The notes under the pieces are model-generated. The model did no database searches. It was not told the DNA's origin and was given only the letters and a program-made list of their open reading frames with translations. Positions 1 through 64,000 of a stretch of 64,000 nt of DNA are shown piece after piece. Position 1 is the first letter of the stretch, and every line of letters starts with the position of its first letter. The stretch comes from Halalkalibacter suaedae. Its GTDB lineage: Bacteria; Bacillota; Bacilli; Bacillales; Bacillaceae_D. Made by a program: the position numbers and the translations under genes. The DNA lies in contig NZ_JAGKSQ010000007.1 in NCBI RefSeq assembly GCF_017939705.1, forward strand, positions 167,424 to 231,423, written 5' to 3'.

Positions 1-87
1 GCGAATGCGCATTTCTTATCCACTCAAGAATTAACGATTCCATCATTAGAAAGCAAGCTAAACGAGAAGAATATGACACTGTATTAG
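1..87 (+). CDS. C-terminal end of an unidentified protein (partial)
   Basis: An open frame runs from the window edge to a TAG at 85-87, giving 28 residues ending in KLNEKNMTLY. The stop lies just before the ribosome-binding site of the uracil-DNA glycosylase gene, so the two are probably co-transcribed. The fragment is too short to identify; no family is claimed. It is listed because the frame is open, the composition is protein-like, and the spacing to the next gene is operon-like. Confidence 0.45.
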   Translation, partial: ANAHFLSTQELTIPSLESKLNEKNMTLY

Positions 88-102
88 GAAGGTGTGGGGA
101 AG

Positions 103-825
103 TTGACGTTACTACCAGATCAGATTCATGAATCCTGGGTTCCATTTTTAACAAAGGCTAGACAAGAGGAGATCGCCGAAATTGAACAAAAGATAGGCGA
201 TAACTACAATCCAACAGATCCAAGTGTTATTTTGCGCTTCCTCACCGTTAATTTGGATCAAGTCTCAGTTGTGTGGCTTGGACAAGACGTCTATCCGATG
301 GAGGGCGTTGCAACTGGTCGTGCCTTCGAGGTAGGGGGATTAGCGAGCTGGAATCGACCATTTCGTCAAGTTTCATTGAAGAATATTATTCGATTAATCC
401 ATAAAACAACAAATGATATTGCTAACTATGAAGAAATCAAATCATTTAAAGAGATTCAAAAGGAGCTCGAGGAAAAGAGATTTTCACTAGCCGCACCCAA
501 TAAGTGGTTTAATAAGCTGGAAGAACAGGGTGTCCTATTCTTAAATACCTCCTTTACTTGTGAGGTAGGTATACCAAATAGTCACAAGGATATTTGGGCC
601 AACTTTTCTCAAGCAGTGTTACAGTACATTTCAAACAGAAACCCAAACATTATCTGGTTCCTATGGGGGAAAGAAGCGATCTCGAATAAGCAATACATTA
701 AAGCTGGTATCTTTTATGAAAGTAGACATCCAATGATGTGTAGCTCAAAATATCCAGACGACTTCCTTAAATTCGAAGGGTTCAAGGCGACGAAAGAAAA
801 AATAGACTGGTTAGGAAATGTGTAA
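103..825 (+). CDS. Divergent family-1-like uracil-DNA glycosylase
   Basis: Probably removes uracil from DNA at the start of base-excision repair. The water-activating motif appears as GQDVYP near residue 60 (classical Ung has GQDPYH), followed by LKNI, LFLNTSFTCE (Ung LLLNTVLTV) and NSHK. The DNA-intercalation loop reads RHPMMCSS instead of HPSPLS. The catalytic Asp is kept, but the His after the Tyr and the Ser-Pro loop are changed, so substrate range may differ. Length (240 aa) fits the family. I chose TTG at 103 because AGGAAGG (86-92) is about 10 nt upstream; GTG at 94 would sit almost on that site. Confidence 0.72.
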   Translation: MTLLPDQIHESWVPFLTKARQEEIAEIEQKIGDNYNPTDPSVILRFLTVNLDQVSVVWLGQDVYPMEGVATGRAFEVGGLASWNRPFRQVSLKNIIRLIHKTTNDIANYEEIKSFKEIQKELEEKRFSLAAPNKWFNKLEEQGVLFLNTSFTCEVGIPNSHKDIWANFSQAVLQYISNRNPNIIWFLWGKEAISNKQYIKAGIFYESRHPMMCSSKYPDDFLKFEGFKATKEKIDWLGNV

Positions 826-874
826 CCGAAGGCAACCCCCAAAACGCTAATAAGTGTGTTCTAAAGACCTATGC

Positions 875-1050
875 GGACATATGATCCCTTAATTTCGGGT
901 AAACTCTCATTCTAGTATTTTAAAGGACATATGATCCGTTATTTCATATAAATCTTGAGAAAAAGACTGTTATGGAACCGAATAACGGATTGGATGTCCG
1001 ATCACTCCATTCTAACCCGCCCTTTTCATTGATTAGCGGATCATATGTCC
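875..1050. repeat. Four-site 176-bp intergenic element, copy 1
   Basis: Four copies of a GGACATATGATCCGTTATTT-like site: two forward (starting 875 and 925) and two inverted (GTCC ending 999 and 1050). Spacing is 50-51 bp within each pair, so the element is two-fold symmetric. The same layout and nearly the same length recur at 18047-18222 and 62374-62550. It fills most of the gap between the glycosylase gene and amtB. Confidence 0.8.
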
Positions 1051-1261
1051 GCAACTAACCATGTCACAGGATTACTAGCTCTCTTCTTCCCTTTCTCAAA
1101 AATCATCCCCCCTTTAAGACTCGATATTTAACCAAACCCTCTTTTTGACACCACCCAACCAATAAAAAAACAACCTAAACTATAGTTATCTGAAAATTCC
1201 GCTATCCATACTCTCCCTTTGAAGTAAGCCTTTTCAGCCCAAAAGCCGTAGTTAATTAGTA

Positions 1262-1278
1262 TGTAAGCTAATCTTACA
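1262..1278 (+). promoter_or_regulatory. TnrA/GlnR box upstream of amtB
   Basis: TGTAA-N7-TTACA is a perfect match to the TnrA/GlnR consensus TGTNAN7TNACA. Its centre (1270) is about 49 bp upstream of the start predicted from the -10 box TATAAT (1307-1312). That is close to where TnrA activates nrgAB in B. subtilis. The -35 position holds no TTGACA-like hexamer, as expected of an activator-dependent promoter. Confidence 0.85.
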
Positions 1279-1306
1279 ACAAGGTGGATTCAGAAAATTT
1301 AGAACG

Positions 1307-1312
1307 TATAAT
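1307..1312 (+). promoter_or_regulatory. -10 box of the amtB promoter
   Basis: TATAAT, with no recognisable -35 hexamer 17 bp upstream, behind the TnrA box at 1262-1278. Predicted start near 1319. Confidence 0.65.
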
Positions 1313-1380
1313 AAAGACTAACAAGAGATGTTAGCTTCTCTGACGCTGACATGTCTAACATTCGAGGGGAGAGATTTTAC

Positions 1381-2649
1381 ATGCCGGAATTAGCACTTAT
1401 GGATAACGTATGGATTATGATTTGTGCAGTACTTGTACTTTTTATGCAAGGTGGATTTATTCTTTTAGAAGCAGGTTCAACAAGAATGAAAAATGCTGGA
1501 CATATTGCTGGTAAAACAATTTTCACTTTAGGGATTGGCTCTCTGGTCTACTGGGCAGTTGGTTGGGGCTTTTCATATGGTGAAGGAAATGCCTTCATCG
1601 GATTATCAGATTTCTTCTTTGGAAACTATGAAACAGCAGATGAAGGATTAGTTGGTTCAGTTGATTTCTTCTTCCAAATGATGTTCGCACTCATTGCTTT
1701 AACAATTGCGTTTGGTGGATTTGCAGAACGTGCAAAGTTATCTGCTTATGTGATTTTCGCAGTTTTATTCTCAGCTTTTGTATACCCAGTTGTTGCTCAC
1801 TGGATTTGGGGTGGCGGTTGGATTTCAGAACTTGGTAAGCAGGATTTTGCAGGTTCAACGGTTGTGCATTTAACAGGGGCTGCAGCAGCACTTGCAGCGA
1901 CAATTCTATTAAAGCCGCGTCTTGGTAAATACAACAAAGACGGTTCATCAAATGATTTAGCTGGACATAACCAAGTATTCACAGCTCTTGGTGTATTGAT
2001 CCTATGGGTAGGTTGGTTTGGATTTAACGCAGGTAGTACATTAGGGGTAGCCGATGCATTCTTTGGTTATGTTGCTCTTAATACGCAATTAGGTGCAGCT
2101 GGTGGTGCTGTCGCAGCATTATTTATTGCTTGGGCACTTACAGGGAAATCAGATGTTCCAACAATGTTAAATGGAGCATTAGCAGGTCTTGTAGCAATCA
2201 CTGCATCTTGTGCATTCGTAGCACCTTGGGCAGCGGTCGTTATCGGTCTTGTTGGTGGATTAATCGTATTCTTCAGTATGAAATTATTTGACAAAGCTAG
2301 AATTGATGATCCAATCTTCGCATTATCTGTTCATGGTGTTGCAGGGGTTTGGGGTACAATTTCAACAGGTTTCTTCGCAACTCCAGAATTGTCTGAAATG
2401 GTTGCTGGTCGTCCGGGATTATTCTACGGTGGTGGTTTTACACAGCTTGGGGTTCAGATCATCAGTGTTGTAGCAGTAGCGGTTTTCGCTTTCGTTGTAT
2501 CTTACATTCTATTAAAAATTACAAGTGCAATCACTGGCGGTCTTCGTGTATCTGAAGAAGAAGAGATTGTTGGTCTAGACCTTAGTGAGCACGGTAGCTA
2601 TGGTTATCCTGAAAGCATGCCAGGTCAAGACACAAAGACAGGCGCATAA
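1381..2649 (+). CDS. amtB: Ammonium transporter (Amt/NrgA family)
   Basis: Trimeric membrane channel for ammonium uptake under nitrogen limitation. The 422-residue protein is almost wholly hydrophobic, with about 11 transmembrane segments. It carries FMQGGFILLEAGSTR near the N terminus, FGGFAERAK, HLTGAAAALAA and a C-terminal SVHGVAGVWG segment with the pore-type His. ATG at 1381 is preceded by GAGGGGAGAG; an upstream in-frame ATG at 1351 lacks such a site. No glnK/nrgB gene follows; the next gene, 4 nt on, is a DUF294 nucleotidyltransferase. Control by a TnrA-type activator is inferred from the box at 1262-1278. Confidence 0.95.
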   Translation: MPELALMDNVWIMICAVLVLFMQGGFILLEAGSTRMKNAGHIAGKTIFTLGIGSLVYWAVGWGFSYGEGNAFIGLSDFFFGNYETADEGLVGSVDFFFQMMFALIALTIAFGGFAERAKLSAYVIFAVLFSAFVYPVVAHWIWGGGWISELGKQDFAGSTVVHLTGAAAALAATILLKPRLGKYNKDGSSNDLAGHNQVFTALGVLILWVGWFGFNAGSTLGVADAFFGYVALNTQLGAAGGAVAALFIAWALTGKSDVPTMLNGALAGLVAITASCAFVAPWAAVVIGLVGGLIVFFSMKLFDKARIDDPIFALSVHGVAGVWGTISTGFFATPELSEMVAGRPGLFYGGGFTQLGVQIISVVAVAVFAFVVSYILLKITSAITGGLRVSEEEEIVGLDLSEHGSYGYPESMPGQDTKTGA

Positions 2650-2652
2650 GAA

Positions 2653-3669
2653 ATGAGAGAGGCAAAGGATTATACTACCTACGGAGATCAAGAGTGGAAT
2701 AAACGTTATCAAGAACTTTATGAAGAACGTCTAAGCGTCATTCATGATCGGGAGCATACCTCGGCCTCATTGCAAAAAAGTCATGATCTATTGATAAAGA
2801 AAGCGGTATGTCTCGCTCTTAAAAAGACTGAAAGTGAGTGGGGAACAGCTCCCACTCACTTTGCTTTCTTTTTAATGGGTAGCGGTGCAAGGCTTGAGCA
2901 ATCGTTTTGGAGTGATCAGGATCATGGAATCATATTTGAAAGTTCGGGTGCAGAAGAGGAAGAATCTTATTTTCTTCATGTCGGGAAAGAAATTGTCTAT
3001 GCACTGAAACGAGTAGGGTACGAACCTTGTGATGGGAAAGTAATGGCGTCTAACCCAAAATGGTGTCGCTCGTACGATCAATGGGAAAAGCAAATCAAAG
3101 GCTGGTTAAAAGACAACAAATGGGAGACCTTGCGTTATACCCTTACCTTTTTTGATTCAAGGACTCTTATCGGAGATCCGGAGCTGCTTGAACGACTTAA
3201 GCGACTTTTATTTAATGCAGTTGACATGGAACCATATTTACTCGAACGTTTTACTGAAAACACAGGCAGGCTTCGCAAGGGAGTAGGTCTCTTCAATCAA
3301 TTATTGGTTGAAACAAAAGGAAAGCAGCAAGGCAAGTTTGATTTTAAACAGACGGTATTGTTTCCATATGTAAATGGTTTACGATTACTCGCAATTGAGC
3401 AGCATATTTATGCATCTTCAACGATTGAGAGATTCGAGCAATTACCTGAAAAATATCATCATATTAAGAAATTAAAGCCTTCATTTGAAAAGTTACTTGA
3501 AAAGCGAGTTGACTGGCAGAAGGACGTACAAAGCTATGAGCATGTTCATCATCTTGCTTTGGATCAATTAAGTCAGTCTGAAAAGAAGCAATTAAAAGAA
3601 TGGATCAAAGAAGGACATCAGCTCTATCAAGATATTGAGAGAATCTTCAAGAAAGGTGAATCCACATGA
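2653..3669 (+). CDS. DUF294-type putative nucleotidyltransferase (GlnD-related fold)
   Basis: Has the nucleotidyltransferase signature GSGARLEQ...SDQDHG near residues 76-92, where the Asp pair would bind metal, followed by a helical C-terminal region (about residues 190-330). This matches the DUF294 / DUF294_C architecture related to the GlnD uridylyltransferase domain. It starts 4 nt after amtB and overlaps the exonuclease gene by 4 nt, so the three are one transcription unit. No CBS or ACT domain is visible. Substrate unknown; its place beside an ammonium channel that lacks GlnK makes a nitrogen-signalling role possible, but this is inference. Confidence 0.75.
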   Translation: MREAKDYTTYGDQEWNKRYQELYEERLSVIHDREHTSASLQKSHDLLIKKAVCLALKKTESEWGTAPTHFAFFLMGSGARLEQSFWSDQDHGIIFESSGAEEEESYFLHVGKEIVYALKRVGYEPCDGKVMASNPKWCRSYDQWEKQIKGWLKDNKWETLRYTLTFFDSRTLIGDPELLERLKRLLFNAVDMEPYLLERFTENTGRLRKGVGLFNQLLVETKGKQQGKFDFKQTVLFPYVNGLRLLAIEQHIYASSTIERFEQLPEKYHHIKKLKPSFEKLLEKRVDWQKDVQSYEHVHHLALDQLSQSEKKQLKEWIKEGHQLYQDIERIFKKGEST

Positions 3670-4415
3670 TCATGAATAACATGGTTCAATTGGTAAAGCA
3701 GCTATCAGGAAAATTGAGTCCAAATGTCTACACGTCACTTCAGCAGAAGTCTGGTGCAGCTAGGCTATCACAGCTCCGTCAAATTCAACGTGAATTAAAG
3801 CAGGAAGACATCCTAGATAGTCCTCTTACTGAACTACCATTTGTTATTTTTGATTTAGAGACGAGTGGGTTTTATCCAGATAAGGGAGATTGTATTCTTT
3901 CAATAGGTGCCGTGAAGATGAAAGGTGAGCAAATTCTCGATGAAGAAACTTACTATTCCACCGTTCACTGTCTCAATCCTTCAGAAGAGATTCTCGAATT
4001 AACAGGACTCACTTCGGAGGAACTTGAGCAATCTCCAGCTTTAGAGGATGTGCTTGGTGATTTCTATAAATATATCGGGAAATCGACCTTAGTTGCCCAC
4101 CATGCTAGTCATGAAAAGAAATTTATGTCCCATGCGACATGGCAAACATTGCGTGCGACATTTCAGCATCGAATCATTGATACTTCTTTTTTAACGAAGG
4201 TTGTCCATCCAGAATTAAAATTGGTCACGCTCGATGAGTGCTGCGAACATTATGAGATTCCTATTTCTATTCGTCATCATGCGAAAGAGGACGCAATGGT
4301 GACGGCACAGCTATGGCAAAAGAACATTCAACTGGCAAAGGAATTAGGGTTCGAAACATTAAGAGATGTCTACACATATTTAGCGAAAGGACATCAAGCG
4401 GGCTCAACCCAATAA
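3666..4415 (+). CDS. DEDDh 3'-5' exonuclease (DnaQ/PolC-epsilon family)
   Basis: Exo I motif FDLETSG near residue 62 gives the metal-binding Asp and Glu, and Exo III motif HHAKEDA near residue 203 gives the His and Asp. Exo II reads HHASHEKKF where the family usually has HNxxFD, so the usual Asp is replaced by Glu. The first ~55 residues are an extra helical segment. It overlaps the DUF294 gene by ATGA and is 26 nt upstream of the MerR-type regulator. DNA or RNA trimming is likely; a specific role in this operon is not evident. Confidence 0.8.
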   Translation: MIMNNMVQLVKQLSGKLSPNVYTSLQQKSGAARLSQLRQIQRELKQEDILDSPLTELPFVIFDLETSGFYPDKGDCILSIGAVKMKGEQILDEETYYSTVHCLNPSEEILELTGLTSEELEQSPALEDVLGDFYKYIGKSTLVAHHASHEKKFMSHATWQTLRATFQHRIIDTSFLTKVVHPELKLVTLDECCEHYEIPISIRHHAKEDAMVTAQLWQKNIQLAKELGFETLRDVYTYLAKGHQAGSTQ

Positions 4416-4441
4416 AAATACAAATCGAAGGAGGGGCGGAA

Positions 4442-4717
4442 GTGAAGTCAAATATTCCTCGCAGACAAGCATGTTTACCCATCAGAGTTGTGATGGAAAT
4501 GACGAACTTGACAGCCCGACAAATTCGGTATTATGAAGAGCACGGGTTGGTGAAGCCGAGTCGTAACGATGGAAATCAGCGGATGTTTTCGTTGGAGGAT
4601 ATCGAAAAGTTTTTGGAAATAAAGGCTTTAATCAAACAAGGTGTGAACATAGCCGGGGTCAAAGCAATTTTTGCTTCTCGTCAAAAAGAAAAGGGGTCTG
4701 ACCAACAACATGGTTAG
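4442..4717 (+). CDS. GlnR/TnrA-type MerR family nitrogen regulator
   Basis: A 91-residue protein that is nearly all MerR winged-helix domain. ARQIRYYEEHGLVKPSR and the IKALIKQGVNIAGVKAI segment resemble GlnR and TnrA closely. The long GlnR C-terminal tail is absent and only about 10 charged residues follow the domain, so it is nearer TnrA in length. GTG at 4442 has GGAGGGG upstream; the longer in-frame extension reads back through the exonuclease gene. Being the last gene of an amtB operon whose promoter has a perfect TnrA box suggests a feedback loop. Whether it is the cell's TnrA, a GlnR paralogue or a third member cannot be settled here. Confidence 0.8.
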   Translation: MKSNIPRRQACLPIRVVMEMTNLTARQIRYYEEHGLVKPSRNDGNQRMFSLEDIEKFLEIKALIKQGVNIAGVKAIFASRQKEKGSDQQHG

Positions 4718-4727
4718 TCCTTTTTTT
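4695..4727 (+). terminator. Rho-independent terminator after the amtB operon
   Basis: GGTCTGACC pairs with GGTTAGTCC (one mismatch, one G-U) and is followed by seven T. The stop codon of the MerR gene lies inside the hairpin. Confidence 0.7.
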
Positions 4728-4772
4728 CTGTGCTACTATAGAGGGAAATGAGAGGCGAGGAGGTTCACTGTT

Positions 4773-5042
4773 TTGAACATACCAGCAAAACAAATTGTTG
4801 AGCAATTAGAAGAGCAGCTCGAATATTTAAAAAGAGCGATTGATGACAATCAGTCAGGACTTGTAAAAGAAAAGGCGGCTGTCATTGAAGCTTATTGTCA
4901 GCTGTTAAAAGGTACGAACGCGGGTCGAGTGGAACAAAAGGAAGTCATAACTCAACCGGTCCGACCGATTGCACAAGTGCAATCCTATCAAGGTCAAGAG
5001 GAAGCGGTTGTGCCACCAAAGTCAAGCTTACTTGATTTCTAA
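4773..5042 (+). CDS. ywdI: YwdI family protein (DUF5327)
   Basis: An 89-residue protein with a helical N-terminal half (IPAKQIVEQLEEQLEYLKRAI) and a Pro/Gln/Val-rich tail ending SLLDF. It matches the B. subtilis YwdI family in size and in its place before ywdK and gerQ. Start is TTG at 4773, nine nt after GGAGG (4759-4763). Function unknown; no membrane segment or catalytic motif is visible. Confidence 0.7.
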   Translation: MNIPAKQIVEQLEEQLEYLKRAIDDNQSGLVKEKAAVIEAYCQLLKGTNAGRVEQKEVITQPVRPIAQVQSYQGQEEAVVPPKSSLLDF

Positions 5043-5087
5043 AAGAGTATTTCATTTTGAATAGTAGGTACATAAGGAGTGAAGAAC

Positions 5088-5456
5088 GTGGCAAAGATTT
5101 TTTTATTAATTGGGTGTATTGTTATGGGATTATCTGTCGTGATTGGTGCATTTGGAGCACACGGTCTTGAATCAAGATTGTCCGAGAAAATGATGAAGAA
5201 TTATCAAACAGGCGTTCAATACCATATGATACATGGAATTGGCTTGTTGACTGTCGGTATTATTGCAATGAAAGTAACAAATTCAGCATTATTAAATGGA
5301 GCCGGCTGGAGCTTTTTAATTGGAATTATCTTATTCTCAGGAAGTCTCTACGTGATGGCACTCACAGGCATAACGAAGCTCGGAGCTATTACACCAATTG
5401 GTGGATTAGCTTTCATCGTTGGGTGGGTATTATTAGCGATTGCGGTTATTAAATAA
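5088..5456 (+). CDS. ywdK: YwdK, DUF423 membrane protein
   Basis: A 122-residue four-helix membrane protein with the DUF423 signature GAFGAHGLE near residue 20 and GxQYHMIHGIGLL. GTG at 5088 is nine nt after AAGGAG (5074-5079); an upstream in-frame GTG at 5079 overlaps that site. Molecular function is not established for the family. It ends at a bidirectional terminator shared with convergent gerQ. Confidence 0.85.
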   Translation: MAKIFLLIGCIVMGLSVVIGAFGAHGLESRLSEKMMKNYQTGVQYHMIHGIGLLTVGIIAMKVTNSALLNGAGWSFLIGIILFSGSLYVMALTGITKLGAITPIGGLAFIVGWVLLAIAVIK

Positions 5457-5460
5457 AAGG

Positions 5461-5488
5461 AAGCGAGGGGATCATCCCCTCGCTTTTT
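5461..5488. terminator. Bidirectional terminator between ywdK and gerQ
   Basis: GCGAGGGG-ATCAT-CCCCTCGC with T-rich flanks on both strands, between two convergent genes. Confidence 0.9.
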
Positions 5489-5499
5489 GCTAAGTATTT

Positions 5500-6024
5500 T
5501 TATTCCTGCCCTTGTCTAGGCGGATATTGTGTTAATTGGAAGGGTGTTGACCCGCCATATGAATAATCATAATCAATTGGCTCATCAAACTCAACGTAAT
5601 CAAGATTGACCATCAAAAGAAGATAGTGAGTTTGATCCTGAAGATCACCAACAACAATATGGTCGCGACCAGCTTCCTCAACAACTCCTCTAAAGATTTT
5701 GGCATTCCACTCTGAGTTGTTTTCAAATGTCATATAAAACGAGGCTACTTTACCTCGGTTAAGTCTTAAAATGTTTTCAATGTAGGATTGTTCAAGTGGC
5801 AGCATATCTTGCCCACCTAATTGAGGCTGCTGATAGCCAGGTACTGGCCCTCCTAAAGGTGGGTATTGCTGTGCTTGCACAAATCCAGGTGTTTGATAGG
5901 CCTGAGAAGAGTAATAAGGTACACTTCCCTGTGTCTGTGAAGTTGGTGCTTGTGTCTGAGCTTGTGGCTGTGCCTGACCTGCTTGCGTTTGCCCATATTG
6001 TGGATACCATTGTTGTTGATTCAT
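5500..6024 (-). CDS. gerQ: Spore coat protein GerQ
   Basis: Spore coat protein needed for CwlJ placement and calcium-dipicolinate-triggered germination. The N-terminal ~70 residues are rich in Gln, Tyr and Pro (repeated QAQ/QTQ), fitting a transglutaminase-crosslinked coat protein. The C-terminal ~100 residues are the conserved GerQ domain (EQSYIENILRLNRGK...HYLLLMVNLDYVEFDEP). Length is 174 aa. The upstream AAAAGGGGCGATC gives a good ribosome-binding site. It lies downstream of cwlJ on the same strand, so both partners are probably made together in the mother cell. Confidence 0.93.
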   Translation of the reverse strand: MNQQQWYPQYGQTQAGQAQPQAQTQAPTSQTQGSVPYYSSQAYQTPGFVQAQQYPPLGGPVPGYQQPQLGGQDMLPLEQSYIENILRLNRGKVASFYMTFENNSEWNAKIFRGVVEEAGRDHIVVGDLQDQTHYLLLMVNLDYVEFDEPIDYDYSYGGSTPFQLTQYPPRQGQE

Positions 6025-6121
6025 GCTGATCGCCCCTTTTTTTTAAAAGTGATTAAGTACTAAAATAGAGGGCTGTGCTCCTTACAGTTAAGTGCAAAGA
6101 GCCGAGCCGTCTTTTCTCACA

Positions 6122-6553
6122 TTAGTAAGTTCTAAAAACATCAGGACATTCTGAAGCGAGTGGGCTGTAGAAGCAATGTGCTTTATAACGCCCGGTATTC
6201 CATTGTCCCCACCACTGGGCAGGGCAAGTTCCTTCAGGTCTGAAAAACCATAGTGAATTCTCCGCCGGATGAAATCTTTCACCATCAATCACACGTTTGG
6301 CTAACCGTTTATCGCGCTCTCTTGCGTGTTGGTAAAAGTAACTTTTCTGAACGGCTTCAAAGCCACCGGGTGACTGGAACGCCATATTAGGTACAGAGTT
6401 CACATTTTCAAAATCTAAGCAACGTGTACGTACGCGATTGACCATTACATTTCCTGCCGTAAGCATACCGAGTTCACCATCACCCTCAGCTTCGGCACGC
6501 ATCAGCCTTGCCAGCATATCAACATCACTTGATGAAACATTTATAACAGCCAT
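6122..6553 (-). CDS. cwlJ: Cell wall hydrolase CwlJ
   Basis: Spore-cortex lytic enzyme acting in germination. The 143-residue protein is a single Hydrolase_2 domain: ARLMRAEAEGDGELGMLTAGNVMVNR carries the putative catalytic Glu near residue 19, and the C-terminal part has PAENSLWFFRPEG, CPAQWWGQ and HCFYSP. No signal peptide, as known for CwlJ, which enters the coat from the mother cell. A strong AGGAGGTGA precedes the start. gerQ lies 97 nt downstream. Confidence 0.94.
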   Translation of the reverse strand: MAVINVSSSDVDMLARLMRAEAEGDGELGMLTAGNVMVNRVRTRCLDFENVNSVPNMAFQSPGGFEAVQKSYFYQHARERDKRLAKRVIDGERFHPAENSLWFFRPEGTCPAQWWGQWNTGRYKAHCFYSPLASECPDVFRTY

Positions 6554-6668
6554 CCGTTCACCTCCTAATCAAAGTTGAAAATCTTAGTTGTTTTTAAGTA
6601 TGACGTAGGCTGTGCAGTTACTTCACTATATGTGCCCAGTGAAGCGTGTATGATAGTTATTTTTAAAA

Positions 6669-6711
6669 AAATAACCCCCTCTTCCTATATAGAATAGGAA
6701 AAGGAGGTTAT
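6669..6711 (-). terminator. Terminator after hemQ
   Basis: Long stem (AATAACC..CCTAT pairing with ATAGG..GGTTAT) immediately after the hemQ stop; the minus strand continues into seven T. Confidence 0.85.
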
Positions 6712-6714
6712 GAA

Positions 6715-7464
6715 TTAGATCTGGAAATAGCTTGCTACATGGTCAGTATCGAGTAAATTTCCTACGTAAAAGGAACCGAATTCCCCGTAACGTGCAGATA
6801 CTTCATCGAAACGCATCTCATAAACGAGCTTTTTAAATTGGAGCACATCATCCGCGAATAAAGTAACGCCCCATTCCCAATCATCAAAGCCAACAGAGCC
6901 GGTAATGATTTGTTTTACCTTCCCTGCATACGTTCGCCCGATCATCCCGTGACTACGCATAAGGGAACGACGGTCTTCCATTGGGAGCATGTACCAGTTG
7001 TCATTCCCCTCGCGTCGCTTGTCCATTGGGTAAAAGCAAACATGATTAGACTTAGGTAGTGTCGGGTAAAGTCTACTACGAACATGAGGATTTTGATACG
7101 GATCCTCATCGCTTTCGCCAGCCATATAATTACTTAACTCAACGACAGAAACATAGGAATAGGTTGGGATTGTAAATTCTGCTAGCTTTGATTTATTAAA
7201 AGCATTCTCAATTTCATTAAGCTCTTCCATTGTTGGGCGCAAAATCATCATCATAAAATCTGCCTTTTGGCCAACAATCGAATAAAGAGCATGGCTTCCG
7301 TTTTCACTTGCTTCGGTTTCTTGCCATAAACCGATCATTGAGTTGAACTCGTCCAATATTTGGTTGCGTTCCTCGTTCGAAATAGATTTCCATGCAGGCC
7401 AATTCATTGTACGAAAATCATGTAGGCAATACCATCCGTCTAGCGTTACTGCAGCTTCACTCAT
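6715..7464 (-). CDS. hemQ: Coproheme decarboxylase HemQ
   Basis: Converts coproheme III to haem b, the last step of the coproporphyrin-dependent pathway of Gram-positive bacteria. The 249-residue chlorite-dismutase-fold protein contains [20 protein letters not shown] (catalytic Tyr region, residues ~135-155) and [18 protein letters not shown] (haem-binding His). [15 protein letters not shown] is also typical. The start at 7464 is chosen because GAGGAGT lies about 10 nt upstream; an ATG six codons earlier overlaps that site. Divergent from pta, with a 292-bp gap that holds the pta promoter. Confidence 0.95.
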
Positions 7465-7616
7465 TTTTTGTCCACTCCTCATTTAGGGTCAATTACCCTT
7501 AATATACCATAACTAAAGTGAGACTTAAAATGATGAGCGATTCTGACACATAAGGTTCAAAGCTTTGGTCATCCTAAAAAACGACGGAATGAAGAAATAA
7601 TGAGATATAGAGCGTC

Positions 7617-7630
7617 TGAAAGCGTAATCA
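7617..7630 (+). promoter_or_regulatory. cre site (CcpA) upstream of pta
   Basis: The 14-mer from 7617 matches the cre core TGNAARCGNWWWCA at every position. A candidate promoter lies downstream with TTGACA at 7666-7671 and a weak -10 near 7687-7693. The cre centre is about 75 bp upstream of the inferred start, an activator-type position. CcpA activates pta in B. subtilis during overflow metabolism. Confidence 0.75.
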
Positions 7631-7756
7631 GAAAGATTTTTTCAAAAATTGAAACTTTAACGAACTTGACAAAGATGGTTCCTTTTTACTACAGAGAAGA
7701 GTATTCTTATTATAAAGATAAATTAGAGAACGAAAAGGATATGAGGAGGAATTGAC

Positions 7757-8749
7757 GTGAGTGATCTCTTTGCTGAAATAAAAAAACAAGTAGAGAAGCA
7801 TCAGCCTACGATTGTGTTACCTGAAGGAACAGACGAACGTATTTTAGAGGCTGCAGTTAATCTAAAAAAGGATAAGGTTGTTGAACCTATTCTTATCGGA
7901 AGTGAAGAAGAAATTACAGAGAAGGCCGAAGAGCTGAACATTAATATACAGGGTGTAAAAATCATGGACCCATCTAGCTACGATGGAATGGACGAGATGG
8001 TCGCTTCCTTCGTAGAACGGAGAAAAGGAAAAGAGACAGATGAAACAGCGAGAGAAAAGCTAGTTGATGTTAACTACTTCGGAACCATGCTTGTCTATAT
8101 GGGTAAAGCGGATGGTCTCGTAAGTGGTGCTGCACATTCTACTGGAGATACGGTTCGTCCAGCACTACAAATCATTAAAACACAGCCAGGAATCAAACGA
8201 ACGTCCGGTGTGTTCGTGATGGTGAAGGATGATAAGAAATTTGTATTTGGTGATTGTGCGATTAATATTGCTCCAAATAGTGAAGAGCTAGCGGAAATCG
8301 CCATTGCTACAGCTGAAACAGCGAAGGTTTTTGGTATTGATCCAAAAGTAGCAATGCTAAGCTTCTCGACAAAAGGATCTGCATCATCGATTGAAACACA
8401 AAAGGTGTCTGAGGCGACGAAGCTTGCTCAGACGTCTAGACCAGATTTAGTCATTGATGGAGAGTTCCAATTTGATGCGGCTTTCGTCCCAGCTGTTGCT
8501 CAAAAGAAAGCACCAGACTCACCACTACAAGGGCAAGCAAATGTATTTATTTTCCCGAGTCTTGAATCAGGGAATCTAGGTTACAAAATTGCTCAACGAC
8601 TAGGTGGCTATGACGCGATTGGACCGATTCTTCAAGGCTTAAATAAGCCAGTTAATGATCTTTCACGCGGTTGTAACGCAGCTGATGTCTATAAGCTCTC
8701 ATTAATTACTGCAATGCAAGCAATTAACCAGACAGTAACAAGTAAATAA
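7757..8749 (+). CDS. pta: Phosphate acetyltransferase
   Basis: Interconverts acetyl-CoA and acetyl phosphate; with acetate kinase it carries overflow carbon to acetate. The 330-residue protein is the short Pta form. It has IVLPEGTDERIL at the N terminus, DGLVSGAAHSTGDTVRPALQII near residues 118-140, and SGNLGYKIAQRLGG and GLNKPVNDLSRG near the C terminus. GTG at 7757 follows AGGAGGAAT. Monocistronic: own promoter and cre upstream, terminator at 8770-8803. Confidence 0.96.
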   Translation: MSDLFAEIKKQVEKHQPTIVLPEGTDERILEAAVNLKKDKVVEPILIGSEEEITEKAEELNINIQGVKIMDPSSYDGMDEMVASFVERRKGKETDETAREKLVDVNYFGTMLVYMGKADGLVSGAAHSTGDTVRPALQIIKTQPGIKRTSGVFVMVKDDKKFVFGDCAINIAPNSEELAEIAIATAETAKVFGIDPKVAMLSFSTKGSASSIETQKVSEATKLAQTSRPDLVIDGEFQFDAAFVPAVAQKKAPDSPLQGQANVFIFPSLESGNLGYKIAQRLGGYDAIGPILQGLNKPVNDLSRGCNAADVYKLSLITAMQAINQTVTSK

Positions 8750-8769
8750 ATACTTACTTATAAAAAGAG

Positions 8770-8803
8770 CATCCCAGTTCAAATGAGCTAGGATGTTTTT
8801 TTT
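8770..8803 (+). terminator. Terminator after pta
   Basis: CATCC..AG stem with CT..GGATG, then nine T. Confidence 0.9.
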
Positions 8804-8863
8804 GTGTATGAATTGAACATAAACCATCAACACTAAAGAAAACAGTAACTGAGGGGACGCTTG

Positions 8864-9685
8864 ATGAAAAAGCAAACGAAGCCATTTGTCATTTTAGGAG
8901 TACTTCATTTAATTCTACTCGTTTTTACATTTATGAGAAAAAAGCAAAAAGTGGTGCTTCTTTTATGGAGTGCGATCGGACCTGCTTATTTATTTGAGTA
9001 TTTTGTTTTGAATATGTTCAAAATGTACCAATATAAACCAAAAGTCTTCAAAAATAAATGGTTTGATAATGTGTTTGGGGCATTTCTGTCACAATGTCTC
9101 TTTGTGCCTATTAAAGCAACTGCCCTTATTTTATTTAGATTAAGCTGGCAATGGAAGTTAGGGGCAGCTGTCCTGTTTAGTTTAATTGAGCGTTTCTTTA
9201 TTTTTAAAGGGATTTACAAAAATGATACTTGGAGAACGTATTATACAGTTACGTTAATGTTTCTATACTTCTTGATAATAACTAAGTGGTGGGAAGGTTT
9301 AAAAGCAAAAAAGAATGCTTTTTTTCCGATAACTACATTGTTTTTTGCGTACCTAATTAACTATACAAATGCCTTTTTCTTTATTACTGCCGTTTTTAAA
9401 GGTTTTTTATTTCAGGCCGGGTTTGTTAAGAATAAATATCAGGATCACTTCCTTGTTGCACCACTTTATGCGATTTACTTAAGTATTCTTGGGACGATCA
9501 ACTCGCTACTACTTCCGGGCAAGTTTAAGATTATTGGTTTGCTGTTGATGCATGGGTCTGATCATCTCCTTGTGAAATGTGGGATTCTTAAATTAAAACG
9601 ACTAAATATCTTTACTTTTATTCCGATTCATATTGGGGTTCTTTTCATTGGGCAATATACGAAGTCGTTGTTGAAAAAACTATGA
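8864..9685 (+). CDS. Multi-pass membrane protein of unknown function
   Basis: 273 residues rich in Phe, Leu, Ile and Lys, with about seven hydrophobic segments separated by short basic loops. No catalytic motif is visible. LLWSAIGPAYLFEYFVLN and the later SLIERFFIFKGIYKND stretch recall small CBO0543-type Firmicute membrane proteins, but that is a weak impression. ATG at 8864 lies seven nt after GAGGGG; the TTG just before it is less well spaced. It sits between the pta terminator and the first 21-bp-phased repeat cluster, with no obvious operon partner. Confidence 0.6.
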   Translation: MKKQTKPFVILGVLHLILLVFTFMRKKQKVVLLLWSAIGPAYLFEYFVLNMFKMYQYKPKVFKNKWFDNVFGAFLSQCLFVPIKATALILFRLSWQWKLGAAVLFSLIERFFIFKGIYKNDTWRTYYTVTLMFLYFLIITKWWEGLKAKKNAFFPITTLFFAYLINYTNAFFFITAVFKGFLFQAGFVKNKYQDHFLVAPLYAIYLSILGTINSLLLPGKFKIIGLLLMHGSDHLLVKCGILKLKRLNIFTFIPIHIGVLFIGQYTKSLLKKL

Positions 9686-9719
9686 GGGTTATTTGCGGAC
9701 ATTCACTCTGTTATAGGGT

Positions 9720-10697
9720 TTGCTGGACTTTTCGTAATAAATTAGTATTAAAAAAAGACAGTTAACTGAAAAACCAGCATATGTACGAGCTTTATCAAAG
9801 ATGAGGTACTTATTACCCTTCATTCAGCTTAGAATCGGTTGATTAGGAGAGGCTTATGAGCCGAAATTTGCTTATTATGAGCGGGAATCATCCTTTTATG
9901 AGCGGGTTCACCGCACTTATGAGCCAGATCAACACTTTTATGAGCGGATAGCGATGTGGCTGGCCTTTTCGTTAATAAATCCCTTATTAAAAAGAACATT
10001 AACCGAAAAACCAGCATATGTACGAGCTTTTTCAAAGATGAGGTTGCTTTTTACCCTACATTCAGCTGAGAATCGGTTAATCAGGTGATGCTTATGAGCC
10101 GGGATTTGCTTATTATGAGCGGAAATCATCCTATTATGAGCGAGATCAACACTTTTATGAGCGAATAGCGATGTGGCTGGACTTTTCGTTAATAAATCCC
10201 TTATTAAAAAGAACATTAACCGAAAAACCAGCATATGTGCGAGCTTTTTCAAAGATGAGGTTGCTTTTTACCCTTCATTCAGCTTAGAATCGGTTGATTA
10301 GGAGAGGCTTATGAGCCGAAATTTGCTTATTATGAGCGGGAGTTATCCTTTTATGAGCGAGATCACCGCACTTATGAGCCAGATCAACACTTTTATGAGC
10401 GAATAGCGATTTTGGCTGGCCTTTTCGTTAATAATCTCTTATTAAAAAGAACATTAACCGAAAAACCAGCATATGTGCGAGCTTTATCAAAGATAAGGTA
10501 CTATTTCCCCTACATTCAGCTGAGAATCGGTTGATCGGGTGAGGTTTATGAGCCGGAATTTGCTTATTATGAGCGGGAATCATCCTTTTATGAGCGGGTT
10601 CACCGCACTTATGAGCCAGATCAACACTTTTATGAGCGGATAGCGATTTTGGCTGGACTTTCAGTTAATCACTCTCTTATTAAAAAGGACATTTAAC
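9720..10697 (+). repeat. TTATGAGC 21-bp-phased array cluster 1 (four units)
   Basis: Four tandem units of ~215-240 bp. Each has an array of four or five octamers TTATGAGC at exact 21-bp steps (first unit: 9854, 9875, 9896, 9917, 9938), then an imperfect inverted repeat (GGCTGG..TTTTCGTTAAT against ATTAACCGAAAAaCCAGC), then GAGCTTTTTCAAAG and TTCAGCTnAGAATCGGTTG. An extra hairpin half-unit begins near 9722 and the last unit is cut near 10697. Related clusters lie at 22730-24090 (inverted) and 41885-43015. No protein-like frame is consistent across units. Confidence 0.85.
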
Positions 10698-10722
10698 CAT
10701 AGATCATAATGTGAATACGAAC

Positions 10723-10768
10723 AAAAGCAATGAACCAAGGTGGAGTTCAACCTAGGTTCATTGCTTTT
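10723..10768. terminator. Terminator at the 3' end of lipL
   Basis: AAAAGCAATGAACC pairs perfectly with GGTTCATTGCTTTT (14 bp). The lipL stop codon lies in the loop. T-runs on both sides allow termination in both directions. Confidence 0.85.
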
Positions 10769-11571
10769 ATATTTCTTTGATTTATTCGTTCATAATGGGT
10801 TTGGAGCATGTTGATTTCGGCGGGTGATAATGCTTGGATGTGTAGTTTGATGCCTTCATCATGTAGGGAGTGTAGAATTCGGCCAACGATGTCTGTTATC
10901 GTTAATGGTGTGTCTAGAAGGTCGGAGAGGGAGGCCATTGTCGCTGGGACAATTTGTGGATAACTGAACTTTGTCGGTGCGCCTTGGACTGATTTAGTAT
11001 AGAAATTCTGAATCAGCTGAGCACGATCCTCTCCGCTTCCATCAACACATAGGTAGATTTGGACAGCTACTCCGCCCCTAATTCTTCGCTGGGATATTCC
11101 CGCAAACTTCTTGCCACCGATACTAAGGTCAAAGCTACCAGGGCAGTAAGACCCGACAATTTCCTTTGCTTCAATGTGAACAGGGAAGTCCGCAAATAAT
11201 CGTTGGATAAAGGAATACATCAGCTCGTAGCCTGCATCAATCGTGAATCCTTTTTCTTCTTTAATAATTAATGAAAGATTTAAAATGCCTGGATCTAATA
11301 CAACGGCTAAACCACCGGAATTGCGGACGACGACACGATAGCCCTCTGCTTCGAGATATGCTTGTCCATCCTCGATATAGGGTAAGCGGCTATCTTGAAT
11401 ACCTAGAACAACTGTCTTTTCATGAACCCACGGACGAATCGTTGGCGGAGCATCCTGCTGACCGACAACTGTAGATAATGTGTCATCATAGGCAAAGGAT
11501 TGCAGGGCATCGAAATTCAATCCAAGTGTTGAATGATCTAGAAAACGCCATGACGTTGATATATTTTTCAT
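10747..11571 (-). CDS. lipL: Octanoyl-[GcvH]:protein N-octanoyltransferase LipL
   Basis: Moves octanoyl groups from GcvH to E2 subunits in the Bacillus lipoate pathway. The 274-residue BPL/LPL-fold protein has VVRNSGGLAVVLDPGILNLSLI (substrate pocket, about residues 80-101), the catalytic Cys in GSYCPGSFDLSI near residue 143, and GGKKFAGISQRR. The Cys at this position marks LipL-type amidotransfer. It lies convergently downstream of the pta locus, near where lipL (ywfL) lies in B. subtilis. Confidence 0.92.
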   Translation of the reverse strand: MKNISTSWRFLDHSTLGLNFDALQSFAYDDTLSTVVGQQDAPPTIRPWVHEKTVVLGIQDSRLPYIEDGQAYLEAEGYRVVVRNSGGLAVVLDPGILNLSLIIKEEKGFTIDAGYELMYSFIQRLFADFPVHIEAKEIVGSYCPGSFDLSIGGKKFAGISQRRIRGGVAVQIYLCVDGSGEDRAQLIQNFYTKSVQGAPTKFSYPQIVPATMASLSDLLDTPLTITDIVGRILHSLHDEGIKLHIQALSPAEINMLQTHYERINQRNIKAMNLG

Positions 11572-11715
11572 ACATTAAGCTCCTCGTAACAAACTTCATT
11601 TATTATAACACTATTCTAAATATGAAAGAACATCGTGCAACAACATAACCAATGTGCTATACTATTGCTTGGTTTAATGAAACATCCTGATATTATCAAT
11701 GAAAGGAACCGAGAT

Positions 11716-11940
11716 ATGGCTAATGAATTTCGTATTTGTGATGAGTGTCAAGCAACTAATATTAATTCGCTAGTACCCAGGTTAAAAAAGCTCGATCCTA
11801 CTGCAACTATCGATATTCGCTGTCAATCCTATTGCGGTCCTGGTCGAAAAAAATCATTTGCATTTGTAAATAGCCGTCCATTATCAGCACCAGATGAAGA
11901 TCAATTGCTTGAAAAGGTCGGTCAGAAAATAAAAGCATAA
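11716..11940 (+). CDS. DUF1450 (YuzB-like) small cysteine protein
   Basis: A 74-residue protein with CDEC near the N terminus and [21 protein letters not shown] in the second half, matching the DUF1450 pattern (thioredoxin-like fold, function unknown). ATG at 11716 follows GAAAGGAACC by a few nt; the longer frame starting at 11635 has no ribosome-binding site. The four Cys could bind metal or form disulfides. Followed by its own terminator. Confidence 0.75.
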
Positions 11941-11958
11941 TCGTTTCTGATTCATAGA

Positions 11959-11998
11959 TGAGCCTGTAGGAGAACCCGATTTTTCTATGGGCTTTTTG
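11959..11998 (+). terminator. Terminator after the DUF1450 gene
   Basis: AGCC..TAG..AGAA pairs with TTTCTA..GGCT, then TTTTT. Confidence 0.65.
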
Positions 11999-12034
11999 TT
12001 ATGGGAATTTAATGTTCTTCATCCGTTTTTTCCT

Positions 12035-12063
12035 ATGACAGCTGTCCACACTTTCGTTATAAT
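12035..12063 (+). promoter_or_regulatory. SigA-type promoter of ywfO
   Basis: ATGACA (12035-12040), 17-bp spacer, TATAAT (12058-12063); start codon 35 bp downstream. Confidence 0.7.
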
Positions 12064-12097
12064 GTAGATACTACTCACTGAAACGAGAGGGTTCACT

Positions 12098-13396
12098 ATG
12101 ACAAAACCACCATATGGTTTATTAGAAGAAGAGAAAGTATTTAAAGATCCTGTTCATCGATATATTCATGTTCGTGATGAATTAATCTGGGAATTAATCG
12201 GCACGAAGGAATTCCAACGCCTGCGACGAATTCGTCAGCTCGGAACTACCTATGTAACGTTTCACGGGGCTGAGCATACACGCTTCAACCATTCTCTTGG
12301 TGTATATGAGATCACAAAACGGATTCTAGAAGTATTTAAAGGACGTCCAGGCTGGGATGAAAAAGACCGGCTGCTAGCTCTTTCTGCAGCACTTCTTCAT
12401 GATGTTGGACATGGGCCTTTTTCTCATTCCTTTGAAAAGGTTTTTGATACAGATCATGAGGAATGGACGAGGGAAATTGTTCTAGGTGATACCGAAGTGA
12501 ATAAGGTTCTTTCACATGTAAGTCCGACTTTTCCTAAAGAGGTTGCTGATGTGATCGAGAAGACCTCCCCTAATAAATTAGTAACGAGCATGATTTCAAG
12601 CCAAATTGACGCCGACAGAATGGATTATCTTCAGCGTGATGCCTATTATACTGGTGTCAGCTACGGTCACTTTGATATGGAGCGGATTTTGCGTGTCATG
12701 CGTCCAACCGAGGATCAAGTCGTCATTAAGCAGAGTGGGATGCACGCTGTTGAAGACTATATTATGAGCCGATATCAAATGTATTGGCAGGTCTACTTTC
12801 ATCCTGTAACTAGAAGTGCAGAAGTCATTCTGACGAAGATTTTAAAAAGGGCAAAAGAGCTTTCTGACCAAGGCTATGATTTTAAACAAAAACCAAATCA
12901 TTTTTATTCGTTTTTTGACGGAAAAGGGAGTTTAGAGGATTATTTACGGTTAGATGAAGCGATAACCATGTATTATTTTCAAATTTGGCAGGATGAGGAG
13001 GATCGCATTTTGAGCGATCTTTGTGTAAGATTCCTTAATAGACACTTATTTAAGTACGTGGAATTCAACCCTAATTTAAGAATGAATGATTGGCCGATCC
13101 TTCAAGATCTTTTCAGACAAGCTGACTTGAATCCGGACTATTATTTAGTGATCGATTCTTCATCAGATTTGCCTTACGATTTCTATCGTCCAGGGGAAGA
13201 AGAAGAACGATTGCCAATTCATCTTGTTATGCCGAACGGGAAGTTGCGTGAACTTTCACGGGAGTCAGATGTTGTTGAGGCAATTTCGGGTAAAAAACGT
13301 ACCGATCATAAACTCTATTTTCCGCTTGATTGCTTAGAGGACGAGCGTGAACATAAAGAAGTGAAACAGAAAATCAGAGACATACTTAATGTGTAA
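12098..13396 (+). CDS. ywfO: HD-domain phosphohydrolase YwfO
   Basis: 432-residue HD-superfamily metal-dependent hydrolase. RLRRIRQLGTTYVTFHGAEHTRFNHSLGVYE (residues ~40-70) supplies the first His, ALLHDVGHGPFSHSFE (~98-113) the HD pair, and SSQIDADRMDYLQRDAYYTG the distal Asp. This resembles dNTP triphosphohydrolases of the YwfO type, so nucleotide hydrolysis is likely, but the substrate is inferred. Start follows GAGAGGG. ywgA begins 14 nt downstream, so the two form an operon behind the promoter at 12035-12063. Confidence 0.9.
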   Translation: MTKPPYGLLEEEKVFKDPVHRYIHVRDELIWELIGTKEFQRLRRIRQLGTTYVTFHGAEHTRFNHSLGVYEITKRILEVFKGRPGWDEKDRLLALSAALLHDVGHGPFSHSFEKVFDTDHEEWTREIVLGDTEVNKVLSHVSPTFPKEVADVIEKTSPNKLVTSMISSQIDADRMDYLQRDAYYTGVSYGHFDMERILRVMRPTEDQVVIKQSGMHAVEDYIMSRYQMYWQVYFHPVTRSAEVILTKILKRAKELSDQGYDFKQKPNHFYSFFDGKGSLEDYLRLDEAITMYYFQIWQDEEDRILSDLCVRFLNRHLFKYVEFNPNLRMNDWPILQDLFRQADLNPDYYLVIDSSSDLPYDFYRPGEEEERLPIHLVMPNGKLRELSRESDVVEAISGKKRTDHKLYFPLDCLEDEREHKEVKQKIRDILNV

Positions 13397-13410
13397 AGGA
13401 GGAGCAGGCA

Positions 13411-13914
13411 TTGCTTAAGGATCATGCAAATGTAATGGCACTTTTCTTGCAGGCTGGAGAAGTAATTGGACGGAAGAAGCTCCAGAAAATCATCTATATT
13501 GCCAAGAAAATGGACGTGCCTTTTTCCGAGCGTTTTAAGTTCCATATGTTTGGGCCATACTCTGAGGAGTTAAGCTTGCGAATGGAGGAATTATGTAATT
13601 TGGGCTTTGTCGAAGAACAAAAAGAAGACAAAGGAAATTACTATCAATACCGGTATGCACTTTCTGAGGAAGGCAAGCGCTTTTTGAATTTATACCAGTT
13701 TGAAATTCCTCAATCTGAAGCCTTAATAAATGAATTAAACGGACAAAGCTCACGTTTTCTTGAGCTTGTATCGACCCTACTTTATTTCGAGGATCTCACA
13801 AAGGATGAGGTGAAGGAAAAGGTCTTTACACTCAAACGAAAACAAAATTATAGTGAGGAAGATATCGACCTCGCATATGCCTTTATCGAAACATTGCGTG
13901 ATACAAAACAATAG
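13411..13914 (+). CDS. ywgA: YwgA family protein
   Basis: 167 residues with a winged-helix-like N-terminal pattern (LLKDHANVMALFLQAGEVIGRKKLQKIIYIAKK) followed by FGPYSEEL; matches YwgA by sequence and position after ywfO. TTG at 13411 is eight nt after AAAGGAGG. Function unknown. The helical architecture and the GPYS motif recall a panel-type antitoxin fold, but no toxin partner is present. Confidence 0.8.
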   Translation: MLKDHANVMALFLQAGEVIGRKKLQKIIYIAKKMDVPFSERFKFHMFGPYSEELSLRMEELCNLGFVEEQKEDKGNYYQYRYALSEEGKRFLNLYQFEIPQSEALINELNGQSSRFLELVSTLLYFEDLTKDEVKEKVFTLKRKQNYSEEDIDLAYAFIETLRDTKQ

Positions 13915-13999
13915 TGCGGATCATTTACTGAAAGTAGCATATGTATACGATGTCTGTGTACAATGGAAAGATAGAACTGTGTAAGAAAGGGTGAGCGAT

Positions 14000-14530
14000 T
14001 TGGATTTACTAAACAGTGACAACTTAAAAAAGAAAAAAGGTAGTGGCTTTACCATTCTTAGTGGCGACTCTACTGATGGACATGGTGGATACGGGGCTGG
14101 AGTAATGAATTTAGATAATATTTCACCTGTTTTTGTATGTCCAGATGACGATGAAGCATTCGTTGATATGGGTGCTCTCCATGCTCGCTCGGCCGTTGAA
14201 AAGCGAATTAAGTTCCTCCCTGACAAAGAGAAGGTACCTAATGGAAAGCTTTACTGGTTAGTATGGGTGGCCATTCAGTATAAAGAAAGCAAACCATACT
14301 ATGCTGGAGTTGCTGCCTGTGAAATGACTGTTGATATAGAGATCCGTAGAGGCTACAAAAGTATGCCAGAGCATGTCAACCACATGGATCGTGCGTTAAA
14401 GGGTAAAATTATTGTTAGTCAAATGGATCAAAAATCAAAGCAAATTCTTGCTCGTTTTCTAAAGGAGCATAATGAACAAATGTGGGAGCATTCCGACAAG
14501 GAGCTTCATGAATCTTTGCTATCAGAGTAA
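14000..14530 (+). CDS. ywhD: YwhD family protein
   Basis: About 176 residues; STDGHGGYGAGVMNLDNISPVF and the DMGALHARSAVEKRIKFLP segment identify YwhD, conserved in Bacillaceae and of unknown function. No membrane segment or signal peptide. I chose TTG at 14000 because AAAGGGTGA (13986-13994) is correctly spaced for it; GTG at 13991 lies inside that site but cannot be excluded. It lies 85 nt after ywgA and may share its transcript. Confidence 0.85.
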   Translation: MDLLNSDNLKKKKGSGFTILSGDSTDGHGGYGAGVMNLDNISPVFVCPDDDEAFVDMGALHARSAVEKRIKFLPDKEKVPNGKLYWLVWVAIQYKESKPYYAGVAACEMTVDIEIRRGYKSMPEHVNHMDRALKGKIIVSQMDQKSKQILARFLKEHNEQMWEHSDKELHESLLSE

Positions 14531-14662
14531 AAGCGATTTGTAAATGGCAAATATCATAAACTTTTGAACGATTATTGAACACTGGCTTCGACTCTTGAGC
14601 TTTTCGGTTAGAGCGAGTAAACTGAAAGAAGTATAAACGCACATTTATACTAGGACACGAAG

Positions 14663-14695
14663 AAGCGTGAAGGCAACCAAGCCTTCACGCTTTTT
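14663..14695. terminator. Terminator between ywhD and the PBP gene
   Basis: GCGTGAAGGC-loop-GCCTTCACGC (10-bp perfect stem) with five T on the plus strand; placed between convergent genes. Confidence 0.9.
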
Positions 14696-14702
14696 CAATT
14701 TC

Positions 14703-16772
14703 TTAGTTCCCTAACCAACGAAATAAGCGATTAATTAAATTTTCTTTTTCCTTTGTCGCTTCATCAATAACCTCTGTCTCAGGTTGTCCATCTGCTGCTG
14801 GTGGTGGACAAGGCTTAGTAGGCTCGGTTCCTTCAACAAAGTAAGAAACACGATGGGTCGGGCAATCCTCTGTTGCAAGTAGCCCATTTTCAGGATTCAT
14901 TTTAACACCAACGACACCGGCTGGAACTGGAAATTCCTTTTTGAGCTGGCCTTTCAAAGCACCCTCTGTAAATTGAGCCCAAATTCGTTTGGCAATTTGT
15001 CCTTCTGCAGGCTTCTGTAGGTTTCCTTTGTCATAACCAACCCAAACACTTGTCACTAATTGCGGTGTAAAGCCAACCATCCAACTATCAGATGAGGTAG
15101 AGCCTGATTTACCTGCGATTGGACGACTAACTAGATGTGAAACAGAGCCTCCTGTTACTGAGGTGTGAGCATTCAAGTAAGGATCGAACATCCCTGTCAT
15201 CAGGTCTGTCATAATAAATGCGAGCTTCGGATCGAGTACTTGCGTCATCTCTGGCTCGGCCTCAAAAAGAACCTCACCCTCTGAATCAACAATTTTTCGA
15301 ATTAACCGTGGTTCGACTCGTTTTCCGCCATTTGCAAACGCACTGTAAGCACGAGCCATCTCAAATGGACTAACTCCAGAAGTTCCAAGAGCGAGTGATG
15401 GATGATTCTTTAGCTTGCTTTCGACCCCTACACGTTCAGCGACCTCGACGAGCTTATCTGTGCCTAGAAGAAGATGTGTTTTGACAGCATAGATGTTGTC
15501 CGAGAAAGCTGTAGCTTGCAGCAGTGTAATAAAATCATCCGCATAATTGTCATTGAAATTACTAGGAGACCAAGAGCCTCTTCCCTCATCAATAGTAAAT
15601 GTTGTTTCCTCACTAAGCAGCGTTGTTGCAGCGGTATAGCCGTTTTCTAATGCGGCGTAGTAGAGAAATGGCTTAAAGGAGGAACCTGGCTGTCTTTTAG
15701 CTTCGGTTGCTCGGTTATACGGGCTCTCGGTATAATCCTTTCCACCAACAAGTGCTTTTACATCACCCGTTCGTGGATCAATTGCGACTAATGCCGTTTG
15801 TAGTTCTGAATCGGGCATTTCACTAGCGACCCATTTCTCAGCTTCCTTTTGCATTTGGGGGTCAAGTGTCGTATAGATTTTTAAACCACCAGCCTCAAAC
15901 AAAGCTTGATCAATACCGATCGTTTGGATCAATTCCTTTTCAACCGTATCCTGAAAATAAGGACCGATCGTTGAAGGCTGATCAAGCTCGTTTTGAACAA
16001 AGGTAAGTTCCTCTAGATGAGCCTCATCAGCTTCAATCTGATTAAGATACCCAGTCGCAACCATTGATTGCAACACAACCCCTTGACGCTTCTTGGCACG
16101 CTCTAAATCGAATAAAGGAGAATAATAGCTAGGACCTTTCGGGATACCTGCAAGCATGCTTGCTTCAGCTAGATTAAGTTGTTCAGCTGTTTTACCGAAA
16201 TAATGCTGGGCTGCTGCTTCAATTCCGTAAGCCCCGTGCCCGTAATAGACCGTATTTAAATAACCTTCAAGAATTTGATCCTTGTCATAGTTCATTTCTA
16301 GACGTAATGAGTAGAGGAGTTCATTCCATTTTCGCTTCCATGTTTTATCATGACTTAAATAGAGATTTCTAGCATACTGCTGCGTAATCGTACTAGCCCC
16401 TTGTGATTTTGATCCAGTCTTTAGGTTAGCAAGAACGGCAGCCCCGATTCGAGTAGGGTCAAATCCAAAATGACTATAGAATTTTCGGTCCTCAACCGCA
16501 AGTGTTGCTTCAATCACTTCAGTGTCAATCGAGGAAATAGGAAGCCAGTGCCGATTCTCGCCTTGATGATGTTCACCGATGATTGATTGATCTGCCCCGT
16601 AATAGACGGTTGTTTGAGTAACATTAAGTGGAGGCGGTCCTTGCATTTTTGTATAGGAGAGTAGACCGACTGCACAAGCAGCTGCAAAAACCAAACTAAT
16701 TAATAGTAAGCGAAGAAACAAACGAACAAGTCGTCTCTTTCTCCGATCCTGTCGATTTACAACGACTTCCAT
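14703..16772 (-). CDS. Class A penicillin-binding protein (PbpG/PBP2d type)
   Basis: Bifunctional peptidoglycan glycosyltransferase/transpeptidase. An N-terminal basic stretch and one membrane anchor are followed by the GT51 domain (AVEDRKFYSHFGFDP, GASTITQQYARNLYL, GHGAYGIEAAAQHYFGK), then the transpeptidase with SSFK, SDN and KSG motifs. A Pro-rich, acidic C-terminal tail follows. Start: Met at 16772 has AGGGGG seven nt upstream; an in-frame ATG at 16835 adds 21 residues but lacks a ribosome-binding site. Position between ywhD and speE matches B. subtilis pbpG (ywhE). Confidence 0.9.
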   Translation of the reverse strand: MEVVVNRQDRRKRRLVRLFLRLLLISLVFAAACAVGLLSYTKMQGPPPLNVTQTTVYYGADQSIIGEHHQGENRHWLPISSIDTEVIEATLAVEDRKFYSHFGFDPTRIGAAVLANLKTGSKSQGASTITQQYARNLYLSHDKTWKRKWNELLYSLRLEMNYDKDQILEGYLNTVYYGHGAYGIEAAAQHYFGKTAEQLNLAEASMLAGIPKGPSYYSPLFDLERAKKRQGVVLQSMVATGYLNQIEADEAHLEELTFVQNELDQPSTIGPYFQDTVEKELIQTIGIDQALFEAGGLKIYTTLDPQMQKEAEKWVASEMPDSELQTALVAIDPRTGDVKALVGGKDYTESPYNRATEAKRQPGSSFKPFLYYAALENGYTAATTLLSEETTFTIDEGRGSWSPSNFNDNYADDFITLLQATAFSDNIYAVKTHLLLGTDKLVEVAERVGVESKLKNHPSLALGTSGVSPFEMARAYSAFANGGKRVEPRLIRKIVDSEGEVLFEAEPEMTQVLDPKLAFIMTDLMTGMFDPYLNAHTSVTGGSVSHLVSRPIAGKSGSTSSDSWMVGFTPQLVTSVWVGYDKGNLQKPAEGQIAKRIWAQFTEGALKGQLKKEFPVPAGVVGVKMNPENGLLATEDCPTHRVSYFVEGTEPTKPCPPPAADGQPETEVIDEATKEKENLINRLFRWLGN

Positions 16773-16901
16773 CATGCCACCCCCTGTAGTTTTTTCTTGT
16801 TTTTTTTGACGATAGGAATCAATTGATAAACTCATTTACATCATTGGTAGAAAGTGAGTATTTTAAACATCGATCCTCGCTTTTAATTGGTTAGGTTTTC
16901 C

Positions 16902-16929
16902 TTGATTTTTCGATTTGATGTTATATACT
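16902..16929 (+). promoter_or_regulatory. Candidate promoter of speE
   Basis: TTGATT, 16-bp spacer, TATACT; about 80 bp upstream of the speE start codon. Confidence 0.45.
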
Positions 16930-17010
16930 TTCACTTGATACATGCAAAGATGGTTTAAGAAAACATAAAAGAGAGAACCTATAGATAAGACTGTTCAAAG
17001 AGGTGATAGG

Positions 17011-17841
17011 ATGGAGTTATGGTATACAGAGAAGCAAACCGAGCGTTTTGGGATTACAGCAAAAGTTAAACAAACGCTTCATACCGAGAAAACTGATTTT
17101 CAACAATTAGATATGATTGAGACAGAGGAATTTGGAAAGATGCTTGTACTCGACGGAATGGTCATGACAACGGAGAAGGATGAATTTGTGTATCACGAGA
17201 TGGTCGCACATGTACCGTTATTTACACATCCAAATCCAAAGCGAGTCTTAGTCGTTGGTGGAGGCGACGGTGGGGTGATTCGTGAAATTCTTAAGCACCC
17301 TTCTGTTGAGAAGGCCGTCCTCGTTGAAATTGATGGCAAAGTAATTGAATACTCAAAGAAGTACCTCCCAACCATTGCGAGTGCTCTTGATGATGCAAGA
17401 GTCGATGTTCAAGTTGGCGATGGATTTATGCATATTGCCAAATCTGAAAATGAATATGATGTCATTATGGTCGACTCAACCGAACCAGTTGGACCTGCTG
17501 TGAAGCTATTTGAGAAGGGCTTCTATGAAGGAATAGCGAAGGCGCTGAACGATGACGGTATTTTTGTTGCCCAGACCGATAACCCGTGGTTTCACAGTGA
17601 ACTGATTACAAAGGTGTACAGTGATGTGAAAGAAATTTTCCCAATCACGAATCTATATACAGCGAATATCCCAACATACCCAAGTGGACTTTGGACATTC
17701 ACAATTGGTTCAAAGAAGCACGATCCTCTTCAAGTTGAAGAAAGCCGCTTCCATGACATAGAAACGAAGTATTACACGAAGGAACTTCATAAGGCAGCAT
17801 TTGCGTTGCCTAAGTTTGTTGGGGATTTACTTAAGCGTTAG
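17011..17841 (+). CDS. speE: Spermidine synthase (polyamine aminopropyltransferase)
   Basis: Transfers the aminopropyl group of decarboxylated S-adenosylmethionine to putrescine. The 276-residue protein has [13 protein letters not shown] near residue 86, [16 protein letters not shown], the catalytic-region [12 protein letters not shown] near residue 158, and [20 protein letters not shown] precedes the ATG. speB, which follows speE in B. subtilis, is absent: the gene is followed by two different repeat elements. Confidence 0.96.
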
Positions 17842-17870
17842 TGACCAAGACCAAGAAAGCATGTGGACAC

Positions 17871-17991
17871 CCGCTGCTGAAATATACTTCGCTTTCCGCG
17901 GGAAGCCGGTGAGCCTCCTCGTGCCTTGGCACTGTGGGGTCTCACCTTTGGCTTTTGCATCCCGCAGGAGTCTACGTATATTTCATCCGCT
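17871..17991 (+). repeat. Family A ~120-bp inverted-repeat element, copy 1
   Basis: Begins CCGCTGCTGAAATATACTTC and ends GTATATTTCATCCGCT, so GAAATATAC forms terminal inverted repeats. The inner arms are CTTTCCGCGGGA and TCCCGCAGGAGTC. Flank GTGCTTTGTTCGAGATTTCAG is shared with other copies, so the true element may extend about 25 bp further right. Confidence 0.85.
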
Positions 17992-18046
17992 ATATGAGTG
18001 CTTTGTTCGAGATTTCAGTCAACCCCTGCCTTTTTATGTTGGTTAC

Positions 18047-18222
18047 GGACATTTGTTCCGTTAATCTATCGAAAAGCGGGAAAACTACGTGCTAACGGAC
18101 ATTTAATCCTTTATTCAGCTCAATAACCGTCTATTTCAAAGGATTTGTATGAAATAAGGGATCATATGTCCGCAAACTTGTTAGGATAGGGGTTTTAGAC
18201 GAAATTAAGGGATCAAATGTCC
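18047..18222. repeat. Four-site 176-bp intergenic element, copy 2
   Basis: GGACAT sites forward at 18047 and 18097, inverted with GTCC ending 18171 and 18222; pair spacing 50 and 51 bp; same total length as copy 1. Directly follows a family A element. Confidence 0.8.
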
Positions 18223-18310
18223 GTATAAATTCCTGAACAGCATGAGCCACGACTACTTCCTCTCTCATGCTAGTTTTTTTCTTTAAATAAAAAAATAAAG
18301 GAGACATTCA

Positions 18311-18841
18311 ATGGATCTACTATTATTTCGCTTAATTAATAATCTGAGCATGAAAAATGACCTCTTGGACAATATAGCTATTTTATTATCGAAATATGGA
18401 ATTATTTTAATGATTATTTGCATTATTTGTCTTACACTTAGTAAACAGAAGCGTCTTATTGGTCTTTATGGCATTCTTGCCCTTGCGATTTCACTTGGGG
18501 TAAACCGACTGCTTAAGATGAGCTTTGATCGGCCGAGGCCTTTCATGGAGCACACGGTCAATCTTGTTATTGAACGAGCGCCATCACCGTCGTTCCCGAG
18601 TGATCAGGCGTTAATTGCTGGGGTCTTTCTTGTCGTTATATTGCTAGCAAGTAAGAAGCTAGCGGCAATTGCATTCATTTATTCGTTCGCAGTGATTGTC
18701 TCAAGAGTGTATGTCGGACACCATTATCCTAGTGATGTGCTGACTGGATATATGTTAGGGATACTACTCACAATAGTTGTTTTTTATGTTGTCAAACGAA
18801 TAAAGAAAGCACCATCACCGAAGCTTACTGTTGATGTTTAA
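18311..18841 (+). CDS. PAP2-family phosphatase, likely undecaprenyl-diphosphatase (BcrC type)
   Basis: 176-residue membrane protein with about five hydrophobic helices and the three acid-phosphatase motifs: KMSFDRPRP near residue 73, SPSFPSDQA near 97 and SRVYVGHHYPSDVLTG near 136. The Ser-Asp form PSDQA (rather than PSGH) is characteristic of the BcrC/YwoA group, so recycling of undecaprenyl pyrophosphate is the likely role. AAAGGAGAC precedes ATG. It stands alone between the repeat region and ywiB. Confidence 0.8.
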   Translation: MDLLLFRLINNLSMKNDLLDNIAILLSKYGIILMIICIICLTLSKQKRLIGLYGILALAISLGVNRLLKMSFDRPRPFMEHTVNLVIERAPSPSFPSDQALIAGVFLVVILLASKKLAAIAFIYSFAVIVSRVYVGHHYPSDVLTGYMLGILLTIVVFYVVKRIKKAPSPKLTVDV

Positions 18842-18929
18842 TAGGCTAAGTAATCGTCGCGAAAAAGGGCTTCTTGCAACAATGATACAAACTCGCTAAA
18901 CTTGATGGATAGAAAGGTGTGCGAGACAC

Positions 18930-19376
18930 ATGAATAAACCAATCAAACGTTTCTTGAAAATGCGGTTCCAAACAAAAGTTGAACATGAAGATCACACAGA
19001 TTCCTATGAGTTCACGGCTCGAGGAGAATTATTTCATAAAGGCAGTCAGGATTACCTGCGTTTTGAAGAAGCGTTGTCTAAGGATGAAACGGTCCAAACG
19101 ACGATGAAGTGGGATGGACGCGAGCTTATGTTGATCAGACAAGGTGTTATTTTAATGAGACAAGGCTTCGTTGCCGGTCAACAAACGCTTGGTCGCTACG
19201 TCACTCCAGAAGCATCATGGGAAACGGTCGCAACAACAGAAAAGGTCTTAGTTCAATGGCCTCAAGGAAAAAGTCGTGGCCGAATTGAAATTAAATATCG
19301 CTTTACATTACAGGGGCAGGACACGGGCAAACATCAGGTTCGGTTAACGTTAGAGGAGGACAAAGGAAATGAATAG
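18930..19376 (+). CDS. ywiB: YwiB family protein (DUF1934)
   Basis: 148-residue lipocalin-like beta-barrel protein of the DUF1934 family; [11 protein letters not shown] tail and the [22 protein letters not shown] core are typical. Function unknown. AGAAAGGTGTG precedes ATG. It overlaps argS by 8 nt, the same arrangement as ywiB-argS in B. subtilis, so the two are translationally coupled. Confidence 0.85.
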
Positions 19377-21039
19377 TGTTGAGCAAATGAAACAACAATT
19401 AAAGGAAGAAATCATCCTAGCGGTTAAAGCCGCAGAGCTTGCAACGGATGAAACGATACCAGAGGTGACACTTGAGTCGCCGAAGGATAAGGCACACGGG
19501 GATTATGCAACGAATATGGCGATGCAGCTCGCACGTGTGGCAAAGCAGGCACCGCGTGCTATTGCTGAGCAACTAGTTGCAAAGCTTAACCAAGAGCGTG
19601 CTTCCATTGAGAAAGTTGAAATTGCAGGACCTGGATTTATTAATTTTTATATGAATAATAGCTATTTAAGAGAGGTTATTCCAACCGTTTTAGCGGCAGG
19701 CGAAGCATATGGACAAACGAATGTCGGGCAAGGAAAGAAAATTCAAGTTGAGTTCGTCTCAGCCAATCCAACAGGTACGCTTCATTTAGGGCATGCCAGA
19801 GGTGCAGCAGTCGGTGATGCACTTTGTAATGTTCTTGCTAAAGCAGGATTTGAAGTAGAACGTGAATATTACATAAATGATGCTGGTAACCAGATCAATA
19901 ACCTAGTGTATTCATTGGAAGCACGTTATTTTCAGGCATTAGGAATTGATAAGGAAATGCCAGAGGATGGCTACCATGGCAAAGACATTATTGAATTTGG
20001 ACAGGCACTTGCAGACCAATATGGGGATCATTATGTGAATGTATCTGAGGAGGAGCGTGCAGCGTTTCTACGTCAATATGGTCTTGAGAAGGAATTAGAT
20101 AAAATCAAAGTCGACCTAAAGGAATACCGTGTTGAATTTGATCATTGGTTCTCTGAAACCTCTTTATATGAAACAGGAAAAGTGGTTGAGACACTTGATG
20201 TGCTAAAGAATAAAGGTGAAACATATGAAGAAGAAGGAGCGACTTGGTTCCGCTCAACAACGTATGGTGATGATAAAGATCGTGTATTGATTAAAAATGA
20301 CGGTAGCTATACGTACTTAACGCCAGATATTGCTTACCATCAGGATAAGATGAGCAGAGGCTTTGAGAAATTAATTAATATTTGGGGTGCCGATCATCAT
20401 GGTTACATACCAAGAATGAGGGCTGCCATTCAAGCACTAGGCTATGGTCCTGAGCAGCTTGAAGTCCAAATTATTCAAATGGTTAGCTTATTCCAAGGCG
20501 GGGAAAAGGTCAAAATGAGTAAGCGTACAGGAAAAGCTGTTACGCTACGAGACTTAATGGAAGAGGTTGGCGTTGACGCAACAAGATACTTCTTTGCAAT
20601 GAGAAGTGCTGATTCGCATCTTGATTTCGATATGGATCTCGCCGTTTCAAAATCAAACGAGAATCCAGTCTATTACGTCCAGTACGCTCATGCTCGGGTT
20701 AGTAGCATGCTTCGCCAAGGGGCAGAACAGGGATTAACCTTTGACGAGTCAACTGATTTATCATCACTAACATCTGAAAAGGCATATGAGCTTTTAAAAA
20801 CACTTGGAAACTTCCCAGAAGCAATTGCAGAAGCTGCTCAGAAGCATAGTCCGCACAGGATCACGAATTATGTCCACGAGCTCGCTTCAACCCTGCATAG
20901 CTTCTACAATGCAGAGCGCGTTATTGACGTTGAGAAGAAGGAAGAAAGCTGTGCAAGACTTGCTCTAATGAAAGCAACTCAAGTAACAATAAAAAATGCA
21001 CTAGCACTGGTAGGAGTTTCGGCACCAGAGAAAATGTAA
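19369..21039 (+). CDS. argS: Arginyl-tRNA synthetase
   Basis: Class I aminoacyl-tRNA synthetase of 556 residues. N-terminal Arg-specific additional domain, then [19 protein letters not shown] (HIGH motif as HLGH, near residue 130) and KMSKRTG near residue 384 as the KMSKS loop, then the DALR anticodon-binding domain with [20 protein letters not shown] upstream lies inside ywiB. No T-box leader is visible before ywiB-argS. Terminator at 21049-21114. Confidence 0.97.
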
Positions 21040-21048
21040 ACAATACGT

Positions 21049-21114
21049 GAACCTAGCCATTTAATCGCACGCTTCTTTGTCGAAGTTGAGCAAGTAAAAG
21101 GCTAGGTTCTTTTT
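21049..21114 (+). terminator. Large-loop terminator after argS
   Basis: GAACCTAGCC pairs perfectly with GGCTAGGTTC over a 41-nt loop that contains a CTTC..GAAG hairpin; five T follow. Confidence 0.8.
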
Positions 21115-21129
21115 AAAGGAGATGAAAAT

Positions 21130-21609
21130 ATGGACGTTATTTTATGGGTGCTTATTTGTATATTATTTGTTCTTAGCTTTGTCGGATTAATATTTCCGAT
21201 TATCCCTTCAATCCTCGTACTATGGGGAGGGTTCCTTCTCTATTTATTTGGGATAGGTGGTACGTTATCACCATGGTTTTTCATTGGAGCAGGGTTATTT
21301 ACTGTTCTGATCCTAATAGCTGATTTGCTCGTTAATCAGTTTTTCGTTAAGAAATACGGTGGCTCAAAATGGTCGGAGCGTGTGGCAGCAGTAGCGGTTA
21401 TTGTCGGATCCTTTGTCTACCCGCCATTCGGTCTCTTAATCATCCCTTTCTTAGCTGTTTTTATCACAGAAGTAATCGTGACGAAAAATACAAAGCACGC
21501 CTCACTTGTCGCTGTTGGCTCGGTCTTTGCCTTTTTAAGTAGTACCTTTGCGAAAGGATTTATCCAGCTCTTATTAATTGGTTGGTTTTTTATAGAGGTT
21601 TTTTTCTAA
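21130..21609 (+). CDS. DUF456 membrane protein
   Basis: 159-residue integral membrane protein with about five helices; LIFPIIPSILVLWGGFLLY and a NQFFVKKYGGSKW loop are characteristic of DUF456. Function unknown. AAAGGAGATG precedes the ATG. A short XapX gene follows 68 nt later on the same strand, so small membrane proteins cluster here. Confidence 0.8.
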   Translation: MDVILWVLICILFVLSFVGLIFPIIPSILVLWGGFLLYLFGIGGTLSPWFFIGAGLFTVLILIADLLVNQFFVKKYGGSKWSERVAAVAVIVGSFVYPPFGLLIIPFLAVFITEVIVTKNTKHASLVAVGSVFAFLSSTFAKGFIQLLLIGWFFIEVFF

Positions 21610-21677
21610 GAAGTGTGCAAATGCCGCATGAAAGTCCCTCTTTCTACGCATAGTACAAATAGAAAGAAGGGATGATT

Positions 21678-21848
21678 ATGCAGGAAGTAGCACTAGCTCT
21701 CTTGGCTGGACTGGTCGTTGGCTTTCTTTTCGCACTAATTAAGCTACCTATTCCAGCTCCTCCAGCCCTTGCTGGAGTTATGGGCATTGTCGGGGTTTTC
21801 TTAGGCTATAAACTCTTTCTATTAATTGCCCCGTATTTCCAATCTTAG
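21678..21848 (+). CDS. XapX-domain small membrane protein
   Basis: A 56-residue protein with two hydrophobic helices and the XapX signature: LLAGLVVGFLFALIKLPIP followed by PAPPALAGVMGIVGVFLGY. ATG at 21678 is eight nt after AGAAGG; an ATG two codons earlier is too close. Function of XapX proteins is unknown. The Pro-rich kink between helices is conserved in the family. Confidence 0.8.
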   Translation: MQEVALALLAGLVVGFLFALIKLPIPAPPALAGVMGIVGVFLGYKLFLLIAPYFQS

Positions 21849-21900
21849 AGGTCGACCTTCGTTGGGAGGCCTCCAACAATTATTAGAAAGGGGTTATTGA

Positions 21901-22695
21901 ATGCCCTATATAGAGACCGAGCATTATCACATCTATTACGAAGTTCACGGCGAGGGACAACCAATTGTCTTTATTCATGCCCCTGTCATGGGACATCTCA
22001 CGTTTAGATCACAGAAACCATTAGCTGAGCATTTTCAGCTTATTTTTATTGACTTACTTGATAGTGGACGAAGCACTAAACATACGGAGGGACAGGATCT
22101 CTCAATCCGAGCATTTGCCGACATCGTCTATACGGTTGTTTCCACATTAGATCTCAAGCCGGTGGTGTTATGTGGCTATTCAAACGGTGGATCGATTGCT
22201 CAAGAATTTGCTCTCGCTTATCCTAAACATACTGCAGGCTTAATTATGATTAGTGCTTTTCCTGAAGTCTCGTCCTTTTTACTAAGTAAGGAGTTTGATT
22301 TAGGGATTTGGGTCGCGAAGCATCAATGGTTGCCACTACTTTCAACCGTCCTCACGAAAGCCCATTTCAAATCAAAGGAAGAACAAAAAGAAATGGCCCG
22401 ATTTATCACAAATGCGGATGGTCAAGTGTTACATCAGATCTATGAACGAGGGAAGGCGTATGCAGCAACTGGAAGATTGAAGGAAATCAACGTACCAGTG
22501 CTTGCTGTATATGGAAAGCTGGATATGGTCACAAGCAGATATATGGTTCCGTTTGTAGAGGGAATTAGTGATGTTGAAGTCGCTGTCGTTAGCGGAGTAG
22601 CCCACCAAGTCCCAACAAGAAAACCAACCGAATGCAACCAAATTATCAAAAGCTGGATCAGTCGTAAACTAGGAAAAACACCTCTTTTAATTTAG
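21901..22695 (+). CDS. Alpha/beta hydrolase
   Basis: 264-residue alpha/beta-hydrolase fold protein. HG-type oxyanion strand VFIHAPVMGH near residue 25, nucleophile elbow GYSNGG near residue 98, an acid in YGKLDMV near 205 and the catalytic His in SGVAHQVP near 230. No signal peptide. AAAGGGG precedes ATG. Substrate cannot be told from sequence. The stop codon lies in the terminator hairpin. Confidence 0.85.
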   Translation: MPYIETEHYHIYYEVHGEGQPIVFIHAPVMGHLTFRSQKPLAEHFQLIFIDLLDSGRSTKHTEGQDLSIRAFADIVYTVVSTLDLKPVVLCGYSNGGSIAQEFALAYPKHTAGLIMISAFPEVSSFLLSKEFDLGIWVAKHQWLPLLSTVLTKAHFKSKEEQKEMARFITNADGQVLHQIYERGKAYAATGRLKEINVPVLAVYGKLDMVTSRYMVPFVEGISDVEVAVVSGVAHQVPTRKPTECNQIIKSWISRKLGKTPLLI

Positions 22696-22709
22696 AGGTG
22701 TTTTTGTTT
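22675..22709 (+). terminator. Terminator overlapping the hydrolase stop codon
   Basis: AAAAACACCTC pairs with GAGGTGTTTTT (11 bp), then T-rich sequence. Confidence 0.9.
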
Positions 22710-22729
22710 TGGAGTGAAAAAAGGGTGGA

Positions 22730-24090
22730 GAAGTGGGGGCTCATAATAGTGTGGGTTTGGCTCATAAACTTGCTGATTCCGCTCATAACCATGCTAAGTC
22801 CGCTCATAAACCTCTCTATCCGGCTCATTAATAGCTCCGCCCCTTGAGAAACAGCTTGTTATGGGCGGTTAGAGAGGTCGCTTCTTCGAAAAAGCATGAG
22901 GAATTGGCTGGAATTTGATTAATATAGATGGTTTTAGAGTGCATATTGTATGAAAAGCCAACCGTAAAGTGAAAAAACTACGCATCAGGTGCTAGTTCGC
23001 GGCTAGGCTTATAATAGTGTCAATTTGGCTCATAACTCCGCAAATCCCGCTCATAACTATGCCAAGTCCGCTCATAAACCCCCAGATCCCGCTCATAAAT
23101 AGCCCCAACCCTTGAGGAACATCCTGTTTTGGCGGTTCGAGAGGTGACTTCTTCGAAAAAGCCTGAGAAATTGGCTGGAATTTTATTAATATAGATGGTT
23201 TTAAAGTTCATATTGAATAAAAAGCCAACCACTAAGTGAAAAATACTAATTCATAATCTAGGTTCAACTACGCATCAGCTGCTAGTTCAGGGCTTGAGGC
23301 TCATAATAATGCGGATTTGGCTCATAACTCCGCAAAACTCGCTCATAACTATGCCAATTTCGCTCATAAACCCCCAGATCCCGCTCATAACTAGCTCCCG
23401 CCCCTTGAGAAACAGCCTGTCTTAGCGGTTCGAGAGGTCACTTCTTCGAAAAAGCATGAGAAATTGGCTGGAATTTTATTAATAGATGGTTTTAGAGTGC
23501 ACATTGAATAAAAAGCCAACCATAAAGTGAAAAATATTAATACATAATCTAGGTTCAACTACGCATCAGCTGCTAATTCAGAGCTAGGCTCATAATAGTG
23601 TCAATTTGGCTCATAACTCCGCAAATCCCGCTCATAACTATCTCCCGCCCCTTGAGGAACAGCCTGTTTTGGCGGTTCGAGAGGTGACTTCTTCGAAAAA
23701 GACTGAGGAAATGGCTGGAATTTTATTAATATAGATGGTTTTAAAGTTCATATTGAATAAAAAGCCAACCACTAAGTGAAAAATGATCATTTTAATATAT
23801 TAATCTAGATTCAACTACGCATCAGATGCTAGTTCAGGGCTTGAGGCTCATAAAAATGCGGATTTGGCTCATAACTCCGCAAATCTCGCTCATAACTATG
23901 CCAATTTCGCTCATAAACCCACAAAACTCGCTCATAACTATCTCCGTCCCTTGAGAAACAGTCTGTTATGGCATTTCGAGAAGTCACTTCTTCGAAAAAG
24001 CATGAGGAATTGGCTGGAAGTTTATTAATATAGAAGATTTTAGAGTGCATATTGAATAAAAAGCCAACCAGAAATTGAAAAATCTAATTT
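22730..24090 (-). repeat. TTATGAGC 21-bp-phased array cluster 2 (five units, inverted)
   Basis: Same architecture as the cluster at 9720 but on the other strand, so the octamer reads GCTCATAA (first array: 22739, 22760, 22781, 22802, and GCTCATTA at 22823, all 21-bp steps). Five units of ~250-290 bp. Each array is followed by CTTCTTCGAAAAAGC and an inverted repeat TTGGCTGGaaTTTTATTAATAT against ATATTGAATAAAAagCCAACC. Units within this cluster are much more alike than they are to the other two clusters. Confidence 0.85.
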
Positions 24091-24196
24091 AAGGTTCAGC
24101 TATGAATCTCAGTCAATCTTTATTTTAAGATTGCCCATGCATCGAAGTTACATTCATCAATATTGAAAAGCAGCTAAATCCCATTTAACCTCTCGC

Positions 24197-24325
24197 AAAG
24201 CGGACGGGATGGGAGGGCCGACTCCTGCAGGAAATAAGGGCAAAATGGAAATCCACCGGCTTAGCCGGTTAGTTCCATGCCCTCCTGCGGAAAGCGTGCC
24301 CCCCATCCCGGTAGCGTAGCCGGAG
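24197..24325 (+). repeat. Family C ~130-bp GC-rich element, copy 1
   Basis: AAAGCGGACGGGATGGG...GACTCCTGCAGGA at the left, TCCTGCGGAAAGCGTGCCCC...CATCCCGGTAGCG at the right, with an inner ACCGGC..GCCGGT hairpin. The two ends are imperfect inverted repeats. Other copies at 28881, 51216 and 59278. Confidence 0.85.
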
Positions 24326-24357
24326 CCCCTCAACATCGCCTCAAAAATTCCGTCCTC

Positions 24358-25554
24358 CTACAATAAACCAGAAACCAGCGAGGCAATCTTCTCCTTACCC
24401 TTATGAACAAACGGACGCTTCTTATAATTTTCAAACGTCAACCGCTCTGAAATCGCGAGATCATGGTCAAGCTCGCGTATAACCAATTGAACAAAATCAC
24501 TATCATAAATCAAACAATTGATCTCATGATTAATATGGAAGCTACGCTTATCGAAATTTGCTGTGCCGACATCACACATTTGGTTATCGATGACGAGGCA
24601 TTTTGCGTGAAAGAAGCCTCGGTAGTACTGATGAATCGTAATGCCAGCAGTTAAGAGATCGTTGAAATAAGGATATGCTGCTTCCTTTACAAGAGGATGA
24701 TCACCCTTCTTTGGCAAAATAAGCTTCACATCAACACCACGCTTCGCTGCTGCAATTAGCTCCTGATGAACTGGATCACCAGGAATATAATAGGGTGTTC
24801 CTAGCATAATGGTATGCTTGGCTTGTGCGATTAGATCAACGAATGTCTCCTCAAGATATACCCCATCTGTTGGTAGGATTCGTATTGGGCTATCACCTTT
24901 TGTCAGAAACGGATAATGTGAGGGCTGCTCAACATATCTCTGTTTCGCTGTTTGCCAGTCCTGCATGAATTGTTCCTGTAAATCTTGAACCCCGTCTCCA
25001 AAAAGACGAAGGTGGAAATCACGCCAGAAGCCGAATTTTGGATCGCGTCCTAAATACTCATCCCCGACATTATAGCCACCGATAAAACCTGTATTGCCGT
25101 CAATGACCGTTAGCTTGCGGTGATTTCGGCGGTTTGTTGTAAAGAATAAATACGGGAGTGAGGCAGGGTGAGAATAAGCAAAGTGGATGCCGTCCTTTCT
25201 CATCTTCCTAATAATTTTTTTGGGGATCCTGCAACCAGCCCGATCAACAAGGAGTCGAACGGTGACGCCTTCCTTCGCCTTTGATTCTAGAGCGGAAATC
25301 ATTTTCTTCCCAATATGGTCATATCTAAAAATGTAGAAAAGCATATGAATATGGTCTGTGGCAACCTGGATATCCTGGAAGAGTTGCTTAAAAAATTCAT
25401 CACCAGTCGGTAACAGAGTGATGTCACTATATCGTGTTTCTTGAACATGTCGTGAAGCCTCGCTTCGCTGCTTTCGCATTCCTAATACAAAATCGAGACG
25501 TAGCCAAATGACTATCGCTATAAATATAATGCCTGCAATCATCCAACCATTCAT
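24358..25554 (-). CDS. ywjE: Cardiolipin synthase / phospholipase D family protein (YwjE type)
   Basis: 398-residue PLD-superfamily membrane enzyme. One N-terminal membrane helix (MIAGIIFIAIVIWL) is followed by two HKD motifs, NHRKLTVIDGNTGFIGG near residue 188 and FHAKCLVIDNQMCDVGTANFD near residue 325. Predicted to join phosphatidylglycerols into cardiolipin. The start at 25554 has AAGGTAGGT upstream and gives the 398-aa length I recall for YwjE; a longer in-frame extension to 25644 has no ribosome-binding site. Divergent from the TetR gene. Confidence 0.88.
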   Translation of the reverse strand: MNGWMIAGIIFIAIVIWLRLDFVLGMRKQRSEASRHVQETRYSDITLLPTGDEFFKQLFQDIQVATDHIHMLFYIFRYDHIGKKMISALESKAKEGVTVRLLVDRAGCRIPKKIIRKMRKDGIHFAYSHPASLPYLFFTTNRRNHRKLTVIDGNTGFIGGYNVGDEYLGRDPKFGFWRDFHLRLFGDGVQDLQEQFMQDWQTAKQRYVEQPSHYPFLTKGDSPIRILPTDGVYLEETFVDLIAQAKHTIMLGTPYYIPGDPVHQELIAAAKRGVDVKLILPKKGDHPLVKEAAYPYFNDLLTAGITIHQYYRGFFHAKCLVIDNQMCDVGTANFDKRSFHINHEINCLIYDSDFVQLVIRELDHDLAISERLTFENYKKRPFVHKGKEKIASLVSGLL

Positions 25555-25720
25555 AGCATGACCTACCTTCTGAAAAAATGTCCTCTTTTTATCATGACCG
25601 AATTCGGCATAGAACATGAAAAAAATAAAAAAATGCTTTCTCAAAAGTAAAGGTATAGCTGAAATGTGTAAATTTTAGTATGCTTATAGCAACATAATCA
25701 GCGGAAGTAGGTTGATAGAG

Positions 25721-26353
25721 TTGAAAAAAGCAGTAAAATCAGCTGTAAAAGATCCGGAGCTTATTAAGAAGCGTCGTGAGCAAATGGTTAAGGCAGCTGT
25801 TCATCTTTTTACAGAAAAGGGATTCCATCGCACGACAACACGCGAAATTGCCAAAGCGTCAGGCTTTAGCATTGGGACATTGTATGAATACATCCGCACA
25901 AAGGATGACGTTCTGTTTCTAGTGTGTGATTCGATCTATGAAGAGGTTCAAACGAGGCTTCAATCGCTGTTAACGGATGATACCAAAGGAATTGAACGAT
26001 TGAAAAATGCAATAACCTCATATTTTCAAGTGATTGATGAAATGCAAGATGAGGTATTAGTTATGTACCAAGAGGTGAAATCGCTTCCGAAAGAGGCTCT
26101 TTCCTATGTACTTGAAAAAGAAGTAGAGATGACGTCAATGATTGAAGAGGTCATTCGCTATTGTGTGCGGGAAGAGGTTGTATTTCTAACCGAAAAGCAA
26201 GTCAAGCTCGCAGCACATAATATTTTGGTGCAAGGTCAGATGTGGACTTTTAGACGGTGGTCGATTCAAAAGCTATATAATATTGAAGACTACACAAAGC
26301 TCCAAATTGAACAATTTATCTCAGGAATCACGAAAGCACAGGTGGCGGATTAA
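25721..26353 (+). CDS. TetR/AcrR family transcriptional regulator
   Basis: 210-residue regulator. The N-terminal helix-turn-helix (VKAAVHLFTEKGFHRTTTREIAKASGFSIGTLYEYIRTKDDVL) is a standard TetR DNA-binding domain; the rest is a helical ligand/dimerisation domain. TTG at 25721 is nine nt after the GTAGG site; the earlier TTG at 25712 overlaps it. In related Bacillaceae a similar regulator lies near acyl-CoA dehydrogenase genes at this locus, so an acyl-CoA ligand is possible, but no such gene is present here. Confidence 0.8.
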   Translation: MKKAVKSAVKDPELIKKRREQMVKAAVHLFTEKGFHRTTTREIAKASGFSIGTLYEYIRTKDDVLFLVCDSIYEEVQTRLQSLLTDDTKGIERLKNAITSYFQVIDEMQDEVLVMYQEVKSLPKEALSYVLEKEVEMTSMIEEVIRYCVREEVVFLTEKQVKLAAHNILVQGQMWTFRRWSIQKLYNIEDYTKLQIEQFISGITKAQVAD

Positions 26354-26465
26354 TTTTTCTTTTCCATGAACTAGCATAAACCCCTGAATTATGTTTATAA
26401 TGAAAAAGATGCTCTAGAGATGTGTAAGAAATAGGTGGAAGATTGATCTGAAAGGAAGTGCCTTG

Positions 26466-26990
26466 ATGAATTTACAGGAAATGACGAAGGAAGAGTTACA
26501 AGAGGTATCAATGATTGAAGTTGCTTTTGAAATTATGAAAAAAGAGCGTAAGCCATTCGACTATTATGATTTAATTAAAGAAGTTGCGAAAATAAAGGGT
26601 ATGTCAAAAGAAGAAGTGAACCAACGTATCGCTAATCTATATACAGCTATGAATATTGATGGACGTTTTCATTCATTAGGAGACAACAATTGGGGACTTA
26701 AGAGTTGGTATGCTCTTGAACAATCAGATGAGGAAATCACAACACCGGTCAAGCCTCGTAAGAAAGCGAAAATCGCTGATACTGATCTTGATGCTGGATT
26801 CGATGACTTTGATGATGAGTATGAGGATCTTGAGGACGAGCTTGATGAGCTTGCAGTTGATGACGATGCAGATGATGATGACGATACCGATGTCGAGGAC
26901 TTCGACGATAAGGCAGATATCGACGAAGATCTTGATGATGACGACGATGATAGTGATGATTTAGAAGATGATGATGACGACTTAAGCTAG
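26466..26990 (+). CDS. rpoE: DNA-directed RNA polymerase delta subunit
   Basis: 174 residues. The N-terminal ~75 residues form the HARE-HTH domain (MIEVAFEIMKKERKPFDYYDLI...NLYTAMNIDGRF) that binds core polymerase; the rest is an acidic tail almost entirely Asp and Glu that competes with nucleic acid and speeds RNAP recycling. ATG at 26466 is preferred over the adjacent TTG because of the AAAGGAAG site. pyrG follows with its own promoter. Confidence 0.95.
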   Translation: MNLQEMTKEELQEVSMIEVAFEIMKKERKPFDYYDLIKEVAKIKGMSKEEVNQRIANLYTAMNIDGRFHSLGDNNWGLKSWYALEQSDEEITTPVKPRKKAKIADTDLDAGFDDFDDEYEDLEDELDELAVDDDADDDDDTDVEDFDDKADIDEDLDDDDDDSDDLEDDDDDLS

Positions 26991-27003
26991 TCTAATCCAA
27001 CTC

Positions 27004-27032
27004 TTGACTTATGCCCGCTTTCTAGGTAGAAT
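27004..27032 (+). promoter_or_regulatory. pyrG promoter
   Basis: TTGACT (27004-27009), 17-bp spacer, TAGAAT (27027-27032). Seven nt further, transcription would begin at GGGC (27040-27043), the start sequence needed for CTP-sensitive reiterative transcription. Confidence 0.88.
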
Positions 27033-27039
27033 CATTTTT

Positions 27040-28762
<1,723 letters not shown>

Positions 28763-28772
28763 ATTAAACAAA

Positions 28773-28858
28773 AGAAGGTGCCAACCGTTAACCCCGGTTG
28801 ATACCTTCTAGCCTGTCGACAAAGTCTTGCTAAGGCGAGACTGTTGACAGGTTTTTTT
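28773..28858 (+). terminator. Tandem terminators after pyrG
   Basis: First hairpin AGAAGGTG..TACCTTCT (28773-28809); second CCTGTC..AGTCT with AGACT..GACAGG (28812-28851) followed by seven T. Confidence 0.88.
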
Positions 28859-28880
28859 GGTTAGTTGCCACGATATGGTG

Positions 28881-29007
28881 CTTCGACCTCGCTACCGGGA
28901 TGGGGGGCAGCACCCGCCGGAGGGCATGGAACTAACCGGCTCAGCCGGTGGATTTCCATTTTGCCCTTATTTCCTGCAGGAGTCGGCCCTCCCATCCCGT
29001 CCGCTTT
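28881..29007 (-). repeat. Family C GC-rich element, copy 2 (inverted)
   Basis: Reads CGCTACCGGGATGGGG at the left and CCCATCCCGTCCGCTTT at the right: the reverse complement of the 24197 copy. The inner CCGGC..GCCGG hairpin is kept. The arm near 28910 has a small deletion relative to other copies. Confidence 0.82.
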
Positions 29008-29099
29008 GTTTAGTGCGAAAACAGGGAATTTCCTTCTCCTCAAACAAAAGACAGGGGCCAAGTACCAGTGTCGCCAATAGAAAACAAACGAAATAACAT

Positions 29100-29135
29100 A
29101 AAACGCCTTTGAGAGTCATTTCTCAAAGGCGTTTT
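29100..29135. terminator. Terminator, probably for ywjG, separated from it by a repeat
   Basis: AAAACGCCTTTGAGA pairs with TCTCAAAGGCGTTTT (15 bp). T-runs on both strands. The nearest gene that could use it is ywjG on the minus strand, but a family A element lies between. The same stem sequence recurs at 62305-62345. Confidence 0.75.
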
Positions 29136-29203
29136 ATCTATGTCTGGAAGATGGTGGAAATGTTTAAGGTGTCTAACAGAAATAACGAATAAAGCAATCA
29201 CGG

Positions 29204-29323
29204 AGCGGATGAAATATACGTAGACTCCTGCGGGATGCAAAAGCCAAAGGTGAGACCCCGCAGTGCAAGGCACGAGGAGGCTCACCGGCTTCCCGCGGAA
29301 AGCGAAGTATATTTCAGGAGTGG
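29204..29323 (-). repeat. Family A element, copy 2 (inverted)
   Basis: AGCGGATGAAATATACGTAG at the left, GAAGTATATTTCAGGAGTGG at the right; same arms as the 17871 copy in reverse. The flank AATAAAGCAATCACGG resembles those of other copies, and CTTTTGTCCCAGTC near 29370 is shared with copies 3 and 5. Confidence 0.85.
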
Positions 29324-29394
29324 ATTACGCCCGCTACCTATATTGTTCGTATTTTCTATTAATTAAATCACTTTTGTCCCAGTCTCTTATTTTC

Positions 29395-29916
29395 TCATTC
29401 AAGCTCCTCGAGCATTTCCCTCATCAAAAGGGCGAGAGCGAAATAACAGTAGAGGGCTGTAATCGAGGCGGGATAGCCTACTCGCTCACCAGTATCTGTT
29501 GGCACTAATCCATTACGTACACCTAAATCGATGACGATATCAGCGAGTGTGCCTAACGGTGCTGAATCTTCCTCTGCAACAATACATACAAATGGAATTT
29601 GTTGATCATATAGCTTTTGAGCATAATCAAGTACTCGCTCGTCCGATGCCTTTCTTGCAACGAGTAAGACACGGTCAACGGAATCGAGCTCAGCCATTGA
29701 ATCGTTTACAATGAGGGAAGCGGTTTGATCTAATCGGTCTTGTCCATATAGAGCCTCCACGACAACGGTAGCCATTTCGTCGTCGCCATAAATATATAAA
29801 GTCCCTTCCCCAATCAGTGCCTGACTAAGTAAACGGGCAGCATCCTCTAATAATTCTTCTTTTGTAGCGATGGATTGAAATAATCCTGCTAGCTGTGTTG
29901 TGAAAATCTTTAGCAC
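29395..29916 (-). CDS. ywjG: YwjG family protein (DUF2529)
   Basis: 173 residues of the DUF2529 family, with a SIS-like Rossmann pattern (GTLYIYGDDEMATVVVEALYG, RVLLVARKASDERVLDYAQKL). Function unknown. It lies between pyrG and spo0F and divergent from spo0F, exactly as in B. subtilis. The stop is 72 nt from a family A element. Confidence 0.85.
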   Translation of the reverse strand: MLKIFTTQLAGLFQSIATKEELLEDAARLLSQALIGEGTLYIYGDDEMATVVVEALYGQDRLDQTASLIVNDSMAELDSVDRVLLVARKASDERVLDYAQKLYDQQIPFVCIVAEEDSAPLGTLADIVIDLGVRNGLVPTDTGERVGYPASITALYCYFALALLMREMLEELE

Positions 29917-29972
29917 GTAACAATCGCCTTCCTTCTCTTCTTTTAGTTGTCATTATAGCTTAATCCTTGATT

Positions 29973-30001
29973 ATCGACAAAAAGAGACAGGTGATGTCGG
30001 A
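29973..30001. promoter_or_regulatory. Spo0A-box-like pair upstream of spo0F
   Basis: ATCGACA at 29973-29979 (minus-strand TGTCGAT) and TGTCGGA at 29995-30001 each differ by one base from the 0A box TGTCGAA. They lie 30-60 bp upstream of the SigH promoter. Spo0A~P control of spo0F is known in B. subtilis; the site assignment here is by pattern only. Confidence 0.5.
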
Positions 30002-30030
30002 CGGTTTTTCTAGTAAGTTCATCAATTTTG

Positions 30031-30057
30031 GCAGGACTTTAATAATAAACAACGAAT
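30031..30057 (+). promoter_or_regulatory. SigH-type promoter of spo0F
   Basis: GCAGGACTT (30031-30039), 11-bp spacer, AACGAAT (30051-30057); fits the SigH consensus RnAGGAwwW-N11-12-RnnGAAT with one mismatch. spo0F in B. subtilis is SigH-dependent. Confidence 0.75.
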
Positions 30058-30134
30058 CTTAAGCTAGATGACGATGTCCAAACACCAATTATAAATAAAT
30101 ATGAAAGTGATTATAAATGAGGAGGAGTTATACA

Positions 30135-30512
30135 GTGAAGAAGATATTAGTGGTTGATGATCAATACGGAATTCGGGTGTTACTTTGTGAGATTTTACAG
30201 AAGGATGGCTATCAAATGCATGATGCGGCAAATGGTGTCCAGGCACTGAAAATTGTTGAGAAGGAGCAGCCAGACTTAGTGCTATTAGATATGAAAATTC
30301 CTGGAATGGACGGGCTTGAGATCTTGAAGCATATTAAAGAGGACCATCCACAAATCAATGTAATTATGATGACTGCATATGGTGAACTGAACCTGATTAA
30401 CGAGGCAATGAGCTTAGGAGCAATCACTCACTTTGCGAAGCCTTTTGATATTGACGATATTCGTGCAGTGATTAAGGAAAGCATTGATGGCTCGAAAACC
30501 GAAGCAAAATAA
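30135..30512 (+). CDS. spo0F: Sporulation phosphorelay response regulator Spo0F
   Basis: Single-domain receiver (125 aa) that accepts phosphate from sporulation kinases and passes it to Spo0[17 protein letters not shown] gives the acidic pair, [15 protein letters not shown] the phospho-Asp near residue 54, MMTAYGEL the Thr and HFAKPFD the Lys. No output domain. GTG at 30135 follows GAGGAGGAG; an in-frame frame start at 30117 overlaps that site. Confidence 0.96.
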
Positions 30513-30751
30513 TTTACGAAAAATAGAGGAATAAGGGCAGAAAGACGTGTAATTTGAGTTGAGTGTGCTATAATGGACACGTTAAACAATAGAGAGTTTC
30601 TTATAGATATAAAAGTGGGCGGAGAGATCTTATACATAGGTAAGAGGATAATGTTAGCTTAGGTCGGGCACATTTTAAATGGATACGATCTAGGATGGAT
30701 AAGAAAAACGTTCGCTATCTATGATTGCTCAAATACAAAGGAGGAAACAAA

Positions 30752-31615
30752 ATGCCTTTAGTATCAATGAAAGAAATGCTTAACAAAGCAAAGGCGGAAA
30801 GCTATGCAGTGGGTCAATTCAACATTAACAACCTTGAATTTACTCAAGCGATTCTTCAAGCAGCAGAGGAAGAGAAGTCTCCAGTAATCCTAGGTGTATC
30901 TGAGGGTGCAGCACGTTACATGGGAGGATTCAAATTAATTGTCAACATGGTTAAGGATCTTATGGAAGAGTACGGTACAACTGTACCAGTTGCGATTCAC
31001 CTTGATCACGGTTCTAGCTTCGAGAAGTGTGTAGAAGCAATCCATGCAGGTTTCACATCTGTTATGATTGATGGTTCACATCACCCACTTGAAGAAAACA
31101 TCGCAATTACGAAGCAAGTTGTAGCTGTTGCTCATGCTCTTGGAGTATCTGTTGAAGCAGAGCTTGGTCGTATCGGTGGACAAGAAGATGATTTAATCGT
31201 TGATGATGCAGAAGCTGCTTACGCGATTCCTGCTGAGTGTAAAGAACTAGTTGCTGCAACTGGCGTAGATTGTTTCGCTCCTGCTCTAGGTTCTGTACAT
31301 GGTCCTTACAAAGGTGAACCAAACCTTGGTTTCGATCGTATGAAGGAAATTGATGAGCTTGTTGGAATTCCACTTGTTCTTCACGGTGGTACTGGTATTC
31401 CGTTGAAGGATGTTCAAAAGGCAATTTCATTTGGACATGCAAAGATCAACGTTAACACAGAAAACCAAATCACATCTGCTAAAGCAGTTCGTGAAGTGCT
31501 TGAGGCAAACCCAGAAATGATTGATCCTCGTAAATACTTAGGACCAGCACGTGACACAATTAAAGCAACAGTAATTGGCAAAATGCGTGAATTCGGTTCT
31601 TCAAACAAAGCATAA
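30752..31615 (+). CDS. fbaA: Fructose-bisphosphate aldolase, class II
   Basis: Zinc-dependent glycolytic/gluconeogenic aldolase, 287 residues. Catalytic Asp and zinc His in HLDHGSS near residue 84, further zinc His in GSVHGPYKG near 180 and LHGGTG near 210. AAAGGAGGAAAC precedes ATG. In B. subtilis a transaldolase gene follows; here a strong terminator and then murAB follow directly. Confidence 0.97.
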
Positions 31616-31631
31616 TACATCCGTATGGTTA

Positions 31632-31668
31632 GACAAAAAGCAGTTCAGCTGAACTGCTTTTTGTCCAT
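31632..31668. terminator. Terminator after fbaA, perfect 34-bp palindrome
   Basis: From 31632 to 31665 the sequence is a perfect 17+17 inverted repeat with no spacer (GACAAAAAGCAGTTCAG then its exact complement). As RNA it would close with a small loop carved from CAGCTG and a U-rich 3' arm. Confidence 0.85.
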
Positions 31669-31884
31669 TCATAGGGGAATATCGACGAATTTCTACCTAT
31701 TCCTAAATTCCTCAACAAATTTTCATAATAAAAGATGACAATTCCAAGCAATAACACCGATAATAGAAAAGACTTCTTTCTATTTTGACAAGAAAAGATT
31801 CGTTACTTTCGCTTTGAAATGGTTATAATGGAAAATAGAAGATTACTCTAGATGGTGACTAGCAACGATGGAAAGGATGCGAGT

Positions 31885-33168
31885 ATGGATAAATTAATGA
31901 TTGAAGGCGGATATCCTTTAGAAGGTAGTGTACAAATAAGTGGAGCAAAAAATAGTGCAGTAGCATTAATTCCAGCTGCAATTTTGGCTGATTCCGAAGT
32001 AACCATCGACAATCTACCAGCAATTTCTGATGTTCAATTACTAGCAGAGCTTCTCCGTGAAATTGGAGGAGAGGTTGAGTTAAGTACTCATGAAATCAAA
32101 ATTAATCCGGAAAAAATGATAGCAATGCCACTTCCGAATGGAAGAGTGAAGAAGCTACGAGCTTCTTATTATTTAATGGGAGCAATGCTAGGGAAATTCA
32201 AAAAAGCAGTGATTGGTCTACCAGGAGGCTGCAATCTGGGCCCAAGACCCATTGATCAACATATTAAAGGTTTCGAGGCACTTGGAGCAAAGGTAACCAA
32301 TGAACAAGGGGCTATTTATCTGCGTGCAGATGAGCTTCGTGGGGCAAGAATCTATCTTGATGTTGTCAGTGTTGGGGCAACGATTAATATCATGCTTGCA
32401 GCTGTGCGAGCAAAAGGACAGACAATCATTGAAAATGCAGCGAAAGAGCCAGAAATTATTGATGTTGCAACATTACTTACGAGTATGGGAGCACGCATCA
32501 AAGGGGCTGGAACAAATGTAATCCGGATTGATGGTGTGGATTCATTATCAGGCTGCAGGCATTCAATTATTCCAGACCGTATTGAAGCGGGAACGTATAT
32601 GATCCTAGCCGCAGCGATGGGGCAAAAGGTAGTCATAGATAATATTATTCCATATCATGTTGAGTCACTCATTGCTAAGCTAAGAGAGATGGGAGTCGTC
32701 ATTGAAGAGAGCGACGATCAGCTACTTATACATAGTACTGCTGTCAAAAAGGGTGTCGATATCAAAACCCTAGTCTACCCTGGTTTCCCAACGGATCTCC
32801 AACAACCGTTTACTAGCCTGTTAACACAGGCCGAAGGGACAAGTATTGTAACAGATACAATATATAATGCCCGCTTCAAGCATATTGATGAATTACGAAG
32901 AATGGGTGCGAATGTTAAGGTTGAAGGCAGGTCGGCAATTTTGAACGGACCAACCAAGCTTCAAGGAGCCAAAGTAAAGGCAAGTGATCTCCGTGCCGGA
33001 GCTGCACTTATTGTTGCTGGCTTGCTTGCTGATGGAATCACCGAAATCTCCGGACTTGAGCATATTGACAGAGGCTACGCAAACCTTGAAGAAAAGCTAA
33101 TCGGACTAGGTGCAAAAATTTGGCGTGAAAAAATGACCGAAGAAGAAGTCGAGCAAGTCGAAAGTTAA
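31885..33168 (+). CDS. murAB: UDP-N-acetylglucosamine 1-carboxyvinyltransferase 2 (MurAB/MurZ)
   Basis: Second MurA paralogue, first committed step of peptidoglycan synthesis. 427 residues with [16 protein letters not shown] near residue 18, the PEP-binding Cys in [15 protein letters not shown] near 116, and [15 protein letters not shown] near 300. Start ATG at 31885 follows GGAAAGGAT; an earlier in-frame ATG at 31852 is unlikely. Lies between fbaA and rho as in B. subtilis; glpX, which lies between murAB and rho there, is absent and a family A repeat occupies the gap. Confidence 0.95.
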
Positions 33169-33241
33169 CTGAAAGAAAATGAAGAGGGGCTTTGACCTAA
33201 AGAATGGTGGCTAATTGAAACTCCGAACAAAGCAAGTGTTT

Positions 33242-33358
33242 AGCGGATGAAATATACGTAGACTCCTGCGGGATCTAAAGCCAAGGGTGAGACCCCGCAG
33301 GCGTAGACGAGGAGGCTCACCGGCTTCCCGCGGAAAGCGAAGTATATTTCAGAAGCGG
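33242..33358 (-). repeat. Family A element, copy 3 (inverted)
   Basis: AGCGGATGAAATATACGTAG..GGAAAGCGAAGTATATTTCAGAAGCGG. Flank CCGAACAAAGCAAGTG on the left and CACTTGTCCCAGCC on the right recur in other copies. The rest of the gap to rho (33359-33627) is AT-rich with one AATCAG..CTGATT hairpin near 33580; nothing else is recognised there. Confidence 0.85.
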
Positions 33359-33627
33359 TGCCGCAAACGATCTATCTTGTTCGGGCGGTTCAGACCACTT
33401 GTCCCAGCCTTCTCTTCTAAATGTTTTTTAGTGATCTTGAATAATGATCATGAAAAAGGTTAAAATAAAAGATATTCGATTCCTTCACCTTATCTTTCTC
33501 CGTACAATCTCTATCCCTTCTTACATACAAGAAAAGGCTATTCCAGACTACGATGAGTATAAGTGAAGAAAAATCCATATAATCAATCAGGTTACAACTG
33601 ATTAGTAAATAGAAACGTGGTGTTACA

Positions 33628-34899
33628 ATGGGTGTCCATATATCAGATTTAGAGAATATGAAGCTAAAAGAACTTTATGAACTTGCTAGAGAATACAAGA
33701 TTTCCTATTACAGCAAGTTAACGAAAAAAGAATTGGTGTTTGCGATCCTTAAAGGACAGGCCGAACAGGATGGACTTCTGTTCATGGAAGGTGTCCTAGA
33801 AATTATTCAGTCAGAAGGCTTTGGCTTCTTGCGACCAATCAATTACATGCCAAGCTCAGAAGACATCTATATCTCCGCTTCTCAGATTCGTAGATTCGAT
33901 TTAAGAAATGGTGACAAGGTTTCTGGTAAGGTTCGTCCACCAAAAGAAAATGAGCGCTATCACGGTTTGTTACATGTTGAAGCAGTGAACGGCGATGCAC
34001 CGGAAACATCAAGAGAACGTCCTCATTTCCCTGCACTTACTCCACTATATCCTGAACAGAAAATTGAATTAGAGACAGCACCTGGTCGTGTATCATCACG
34101 AATCATTGATATGATCTCACCTGTTGGTTTTGGTCAACGTGGATTAATTGTTGCACCACCAAAGGCTGGTAAGACGTCATTAATGAAAGAGGTTGCTAAC
34201 AGCATCGCTGAAAATCACCCCGATGTTGAGTTAATCGTCCTTTTAATTGACGAACGACCAGAGGAAGTAACCGATATTGAGCGTTCGGTTAAGGCTGAAG
34301 TCGTCAGCTCTACCTTTGATGAAATGCCAGAAAACCATATTAAAGTAGCTGAGCTTGTATTAGAGCGTGCAATGCGACTCGTTGAGCATCGAAAAGATGT
34401 GGTCATTTTAATGGATAGTATCACAAGATTAGCGCGTGCGTATAACCTTGTTATCCCACCAAGTGGCAGAACCTTATCAGGTGGTATCGATCCAGCTGCA
34501 TTTCACCGTCCTAAGCGTTTCTTCGGGGCAGCCCGTAATATCGAAGAGGGTGGAAGCTTAACCATTTTAGCGACAGCTTTAGTTGAGACAGGCTCCCGTA
34601 TGGATGATGTTATTTATGAGGAATTCAAAGGGACAGGAAACATGGAGCTACATCTTGATCGTAAGCTTGCTGAGCGTCGAATCTTCCCATCAATTGATAT
34701 TCGTCGGTCTGGAACAAGAAAAGAAGAGCTTCTTTTACCGAAGGATCAGCTAGAAAAGCTATGGGCTGTTCGTAAGACGATGAATGACTCACCAGAATTT
34801 GTTGATCATTTCATCAAACGAGTGAAAGAAACTAAAACAAATATTGATTTCTTTGCTTCAATGGAAGAAGAAATGAAGAAATCCACACGGAAACGATAA
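33628..34899 (+). CDS. rho: Transcription termination factor Rho
   Basis: Hexameric RNA helicase, 423 residues. N-terminal helical region ([33 protein letters not shown]), cold-shock-like RNA-binding domain ([16 protein letters not shown]...PSSEDIYIS), then the RecA-type ATPase with Walker [10 protein letters not shown] near residue 175 and Walker [19 protein letters not shown] at 33628 is weakly supported by GTGGTG but matches family length. Confidence 0.97.
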
Positions 34900-34920
34900 A
34901 CGGACTGGTGTAAATTGGAG

Positions 34921-34949
34921 TTGCAATTTACTCATTAAGTTGATATAAT
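34921..34949 (+). promoter_or_regulatory. Promoter of rpmE2
   Basis: TTGCAA, 17-bp spacer, TATAAT (34944-34949). No Zur-box-like TCGTAATnATTACGA palindrome is visible between it and the gene. Confidence 0.75.
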
Positions 34950-35014
34950 TTCGTCATGTGTGATTGAGATAACTCTGTTTCGAAGAGATTCAGGGCAAAA
35001 GGAGATGAAAAGTA

Positions 35015-35260
35015 ATGAAACAAGAAATTCACCCAAATTACCAAAAAGTTGTTTTCTTGGATACAAGCACAGGTTTTAAATTCCTTAGTGGTTCTACAAG
35101 AGGTTCAGCTGAAACAATTGAGTGGGAAGATGGTAACACATATCCACTTCTTAAAGTTGAAGTTAGTGCGGATTCTCACCCATTCTACACTGGTAAGCAG
35201 AAGCTTAACGATGTTGGTGGACGAGTTGACCGCTTCAAGAAGAAATACAACATGAAGTAA
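35015..35260 (+). CDS. rpmE2: 50S ribosomal protein L31 type B (zinc-free form)
   Basis: 81 residues with no cysteine at all, so it lacks the zinc ribbon of the CxxC form. [19 protein letters not shown] and [17 protein letters not shown] ([16 protein letters not shown]) segments are typical of type B L31. It sits in the rho-rpmE-tdk slot where B. subtilis encodes the zinc-binding RpmE. AAAAGGAGATG precedes ATG. Confidence 0.94.
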
Positions 35261-35275
35261 ACTTCATAAATAAAG

Positions 35276-35307
35276 CAGGCAAGCGAGAGCTCTGCCTGTT
35301 TTTTTTT
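35276..35307 (+). terminator. Terminator after rpmE2
   Basis: CAGGCA..TGCCTG hairpin followed by nine T. Confidence 0.85.
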
Positions 35308-35423
35308 CAGAAAAGAGTGCCGTTTCTAGTAAATTAGACGATAAAACAGTACAAGCAACCCTAAAAAAGGGGTGAAAGAGGCTTGTTCATTATAGATTAT
35401 TTTCGTAAGGTGGGGGAATATAG

Positions 35424-36044
35424 ATGCAGATTTTTAAGCAGCTTGGTTGGGTTGAAGTGATTTGTGGAAGTATGTTTTCGGGCAAGTCTGAAGAGCTAAT
35501 TAGACGAGTGCGACGCGTGAGTTTTGGAAAGCTTAAGGTTCAAGTATTTAAGCCAGCACTTGATAATCGTTATAGTGAGGAAGAGGTTGTCTCACATAAT
35601 GGAAACAAGGTAATGGCAACACCTGTTGCTTGTTCAAGTGATTTGTTGCCGCTCGTTCTTGAAGATACTCAGGTTGTTGGGATCGACGAGGTTCAATTTT
35701 TTGATGAAGAGATTGTTCATGTGGTGGACGAGCTTGCTAATCGTGGCATTCGTGTTATTTGTGCTGGACTTGATCAAGATTTCCGTGGCGAGCCATTTGG
35801 ACCAATCCAAGCATTGATGGCGATTGCTGAAGAAGTAACGAAGCTTCAAGCCGTCTGTCCTAGCTGTGGTGCTCCAGCGAGCCGAACGCAACGCTTGATT
35901 GATGGGCAACCTGCTTCTTATACAGATCCGATTATTCTTGTTGGTGCATCTGAATCCTACGAACCACGCTGTCGTGACTGCCATGAGGTTCCTCACCGCC
36001 CGCAGCATGCCAAAGTGATTGAAAGAAGTACAACGCAAGTGTAA
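35424..36044 (+). CDS. tdk: Thymidine kinase
   Basis: Phosphorylates thymidine in salvage. 206-residue type II kinase: P-loop [17 protein letters not shown] near residue 13, DEVQFFD near 90 with catalytic Glu, FRGEPFGP, and a zinc lasso with CPSCG and CRDCH. GGTGGGGG precedes ATG. Monocistronic with strong terminator. Confidence 0.96.
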
Positions 36045-36050
36045 TAAGGC

Positions 36051-36092
36051 AAAAAAGCCGAACATCTCATATTGGATGTTCGGCTTTTTTTT
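36051..36092. terminator. Terminator after tdk
   Basis: AAAAAAGCCGAACATC pairs with GATGTTCGGCTTTTTT (16 bp), then more T. Confidence 0.92.
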
Positions 36093-36179
36093 ATGGTCAA
36101 AACTAACAGCTACATTTCCTACAAGATCGGGGACACTAATTGATGCAGCCCTACTTTAGTATTATGGAGGTGCATTTGC

Positions 36180-36665
36180 ATGAGAAAATGGATAGCTCCG
36201 CTAACATTAGGAGTGCTGCTTGTCACGGGGTGTCAGGCTGGACCAATCGAAGGAACACAGGACGGACAAGGGATACAGAGTATGTCGACAGACTCAGATG
36301 TGAACCGTCTGACTTATGGCTTATTCGGACCGGGTCCAATGAATTTCGAAAGTATTAATCGACAAAAGCCGACATATGGTTATCGAAGTGATATCCAAAA
36401 TACGACTGGAACAAGCTTTAGATCAATGCATGCTGAACGTCGTCATTTAGGGAACGACCAACAGCTGATCCATCATATTATTCATGATGAATTTGGGCTT
36501 GATTCAGGTATGGTCATTCTTGCGGGAAGTCATGCGTTCGTCAATGTGTCGATTCCTAAGGATCTTGAAGACGATGAAAAGAAAAAGAAGATCGATTCAC
36601 TCGAGCGAAAGTTCCAAGAGGAAATCCCGAGATATCGCGTTCATATTACCGAAGAGAGTAACTAG
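36180..36665 (+). CDS. Putative lipoprotein, possibly YhcN/YlaJ-like
   Basis: 161 residues. N-terminal MRK, hydrophobic core and lipobox LLVTGC (Cys near residue 18) predict a lipid-anchored protein outside the membrane. The mature part is polar with RLTYGLFGPGPMNFES, then DEFGLDSGMVILAGSHAFVNVSIP, which resembles the YhcN/YlaJ sporulation-lipoprotein core, and a charged tail. TGGAGGTGC precedes ATG. Lipoprotein nature is firm; family assignment is tentative. Confidence 0.7.
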   Translation: MRKWIAPLTLGVLLVTGCQAGPIEGTQDGQGIQSMSTDSDVNRLTYGLFGPGPMNFESINRQKPTYGYRSDIQNTTGTSFRSMHAERRHLGNDQQLIHHIIHDEFGLDSGMVILAGSHAFVNVSIPKDLEDDEKKKKIDSLERKFQEEIPRYRVHITEESN

Positions 36666-36668
36666 AAG

Positions 36669-36702
36669 AAAGAGGGTGTCCTGTCTAGGGACACCCTCTT
36701 TA
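36669..36702. terminator. Bidirectional terminator between the lipoprotein gene and cdr
   Basis: AAAGAGGGTGTCC pairs with GGACACCCTCTTT; four nt from the stop of the convergent gene. Confidence 0.9.
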
Positions 36703-36705
36703 CGA

Positions 36706-38013
36706 TTAACGTCGTCGTGCTGTTTGCTGTAATGGATCCCATGCCATGTTAAATGGCGGGGCGTAGGCGAGGTCTAGATCCTCTAATTCCGCGATCGTCA
36801 TCCGATGATAAAGAGCTGTCGCAAGCACATCGATACGCTTGTCGACACCCTTTTTCCCGATGATTTGGCCACCAAGTAATTGATTAGTTTCCGTGTGATA
36901 AAAAAGACGAAGCGTCATTCGTTCAGGGTCAGGATAATAGCCAGCGATATCGGGTAACGAAGCTGTAACGGCTTCATATGGGAATCGCTGTGTTTCAATC
37001 TCACTTGCAGATAATCCAGTTCTCGCTAAGGTAAGGTCAAAGAATTTAATGATTGATGTACCAACAATCCCTTGAAAAGCCCGACCTTTGCCAATCATAG
37101 AGAGTCCTGCTAAGCGTCCTTGTTTATTTGCGTGGGTTCCAAGTGGAATATAGTCATCCTTCTCCTTGATACGATGGTACTGAGTGGCACAATCTCCAGC
37201 AGCGTAGATATCCTCAATATTCGTCTCTAAAAAGGCGTTGACTTTAATGGCTCCATTTTTGTGAAAGTGGATCCCTGTTTCCTTTAAGAATGAAGTGTTT
37301 GGACGAACACCGACAGCGACAATGACAAGGTCACTCTCAATCTCGCCTTTATCCGTTAGAACACGCTGGACTCGCTCTGTTCCTGCAAACCCTTTGACCG
37401 ATTCATTTAATTTAACGGTGATCCCGTGCTTTGTTGCTTCCTCCTCGATCATTTCAGCTAGATCCTCATCGAAAATCGTTGCGAGCTGTGAGGATTGTTC
37501 GATAATGGTCACGTCTTTTCCAATTTCTACGAGGTTTTCAGCCATTTCAAGACCGATATAGCCACCACCGATAATCGTTACCTTTTGTCGACCTTCTGCA
37601 TCCTTAATCAATGCTTCTGTCTCAGGGATCGTTTTGATTGTATGAATCCCATCAAGATCTGCCCCGTCCCATTTTGGCATGACAGGTGTGGCACCAGTTG
37701 CGATCAGTAATTTATCATAGCTTATTTCAAAACCGTCACCAATGACGACTTTCTTCTTTGGATCAATTTCTGTAACTTCATGGTTTGTCCGAGCGTCAAT
37801 CCCGTACTTCTCTCTAAAAGTTTCGATACTTCGGGCAATAAGAGAATCAGTTGAATCAATCAACTGACCGACAACATAAGGAAGACCACACTGGGCATAA
37901 GAATAGATTTCCCCTTTTTCAAGTGTTGTGACCTCAGCCTCCGAATCATTGCGGACAATTTGCATAGCAGCACTCATCCCGGCTGCGTCACCACCGATAA
38001 TGACATATTTCAT
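36706..38013 (-). CDS. cdr: CoA-disulfide reductase family flavoprotein
   Basis: 435-residue FAD/NAD(P)H pyridine nucleotide-disulfide oxidoreductase. FAD motif [15 protein letters not shown] at the N terminus, the single redox Cys in [11 protein letters not shown] near residue 43 (the CoA-disulfide reductase pattern), second nucleotide-binding motif [16 protein letters not shown] near 153 and IYAAGDCA near 275. It likely keeps CoA or low-molecular-weight thiols reduced. The start at 38013 follows AAGAGGTG; seven extra upstream codons lack support. Confidence 0.88.
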
Positions 38014-38107
38014 GAAAGCACCTCTTTTCCACATTAATCATACATACCATATGTATTCCCGATTTAATTAGTATTGAAGCAAACTTTTGGAAAGTATACA
38101 TATGAAA

Positions 38108-38323
38108 GCCACTGAAAAAGGTGCGATTTTCACCTTTCTTAGTGGCTTTTAAGCAATGAGCGAAACCGTTGCAATGTCTTAAGCCTTGCTATGAGTGAGT
38201 TTCTCATAGCAGGCGTGCAACGAGTGGAGCCATTGCTGCTTCCCTGAGATGTTTGACTACCTGTTGCTAAAAAACCTACAGTGCCCACGAAAATGGGACC
38301 TCACATTGACCCGGGTATCTCAG
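38108..38323. ncRNA. Highly structured intergenic region, possible small RNA
   Basis: Between divergently placed cdr and prfA are three nested stems. GCCACT..AAGGTG pairs with CACCTT..AGTGGC (38108-38146). CGTTGCA-GCC-TGCTATGAG pairs with CTCATAGCA-GGC-TGCAACG (38167-38222). CTGAGAT (38244-38250) pairs with ATCTCAG (38317-38323), enclosing a CCCA..TGGG hairpin. On the minus strand a start near 38323 and an end at the first stem would give a ~215-nt RNA. The last stem overlaps the prfA -35. No Rfam family was recognised; transcription is not shown. Confidence 0.4.
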
Positions 38324-38334
38324 TATACTATAAT
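38306..38334 (+). promoter_or_regulatory. prfA promoter
   Basis: TTGACC (38306-38311), 17-bp spacer, TATAAT (38329-38334); a near-consensus SigA promoter whose predicted start lies about 35 bp before the prfA start codon. Confidence 0.88.
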
Positions 38335-38375
38335 TAGACTGTTATACATTGGAAATCCTTAATGAGGTGAAAGCC

Positions 38376-39449
38376 GTGTTAGATCGTGTACAATCGTTAG
38401 AAGACCGTTATGATCGGTTAAATGAATTACTTAGTGACCCTGATGTCATCAATGACACGAAAAGGTTACGTGAATATTCAAAGGAACAATCCGATTTGCA
38501 GGAAACAGTGCAAGTCTATCGTGAATATAAGGAAGCACATGCTCAGCATAAGGATGCACGTGCAATGCTTGATGAGAAGCTTGATGATGAAATGCATGCA
38601 ATGGTGAAGGAAGAAATTGATGAGCTATCTGAGAAGCTTGAAGAACTCGAAGCTCGTTTAAGAATTCTCCTTTTACCGAAGGACCCTAATGACGACAAGA
38701 ACGTTATTGTTGAAATTCGTGGAGCTGCTGGTGGAGATGAAGCTCAGCTATTTGCTGGCGATCTCTATAAAATGTACTCTCGCTTTGCGGAAGCACAAGG
38801 CTGGAAAACAGACATGATTGAATCAACAACAACAGAGCTTGGCGGATTCAAGGAAGTCATCTTCAGCGTGAACGGGACGGGAGCTTATTCAAAGCTTAAG
38901 TATGAAAACGGGGCCCACCGTGTGCAACGTGTCCCGACAACAGAATCTGGCGGTCGCATTCATACATCAACGGCAACCGTTGCTGTTCTTCCAGAGGCAG
39001 AGGAAGTTGAAGTGGAGATCCACGATAAAGACATTCGTACAGATACGTTTACATCAAGTGGACCAGGTGGACAAAGTGTTAATACAACGATGTCAGCTGT
39101 TCGATTAACACATATTCCGACAAACACAGTTGTTTCCTGTCAAGATGAGAAATCACAAATCAAGAACAAGGAAAAGGCAATGAAGGTTCTTCGTGCTCGC
39201 GTATTTGATAAAATCAATCGTGAGATCCAAGCAGAATATGATTCAACCCGAAAGCTTGCCGTAGGTACAGGTGATCGTTCTGAGCGAATCCGCACGTATA
39301 ACTTCCCACAAAGTCGTGTGACGGATCACCGCATTGGTCTAACGATTCAAAAGCTAGATCAGATTTTACAAGGAAAGCTTGATGAAATCATCGATGCCTT
39401 GATCGTTGAAGAACAAGCAGAAGCAATGAAAAATGCTGAAGAAATATAA
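38376..39449 (+). CDS. prfA: Peptide chain release factor 1
   Basis: 357 residues. Reads UAA/UAG stops and releases peptides. N-terminal coiled region, PxT-type motif in the codon-recognition domain ([14 protein letters not shown]), and GGQ motif in [13 protein letters not shown] near residue 228. GTG at 38376 follows GAGGTGA and gives the MLDRxQ N terminus typical of Bacillus RF1; a longer TTG start at 38349 is unlikely. prmC follows after 1 nt. Confidence 0.97.
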
Positions 39450-39450
39450 G

Positions 39451-40320
39451 ATGACTGTGCAGGAGGCCCTTAGGTGGGCTTCTTCTTTTTTAGAGGAAAG
39501 AAAATTAGAGCCGCCTGTTGCAGAATGGTTAATACGTCATTACTTACAGGTAAACCGGACGAAGCTCTTTACAATGCTACAGGACCCGATTGAGCCGAAG
39601 TGGATTGATCAACTCGAGCATGACTTGCATGAGCATGCAAAGGGTGTTCCTGTTCAGCATTTAATTGGCTATGAGGAGTTTTTTGGACGGCGCTTTGCCG
39701 TGAACAAGCATGTCTTAATCCCAAGACCAGAAACAGAGGAATTGGTTGTTGCCGTTGGTCAATTAGCAGCGAAGCTCTTCCGAGATGAGCAAGTGACTGT
39801 TGTCGATGTTGGAACAGGAAGTGGAGCGATTTCAATAACGCTGGCACTTGAACACCCCACCTTCGAGGTCAATGCTATTGATATTTCTGAGGAAGCGTTA
39901 TTCGTTGCCCAAAAGAACGCGAAGAACCTTGAGGCAGATGTACACTTTTTAAAAGGTGATTTACTCCAACCACTAATCAATCAGCAAAAAAAAGTGAAGC
40001 TCATCGTCTCAAATCCACCGTACATCCCTTTAACAGACGCTGAGCAATTGGCTGTTCACGTGAGAGATCACGAACCACATCTTGCCTTATTCGGCGGTCA
40101 GGACGGACTCGATCTCTACCGCAGGTTCATGACCGAGCTCCCACAAGTAATTGAACAAACCGGCATCATCGCATTTGAAGTCGGCATCAATCAAGCAAGA
40201 ATTGTTGAAGCGATGCTAGCTAAGGCATTTCCGTATGCCACGACTGAGATACGGAATGATATTAGTGGGAAAGAACGTATGGTGTTTGCTTATGGGGATA
40301 TGAGTAAAGATGAGGGATAA
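39451..40320 (+). CDS. prmC: Release factor glutamine methyltransferase PrmC
   Basis: Methylates the Gln of the GGQ motif in release factors. 289 residues: N-terminal helical domain with GVPVQHLIGYEEFFGRRF, then a Rossmann methyltransferase domain with VDVGTGSGAISITLA near residue 118 and the NPPY motif in VSNPPYIP near 190. ATG at 39451 is one nt after the prfA stop, giving an N terminus like B. subtilis PrmC; an in-frame ATG at 39433 overlaps prfA. Translational coupling with prfA fits its role. Confidence 0.95.
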   Translation: MTVQEALRWASSFLEERKLEPPVAEWLIRHYLQVNRTKLFTMLQDPIEPKWIDQLEHDLHEHAKGVPVQHLIGYEEFFGRRFAVNKHVLIPRPETEELVVAVGQLAAKLFRDEQVTVVDVGTGSGAISITLALEHPTFEVNAIDISEEALFVAQKNAKNLEADVHFLKGDLLQPLINQQKKVKLIVSNPPYIPLTDAEQLAVHVRDHEPHLALFGGQDGLDLYRRFMTELPQVIEQTGIIAFEVGINQARIVEAMLAKAFPYATTEIRNDISGKERMVFAYGDMSKDEG

Positions 40321-40368
40321 TGAAATAAATAAAGTACCTAACTAACATACCGAACAAAGCAATCACGT

Positions 40369-40489
40369 AGCGGATGAAATATACGTAGACTCCTGCGAGA
40401 TGATAAAGCCAAAGGTGAGACCCCGCAGTGCCGAGGCACGAGGAGGCTCACCGGCTTCCCGCGGAAAGCGAAGTATATTTCAGGAGCGG
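40369..40489 (-). repeat. Family A element, copy 4 (inverted)
   Basis: AGCGGATGAAATATACGTAG..GCGAAGTATATTTCAGGAGCGG. Flank ACCGAACAAAGCAATCACGT matches copies 2, 3 and 5. Confidence 0.85.
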
Positions 40490-40656
40490 TTTCCGTCCTC
40501 GAGCTATCATTTTTCGGAATTTATATAAGTTATATCCCTTTATGTCCAAGTCTTTTTTTATGTGCGAAAGATAATATTGTAAATTTTTTTAGTTTACTAG
40601 GTTTAAATTCACAGCACCCTGTCCACAATGTTTGTATGAAGGGGCGGTGCGAATCT

Positions 40657-41304
40657 ATGAAACCAAATGTAGTTATTTATCTATTATTCTCTTTGTTCGT
40701 ATTAATATTAAACTGGGAATCGCAAAATGCGGTTGCTGTTGCCACATACCATCAAGAAGTCAGTGAAGAAGAAGCCATTCGTTTACGTATTCTAGCAAAT
40801 AGTGATTCTGTGCAAGATCAAGCATTAAAGCGTGATATTCGTGATGCGGTGAATGTGGCCATTACAGAGTGGGTCGTTGGTATTGACGATTTAGAAGATG
40901 CTAAGAAAACAATTGAAAATAATCTTCCGGCTATAGAGGAAATTGTACAAGAAGAGTTAGATCGTATGGGGATGAACCAAAGCTATGAAGTCAGCTTCTC
41001 AGAGGTTCAATTTCCGACGAAGCTTTATGGAAACCTTGTCTATCCAGCTGGGTTATATGATGCAGTCTTAATCACCCTTGGTGAAGGAAATGGTGAAAAC
41101 TGGTGGTGTGTACTGTTCCCGCCGTTATGCTTCCTAGATATGTCTAACGGTGAAGCGGTTGAATCAGAACAAGCAGCAACTCAGGTTCAAGCAGAAACAG
41201 AAGAAGTTGAAGAAGTAGAAGAAGAGGATGTTGAAGTATCATTCTTTGTCGCAGAATTTTTCACGAAGATCTTTGATCGTATCTTTTCTTCAGAAAAGGC
41301 ATAA
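40657..41304 (+). CDS. spoIIR: Stage II sporulation protein R
   Basis: Forespore-secreted signal that activates SpoIIGA processing of pro-SigE in the mother cell. 215 residues: N-terminal signal segment (VVIYLLFSLFVLILNW), then EAIRLRILANSDSVQDQALKRDIRDAVN, characteristic of SpoIIR, and AGLYDAVLITLGEGNGENWWCVLFPPLCFLD. A Glu/Val-rich acidic stretch (about residues 176-192) precedes the C terminus. ATG at 40657 follows GGGGCGGTG. I could not identify a clear SigF promoter in the preceding AT-rich 90 bp. Confidence 0.95.
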   Translation: MKPNVVIYLLFSLFVLILNWESQNAVAVATYHQEVSEEEAIRLRILANSDSVQDQALKRDIRDAVNVAITEWVVGIDDLEDAKKTIENNLPAIEEIVQEELDRMGMNQSYEVSFSEVQFPTKLYGNLVYPAGLYDAVLITLGEGNGENWWCVLFPPLCFLDMSNGEAVESEQAATQVQAETEEVEEVEEEDVEVSFFVAEFFTKIFDRIFSSEKA

Positions 41305-41359
41305 TTGGTACAAGCTCCACATACATATCATGTAAGATGGTTGGAAAGGGTGGAGTGAT

Positions 41360-41806
41360 ATGAGTATCGTTGTTAGAAAAGCAGAACAGAAGGATCTACT
41401 TCCCATTCAAAGATTGGTAGCGAAAGCCGGCTTGCGTGATGAAGGGATTGAACAATATATAAATGAGTTTCTAGTCGTTGAAGATGATTCAGAGAATTTA
41501 ATTGGGACAGTTGGAATCGAACAGTATGATGGCGATGGCCTACTACGTTCACTTGTCCTTGATTCACCAATTTGGGATGCAAAGCTCAGCCTTGAATTTC
41601 TGCAGCTTACGTTAAAATATGCGGAGGAAAAGGATATCGAGACTGTCTATCTATGTGCGAAAGGAACAAATGCCTTGTTCCACCAGCTTGGCTTCCGAGA
41701 AGTCGATCTAGATGACGTCCCATCAGCTATTCAAAGCTCGCCTCATTTTAAGAAAAATGCGAAGCAAGATGTAAAAGTATGGGCTTGTGGATTAGGTGAA
41801 GAGTAG
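41360..41806 (+). CDS. ywlB: GNAT acetyltransferase YwlB
   Basis: 148-residue GNAT-fold protein: IVVRKAEQKDLLPIQRLVAKAGL start, ENLIGTVGIEQYDGDGLLRSLVLD central strands, and VYLCAKGTNALFHQLGFREV near the C terminus. The acetyl-CoA loop is weakly formed. Substrate unknown. GAAAGGGTGGAG precedes ATG. Position between spoIIR and ywlC matches B. subtilis. Confidence 0.82.
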   Translation: MSIVVRKAEQKDLLPIQRLVAKAGLRDEGIEQYINEFLVVEDDSENLIGTVGIEQYDGDGLLRSLVLDSPIWDAKLSLEFLQLTLKYAEEKDIETVYLCAKGTNALFHQLGFREVDLDDVPSAIQSSPHFKKNAKQDVKVWACGLGEE

Positions 41807-41831
41807 AGAAAAGGAGGTTGATTCTCCTTTT

Positions 41832-41878
41832 AGCTTGTCGATCATGTCTCTGTATGGAGATAGTCGACAAGCTTTTTT
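41832..41878 (+). terminator. Terminator after ywlB
   Basis: AGCTTGTCGA pairs with TCGACAAGCT (10 bp) with an inner TCTC..GAGA stem; six T follow. Confidence 0.9.
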
Positions 41879-41884
41879 GTATTT

Positions 41885-43015
41885 GTGGGTATTGGGGAGT
41901 TATGATCGTACTTGCAGTGTTTATGAGCGGAATCGATATACTTATGAGCCAAATCCCCACTATTATGAGCGGGCACTATTTGGCTGGCATTTGATTCAAT
42001 AAAAGCACTTCAAAAAGACCAATTAAATTCAAAAAGCCAGCCGATGTATGAGCTTTTTCGAAGGAGAATGGCTTTTTAGCTTAAAATGAGCTAAGAATCT
42101 GCTAGTTGAAGAGATTTATGAGCCGAGTTGAGTAAGTTATGATCGTACTTGCTGTGTTTATGAGCGGAATCGATATACTTATGAGCCGGATCCGCACAAT
42201 TATGAGCGGGCACCATTTGGCTGGCATTTGCTTCAATAAAAGCAATTCAAAAAGACCAATTTAATTCAAAAGCCAGCCAATGTGTGAGCTTTTTCGAAGG
42301 AGAATGGCTTTTTAGTTTAAAATGAGCTGAGAATCTGCTAGTTGAAGAGATTTATGAGCCGAGTTGAGTAAGTTATGATCGTACTTGCTGTGTTTATGAG
42401 CGGAATCGATATACTTATGAGCCGGATCCGCACAATTATGAGCGGGCACCATTTGGCTGGCATTTGATTCAATATAAGAACTTCAAAAAGACCAATTTAA
42501 TTCAAAAAGCCAGCCGATGTATGAGCTTTTTCGAAGGAGAATGGTTTTTTAGCTTAAAATGAGCTGACAATCTGTTAGTTGAAGAGATTTATGAGCCGAG
42601 TTGAGTAAGTTATGATCGTACTTGCAGTGTTTATGAGCGGAATCGATATACTTATGAGCCGGATCCGCACAATTATGAGCGGGCACCATTTGGCTGGCAT
42701 TTAATTCAATAAAAGCACTTCCAAAAGATCAATTTAATTGAAAAAGTCAGCCGATGTATGAGCTTTCTCAAAGTGAAGTGGTTTTTTAGCTTAAAATGAG
42801 CTGACAATCTGCTGGTTGAAGAGATTTATGAGCCGAGTTGAGTAAGTTATGATCGTACTTGCAGTGTTTATGAGCGGAATCGATATACTTATGAGCTGGA
42901 TCCGCACACTTATGAGCGGGCACCATTTGGCTGGCATATAATTCAATAAAAGCACTTCAAAAAGACCAATTTAATTCAAAAAGCCAGCCAGTGTGCAAGA
43001 CTTCTCAAAGAAGAG
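41885..43015 (+). repeat. TTATGAGC 21-bp-phased array cluster 3 (five units)
   Basis: Five units of ~220-240 bp. The first array has TTATGATC at 41900 and TTATGAGC at 41921, 41942 and 41963, exact 21-bp steps. Each array is followed by TTGGCTGGCATTTnATTCAAT paired imperfectly with AATTnAATTCAAAAAGCCAGCC, then GTATGAGCTTTTTCGAAGG. Same element type as at 9720 and 22730 but with its own unit sequence. Ends at the DnaA-box cluster. Confidence 0.85.
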
Positions 43016-43019
43016 TGAC

Positions 43020-43407
43020 TTATCCACTTAACAAGCTACTCAAACAATAAAACGCTTCCAATTAAATAATTCCACACACATAGGTTTTGCTTGTGTATAA
43101 CTGGATAAATGGGATGAGTTATCTACAGGTTGTCCACGGGTGTGGACAACTTCGCTTGGGATATGTGGTTAGAATTATGTCGAATTGATTATTTGGATTA
43201 AATAGAACAGGTTCGTTTTCGGCATATTTGTTAGGGTTTGTGTCGATTTTCGGGTTTGAGATTGACAACTTTAGACAAGGCTTGCAAAATGGAGAAGTTA
43301 GGAGCGATGAAACATGAGTTATAAACAAACAAAAATTTGGACTGTGGATAACTCTTCTTTACTGGAGGATAAAGCTCCGGAAATTGAAGAGGCAGCCTTG
43401 TGGATAA
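43020..43407. promoter_or_regulatory. DnaA-box cluster at ywlC
   Basis: Perfect TTATnCACA boxes on the minus strand at 43092-43100 (TGTGTATAA), 43343-43351 and 43399-43407 (both TGTGGATAA), plus one-mismatch boxes at 43020-43028 (TTATCCACT), 43119-43127 (TTATCTACA) and 43141-43149 (TGTGGACAA). The last two perfect boxes lie inside the ywlC coding region. As I recall, the ywlC region is one of the chromosomal DnaA-binding sites outside oriC in B. subtilis, so this looks like a conserved cluster. Confidence 0.72.
43262..43290 (+). promoter_or_regulatory. Candidate ywlC promoter
   Basis: TTGACA, 17-bp spacer, CAAAAT (4 of 6 to TATAAT); start codon 24 bp downstream. Lies inside the DnaA-box cluster. 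Confidence 0.5.
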
Positions 43408-44354
43408 AAAATGGAGAGGTTGTTGCCTTTCCGACAGAGACTGTTTATGGGCTCGGCGCTAATGCATTGGACGAAAAAGCGATTCAAAGCATCTTCACAG
43501 CAAAAGGGCGGCCGAGTGATAACCCGCTTATTGTACATATTGCAAAGGAAAGTCAGCTCGATGATTTAGTTGAAGAGATTCCTGCTACAGCCCAGTCGCT
43601 TATGGAAGTGTTTTGGCCTGGTCCGTTATCGATTATTTTTAAACGAAAGGAAGGGATTGCACCGAGTGTGACAGCGGGATTATCAACAGTGGCTATTCGA
43701 ATGCCTGATCATCCGGTTGCACTTCGTTTATTAGAGGAGGCGGGTGTGCCTGTTGCCGCACCGAGTGCTAATCTTTCAGGGAAGCCGAGTCCGACTACTG
43801 CAGCTCATGTCTTTCATGATCTGAACCGGAAGATTGCAGGAATTGTTGACGGGGGACCGACTGGGGTGGGTCTTGAGTCAACGGTCATTGACTGCAGTGA
43901 AGGGACTCCAATTCTGTATCGCCCAGGTGGCATTACAAAGGAACAGATTGAGGAAATTATCGGACCGATTGACGTTGATCCAGCTCTTGCGTCGGCAGGA
44001 GAAGCACCGAAATCACCTGGAATGAAATACACTCACTATTCTCCAGCAGGAATTTTATATCTCGTAGACAACCGTGAGAATATTTCAAACTATGTTCATG
44101 AGGCGAAAAAGGCAGGTAGTAGAGTTGGTGTGTTAACAACAGAGGAAAACGCGGATGCGTATGATGCCGATGTCGTTATTGCCTGCGGGAAACGCAATGA
44201 CCTGGCAACCGTAGCGATGTCTCTATATAAAAGCTTAAGAAGCTTTGATGAGGAAAAGGTTGAGGTTATTTTTGCTGAGACGTTTGCCAAAGAAGGCCTT
44301 GGAATTGCCATTATGAACCGATTGGAAAAAGCAGCTGAATCTAAACGGTTATAA
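43314..44354 (+). CDS. ywlC: L-threonylcarbamoyladenylate synthase (Sua5/YrdC family)
   Basis: Makes threonylcarbamoyl-AMP for the t6A37 tRNA modification. 346 residues in two domains: YrdC domain with KNGEVVAFPTETVYGLGANA near residue 32, KGRPSDNPLIVHI and SANLSGKPSPTTAAHV; then a linker SPGMKYTHYSP and a C-terminal Sua5 domain (about 215-346). TTAGGAGCGATG precedes ATG. Two perfect DnaA boxes fall within the first 100 bp. Confidence 0.95.
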   Translation: MSYKQTKIWTVDNSSLLEDKAPEIEEAALWIKNGEVVAFPTETVYGLGANALDEKAIQSIFTAKGRPSDNPLIVHIAKESQLDDLVEEIPATAQSLMEVFWPGPLSIIFKRKEGIAPSVTAGLSTVAIRMPDHPVALRLLEEAGVPVAAPSANLSGKPSPTTAAHVFHDLNRKIAGIVDGGPTGVGLESTVIDCSEGTPILYRPGGITKEQIEEIIGPIDVDPALASAGEAPKSPGMKYTHYSPAGILYLVDNRENISNYVHEAKKAGSRVGVLTTEENADAYDADVVIACGKRNDLATVAMSLYKSLRSFDEEKVEVIFAETFAKEGLGIAIMNRLEKAAESKRL

Positions 44355-44413
44355 TCGCTTTCTCTCTCTGATCCCTCCTGCACTAGCGGACTTTAAATCC
44401 AATAAATACATAG

Positions 44414-44452
44414 GAGCCACAGAAAAAGTCGTACCTTTTTCTGTGGCTTCTT
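44414..44452. terminator. Terminator after ywlC
   Basis: AGCCACAGAAAAAG pairs with CTTTTTCTGTGGCT, then TCTTTC. Confidence 0.85.
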
Positions 44453-44525
44453 TCAGATAGGCTGTCTTTTTCCTTTAGGACGTGCATAGACATGGGGTGA
44501 TAGCACGTTCAAGGAGTGATGACAG

Positions 44526-45065
44526 GTGGGAGAGTTAGTGACGCTATTTATTATGGCATGTGCGTTAGGAATGGATGCATTTTCGGTTTCGTTAGGGATG
44601 GGTATGCTTGGTTTGAGGTTGAGACAGATCTTCCGAATTGGTGTTGTGATAGGAATGTTTCATATTATCATGCCACTACTTGGGATCATAGCTGGTAGAC
44701 TGTTGTCTTCTTATTTTGGAATGATTGCGAATCTGATAGGTGGGGGCTTGTTGTTACTTATCGGCCTTCAAATGATAGTGAGTGCCTTTAAATCTGAGGA
44801 CGAACCGGCGATTAAGCCAGTTGGATTCGGGTTGATTATTTTTGCATTAAGTGTAAGTGTTGATAGCTTTTCAGCTGGACTTAGCTTAGGTATGCTTGGA
44901 GCTAAGACGATTGTGGCTGTGGGGCTGATTGGATTTATGAGCATGCTGCTGTCGTGGCTTGGTTTAATCATGGGGGCGAAATTTCAAAATCTTGTCGGTT
45001 CATATGGGGAAGTGTTGGGTGGCTTTATTTTACTAGGATTTGGAGTCAAGCTTATTCTCCCTTAG
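44526..45065 (+). CDS. mntP: Manganese efflux pump MntP
   Basis: 179-residue six-helix DUF204 exporter. Two repeats each carry the signature Asp: MACALGMDAFSVSLGMGM near residue 18 and ALSVSVDSFSAGLSLGML near residue 113, as expected for MntP. GTG at 44526 follows AAGGAGTGA. An ACGTGC..GCACGT hairpin (44480-44507) lies just before the ribosome-binding site; no yybP-ykoY riboswitch core was recognised. Confidence 0.9.
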   Translation: MGELVTLFIMACALGMDAFSVSLGMGMLGLRLRQIFRIGVVIGMFHIIMPLLGIIAGRLLSSYFGMIANLIGGGLLLLIGLQMIVSAFKSEDEPAIKPVGFGLIIFALSVSVDSFSAGLSLGMLGAKTIVAVGLIGFMSMLLSWLGLIMGAKFQNLVGSYGEVLGGFILLGFGVKLILP

Positions 45066-45166
45066 TTCTAGTTGAAGTTCCGCCTAATATGTTTTTGCGA
45101 ATGGTTATGTTAAAATTAATCACATCTAAAATAAGAAAGACGTTGACTAAGGAGGCTCATAAGCTG

Positions 45167-45604
45167 ATGAGAAAGGTCCTATTTGTATGTACTGGAAACA
45201 CTTGCCGAAGTCCAATGGCGGAGGCCTTGCTTCGTAAAAAAGCGGGAGAGCGGGTTGAGGTGAAGTCTGCCGGATTGCAGGCGTCCTTTTCATCACCGCT
45301 ATCTGAAGGGACGAGAGCGATCTTGGAGGAAAAGGGGATTTTTCCGACCCATCAATCTCAGCCTTTAACTGAGGAGTTGTTAAAATGGGCCGATTTGATC
45401 TTAACGATGACCGAGGGCCATAAACAATCCATTTTAGTCTTTTTCCCGGAAGTGCAACCGCGTCTGTTTACGTTAAAGGAATTTGCGGATGAAGCGACAC
45501 TGACAAAGGATATTGCTGATCCATTTGGAGGCTCCTTAGAGGAATACCGATTAACGTCGGTTGAGATCGAGAATAGCTTAGACAAAATAATCGAGAAATT
45601 ATAA
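45167..45604 (+). CDS. ywlE: Protein arginine phosphatase YwlE
   Basis: Removes phosphate from arginine residues marked by McsB. 145-residue low-molecular-weight phosphatase fold: CTGNTCRSPMAEALLR at the N terminus is the P-loop, with the Thr of GNTCR that marks arginine specificity, and general acid Asp in KDIADPFGGSLEEY near residue 119. ATG at 45167 follows AAGGAGG. In B. subtilis ywlE is followed by ywlF (rpiB); that gene is missing here. Confidence 0.94.
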   Translation: MRKVLFVCTGNTCRSPMAEALLRKKAGERVEVKSAGLQASFSSPLSEGTRAILEEKGIFPTHQSQPLTEELLKWADLILTMTEGHKQSILVFFPEVQPRLFTLKEFADEATLTKDIADPFGGSLEEYRLTSVEIENSLDKIIEKL

Positions 45605-45678
45605 AAGAGTTGCCTATAGGTGTAATCGTAAAGCGAAAAAATACCGGTCAATAATCAAATGACAGGAGGACTCTTCTC

Positions 45679-45732
45679 TTGTCTGATCAAGCAAAGAAAT
45701 TGAAAGTGACGATTGAACGCTTTACAATATAG
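45679..45732 (+). CDS. Possible 17-residue leader ORF between ywlE and ywlG
   Basis: TTG at 45679 lies nine nt after a strong AGGAGG and opens a 17-codon frame ending TAG at 45730-45732. The frame overlaps a promoter-like pair (45700-45728). It occupies the place where rpiB would be expected but shows no similarity to its N terminus. It could be an untranslated remnant ribosome-binding site. Confidence 0.25.
   Translation: MSDQAKKLKVTIERFTI
45700..45728 (+). promoter_or_regulatory. Candidate ywlG promoter
   Basis: TTGAAA, 17-bp spacer, TACAAT; start codon of ywlG 33 bp downstream. Confidence 0.55.
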
Positions 45733-45760
45733 AGAAAAATCGATGTAGGAGGTCTCGTCA

Positions 45761-46315
45761 GTGGATGTGCTTGCAATTAAGAAACAGGTCGAACAGGCAT
45801 TACATGATTTACATGAAGCGTTTCCGTTAACCGAGGATGTTCTCCTCGTTGTTGGGACAAGCACAAGTGAAGTGATTGGTGAACATATCGGGACAAATGG
45901 CTCTGAGGAAGCGGCAGAAGCTATTTTTTCTGCATTGAAAGAGCAGCAGGATCGTAGTGGGGTTCAGCTTGCCTTTCAGTGCTGTGAGCACCTAAACAGG
46001 GCTCTTGTGCTAGAACGGTCGACAGCAAAGGAACGCCGATATGATTTAGTTAGTGCGATCCCGATTCGAACAGCCGGTGGGGCGATGGCGACATATGCCT
46101 ATCGACACCTGAGCGACCCTGTGTTAGTTGAGAGCGTTGAAGCAGAGGCTGGTATTGATATTGGCGATACGCTCATTGGAATGCATCTTCGAAGAGTAGC
46201 GGTCCCGATCCGGAGCAAAACGAAGTCAGTTGGACAAGCCCATCTTACGCTTGCGAAAACAAGACTTAAGTTAATTGGTGGGGAACGGGCCGTTTATCAC
46301 ATAGAACATGAATAA
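45761..46315 (+). CDS. ywlG: YwlG family protein (DUF436)
   Basis: 184 residues of the TIGR01440/DUF436 family: LLVVGTSTSEVIGEHIGTNGSEEAAEAIF and FQCCEHLNRALVLERS are diagnostic. Function unknown. GTG at 45761 follows TAGGAGGTC. The CCEH motif could bind a metal. It precedes glyA as in B. subtilis. Confidence 0.88.
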   Translation: MDVLAIKKQVEQALHDLHEAFPLTEDVLLVVGTSTSEVIGEHIGTNGSEEAAEAIFSALKEQQDRSGVQLAFQCCEHLNRALVLERSTAKERRYDLVSAIPIRTAGGAMATYAYRHLSDPVLVESVEAEAGIDIGDTLIGMHLRRVAVPIRSKTKSVGQAHLTLAKTRLKLIGGERAVYHIEHE

Positions 46316-46431
46316 AATGATCTAATTTTGTAAAATTGTACGGAAATGAGTTTTCTTTTATGATAGAATGAAAATTGAATTAGAGTATTTTGTTCAGATT
46401 CCGAAAGATAAAGATTGGAAGGGGAATGGAG

Positions 46432-47673
46432 ATGAATTCATTAAAAACGCAAGACCCGAAAGTATTTGAGGCTATCCAACTAGAGTTAGGACGTCAGAGA
46501 GATAAAATTGAACTCATTGCTTCGGAAAACTTTGTAAGCCCAGCTGTTATGGAAGCTCAAGGGTCTGTTTTAACAAACAAGTACGCAGAAGGTTATCCTG
46601 GTCGTCGTTATTACGGAGGTTGTGAGTATGTTGATATCGTAGAGGATATCGCTCGTGACCGTGCAAAAGAAATTTTTGGAGCTGAGTATGTCAATGTTCA
46701 ACCGCACTCTGGTGCACAAGCTAACATGGCCGTTTACTTCACGATTTTAGAGCAAGGCGATACAGTACTTGGTATGAACTTATCCCATGGTGGACATTTA
46801 ACTCACGGAAGCCCAGTAAACTTCAGTGGAGTCCAATACAACTTTGTTGAGTACGGAGTCGATAAGGAAACACAATTACTTGATTATGATGTTGTACGTA
46901 AGCTTGCTCATGAGCATAAGCCTAAATTAATTGTTGCTGGTGCTAGTGCGTATCCAAGAGCAATTGATTTCGCTAAGTTCCGTGAGATCGCGGATGAGGT
47001 TGGTGCCTATCTAATGGTTGATATGGCTCATATTGCAGGACTTGTTGCTGCAGGCCTTCACCAAAATCCGGTTGAGCACGCTCATTTTGTTACAACAACT
47101 ACACATAAAACACTACGTGGACCACGTGGTGGGATGATTCTTTGTCACGAGGAATTCGGTAAGAAGATTGATAAGTCAATTTTCCCTGGAATCCAAGGTG
47201 GCCCGTTAATGCATGTTATTTCTGCGAAGGCAGTTGCATTTGGCGAAGTACTTACACCGGAATTTAAGGAATATGGACAAGCGATTATTAACAACTCTAA
47301 GCGTCTTGGCGAAAAGCTAAAGAGCGAAGGAATTGACCTTGTGTCTGGTGGTTCTGATAATCACTTGCTACTTCTTGACCTGCGTTCACTAGAGCTTACA
47401 GGAAAAGTAGCGGAGCATGCCCTTGATGAAGTAGGAATTACAACGAATAAAAACACAATTCCGTTTGATCCGCAAAGCCCATTTGTGACAAGTGGTATCC
47501 GTATCGGTACAGCTGCTGTGACATCACGTGGCTTCGACGAGGAAGCGATGGATGAGATCGGTGCTCTTATTGCATTGACTTTGAAAAATGTTGATAACAA
47601 AGAGAAATTAGCGGAAGTAAGCGAAAGAGTTACGGCTCTAACAGCGAAATTCCCAATGTATACACATCTTTAA
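46432..47673 (+). CDS. glyA: Serine hydroxymethyltransferase
   Basis: PLP enzyme that interconverts serine and glycine with tetrahydrofolate. 413 residues: [20 protein letters not shown] near the N terminus, [24 protein letters not shown] near residue 200 and the PLP Lys in [15 protein letters not shown] near residue 226. The ATG at 46432 is seven nt after GGAAGGGG; an ATG two codons upstream is too close. Confidence 0.97.
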
Positions 47674-47677
47674 GATG

Positions 47678-47708
47678 AAAAAGTCGAGCGAGTGCTCGGC
47701 TTTTTTTC
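47678..47708. terminator. Terminator after glyA
   Basis: AAAAAGTCGAGC pairs with GCTCGGCTTTTT over a 4-nt loop, then T-run. Confidence 0.88.
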
Positions 47709-47727
47709 GTGAAATTGGAGCTATAGG

Positions 47728-47756
47728 TTGAATCAGGCTTGTTTTTTTTGTAGAAT
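47728..47756 (+). promoter_or_regulatory. upp promoter
   Basis: TTGAAT, 17-bp spacer, TAGAAT (47751-47756); the upp start codon is 46 bp downstream. Confidence 0.7.
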
Positions 47757-47802
47757 TTCAAAGAGTAATGTAGAAGTCCGAAAATCGAAGGAGCAAAAAA
47801 GC

Positions 47803-48432
47803 ATGAGTAAAGTGTTTGTATTTGATCACCCATTAATTCAGCACAAATTAACGTATATCCGTGATAAGGCAACAGGGACGAAGGAATTCCGTGAGTTAGT
47901 TGACGAAGTGGCTGGTCTGATGGCATTTGAAATTACACGTGATCTTCCAACACAGGATGTCACAGTAGAGACGCCAGTAGGGACAGCGAAGTCAAAGACA
48001 ATTGCAGGGAAAAAGCTTGGGTTAGTGCCAATTCTTCGTGCAGGTCTCGGAATGGTAGACGGTATTCTTAGAATGATTCCAGCTGCAAAAGTAGGCCATG
48101 TTGGTCTTTACCGTGATCCTGAAACATTGAAGCCAGTAGAGTACTACGTGAAACTTCCAACTGATGTTAACGAACGTGAATTAATTGTGATTGACCCAAT
48201 GCTTGCAACAGGCGGTTCGGCAATTGATGCGATCACAAGCATTAAAAAGCGCGGGGCTACAACGATTAAATTAATGTGTCTAGTCGCGGCTCCTGAGGGT
48301 GTTCAAGCTGTTCAAGAAGCTCATCCAGATGTTGATATTTATCTTGCAGCACTAGACGAGAAATTAAATGAAAAAGGCTATATTGTTCCTGGTCTAGGCG
48401 ATGCCGGTGATCGTCTGTTTGGAACAAAATAA
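47803..48432 (+). CDS. upp: Uracil phosphoribosyltransferase
   Basis: Salvages uracil to UMP with PRPP. 209 residues: [23 protein letters not shown] near the N terminus, [16 protein letters not shown], the PRPP loop [16 protein letters not shown] near residue 130 and the C-terminal [17 protein letters not shown] uracil-binding segment. The ATG at 47803 follows GAAGGAG; in-frame sequence upstream to 47728 is leader. Confidence 0.97.
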
Positions 48433-48438
48433 GTGGGT

Positions 48439-48471
48439 AGAGTGCGGATCATGTCCGTGCTCTTTTTTTTA
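48439..48471 (+). terminator. Terminator after upp
   Basis: AGAGTGCGGA pairs with TCCGTGCTCT (with G-U pairs), then eight T. Confidence 0.85.
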
Positions 48472-48563
48472 TTTTCAAAATCGTATCCAATGAGAATCAA
48501 TACATTTTTTTGGAACAATTGCTCCATACTATTTGCATATGAGAATTGGTGGAGGAGATGGAT

Positions 48564-50831
48564 ATGAATAAATTATGTGCATGCTTACTTATATTTGTGA
48601 TGATGAGTAGTGTCAGTTTGAACGCCGCTCAAGCTGCCATGTATCCAGACATTCCGCAACCTAAACAGGAAGAGAACCTTGATAAGAGGATTGTTGTCAT
48701 CGTTACAACTAAAGGGGAAATGGAAGATGTAGCGATGGAAGTGAGTAGCTTGATCCCAACAAGTGAAATTAGAAAAAGATTCAAAACATTGTTGAATGGT
48801 TTTTCACTTGAGCTTAAAGAGGGAGATCTTGATCTGTTACAGGGAATTGAAGAAATTGAACGTGTCGATAGAGTGGTTGAATATACAGCAAATTTAGATG
48901 GAAGTGTCCCGTTCATTGGTGCAGATCATAGCAGGGATATGCGTGATGCCGACGGGGAACGGTTAACAGGAAAAGGAGTCAAAGTCGCGGTTATTGATAC
49001 AGGGATTGATTATAATCATCCAGACCTGAAACGAAATTATAAGGGTGGATACGACCTTGTTGATTATGATAATGACCCAATGGAGACAATTGCGTCTCAA
49101 GGTCTACCGACATTGCACGGTACGCATGTGTCGGGAATCATCGCAGCGAATGGACAGGTTAAGGGCGTTGCTCCTGAGGCAGAGCTGTATGCCTATCGTG
49201 CTCTAGGTCCAGGCGGATCTGGTACGACAGAGCAGGTGATCGAAGCGATTGAGAAGGCAGTAGAGGATGAAGTCGACGTCATTAATCTCTCGCTAGGTAA
49301 TACGGTGAATGGTCCAGACTGGCCGACAAGTATCGCTTTAGATAAGGCTGTAGAAGCGGGTGTTGTCGCAGTCACGTCAAATGGGAATAGTGGACCGAAA
49401 ATGTGGACGGTAGGTTCACCTGGTACGTCAACAAGGGCGATTTCAGTCGGTGCCTCTGCTCCGCCAATCAATACACCTTATGTGACATTTATCGGAGAGG
49501 ATAAGGAGCTGACCTTGTTTCAAATGGCAGGAGCCTTACCTTGGAACCTTAAGCGTGATTTTGAAGTGGTTGATGGTGGTTATGGGCTTGAAGAGGATTG
49601 GAAGGAGCTTGATGCAAGAGGGAAAATCGTTCTTCTAGAGCGTGGGATGATTCCATTTTCTGAAAAAGTATCATATGCCCAAAGTGCTGAGGCAGAAGCA
49701 GTTATTATTTACAATAACTTGCCTGGTGCATTTGTTGGGGCGATTGAGCAGGGGGCGAAAATACCTGTCGTGAGTGTGACAAAGGAAGACGGGGAATGGC
49801 TCCAGCAGCAAATGGAAAAGTCAAAGAAAGAAGGCTTCATCCGCACGATTTACCGTCATGAAGAGGATTTCATCGCACCATTTAGCTCAAGAGGTCCTGT
49901 TACTCAGACATGGGAAGTGAAGCCAGACATTGTCGCACCCGGTGTATCAATTGATAGCACCGTACCAAATGATAGCTATCTTGGCTTGAACGGAACAAGT
50001 ATGTCAGCCCCGCATGTTGCAGGAGCAGCTGCCCTTGTAAAGCAAGCACACCCAGACTGGACACCAGATCAAGTGAAGGCAGCCTTAATGAATACAGCAA
50101 AAAAGCTTGTCGATGAAGATGGCGAAAAGTATCTCCCTTACGAACAAGGGGCTGGAAGGCTTCAGGTCGACAAAGCACTTGCTGTCAAAACATTAGCATA
50201 TCCAGCAACACTGACCTTTGGGAAATGGTCAAAAACCGATCCAAGAGAGCGCAGACGGGTGTCATTCACATTAGAAAATCACGATGATGTAACAAGGACA
50301 TACCATGTCAAACCACCGTTTGAACTGCCTGATGGTTTGCAATGGAAGATCCCATTTGCAATCGAGCTTAAACCAGGTGAGTCAGAGGAAGTAGAAATTG
50401 AACTTGATTTATTCCCTGCTGTACTTGAAGAAGGGATTCATCATGGTGATATCATAATTGAAGGTGGTCCCGAGCCGATCCAAATTCCGTATGTGTTTTT
50501 TATCGAGGAGCCGAGCTATCCAAGAGTGATGGCATTTAATTTTGGTGTCGGTGATCGAGAAAATGAGTATCGCTACGAATTGTATTTGCCAGGTGGAGCA
50601 GAAGAAATGGGAATTGCTCTATATGATCCTGATACATTCGAGTTCATACAATTTATCGATGTTAAGTACAATGTTGGACGTGGCATGGTCGGAGGAGATT
50701 GGTTTAGACCTGATTTACCAGATGGACCGTATAAGGCGTTAGTCTATGCGGTTAAGGACGGGAAAGAGGATACGCTAGAAGCGACAATCATTTTAGGTGC
50801 AACGTTACCGCCACGTAAGCAAGAGAATTAA
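48564..50831 (+). CDS. Secreted subtilisin-like serine protease with PA domain
   Basis: 755-residue S8 peptidase. Signal peptide with AQAA cleavage region near residue 27; I9-type propeptide to about residue 115; catalytic Asp in VAVIDTGIDYNHPDL near 142, His in HGTHVSGIIAANG near 186 and Ser in GTSMSAPHVAGAAALVKQAHP near 480. A protease-associated insert (about 300-420) splits the catalytic domain, as in Vpr-type subtilases. The remaining ~220 residues form an immunoglobulin-like C-terminal region. Acidic composition suits an alkaline exoprotease. ATG at 48564 follows GGAGGAG. A TGGA..CAATTG..TCCA near-palindrome (48511-48526) lies upstream. Confidence 0.92.
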   Translation: MNKLCACLLIFVMMSSVSLNAAQAAMYPDIPQPKQEENLDKRIVVIVTTKGEMEDVAMEVSSLIPTSEIRKRFKTLLNGFSLELKEGDLDLLQGIEEIERVDRVVEYTANLDGSVPFIGADHSRDMRDADGERLTGKGVKVAVIDTGIDYNHPDLKRNYKGGYDLVDYDNDPMETIASQGLPTLHGTHVSGIIAANGQVKGVAPEAELYAYRALGPGGSGTTEQVIEAIEKAVEDEVDVINLSLGNTVNGPDWPTSIALDKAVEAGVVAVTSNGNSGPKMWTVGSPGTSTRAISVGASAPPINTPYVTFIGEDKELTLFQMAGALPWNLKRDFEVVDGGYGLEEDWKELDARGKIVLLERGMIPFSEKVSYAQSAEAEAVIIYNNLPGAFVGAIEQGAKIPVVSVTKEDGEWLQQQMEKSKKEGFIRTIYRHEEDFIAPFSSRGPVTQTWEVKPDIVAPGVSIDSTVPNDSYLGLNGTSMSAPHVAGAAALVKQAHPDWTPDQVKAALMNTAKKLVDEDGEKYLPYEQGAGRLQVDKALAVKTLAYPATLTFGKWSKTDPRERRRVSFTLENHDDVTRTYHVKPPFELPDGLQWKIPFAIELKPGESEEVEIELDLFPAVLEEGIHHGDIIIEGGPEPIQIPYVFFIEEPSYPRVMAFNFGVGDRENEYRYELYLPGGAEEMGIALYDPDTFEFIQFIDVKYNVGRGMVGGDWFRPDLPDGPYKALVYAVKDGKEDTLEATIILGATLPPRKQEN

Positions 50832-50896
50832 GTGAATAGAGAAGAGATTGGGACAAAAGTGGAAAAATTGAAACAATGGTAGATGGCGGATGTAAG

Positions 50897-51013
50897 CCGC
50901 TCCTGAAATATACTTCGCTTTCCGCGGGAAGCCGGTGAGCCTCCTCGTCTACGCCTGCGGGGTCTCACCCTTGGCTTTGTGTCCCGCAGGAGTCTACGTA
51001 TATTTCATCCGCT
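50897..51013 (+). repeat. Family A element, copy 5
   Basis: CCGCTCCTGAAATATACTTC..GTATATTTCATCCGCT. TTGGGACAAAAGTGG about 45 bp to the left and AATTGCTTTGTTCGGTATTTC to the right match the flanks of copies 2-4 in inverse order, so the full element may be about 190 bp (roughly 50849-51042). Confidence 0.85.
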
Positions 51014-51077
51014 ACGTAATTGCTTTGTTCGGTATTTCAGTTAGACACTTTAGCTATGTCTCATTCTCGCAATTCAT

Positions 51078-51113
51078 AAAGAAACCGCCTTTAAGATCAT
51101 GGGCGGTTTCTTT
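51078..51113. terminator. Terminator-like hairpin downstream of the subtilase gene
   Basis: AAAGAAACCGCC pairs with GGCGGTTTCTTT (12 bp), then ATTTT. Like the ywjG terminator, it is separated from the gene by a family A repeat. Confidence 0.75.
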
Positions 51114-51215
51114 ATTTTCGTACACTTTCCATTACTGGAGGTATTCAAAAGTAACCGGAGAAAGTCATTAGAGGTTTTATAATATTAAGAAGTTAGTCAT
51201 CCTCCCCGCTCTTAC

Positions 51216-51345
51216 TAAGCGGACGGGATGGGTGGGCCGACTCCTGCAGGAAATAAGGGCAAAATGGAAATCCACTGGCGAAGCCAGTTAGTTCCATGCC
51301 CTCCTGCGGAAAGCGTGCCCCCCATCCCGGTAGCGAAGCCGAAGC
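51216..51345 (+). repeat. Family C GC-rich element, copy 3
   Basis: AAGCGGACGGGATGGG..CATCCCGGTAGCGAAGC with inner ACTGGC..GCCAGT hairpin. The inner stem differs from copy 1 (ACCGGC..GCCGGT) by compensating changes on both sides, which supports a selected or recently copied stem. Confidence 0.85.
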
Positions 51346-51542
51346 GTCCCCGCTTGGCTATTCCTCCTCTCACTAATACCCTTTACTATACAAAAACATA
51401 AATAATAAACCACATGTATAATTTCCATTCATTAAGTGAAAAAATGAATCCGAGGACATGGAAGCACCCTAAAATTCAAGGGTCGTTTTTGACAGATATG
51501 TGAACAGTTATACAAGCTGTGGGAAACTGTGGGAAAACGGCA

Positions 51543-51571
51543 TTGACACAAGGTTTTCCCTATTGTACGAT
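51543..51571 (+). promoter_or_regulatory. atp operon promoter
   Basis: TTGACA (51543-51548), 17-bp spacer, TACGAT (51566-51571); about 60-nt leader before the first gene. Confidence 0.8.
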
Positions 51572-51637
51572 TACAAAGGATATGATGATAAGGTTTACAT
51601 ATTCTTGTAGCTCAACAAAAGTTGAGGAGGAAAATGG

Positions 51638-51861
51638 ATGTCTAATGGCAAACGAAGTCCTTGGCGTGCTATGGCTTTAGTATCGACGATTTCATCTTAT
51701 GTCGTTGGTGGCACTGTCGGAGGGGTCTTTCTTGGCCTTTGGTTAGGAGATCAGTTCGGGTTTAAGCCCTTTTTCCTTGTCTTTTTTCTTTTGTTGGGAC
51801 TTGGTATGGGGTTTTACGGTGTGTATAAGACGGTTCAACCTTTTTTAGGAGACGGTAAAGA

Positions 51862-51865
<4 letters not shown>
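51638..51865 (+). CDS. atpZ: AtpZ-type accessory protein of the ATP synthase operon
   Basis: 75 residues with two transmembrane helices joined by a short GDQFGFKP loop, and a basic N terminus. Small proteins of this kind open the atp operon of alkaliphilic Bacillus, where AtpZ with AtpI has been linked to Mg2+ supply and synthase assembly. GTTGAGGAGGAAA precedes ATG. The stop overlaps the atpI GTG start (GTGA). Confidence 0.85.
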
Positions 51866-52972
<1,107 letters not shown>

Positions 52973-53010
52973 AATGTTGTAACAACGTCCTTATTGGACA
53001 TTTTTCATAA

Positions 53011-53265
<255 letters not shown>

Positions 53266-53295
53266 TAGCATCATTTATATCTCGTGATGGGAACG

Positions 53296-53344
53296 CACAA
53301 GAAATGGCGACTGTGTTCAGTTAGAACCTTCGCCATTCCTTGTG
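53296..53344 (+). other. Intercistronic hairpin between atpE and atpF
   Basis: CACAAGaAATGGCGA pairs with TCGCCATTcCTTGTG over a ~19-nt loop, without a T-run. Likely an mRNA stability or processing structure setting the high yield of subunit c; inference only. Confidence 0.6.
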
Positions 53345-53418
53345 TATAACTAGAAATGTAAGAAAGTTTCAAATAAATAATTGAGTGATTTTCACATCCA
53401 AGAAAGGAGTGAATCGAA

Positions 53419-53904
53419 GTGGTAATACCTTGGGGATCAGTTTTTTACCAACTAGCAGCCTTCATCGTACTTCTCATTTTCCTAAATAAGTTTGCTCTTA
53501 GACCGTTAATGGGTGTTATGGAGAAGCGTGAGCAGATCGTCAATGATAATCTTGATTCAGCTGAAAGAACTCGTAAAGAGGCTGAAGCTCTTATTGCAAA
53601 CCAGTCTAAAGAGCTTGAAAAGGCAAAGGCTGAGGCGCATGAGATTATTCAACAAGCGAAAAAGCTTAGCGAACAACAAGGTCAAGATATTCTAGCACAA
53701 GCACGTGAAAATGCTGAGCGTCTTAAAGATTCAGCCTTGGCTGAAATTCAACGTGAAAAAGAACAAGCTGTTGCGACTCTTCGCGAACAAACAGCTACCC
53801 TTTCTGTATTAATCGCATCAAAGGTTATTGAAAAGGAATTGGATGAAAAAGAACAAAGCAAATTGGTTGAAGAGTATCTTAAAGAAGTAGGCGAAAAGCT
53901 ATGA
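53419..53904 (+). CDS. atpF: ATP synthase F0 subunit b
   Basis: 161 residues. N-terminal membrane helix (FYQLAAFIVLLIFLNKFALRPL) then a long charged coiled coil rich in Ala, Glu, Lys and Gln that forms the peripheral stalk. GTG at 53419 follows AAAGGAGTG. Overlaps atpH by ATGA. Confidence 0.95.
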   Translation: MVIPWGSVFYQLAAFIVLLIFLNKFALRPLMGVMEKREQIVNDNLDSAERTRKEAEALIANQSKELEKAKAEAHEIIQQAKKLSEQQGQDILAQARENAERLKDSALAEIQREKEQAVATLREQTATLSVLIASKVIEKELDEKEQSKLVEEYLKEVGEKL

Positions 53905-54449
53905 GTAATTTAACAGTAGCGAATCGTTATGCAGACGCTCTATTTCAAGTGGCGAAAGAGCAAAAGACACTTGAACAGGTCAACGATGAACTTCAATTAC
54001 TTAAGACAGTTATCGAATCTACTCCTGAATTTATCCAATTCTTAGTCCATCCAAAAATCACGCTTGAAAAGAAACGAGTCTTTATTCAAGAAAGCTTTGG
54101 CGGAGCACTAAGCGAAGCTAGCCTTCATACGATCTACCTCTTAATAGAACGTAAAAGAACGGATATTCTCGTTCCATTAATTAATAAATTCAAAGAGCTT
54201 TCATATGAAGCTCAAGACAAGGCAGAAGCAATTGTCTATTCTGTGAAGCCTTTAGAAGCAAGTGAACAAGCACATATTGTGAAGCTATTTGCTAAGAAAG
54301 CAGGCAAAAAGCATCTTGAAGTGAAAAATGTCGTTGATCCAGAGCTAGTCGGAGGCATCAAGATCCGAATTGGAGATCGCATTTATGACGGTAGTGTTAA
54401 GGCGCAGCTTGACCGCATGCAGCGTCAACTTATTGCCGGAACACGCTAA
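53901..54449 (+). CDS. atpH: ATP synthase F1 subunit delta
   Basis: 182 residues: VANRYADALFQVAKEQ at the N terminus and VVDPELVGGIKIRIGDRIYDGSV near the C terminus are diagnostic. Links the peripheral stalk to the top of the F1 head. Start overlaps the atpF stop. Confidence 0.95.
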   Translation: MSNLTVANRYADALFQVAKEQKTLEQVNDELQLLKTVIESTPEFIQFLVHPKITLEKKRVFIQESFGGALSEASLHTIYLLIERKRTDILVPLINKFKELSYEAQDKAEAIVYSVKPLEASEQAHIVKLFAKKAGKKHLEVKNVVDPELVGGIKIRIGDRIYDGSVKAQLDRMQRQLIAGTR

Positions 54450-55979
<1,530 letters not shown>

Positions 55980-56008
55980 TAATGCTTGAGTTTTCAAAAA
56001 GGTGGTGA

Positions 56009-56875
<867 letters not shown>

Positions 56876-56882
56876 ATAGGTA

Positions 56883-56907
56883 AGAGAAGCCCATTAGGAG
56901 CTTCTCT
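56883..56907 (+). other. Intercistronic hairpin between atpG and atpD
   Basis: AGAGAAGC-loop-GCTTCTCT, no T-run. Possible processing or stability element. Confidence 0.5.
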
Positions 56908-56931
56908 CTACAAGAACATAGTAGATCCTAA

Positions 56932-58377
<1,446 letters not shown>

Positions 58378-58381
58378 CACG

Positions 58382-58406
58382 AAAGAGGGATTCACTCCCT
58401 CTTTTC
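58382..58406 (+). terminator. Hairpin with short T-run between atpD and atpC
   Basis: AAAGAGGGA-loop-TCCCTCTTT followed by T. Possibly a partial terminator that lowers epsilon-subunit output. Confidence 0.5.
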
Positions 58407-58417
58407 AATGCTAGTAA

Positions 58418-58828
<411 letters not shown>

Positions 58829-58834
58829 GGAAAA

Positions 58835-58862
58835 AGACACCCTTTGTGGGTGTTTTTTTTTT
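58835..58862 (+). terminator. Terminator of the atp operon
   Basis: GACACCC..GGGTGT stem followed by about ten T. Confidence 0.9.
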
Positions 58863-58935
58863 GCTATGGCTATAACGTGGTCGCGAAAAAGTACTGAATC
58901 GACCCAAACCCAGACAAAAGGTTATAGTATGGACA

Positions 58936-59055
58936 CCGCTCCTGAAATATACTACGCTTTCCGCGGGAAGCCGGTGAGCCTCCTCGTGCTTCGCACTGCG
59001 GGGTCTCACCCTTGGCTTTTGGGTCCCGCAGGAGTCTACGTATATTTCATCCGCT
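58936..59055 (+). repeat. Family A element, copy 6
   Basis: CCGCTCCTGAAATATACTAC..GTATATTTCATCCGCT. It lacks the CTTTGTTCGG flank seen to the right of most copies. Confidence 0.85.
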
Positions 59056-59277
59056 AGTTTTGTCTTATCTTCTTTTTTGAATCATTATTACGAATTATCA
59101 AATCACGTAGTTTTGCTTGCGAGTGGTTAGAATGTAGATATTTCTGCATTGCAATAGGTTAGTTTAAACCATAAAAACAAACATCATGTCTTTGAATTTT
59201 TTAGAAATTACTGTCTTAGCTGTCTAGTACTTATGACTATAAATGAAAAGAAATCGGACTCCTGCTATTCCTTTTAC

Positions 59278-59407
59278 AAAGCGGACGGGATGGGTGGGCC
59301 GACTCCTGCAGGAAATAAGGGCAATATGGAAATCCACCGGCGAAGCCGGTTAGTTCCATGCCCTCCTGCGGAAAGCGTGCCCCCCATCCCGGTAGCGGAG
59401 TCGAAGC
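59278..59407 (+). repeat. Family C GC-rich element, copy 4
   Basis: AAAGCGGACGGGATGGG..CATCCCGGTAGCGGAG with inner ACCGGC..GCCGGT hairpin; close to copy 1. Confidence 0.85.
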
Positions 59408-59775
59408 TTCTCACCATCGCAACTCTCCTCATTTCTCAGTTTCCTTCTATATGAACCTTATTAAAATTATGTAAAGTGTTTTTATATGTTATCTAAATAT
59501 GCCTGTGGCCTTGGTTTGGAACATGTTGGAGTGTATAAGCTATGGATCCGACATCTAAAATTCAAAAAATTAGGCTGTATTTCTTCCAGTATCATGTTAG
59601 AGTTGTAAATGGTGAGAATTTATAGCATGGAAGTTATTTGAAAATAGCTTTTAATACCTATAGATTTTTCACAAGTAATCCGTTAATATGAAATAGTCTG
59701 CTTTGTTATTTGACAACTTGCGACAAAATATGTATTAGGTTAAAAAAAGAGATCGATGATAAAGGGGTCATGATA
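59408..59775. other. AT-rich intergenic gap without recognised content
   Basis: I see no gene, clear promoter, hairpin or repeat copy in this stretch. It presumably holds the ywzB promoter. Confidence 0.5.
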
Positions 59776-60012
59776 ATGCTTGAAGGATTTGGGCAACAAG
59801 CGATGTTAGCGATTGTCGTCAATGTCTTTTTTCTTGCGGTTACATGGTGGGCATTACAATCTTTTCGATTTGATCTATTTGTAAAGGAACCAAATGGGAC
59901 GAGGGCGAAAGTTCTCACTATAATCGTTACGATTGCCATTGCTCAGTTGGTTAGTTCATTCTTTCTTGACTACCTAAACTCTTCTCAAATGCTCCGTTAT
60001 ATTTGGGAGTAG
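59776..60012 (+). CDS. ywzB: YwzB family membrane protein (DUF1146)
   Basis: 78 residues with two transmembrane helices; WWALQSFRFDLFVKEPNG is diagnostic of DUF1146. Function unknown. ATG at 59776 is eight nt after AAAGGGG; an ATG two codons earlier overlaps that site. Conserved just downstream of the atp operon in bacilli. Confidence 0.88.
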   Translation: MLEGFGQQAMLAIVVNVFFLAVTWWALQSFRFDLFVKEPNGTRAKVLTIIVTIAIAQLVSSFFLDYLNSSQMLRYIWE

Positions 60013-60109
60013 AGGTTTTTGTCGAGAGATGACTACAACTTCCATGTATGCAGACTCTTCTCCTGGTAAAAATGATAATAATCATGTTTTCTTGGGGAGG
60101 AGAACGAAA

Positions 60110-60886
60110 ATGGCTATATGGCGATTGGTTGTAATTGGTTTTGTTTTATCGGTGGTTGGGTATGTACATGTAAATGCACAAGGTGCCGCTCCTGACGCTC
60201 TAAGTTATCAGCAGCCTCTAACTGAGTTTCTTCAATTAGCTGAAGAAGAAGGGTTTGACATGAACGATTGGCAAGTTCGATTAAGAGATCAGCAGGATGT
60301 AACTGTTGACTCAGAGCAACAATTTATTGAACTTGTTAACAAATGGTCAACCAAACTTGGTGATTGGACAGAGGTTGATGCATCAACGAAAGGAACGGAA
60401 TGGGTAGCCCATTTTACATATCAACATTCTGACCTTCATGTTACAGAGTCAATACAGCTTTTTGCTTATTCTCTACCTCAATCCAAGGAACGTACAATAT
60501 TGGTGACGTACAAGGTACTTGGTAGTGAACAACTTCAAGATGAGAACGAGCTGAATGAACTAGTGGTTGACCGTATTAATGAACTTGGCTTAGAACATGC
60601 AGAAGCCTATGTTCAAATACAAGCATCACATGAAAACAAGAATGCAAATGAAACTGATATAGAAATACAAGGATTTGACTTAATTTCAAAATTGGGCGCG
60701 AAGAAAGTTGAAGCGCTAAGTGAAGATCGATTTGTCTCCTTTTCTGCCTACAAATCCGAATGGGAACCGTACATCGAAACGAACGGAAGTAAGATGAATG
60801 TCCAAGTTGCCTTAAGGACAAATGAAGGATTGGGCTCAAGGACAACGGTGACAATAGGAACGCCTATTATTACGAGTGAATATTGA
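60110..60886 (+). CDS. ywmB: YwmB family protein
   Basis: 258 residues. N-terminal signal/anchor (LVVIGFVLSVVGYVHVNA), then the YwmB domain, a TATA-box-binding-protein-like fold of unknown function, with GWxx-type core GEWTEV-like GDWTEVDASTKGTEWVAHF. Start ATG at 60110 follows GGGGAGGAG; the longer in-frame sequence from 60029 has no ribosome-binding site. Directly precedes murAA as in B. subtilis. Confidence 0.85.
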   Translation: MAIWRLVVIGFVLSVVGYVHVNAQGAAPDALSYQQPLTEFLQLAEEEGFDMNDWQVRLRDQQDVTVDSEQQFIELVNKWSTKLGDWTEVDASTKGTEWVAHFTYQHSDLHVTESIQLFAYSLPQSKERTILVTYKVLGSEQLQDENELNELVVDRINELGLEHAEAYVQIQASHENKNANETDIEIQGFDLISKLGAKKVEALSEDRFVSFSAYKSEWEPYIETNGSKMNVQVALRTNEGLGSRTTVTIGTPIITSEY

Positions 60887-60929
60887 TGTAGAGAAGAGAC
60901 TATAATTTAGAGACGCGGAGGGGAATACG

Positions 60930-62255
60930 TTGGAAAAAATTATTGTCCGGGGTGGCAACCAGCTACGCGGCACTGTGAAGGTTGAAGGGGCTAAGAATGC
61001 CGTTTTACCTGTAATTGCTGCATCTATCTTAGCAGGCCGCGGCACAAGCCACATATATGATGTGCCAGAACTGGCAGATGTATACACGATGAAAGAAGTT
61101 TTACGCAACTTAAATATTGACGTTGAGTATCAAGAGGGTGTCTTCAAAGTAAATGCTGAGGATACACTTAAGACAGAGGCGCCTTTTGAATATGTGCGTA
61201 AAATGAGAGCCTCATTTCTAGTAATGGGTCCATTACTTGCACGAGTAGGAAAGGCAAGAATTGCTCTTCCTGGTGGTTGTGCTATTGGTTCAAGACCAAT
61301 TGATCAGCACTTAAAAGGCTTTGAAGCTATGGGTGCGACTGTTGAAATTGGAAATGGTTTTATCGAAGCTCGAATTGACGGGCGACTTCAAGGTGCGAAA
61401 ATTTATCTTGATTTCCCAAGTGTTGGGGCAACAGAAAACATTATGATGGCAGCATCAATGGCAGAAGGTATGACGATCATTGAGAATGCTGCTGAAGAGC
61501 CAGAGATTGTTTGTTTGGCTAATTACTTGAATGCAATGGGTGCCAAGGTACGTGGAGCAGGAACAGGCGAGATTCGCATTGAAGGTGTAAATGAATTACT
61601 TGGTAGCAAGCACACGGTTATTCCTGATCGTATTGAAGCAGGAACGTTCATGGTAGCCGCAGCGATTACAAAAGGAAACCTATTAATTGAAGGAGCCCTT
61701 TCTGAGCACCTTAGACCTCTTATCGCAAAAATGGGAGAAATGGGCGTTGAGATTATCGAAGAGGCTAATGGTCTTCGTGTTATCGGTCCAGAGACATTAA
61801 AGCCCGTCGATCTTAAGACAATGCCACACCCAGGCTTCCCAACAGATATGCAGGCACAAATGATGGCTCTTTTACTGCGTGCTAACGGAACAGGTGTCAT
61901 TACTGAGACTGTATTCGAAAATCGCTTTATGCATGTAGAAGAGTTTCGTCGTATGAACTCTAACATTAAGATTGAAGGACGTTCAGCGATCATTACCGGT
62001 CCAAGTGAACTTCAAGGTGCTGAAGTGTCAGCAACAGATCTTCGAGCAGGTGCTGCTCTCATTCTAGCCGGTCTTGTCGCAGATGGTGTCACACGTGTGA
62101 CAGAGCTGAAGCATATTGACCGTGGTTACGTGAACTTAGCAGGTAAGCTTCAAGCAGTCGGTGCCGATATCGAACGCGTTGAAGAAGAGGTTGAAGAAGA
62201 AATCGAAAACCTTGATGCACCAGCACCACTACATCTAAATGAGAACTTAGTTTAA
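60930..62255 (+). CDS. murAA: UDP-N-acetylglucosamine 1-carboxyvinyltransferase 1 (MurAA)
   Basis: Main MurA enzyme of peptidoglycan synthesis. 441 residues: [17 protein letters not shown] near residue 19, PEP Cys in [15 protein letters not shown] near 115, [16 protein letters not shown] near 300. TTG start at 60930 follows CGGAGGGGA. The C terminus carries an unusual acidic tail (about 20 residues, [11 protein letters not shown] then Pro/Leu/Asn-rich) beyond the usual end. This window therefore has both MurA paralogues. Confidence 0.96.
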
Positions 62256-62256
62256 A

Positions 62257-62345
62257 AAAAGATCGGTTTGTGATCTTTTTGAAGATCGGTTTGTGATCTT
62301 TTTGAAAAGCGCCTTTGAGAGATGGATTCTCAAAGGCGTTTTTTT
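62257..62345 (+). terminator. Triple terminator after murAA
   Basis: Two tandem copies of AAGATCGGTTTGTGATCTTTTTG (22-nt period), each a small AGATC..GATCT hairpin with T-run, then a strong GCCTTTGAGA..TCTCAAAGGC stem followed by seven T. The third stem matches the one at 29100-29135. Confidence 0.88.
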
Positions 62346-62373
62346 GATGTTTTGGGGTTGGCATACTTTATAC

Positions 62374-62550
62374 GGACATGAGATCCGTTATTTTCGTCTA
62401 AAGCGCCTAACTTCAAACTCTAAAGGACATATGATCCGTTATTTTACATAAAACCTCCAAAAATGACAGTTCTATCTCAAAATAACGAACTAAATGTCCG
62501 CTCCACACTTAATTTCTTGTTTTTACGGGTAGTTAACGGAACCAATGTCC
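62374..62550. repeat. Four-site 177-bp intergenic element, copy 3
   Basis: GGACAT sites forward at 62374 and 62425, inverted with GTCC ending 62499 and 62550; pair spacing 51 and 51 bp. Confidence 0.8.
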
Positions 62551-62583
62551 GTAAAAAACCTTGGGTATTTATCCATTTTCTGA

Positions 62584-62612
62584 TTCTATTTCCCGACTAG
62601 TCCTCATATACT
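62584..62612 (+). promoter_or_regulatory. Candidate SigE promoter of spoIID
   Basis: TTCTATT, 14-bp spacer, CATATACT; approximate match to the SigE consensus (KMATATT-N14-CATACAMT). spoIID is SigE-dependent in B. subtilis. Confidence 0.5.
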
Positions 62613-62644
62613 TCCTTAGACAAACGATTAATGGAGGACTAAAC

Positions 62645-63661
62645 ATGAAGCGACTCATAATTATAGCAACCATTCTCTGCACCGTCGTCCTACTTATCCC
62701 AACAATGCTTGTTCTATTTGTTTCTCCCTCTGACAATACAGTAGCAACAGAATCAGCAGGCCAAGAGTTATTAGCTGCAGACATCCCTGACTATGATCCG
62801 AGTCAGGATATGCCAGTTGCTGTATTTAGAAGTCAAAAAGAGGTGATTGAAACAGTCCCACTTGAGAAGTATGTGATGGGGGTTGTAGCCTCAGAAATGA
62901 ATGCCAGCTTTGAAGTCGAAGCTCTAAAGGCTCAGGCACTAACGGCAAGAACGTATTTAGTGAAGTTAATTTTATCACCGCCCACTGAGGTACCAGAAGG
63001 GGCAGTGACGATTGATACGGTCGACCATCAAGTATATAAAAGTGAAGAAGAGCTTAGGAAACAATGGGGTAATGATTATGAAATGAATATGAAGCGGATC
63101 GAGCAAGCCGTTTTATCAACACAAGGCCAGGTGCTAACATACGAAGATGAACCAATCGATGCACTTTTCTTCTCAACGAGCAACGGCTATACAGAGAACT
63201 CGGAGGATTATTGGGCCAACGAGATCCCATATTTACGTAGCGTCGAAAGCCCGTGGGATCAGCAATCTCCACGATTTACAGCACGTACATCAATACCTGT
63301 CAATGAGTTTCAGGAGAAGCTAGGAGTCAGCCTTCCTGAGGATGGCACGGTCGGAACAATAAATGAACGCACGAAAGGAAACCGCGTCGCAAAAGCAACG
63401 ATTAATGGCAAAGTGCTTACCGGAAAAGATATTCGTGACAAGCTGAATCTTGACTCAAGTGACTTCCAGTGGCAACGCCAAGGAAATGAAATTGTCATTC
63501 AAACAAGAGGCTGGGGACACGGAGTTGGCATGAGCCAATACGGAGCAGACGGCATGGCAAAAGAAGGCGGCACATACAAGGACATTGTGAACCACTATTA
63601 CCAAGGAGTAAAAATTCAACCACTAGACCCATACATCGGTGAAATGACCGCAAAAAAATAA
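62645..63661 (+). CDS. spoIID: Stage II sporulation protein D
   Basis: Lytic transglycosylase of the DMP engulfment machine. 338 residues: N-terminal membrane anchor (LIIIATILCTVVLLIPTMLVLFV), then VVASEMNASFEVEALKAQALTARTYLV near residue 95 with the catalytic Glu, and C-terminal RGWGHGVGMSQYGADGMAK. ATG at 62645 follows ATGGAGGAC. Follows murAA as in B. subtilis. Confidence 0.96.
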   Translation: MKRLIIIATILCTVVLLIPTMLVLFVSPSDNTVATESAGQELLAADIPDYDPSQDMPVAVFRSQKEVIETVPLEKYVMGVVASEMNASFEVEALKAQALTARTYLVKLILSPPTEVPEGAVTIDTVDHQVYKSEEELRKQWGNDYEMNMKRIEQAVLSTQGQVLTYEDEPIDALFFSTSNGYTENSEDYWANEIPYLRSVESPWDQQSPRFTARTSIPVNEFQEKLGVSLPEDGTVGTINERTKGNRVAKATINGKVLTGKDIRDKLNLDSSDFQWQRQGNEIVIQTRGWGHGVGMSQYGADGMAKEGGTYKDIVNHYYQGVKIQPLDPYIGEMTAKK

Positions 63662-63669
63662 AAAAACAG

Positions 63670-63711
63670 GCCAATGGAAAGGTATAAATCTTACCTTTTC
63701 ATTGGCTTTTA
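63670..63711 (+). terminator. Terminator after spoIID
   Basis: GCCAATGgAAAGGTA pairs with TACCTTTtCATTGGC, then TTTTATT. Confidence 0.9.
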
Positions 63712-63789
63712 TTATGTTAAAAAAATTGTCAGTTTTTATTATAATAATGACCAATAAAAAACCCGACAAAAATAGTTGGCAGACGTAAA

Positions 63790-63885
63790 CCGCTCCTGAA
63801 ATATACTTCGCTTTCCGCGGGAAGCCGGTGAGCCTCCTCGTCTACGCCTGCGGGGTCTCACCCTTGGCTTTAGATCCCGCAGGAG
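63790..63885 (+). repeat. Family A element, copy 7 (right end missing)
   Basis: Starts CCGCTCCTGAAATATACTTC like other copies but stops after CCCGCAGGAG; the TCTACGTATATTTCATCCGCT end is absent. Confidence 0.82.
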
Positions 63886-63925
63886 CATTCCTGTCGTATT
63901 AGTTTTGCCCCTCTTGAAAAGAAAA

Positions 63926-63981
63926 GGATCCTCCGATATGATGCGGATGTCGTCAAAACAAACACACATAAAGGAGGATCC
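63926..63981 (+). promoter_or_regulatory. Inverted repeat that would sequester the next gene's ribosome-binding site
   Basis: GGATCCTCC (63926-63934) is the exact complement of GGAGGATCC (63973-63981), which contains the Shine-Dalgarno AAGGAGG of the ATG at 63985. Loop of 38 nt. Could regulate translation if transcribed from upstream of 63926. Confidence 0.5.
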
Positions 63982-63984
63982 CAC

Positions 63985-64000
63985 ATGAAGAATAATCGAA
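63985..64000 (+). CDS. Start of a gene cut by the window edge
   Basis: ATG four nt after AAGGAGGATCC begins MKNNR and runs off the window. Only five codons are visible; in related genomes a sporulation gene often follows spoIID, but nothing identifies this one. Confidence 0.45.

Follow-up and report, generated by a model that had tools for sequence, protein, structure and literature searches.

Intergenic octamer arrays at a two-helical-turn step in Halalkalibacter suaedae and other Bacillales

The genome of Halalkalibacter suaedae carries, between its genes, numerous short arrays of the octamer TTATGAGC, in which the word recurs at a step of exactly 21 bp, i.e., two helical turns. Word and step alike stay constant as the surrounding DNA drifts, and the same word is found in similar intergenic arrays, often at a 20-bp step, in other genera of the Bacillales. 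Our leading interpretation, to which we assign a probability of roughly 0.4, is that the arrays represent intergenic DNA that is read in its double-stranded form by a putative protein bound to one face of the helix, and that their most likely role is that of a boundary between transcription units.

The window, i.e., the whole stretch of 64,000 nucleotides that was analysed, contains 63 copies of TTATGAGC, compared to an expected 2.54 (none of 100 shuffles reaches 63), and all except four of these copies sit in three intergenic clusters. Cluster 1 as a whole (9722..10698, forward strand) is a tandem repeat of 4.2 copies of a ~237-bp unit, as determined by TRF, which independently recovered both the 21-bp and the 237-bp periods. 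The five octamers reported in the earlier note at 9854, 9875, 9896, 9917 and 9938 are located at precisely these positions and make up array 1 (9854..9958, forward strand, five copies of TTATGAGC at exactly 21 bp). Arrays 2 (10092..10175), 3 (10309..10413) and 4 (10546..10650), on the same strand, contain four, five and five units, respectively, likewise at 21 bp. The alternation of four arrays with a GGCTGG..CCAGC inverted repeat was also correctly described: between 9854 and 10650 the arrays contain 5, 4, 5 and 5 units, and a repeat precedes each of them. These repeats, recognized in the sequence on the forward strand, occupy 9722..9778 (GCTGG...CCAGC, before array 1), 9958..10015 (before array 2, where a centroid fold also forms it), 10175..10232 (before array 3) and 10414..10470 (before array 4), the latter three in the form GGCTGG...CCAGC. 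The layout of the cluster is therefore that of a G(G)CTGG...CCAGC inverted repeat, followed by a linker and an array, the whole recurring at ~237 bp; after the last array, only the left part of the inverted repeat is present. Just past the cluster, a terminator-like inverted repeat with 22-nt arms (10723..10768, no strand assigned) lies at the 3' end of ORF 10747-11571(-), which was identified by eye as a lipoate-ligase-like gene.

Cluster 2 (22739..23937, reverse strand) is composed of five arrays of 5, 3, 5, 5 and 5 units and is positioned between the convergent ORFs 21901-22695(+) and 24358-25644(-). Cluster 3 (41900..42917, forward strand) also contains five arrays, of 4, 5, 5, 5 and 5 units (near copies are included in the counts for both clusters), and is positioned between the tandem ORFs 41360-41806(+) and 43314-44354(+). 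In one unit of each of the five arrays of cluster 3, TTATGATC replaces TTATGAGC, a variant that was copied together with the unit.

The initial impression of a single site was thus too narrow: in addition to the two further clusters of the window, the genome (4.32 Mb in 30 contigs) contains 398 pairs of TTATGAGC at exactly 21 bp, compared to 400 pairs with any gap of 5-30 bases, among the matches listed. The mapped stretches of the genome, together with the window, cover 396 of the 398 pairs, and the arrays in them, defined as three or more units with up to 2 mismatches per unit, number at least 129, in 39 clusters. Most of these arrays (111 of 129) have exactly five units. The clusters are concentrated at the end of contig C11, the final 169 kb of which carries 25 of the 39; a search for a terminus marker with the Bacillus subtilis dif pattern, allowing 3 mismatches at most, gave no match by which this dense region could be placed on the replication map. 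The scan of spacings that had been proposed, in this genome and in its relatives, thus revealed a strong preference for one step, rather than an octamer that is common at no preferred spacing.

The 21-mer can be described as TTATGAGC-cGgATt-N7, wherein the information per base amounts to 1.6-2.0 bits within the octamer, 0.8-1.2 bits in the six bases after it and 0.0-0.5 bits in the last seven (SRRATY, used below, is a by-eye shortening of the printed consensus cGgATt). The 13-bp spacers, which had been called unrelated, are mostly so in their last seven bases, and the six bases that follow the octamer are semi-conserved. In the mapped stretches of this genome, the distances of up to 75 bp between neighbouring exact octamers are 21 (397 cases), 42 (27) and 63 bp (2); off the step, there are two distances of 20 and two of 41 bp, with none of 22 or 43. 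Of 288 words flanked by two exact octamers at a distance of 42 bp, and not themselves selected, 261 are exact. Tandem copies differ by 46 substitutions in 2480 octamer positions, by 525 in 4030 spacer positions and by 774 in 8461 linker positions (the linkers also show 79 gap events), so that the octamer changes at a rate 7× below that of the spacer and 5× below that of the linker; the difference between octamer and spacer has a p value of 3e-65, assuming independent sites. This comparison comprised 310 unit pairs, drawn only from array pairs with a spacer identity above 0.6 and excluding the final unit of each array, together with 56 linker pairs of less than 40% divergence. It is on these substitution counts and on the distribution of distances that the constraint on both word and step is based, although the exactness of the step is partly inherited, since tandem duplication alone keeps a period.

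Among the matches listed, none of 12 congeners contains a 21-bp pair of TTATGAGC, and one of 28 other members of the family has a pair of the octamer, probably by chance. A scan for three octamers at 21 bp, using one genome per species, returned 31 stretches, 19 of which are from the Bacillales in the broad sense; the carriers in this order include Sporosarcina, Ureibacillus, Lysinibacillus, Sutcliffiella, Rossellomorea, Oceanobacillus and Bacillus methanolicus. Pairs with any gap of 5-30 were found in 67 of the 397 genomes of an order-wide search (our own genome included). By hand count of the matches listed, with our own genome excluded, the step is 20 bp in at least 16 genomes, 21 bp in at least 11 and 19 bp in at least 4, and any other single step is represented in at most 6. 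In a phylum sample of 299 genomes, those outside the order have two pairs each at most. Viral origin was considered and rejected, as 42 viral stretches hold one 21-bp pair apiece, which we take for chance. The reversed control word, CGAGTATT, shows multi-copy pairs in genomes G188, G303, G219, G308 and G413 (among the matches listed) and possibly represents another word array.

The spacing was assessed further in 53 loci from 21 genome groups, picked by 21-bp octamer triples or by pairs at any gap of 5-30, mostly several pairs together. With a single exception (18 bp), the 280 distances of up to 75 bp in these loci fall on a ladder of 19-22, 39-43 and 59-64 bp, and none of the 280 corresponds to one or three turns. 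The 20-bp step, which was not a selection criterion, occurs 147 times with 61 distinct spacers (69 of the occurrences are from one genome, G295), and the 21-bp step 77 times with 64 distinct spacers. Steps of 20 bp are present in 16 of the 21 other groups, and mixtures of 19 and 21 bp occur in Sutcliffiella. In Bacillus methanolicus, a methylotroph used in the laboratory, most arrays are of the 20-bp kind. Spacers outside this genome are mostly 12-13 bp long, and the number of units in other species ranges from 2 to 47 (on a loose ladder, with up to 3 mismatches); several arrays in genus g52 are near-perfect tandem repeats.

The inverted repeats of cluster 1 have counterparts throughout the genome. 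Inverted GYTGG/CCARC arms precede 79 of the 129 arrays (71 of the 90 cluster-internal arrays), compared to 2 of 129 in letter-shuffled controls. Three of five unit folds have z scores of -2.0 to -2.3, and the remaining unit and array folds are at -0.5 to -0.9. RNAalifold found no shared pair in alignment A1, the right arm of which is visibly misaligned, and model R1 of the hairpin unit is therefore one of sequence only. When applied to 45 Bacillales loci, R1 gave four matches at E up to 1, and because these are few and the best of them (E 0.002) is away from the array, the hairpin unit appears to be confined to this genome. Some arrays of genus g52 follow a hairpin of another kind. In genomes G295 (L236, L237, L238 and L242) and G315 (L171), the array is preceded by a hairpin of the type GCTCGTCCAGCG...CGCTGGACGAGC. 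The 3' arm of this hairpin stops in phase with the 20-bp repeats, which gives the impression that the array grew from the hairpin.

The genomic setting of the arrays was assessed from our own ORF calls rather than from annotation, and the direction of replication from GC skew. In our own genome, 37 of 558 array octamers lie inside an ORF of at least 110 aa; the corresponding figures are 0 of 123 for g52 and 36 of 200 for the other genomes. All but two of these ORF-located octamers sit in ORFs with more than one array octamer; there are nine such ORFs of 111-444 aa (five here, four elsewhere and none in g52), and they were dropped as spurious for the counts of gene context, strand and terminators, after which 2 of 558 octamers (own genome) and 0 of 323 (others) remain in ORFs. 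An adjacent gene 3' end is present in 75 of the 85 array gaps, and in 63 of these 75 a terminator-like site was found, at a median distance to the nearest array edge of 74, 66 and 51 bp for the three sets (outliers lie more than 1 kb away). The same finder detected such sites at 154 of 319 array-free gene 3' ends, a figure that is not like for like, since it refers to single ends and the 63 of 75 to gaps with up to two 3' ends each; it also detected them in 16 of the 319 ends after shuffling of the letters and at 18 of 170 gene 5' flanks. Among the array gaps, divergent ones are underrepresented overall (10 of 85 vs 78 of 340, p 0.024), with no clear depletion in this genome (7 of 36 vs 35 of 144). 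The placement near terminators may merely reflect the least constrained DNA.

Arrays located between tandem genes run antisense to them in 18 of 20 gaps of this genome and 16 of 20 gaps of other genera, but in the sense direction in all nine such gaps of g52. In non-tandem gaps, according to GC skew, the arrays of G000 together with mixed other genomes are anti-leading in 20 of 25 cases (p 0.004; Bacillus methanolicus, tallied apart, in 1 of 3), versus 3 of 8 in g52, and consequently no single rule of polarity applies. The place of the arrays is much alike between lineages, whereas their direction is lineage-specific, which a simple one-way roadblock would not predict.

One gap was compared directly with its orthologues. 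The gap between pta and lipL (gene names assigned by eye), which in the window is occupied by a TTATGAGC cluster, contains a TTATGAGC array in none of the 12 congeners and is shorter than 120 bp in 7 of them. In congener G023, the gap (L203:2670-2884, L180:1177-1392) harbors a different array, TTCGGACAG...TGTCCGAA, with a 52-bp step, and congener G017 (L191:8001-8479) has a 52-bp array with words similar to those of G023.

Arrays of other words were sought in 60 stretches that had not been picked for arrays (561 non-coding segments, 188 kb; L202 and L203, which had been chosen for an array, were excluded). Eleven arrays of any 8-bp word were found, compared to two matches in total for three shuffles per segment. 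Their periods are 21 (7 arrays), 20 (1), 52 (2) and 12 bp (1), and the chance that 8 of 11 fall at 20 or 21 bp would be 5e-10 if periods of 12-65 were equally likely. The words at 21 bp are TATTCGCG, CTATCCAG, TACTGTCC, TATCTGAC, TGTTAGGT, GAGCGAAA (in L313, with part of TTATGAGC in common) and ATCCAAAA; the word at 20 bp, GCAACTTT (L318), is maybe a decayed relative of TTATGAGC. By eye, several of the other-word arrays directly follow a terminator, and in these the words are conserved and the spacers drift. Word arrays at 20 or 21 bp occur in 7 of 24 stretches from genomes with TTATGAGC arrays, versus 1 of 36 from the others (p 0.005). In coding DNA, periods are mixed, and 4 of 19 word arrays have a period of 21 (heptads); some 21-bp arrays near genes could therefore be old coding sequence. 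Controls outside the order yielded no arrays in 40 kb of non-coding DNA, an amount too small to show absence. In genome G287, a run of TTATCGAGCA-like words at 20-bp steps (L165:5217-5784) has a TTATGAGC array as its neighbour at ~120 bp; a third word, ATTTAAGCGAAA, recurs there at a 21-bp step (L165:3038-3149).

Since differing words share the same step, it is the two-turn step, rather than the word, that would be the common feature in this small sample, and TTATGAGC seems to belong to a wider class of word arrays that are phased at this step. We tentatively raise the broader possibility that the Bacillales possess a class of intergenic two-turn phased arrays, with a word of 7-14 bp for each lineage or locus and always a step of 20-21 bp, which would be read by a putative family of one-face binding proteins of evolving specificity and would form boundaries behind terminators, TTATGAGC being one widespread word. 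Different words in different places would call for several proteins, or for one of changing specificity.

How a TTATGAGC array may work can be pictured as follows. Each octamer, together with the semi-conserved SRRATY, would bind one protein unit, and neighbouring units would touch, as the two-turn step faces them to the same side. A filled array, usually of five sites (105 bp) in this genome, would form a stiff or bridged nucleoprotein patch, and behind a terminator such a patch would stop read-through or an opposing RNA polymerase, or would hold local supercoiling. The 237-bp unit of hairpin plus array multiplies by tandem duplication, as the tandem copies show, and has reached ~39 sites in the genome. 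Judged from the sequence, the arrays have the constrained word at helical-turn spacing that would be expected of a phased protein-binding array. In iteron and operator arrays, direct repeats recur at intervals of about two helical turns, which should put proteins on one face, and such arrays are usually confined to one locus beside their own rep or regulator gene. The arrays described here differ in that they form 39 clusters in one genome, with no common neighbour gene identified. Hence, of the earlier reading as an iteron or phased operator array, the operator part agrees with the constraint on octamer and step, with the 20- and 21-bp loci and with the lack of one-turn or three-turn distances in them, whereas the iteron part is at odds with the many clusters. 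The same reading preferred such an array to a mobile element. This is in keeping with the lack of an association with a transposase; on the other hand, some way of spreading must exist, since the arrays are absent from the 12 congeners and highly amplified here.

The main rival, which we regard as unlikely, takes up this last point and considers the arrays a selfish repeat, whose octamer and step are needed only for its own spread by a nickase, a recombinase or replication-slippage machinery, with no benefit to the host. The contrast between 0 of 12 congeners with a pair and 39 clusters here, the concentration of 25 clusters at one contig end, the enlargement of clusters by tandem copying of the 237-bp unit and the state of the pta-lipL gap in the congeners (short in most, free of the array in all, with a different repeat array in G023) would all be expected of such an element. 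Yet several words have the same period, and no common enzyme gene was noticed beside the arrays in an unsystematic look at their neighbours. The one candidate enzyme, the RAYT-like Y1 transposase, is encoded in 30 of 32 genomes, with arrays or without (8 of 32 are above the curated cut-off), and of 50 RAYT loci listed, 20 outside this genome were analysed, 19 of them with an intact ORF, none of which has a TTATGAGC array within its 8-kb stretch. In genus g52, exactly one RAYT-like gene is present in each of the seven genomes searched. REP/BIME elements with RAYT are intergenic palindromes repeated in clusters, and the coupling of hairpins to arrays, together with the position of the genome's single RAYT-like gene (C11:820925-821737) between two clusters, at ~0.9 and 1.7 kb from its ORF, might suggest that the hairpin is a REP mobilised by this RAYT. 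The immediate flanks of the ORF, however, are a different repeat, of separate GGGACGGTTCTC/GAGAACCGTCCC type, RAYT ORFs elsewhere have other flanking repeats (by eye), and the presence of RAYT does not track the arrays; mobilisation by RAYT is rejected on account of these flanks and this distribution, and we consider a REP/RAYT-like system very improbable. The Bacillales RAYT-like Y1 transposase genes (L113:922-1737, L259-L278) often have flanking repeats of their own, of the GGGGYCAGTCCCC or GAGAACCGTCCC types (by eye).

An element that acts in RNA, where array and hairpin would serve as a sponge, a decoy or a 3'-UTR binding array, could account for the excess of inverted arms over shuffled controls, for the three more stable unit folds and for the fact that some arrays end at a bidirectional terminator, like a short transcript (by eye). 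The weaker z scores of the other folds and the lack of a shared pair in the out-of-register alignment A1 speak against it, as do the orientation of the arrays relative to tandem genes, which is mostly antisense in this genome and other genera and sense in g52, and the exact two-turn step, which has no obvious use in single-stranded RNA. Moreover, Rfam at the gathering threshold matched nothing at the arrays of the window, its only match there being the L31 leader (34973-35004); in this respect, the arrays do not belong to a described repeat, and we judge a role at the RNA level improbable. A neutral minisatellite, in which 20-21-bp repeats arise by slippage and drift with no recognition, is to our mind slightly more improbable: unit numbers as variable as 2 to 47 and the near-perfect tandem repeats of g52 are in its favor, but drift would hit the whole unit, whereas the octamer changes far less than the spacer, and the peak of periods at 20-21 holds across different words. 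Small translated repeat genes, for which 21 bp would represent seven codons, we find scarcely credible. The frame ATG AGC ... does stay open for short distances, and there are the nine ORFs with two or more array octamers; nevertheless, all eight bases of the word are conserved, third positions included, and a 20-bp step cannot be read as codons, so that the 20-bp steps of the relatives and the 19/21 mixtures of Sutcliffiella, which break any frame, rule out translation as the reason for the period and translated repeats as a class. The analysis revealed no transposase, RNA family or reading frame to account for the arrays.

The arrays may be compared with known repeats. CRISPR repeats measure at least ~24 bp and alternate with unique spacers about as long as themselves, and the 8-bp repeat and 13-bp spacers found here are not those of a CRISPR. 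No TTATGAGC family, or two-turn repeat family in the Bacillales, was found in the literature searched, from which most subscription journals were outside the scope. To this extent the earlier statement that no described element has such a layout can be upheld; in its general layout, however, it is anticipated by the STAR elements of staphylococci, which, in the portions of the article consulted, are presented as a short conserved intergenic direct repeat with locus-specific spacers, whose sets occupy genomic sites that differ by species and can grow or shrink in place (Purves et al. 2012, PMC3532100). According to the same portions, the STAR motif is 14 bp long and GC-rich, T(G/A/T)TGTTG(G/T)GGCCC(C/A), with spacers of 40-44 bp (gapR locus) or at least 40 bp (PMC3532100). 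STAR is the nearest published kind to the TTATGAGC arrays, which share with it the intergenic location, the species-specific sites and the locus-specific spacers, and differ from it in their 8-bp core, 12-13-bp spacers and two-turn step and, in this genome, in the coupled hairpin and pentads. The arrays are not STAR elements themselves: the window contains one match to the STAR consensus with up to 2 mismatches, compared to 2.3 by chance, and the spacers here are 13 bp rather than 40-44 bp. A looser parallel is provided by the TAACTGA direct repeats of Beggiatoaceae and others, described in the sections consulted as many intergenic sets of scattered phylogeny and as possible binding sites (MacGregor 2015, PMC4679880). 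There too a short word, a heptamer, forms intergenic direct repeats, either plain or split by one or two related 7-mers, most of them just upstream of a start codon; unlike the TTATGAGC arrays, these sets have no 12-13-bp spacer mentioned in those sections (PMC4679880).

Relative to the known interspersed intergenic direct repeats, it is the helical step that is new. A fixed word with drifting spacers and a two-turn step, present in 39 clusters here and at 20 bp in other genera, points to a DNA-reading system of the Bacillales for which our searches found no name. If other words at the same step share the class, the step would provide a search key for undescribed chromosome elements and for their proteins. 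Should the class prove real, the role of interspersed intergenic repeats such as STAR could become testable through their spacing.
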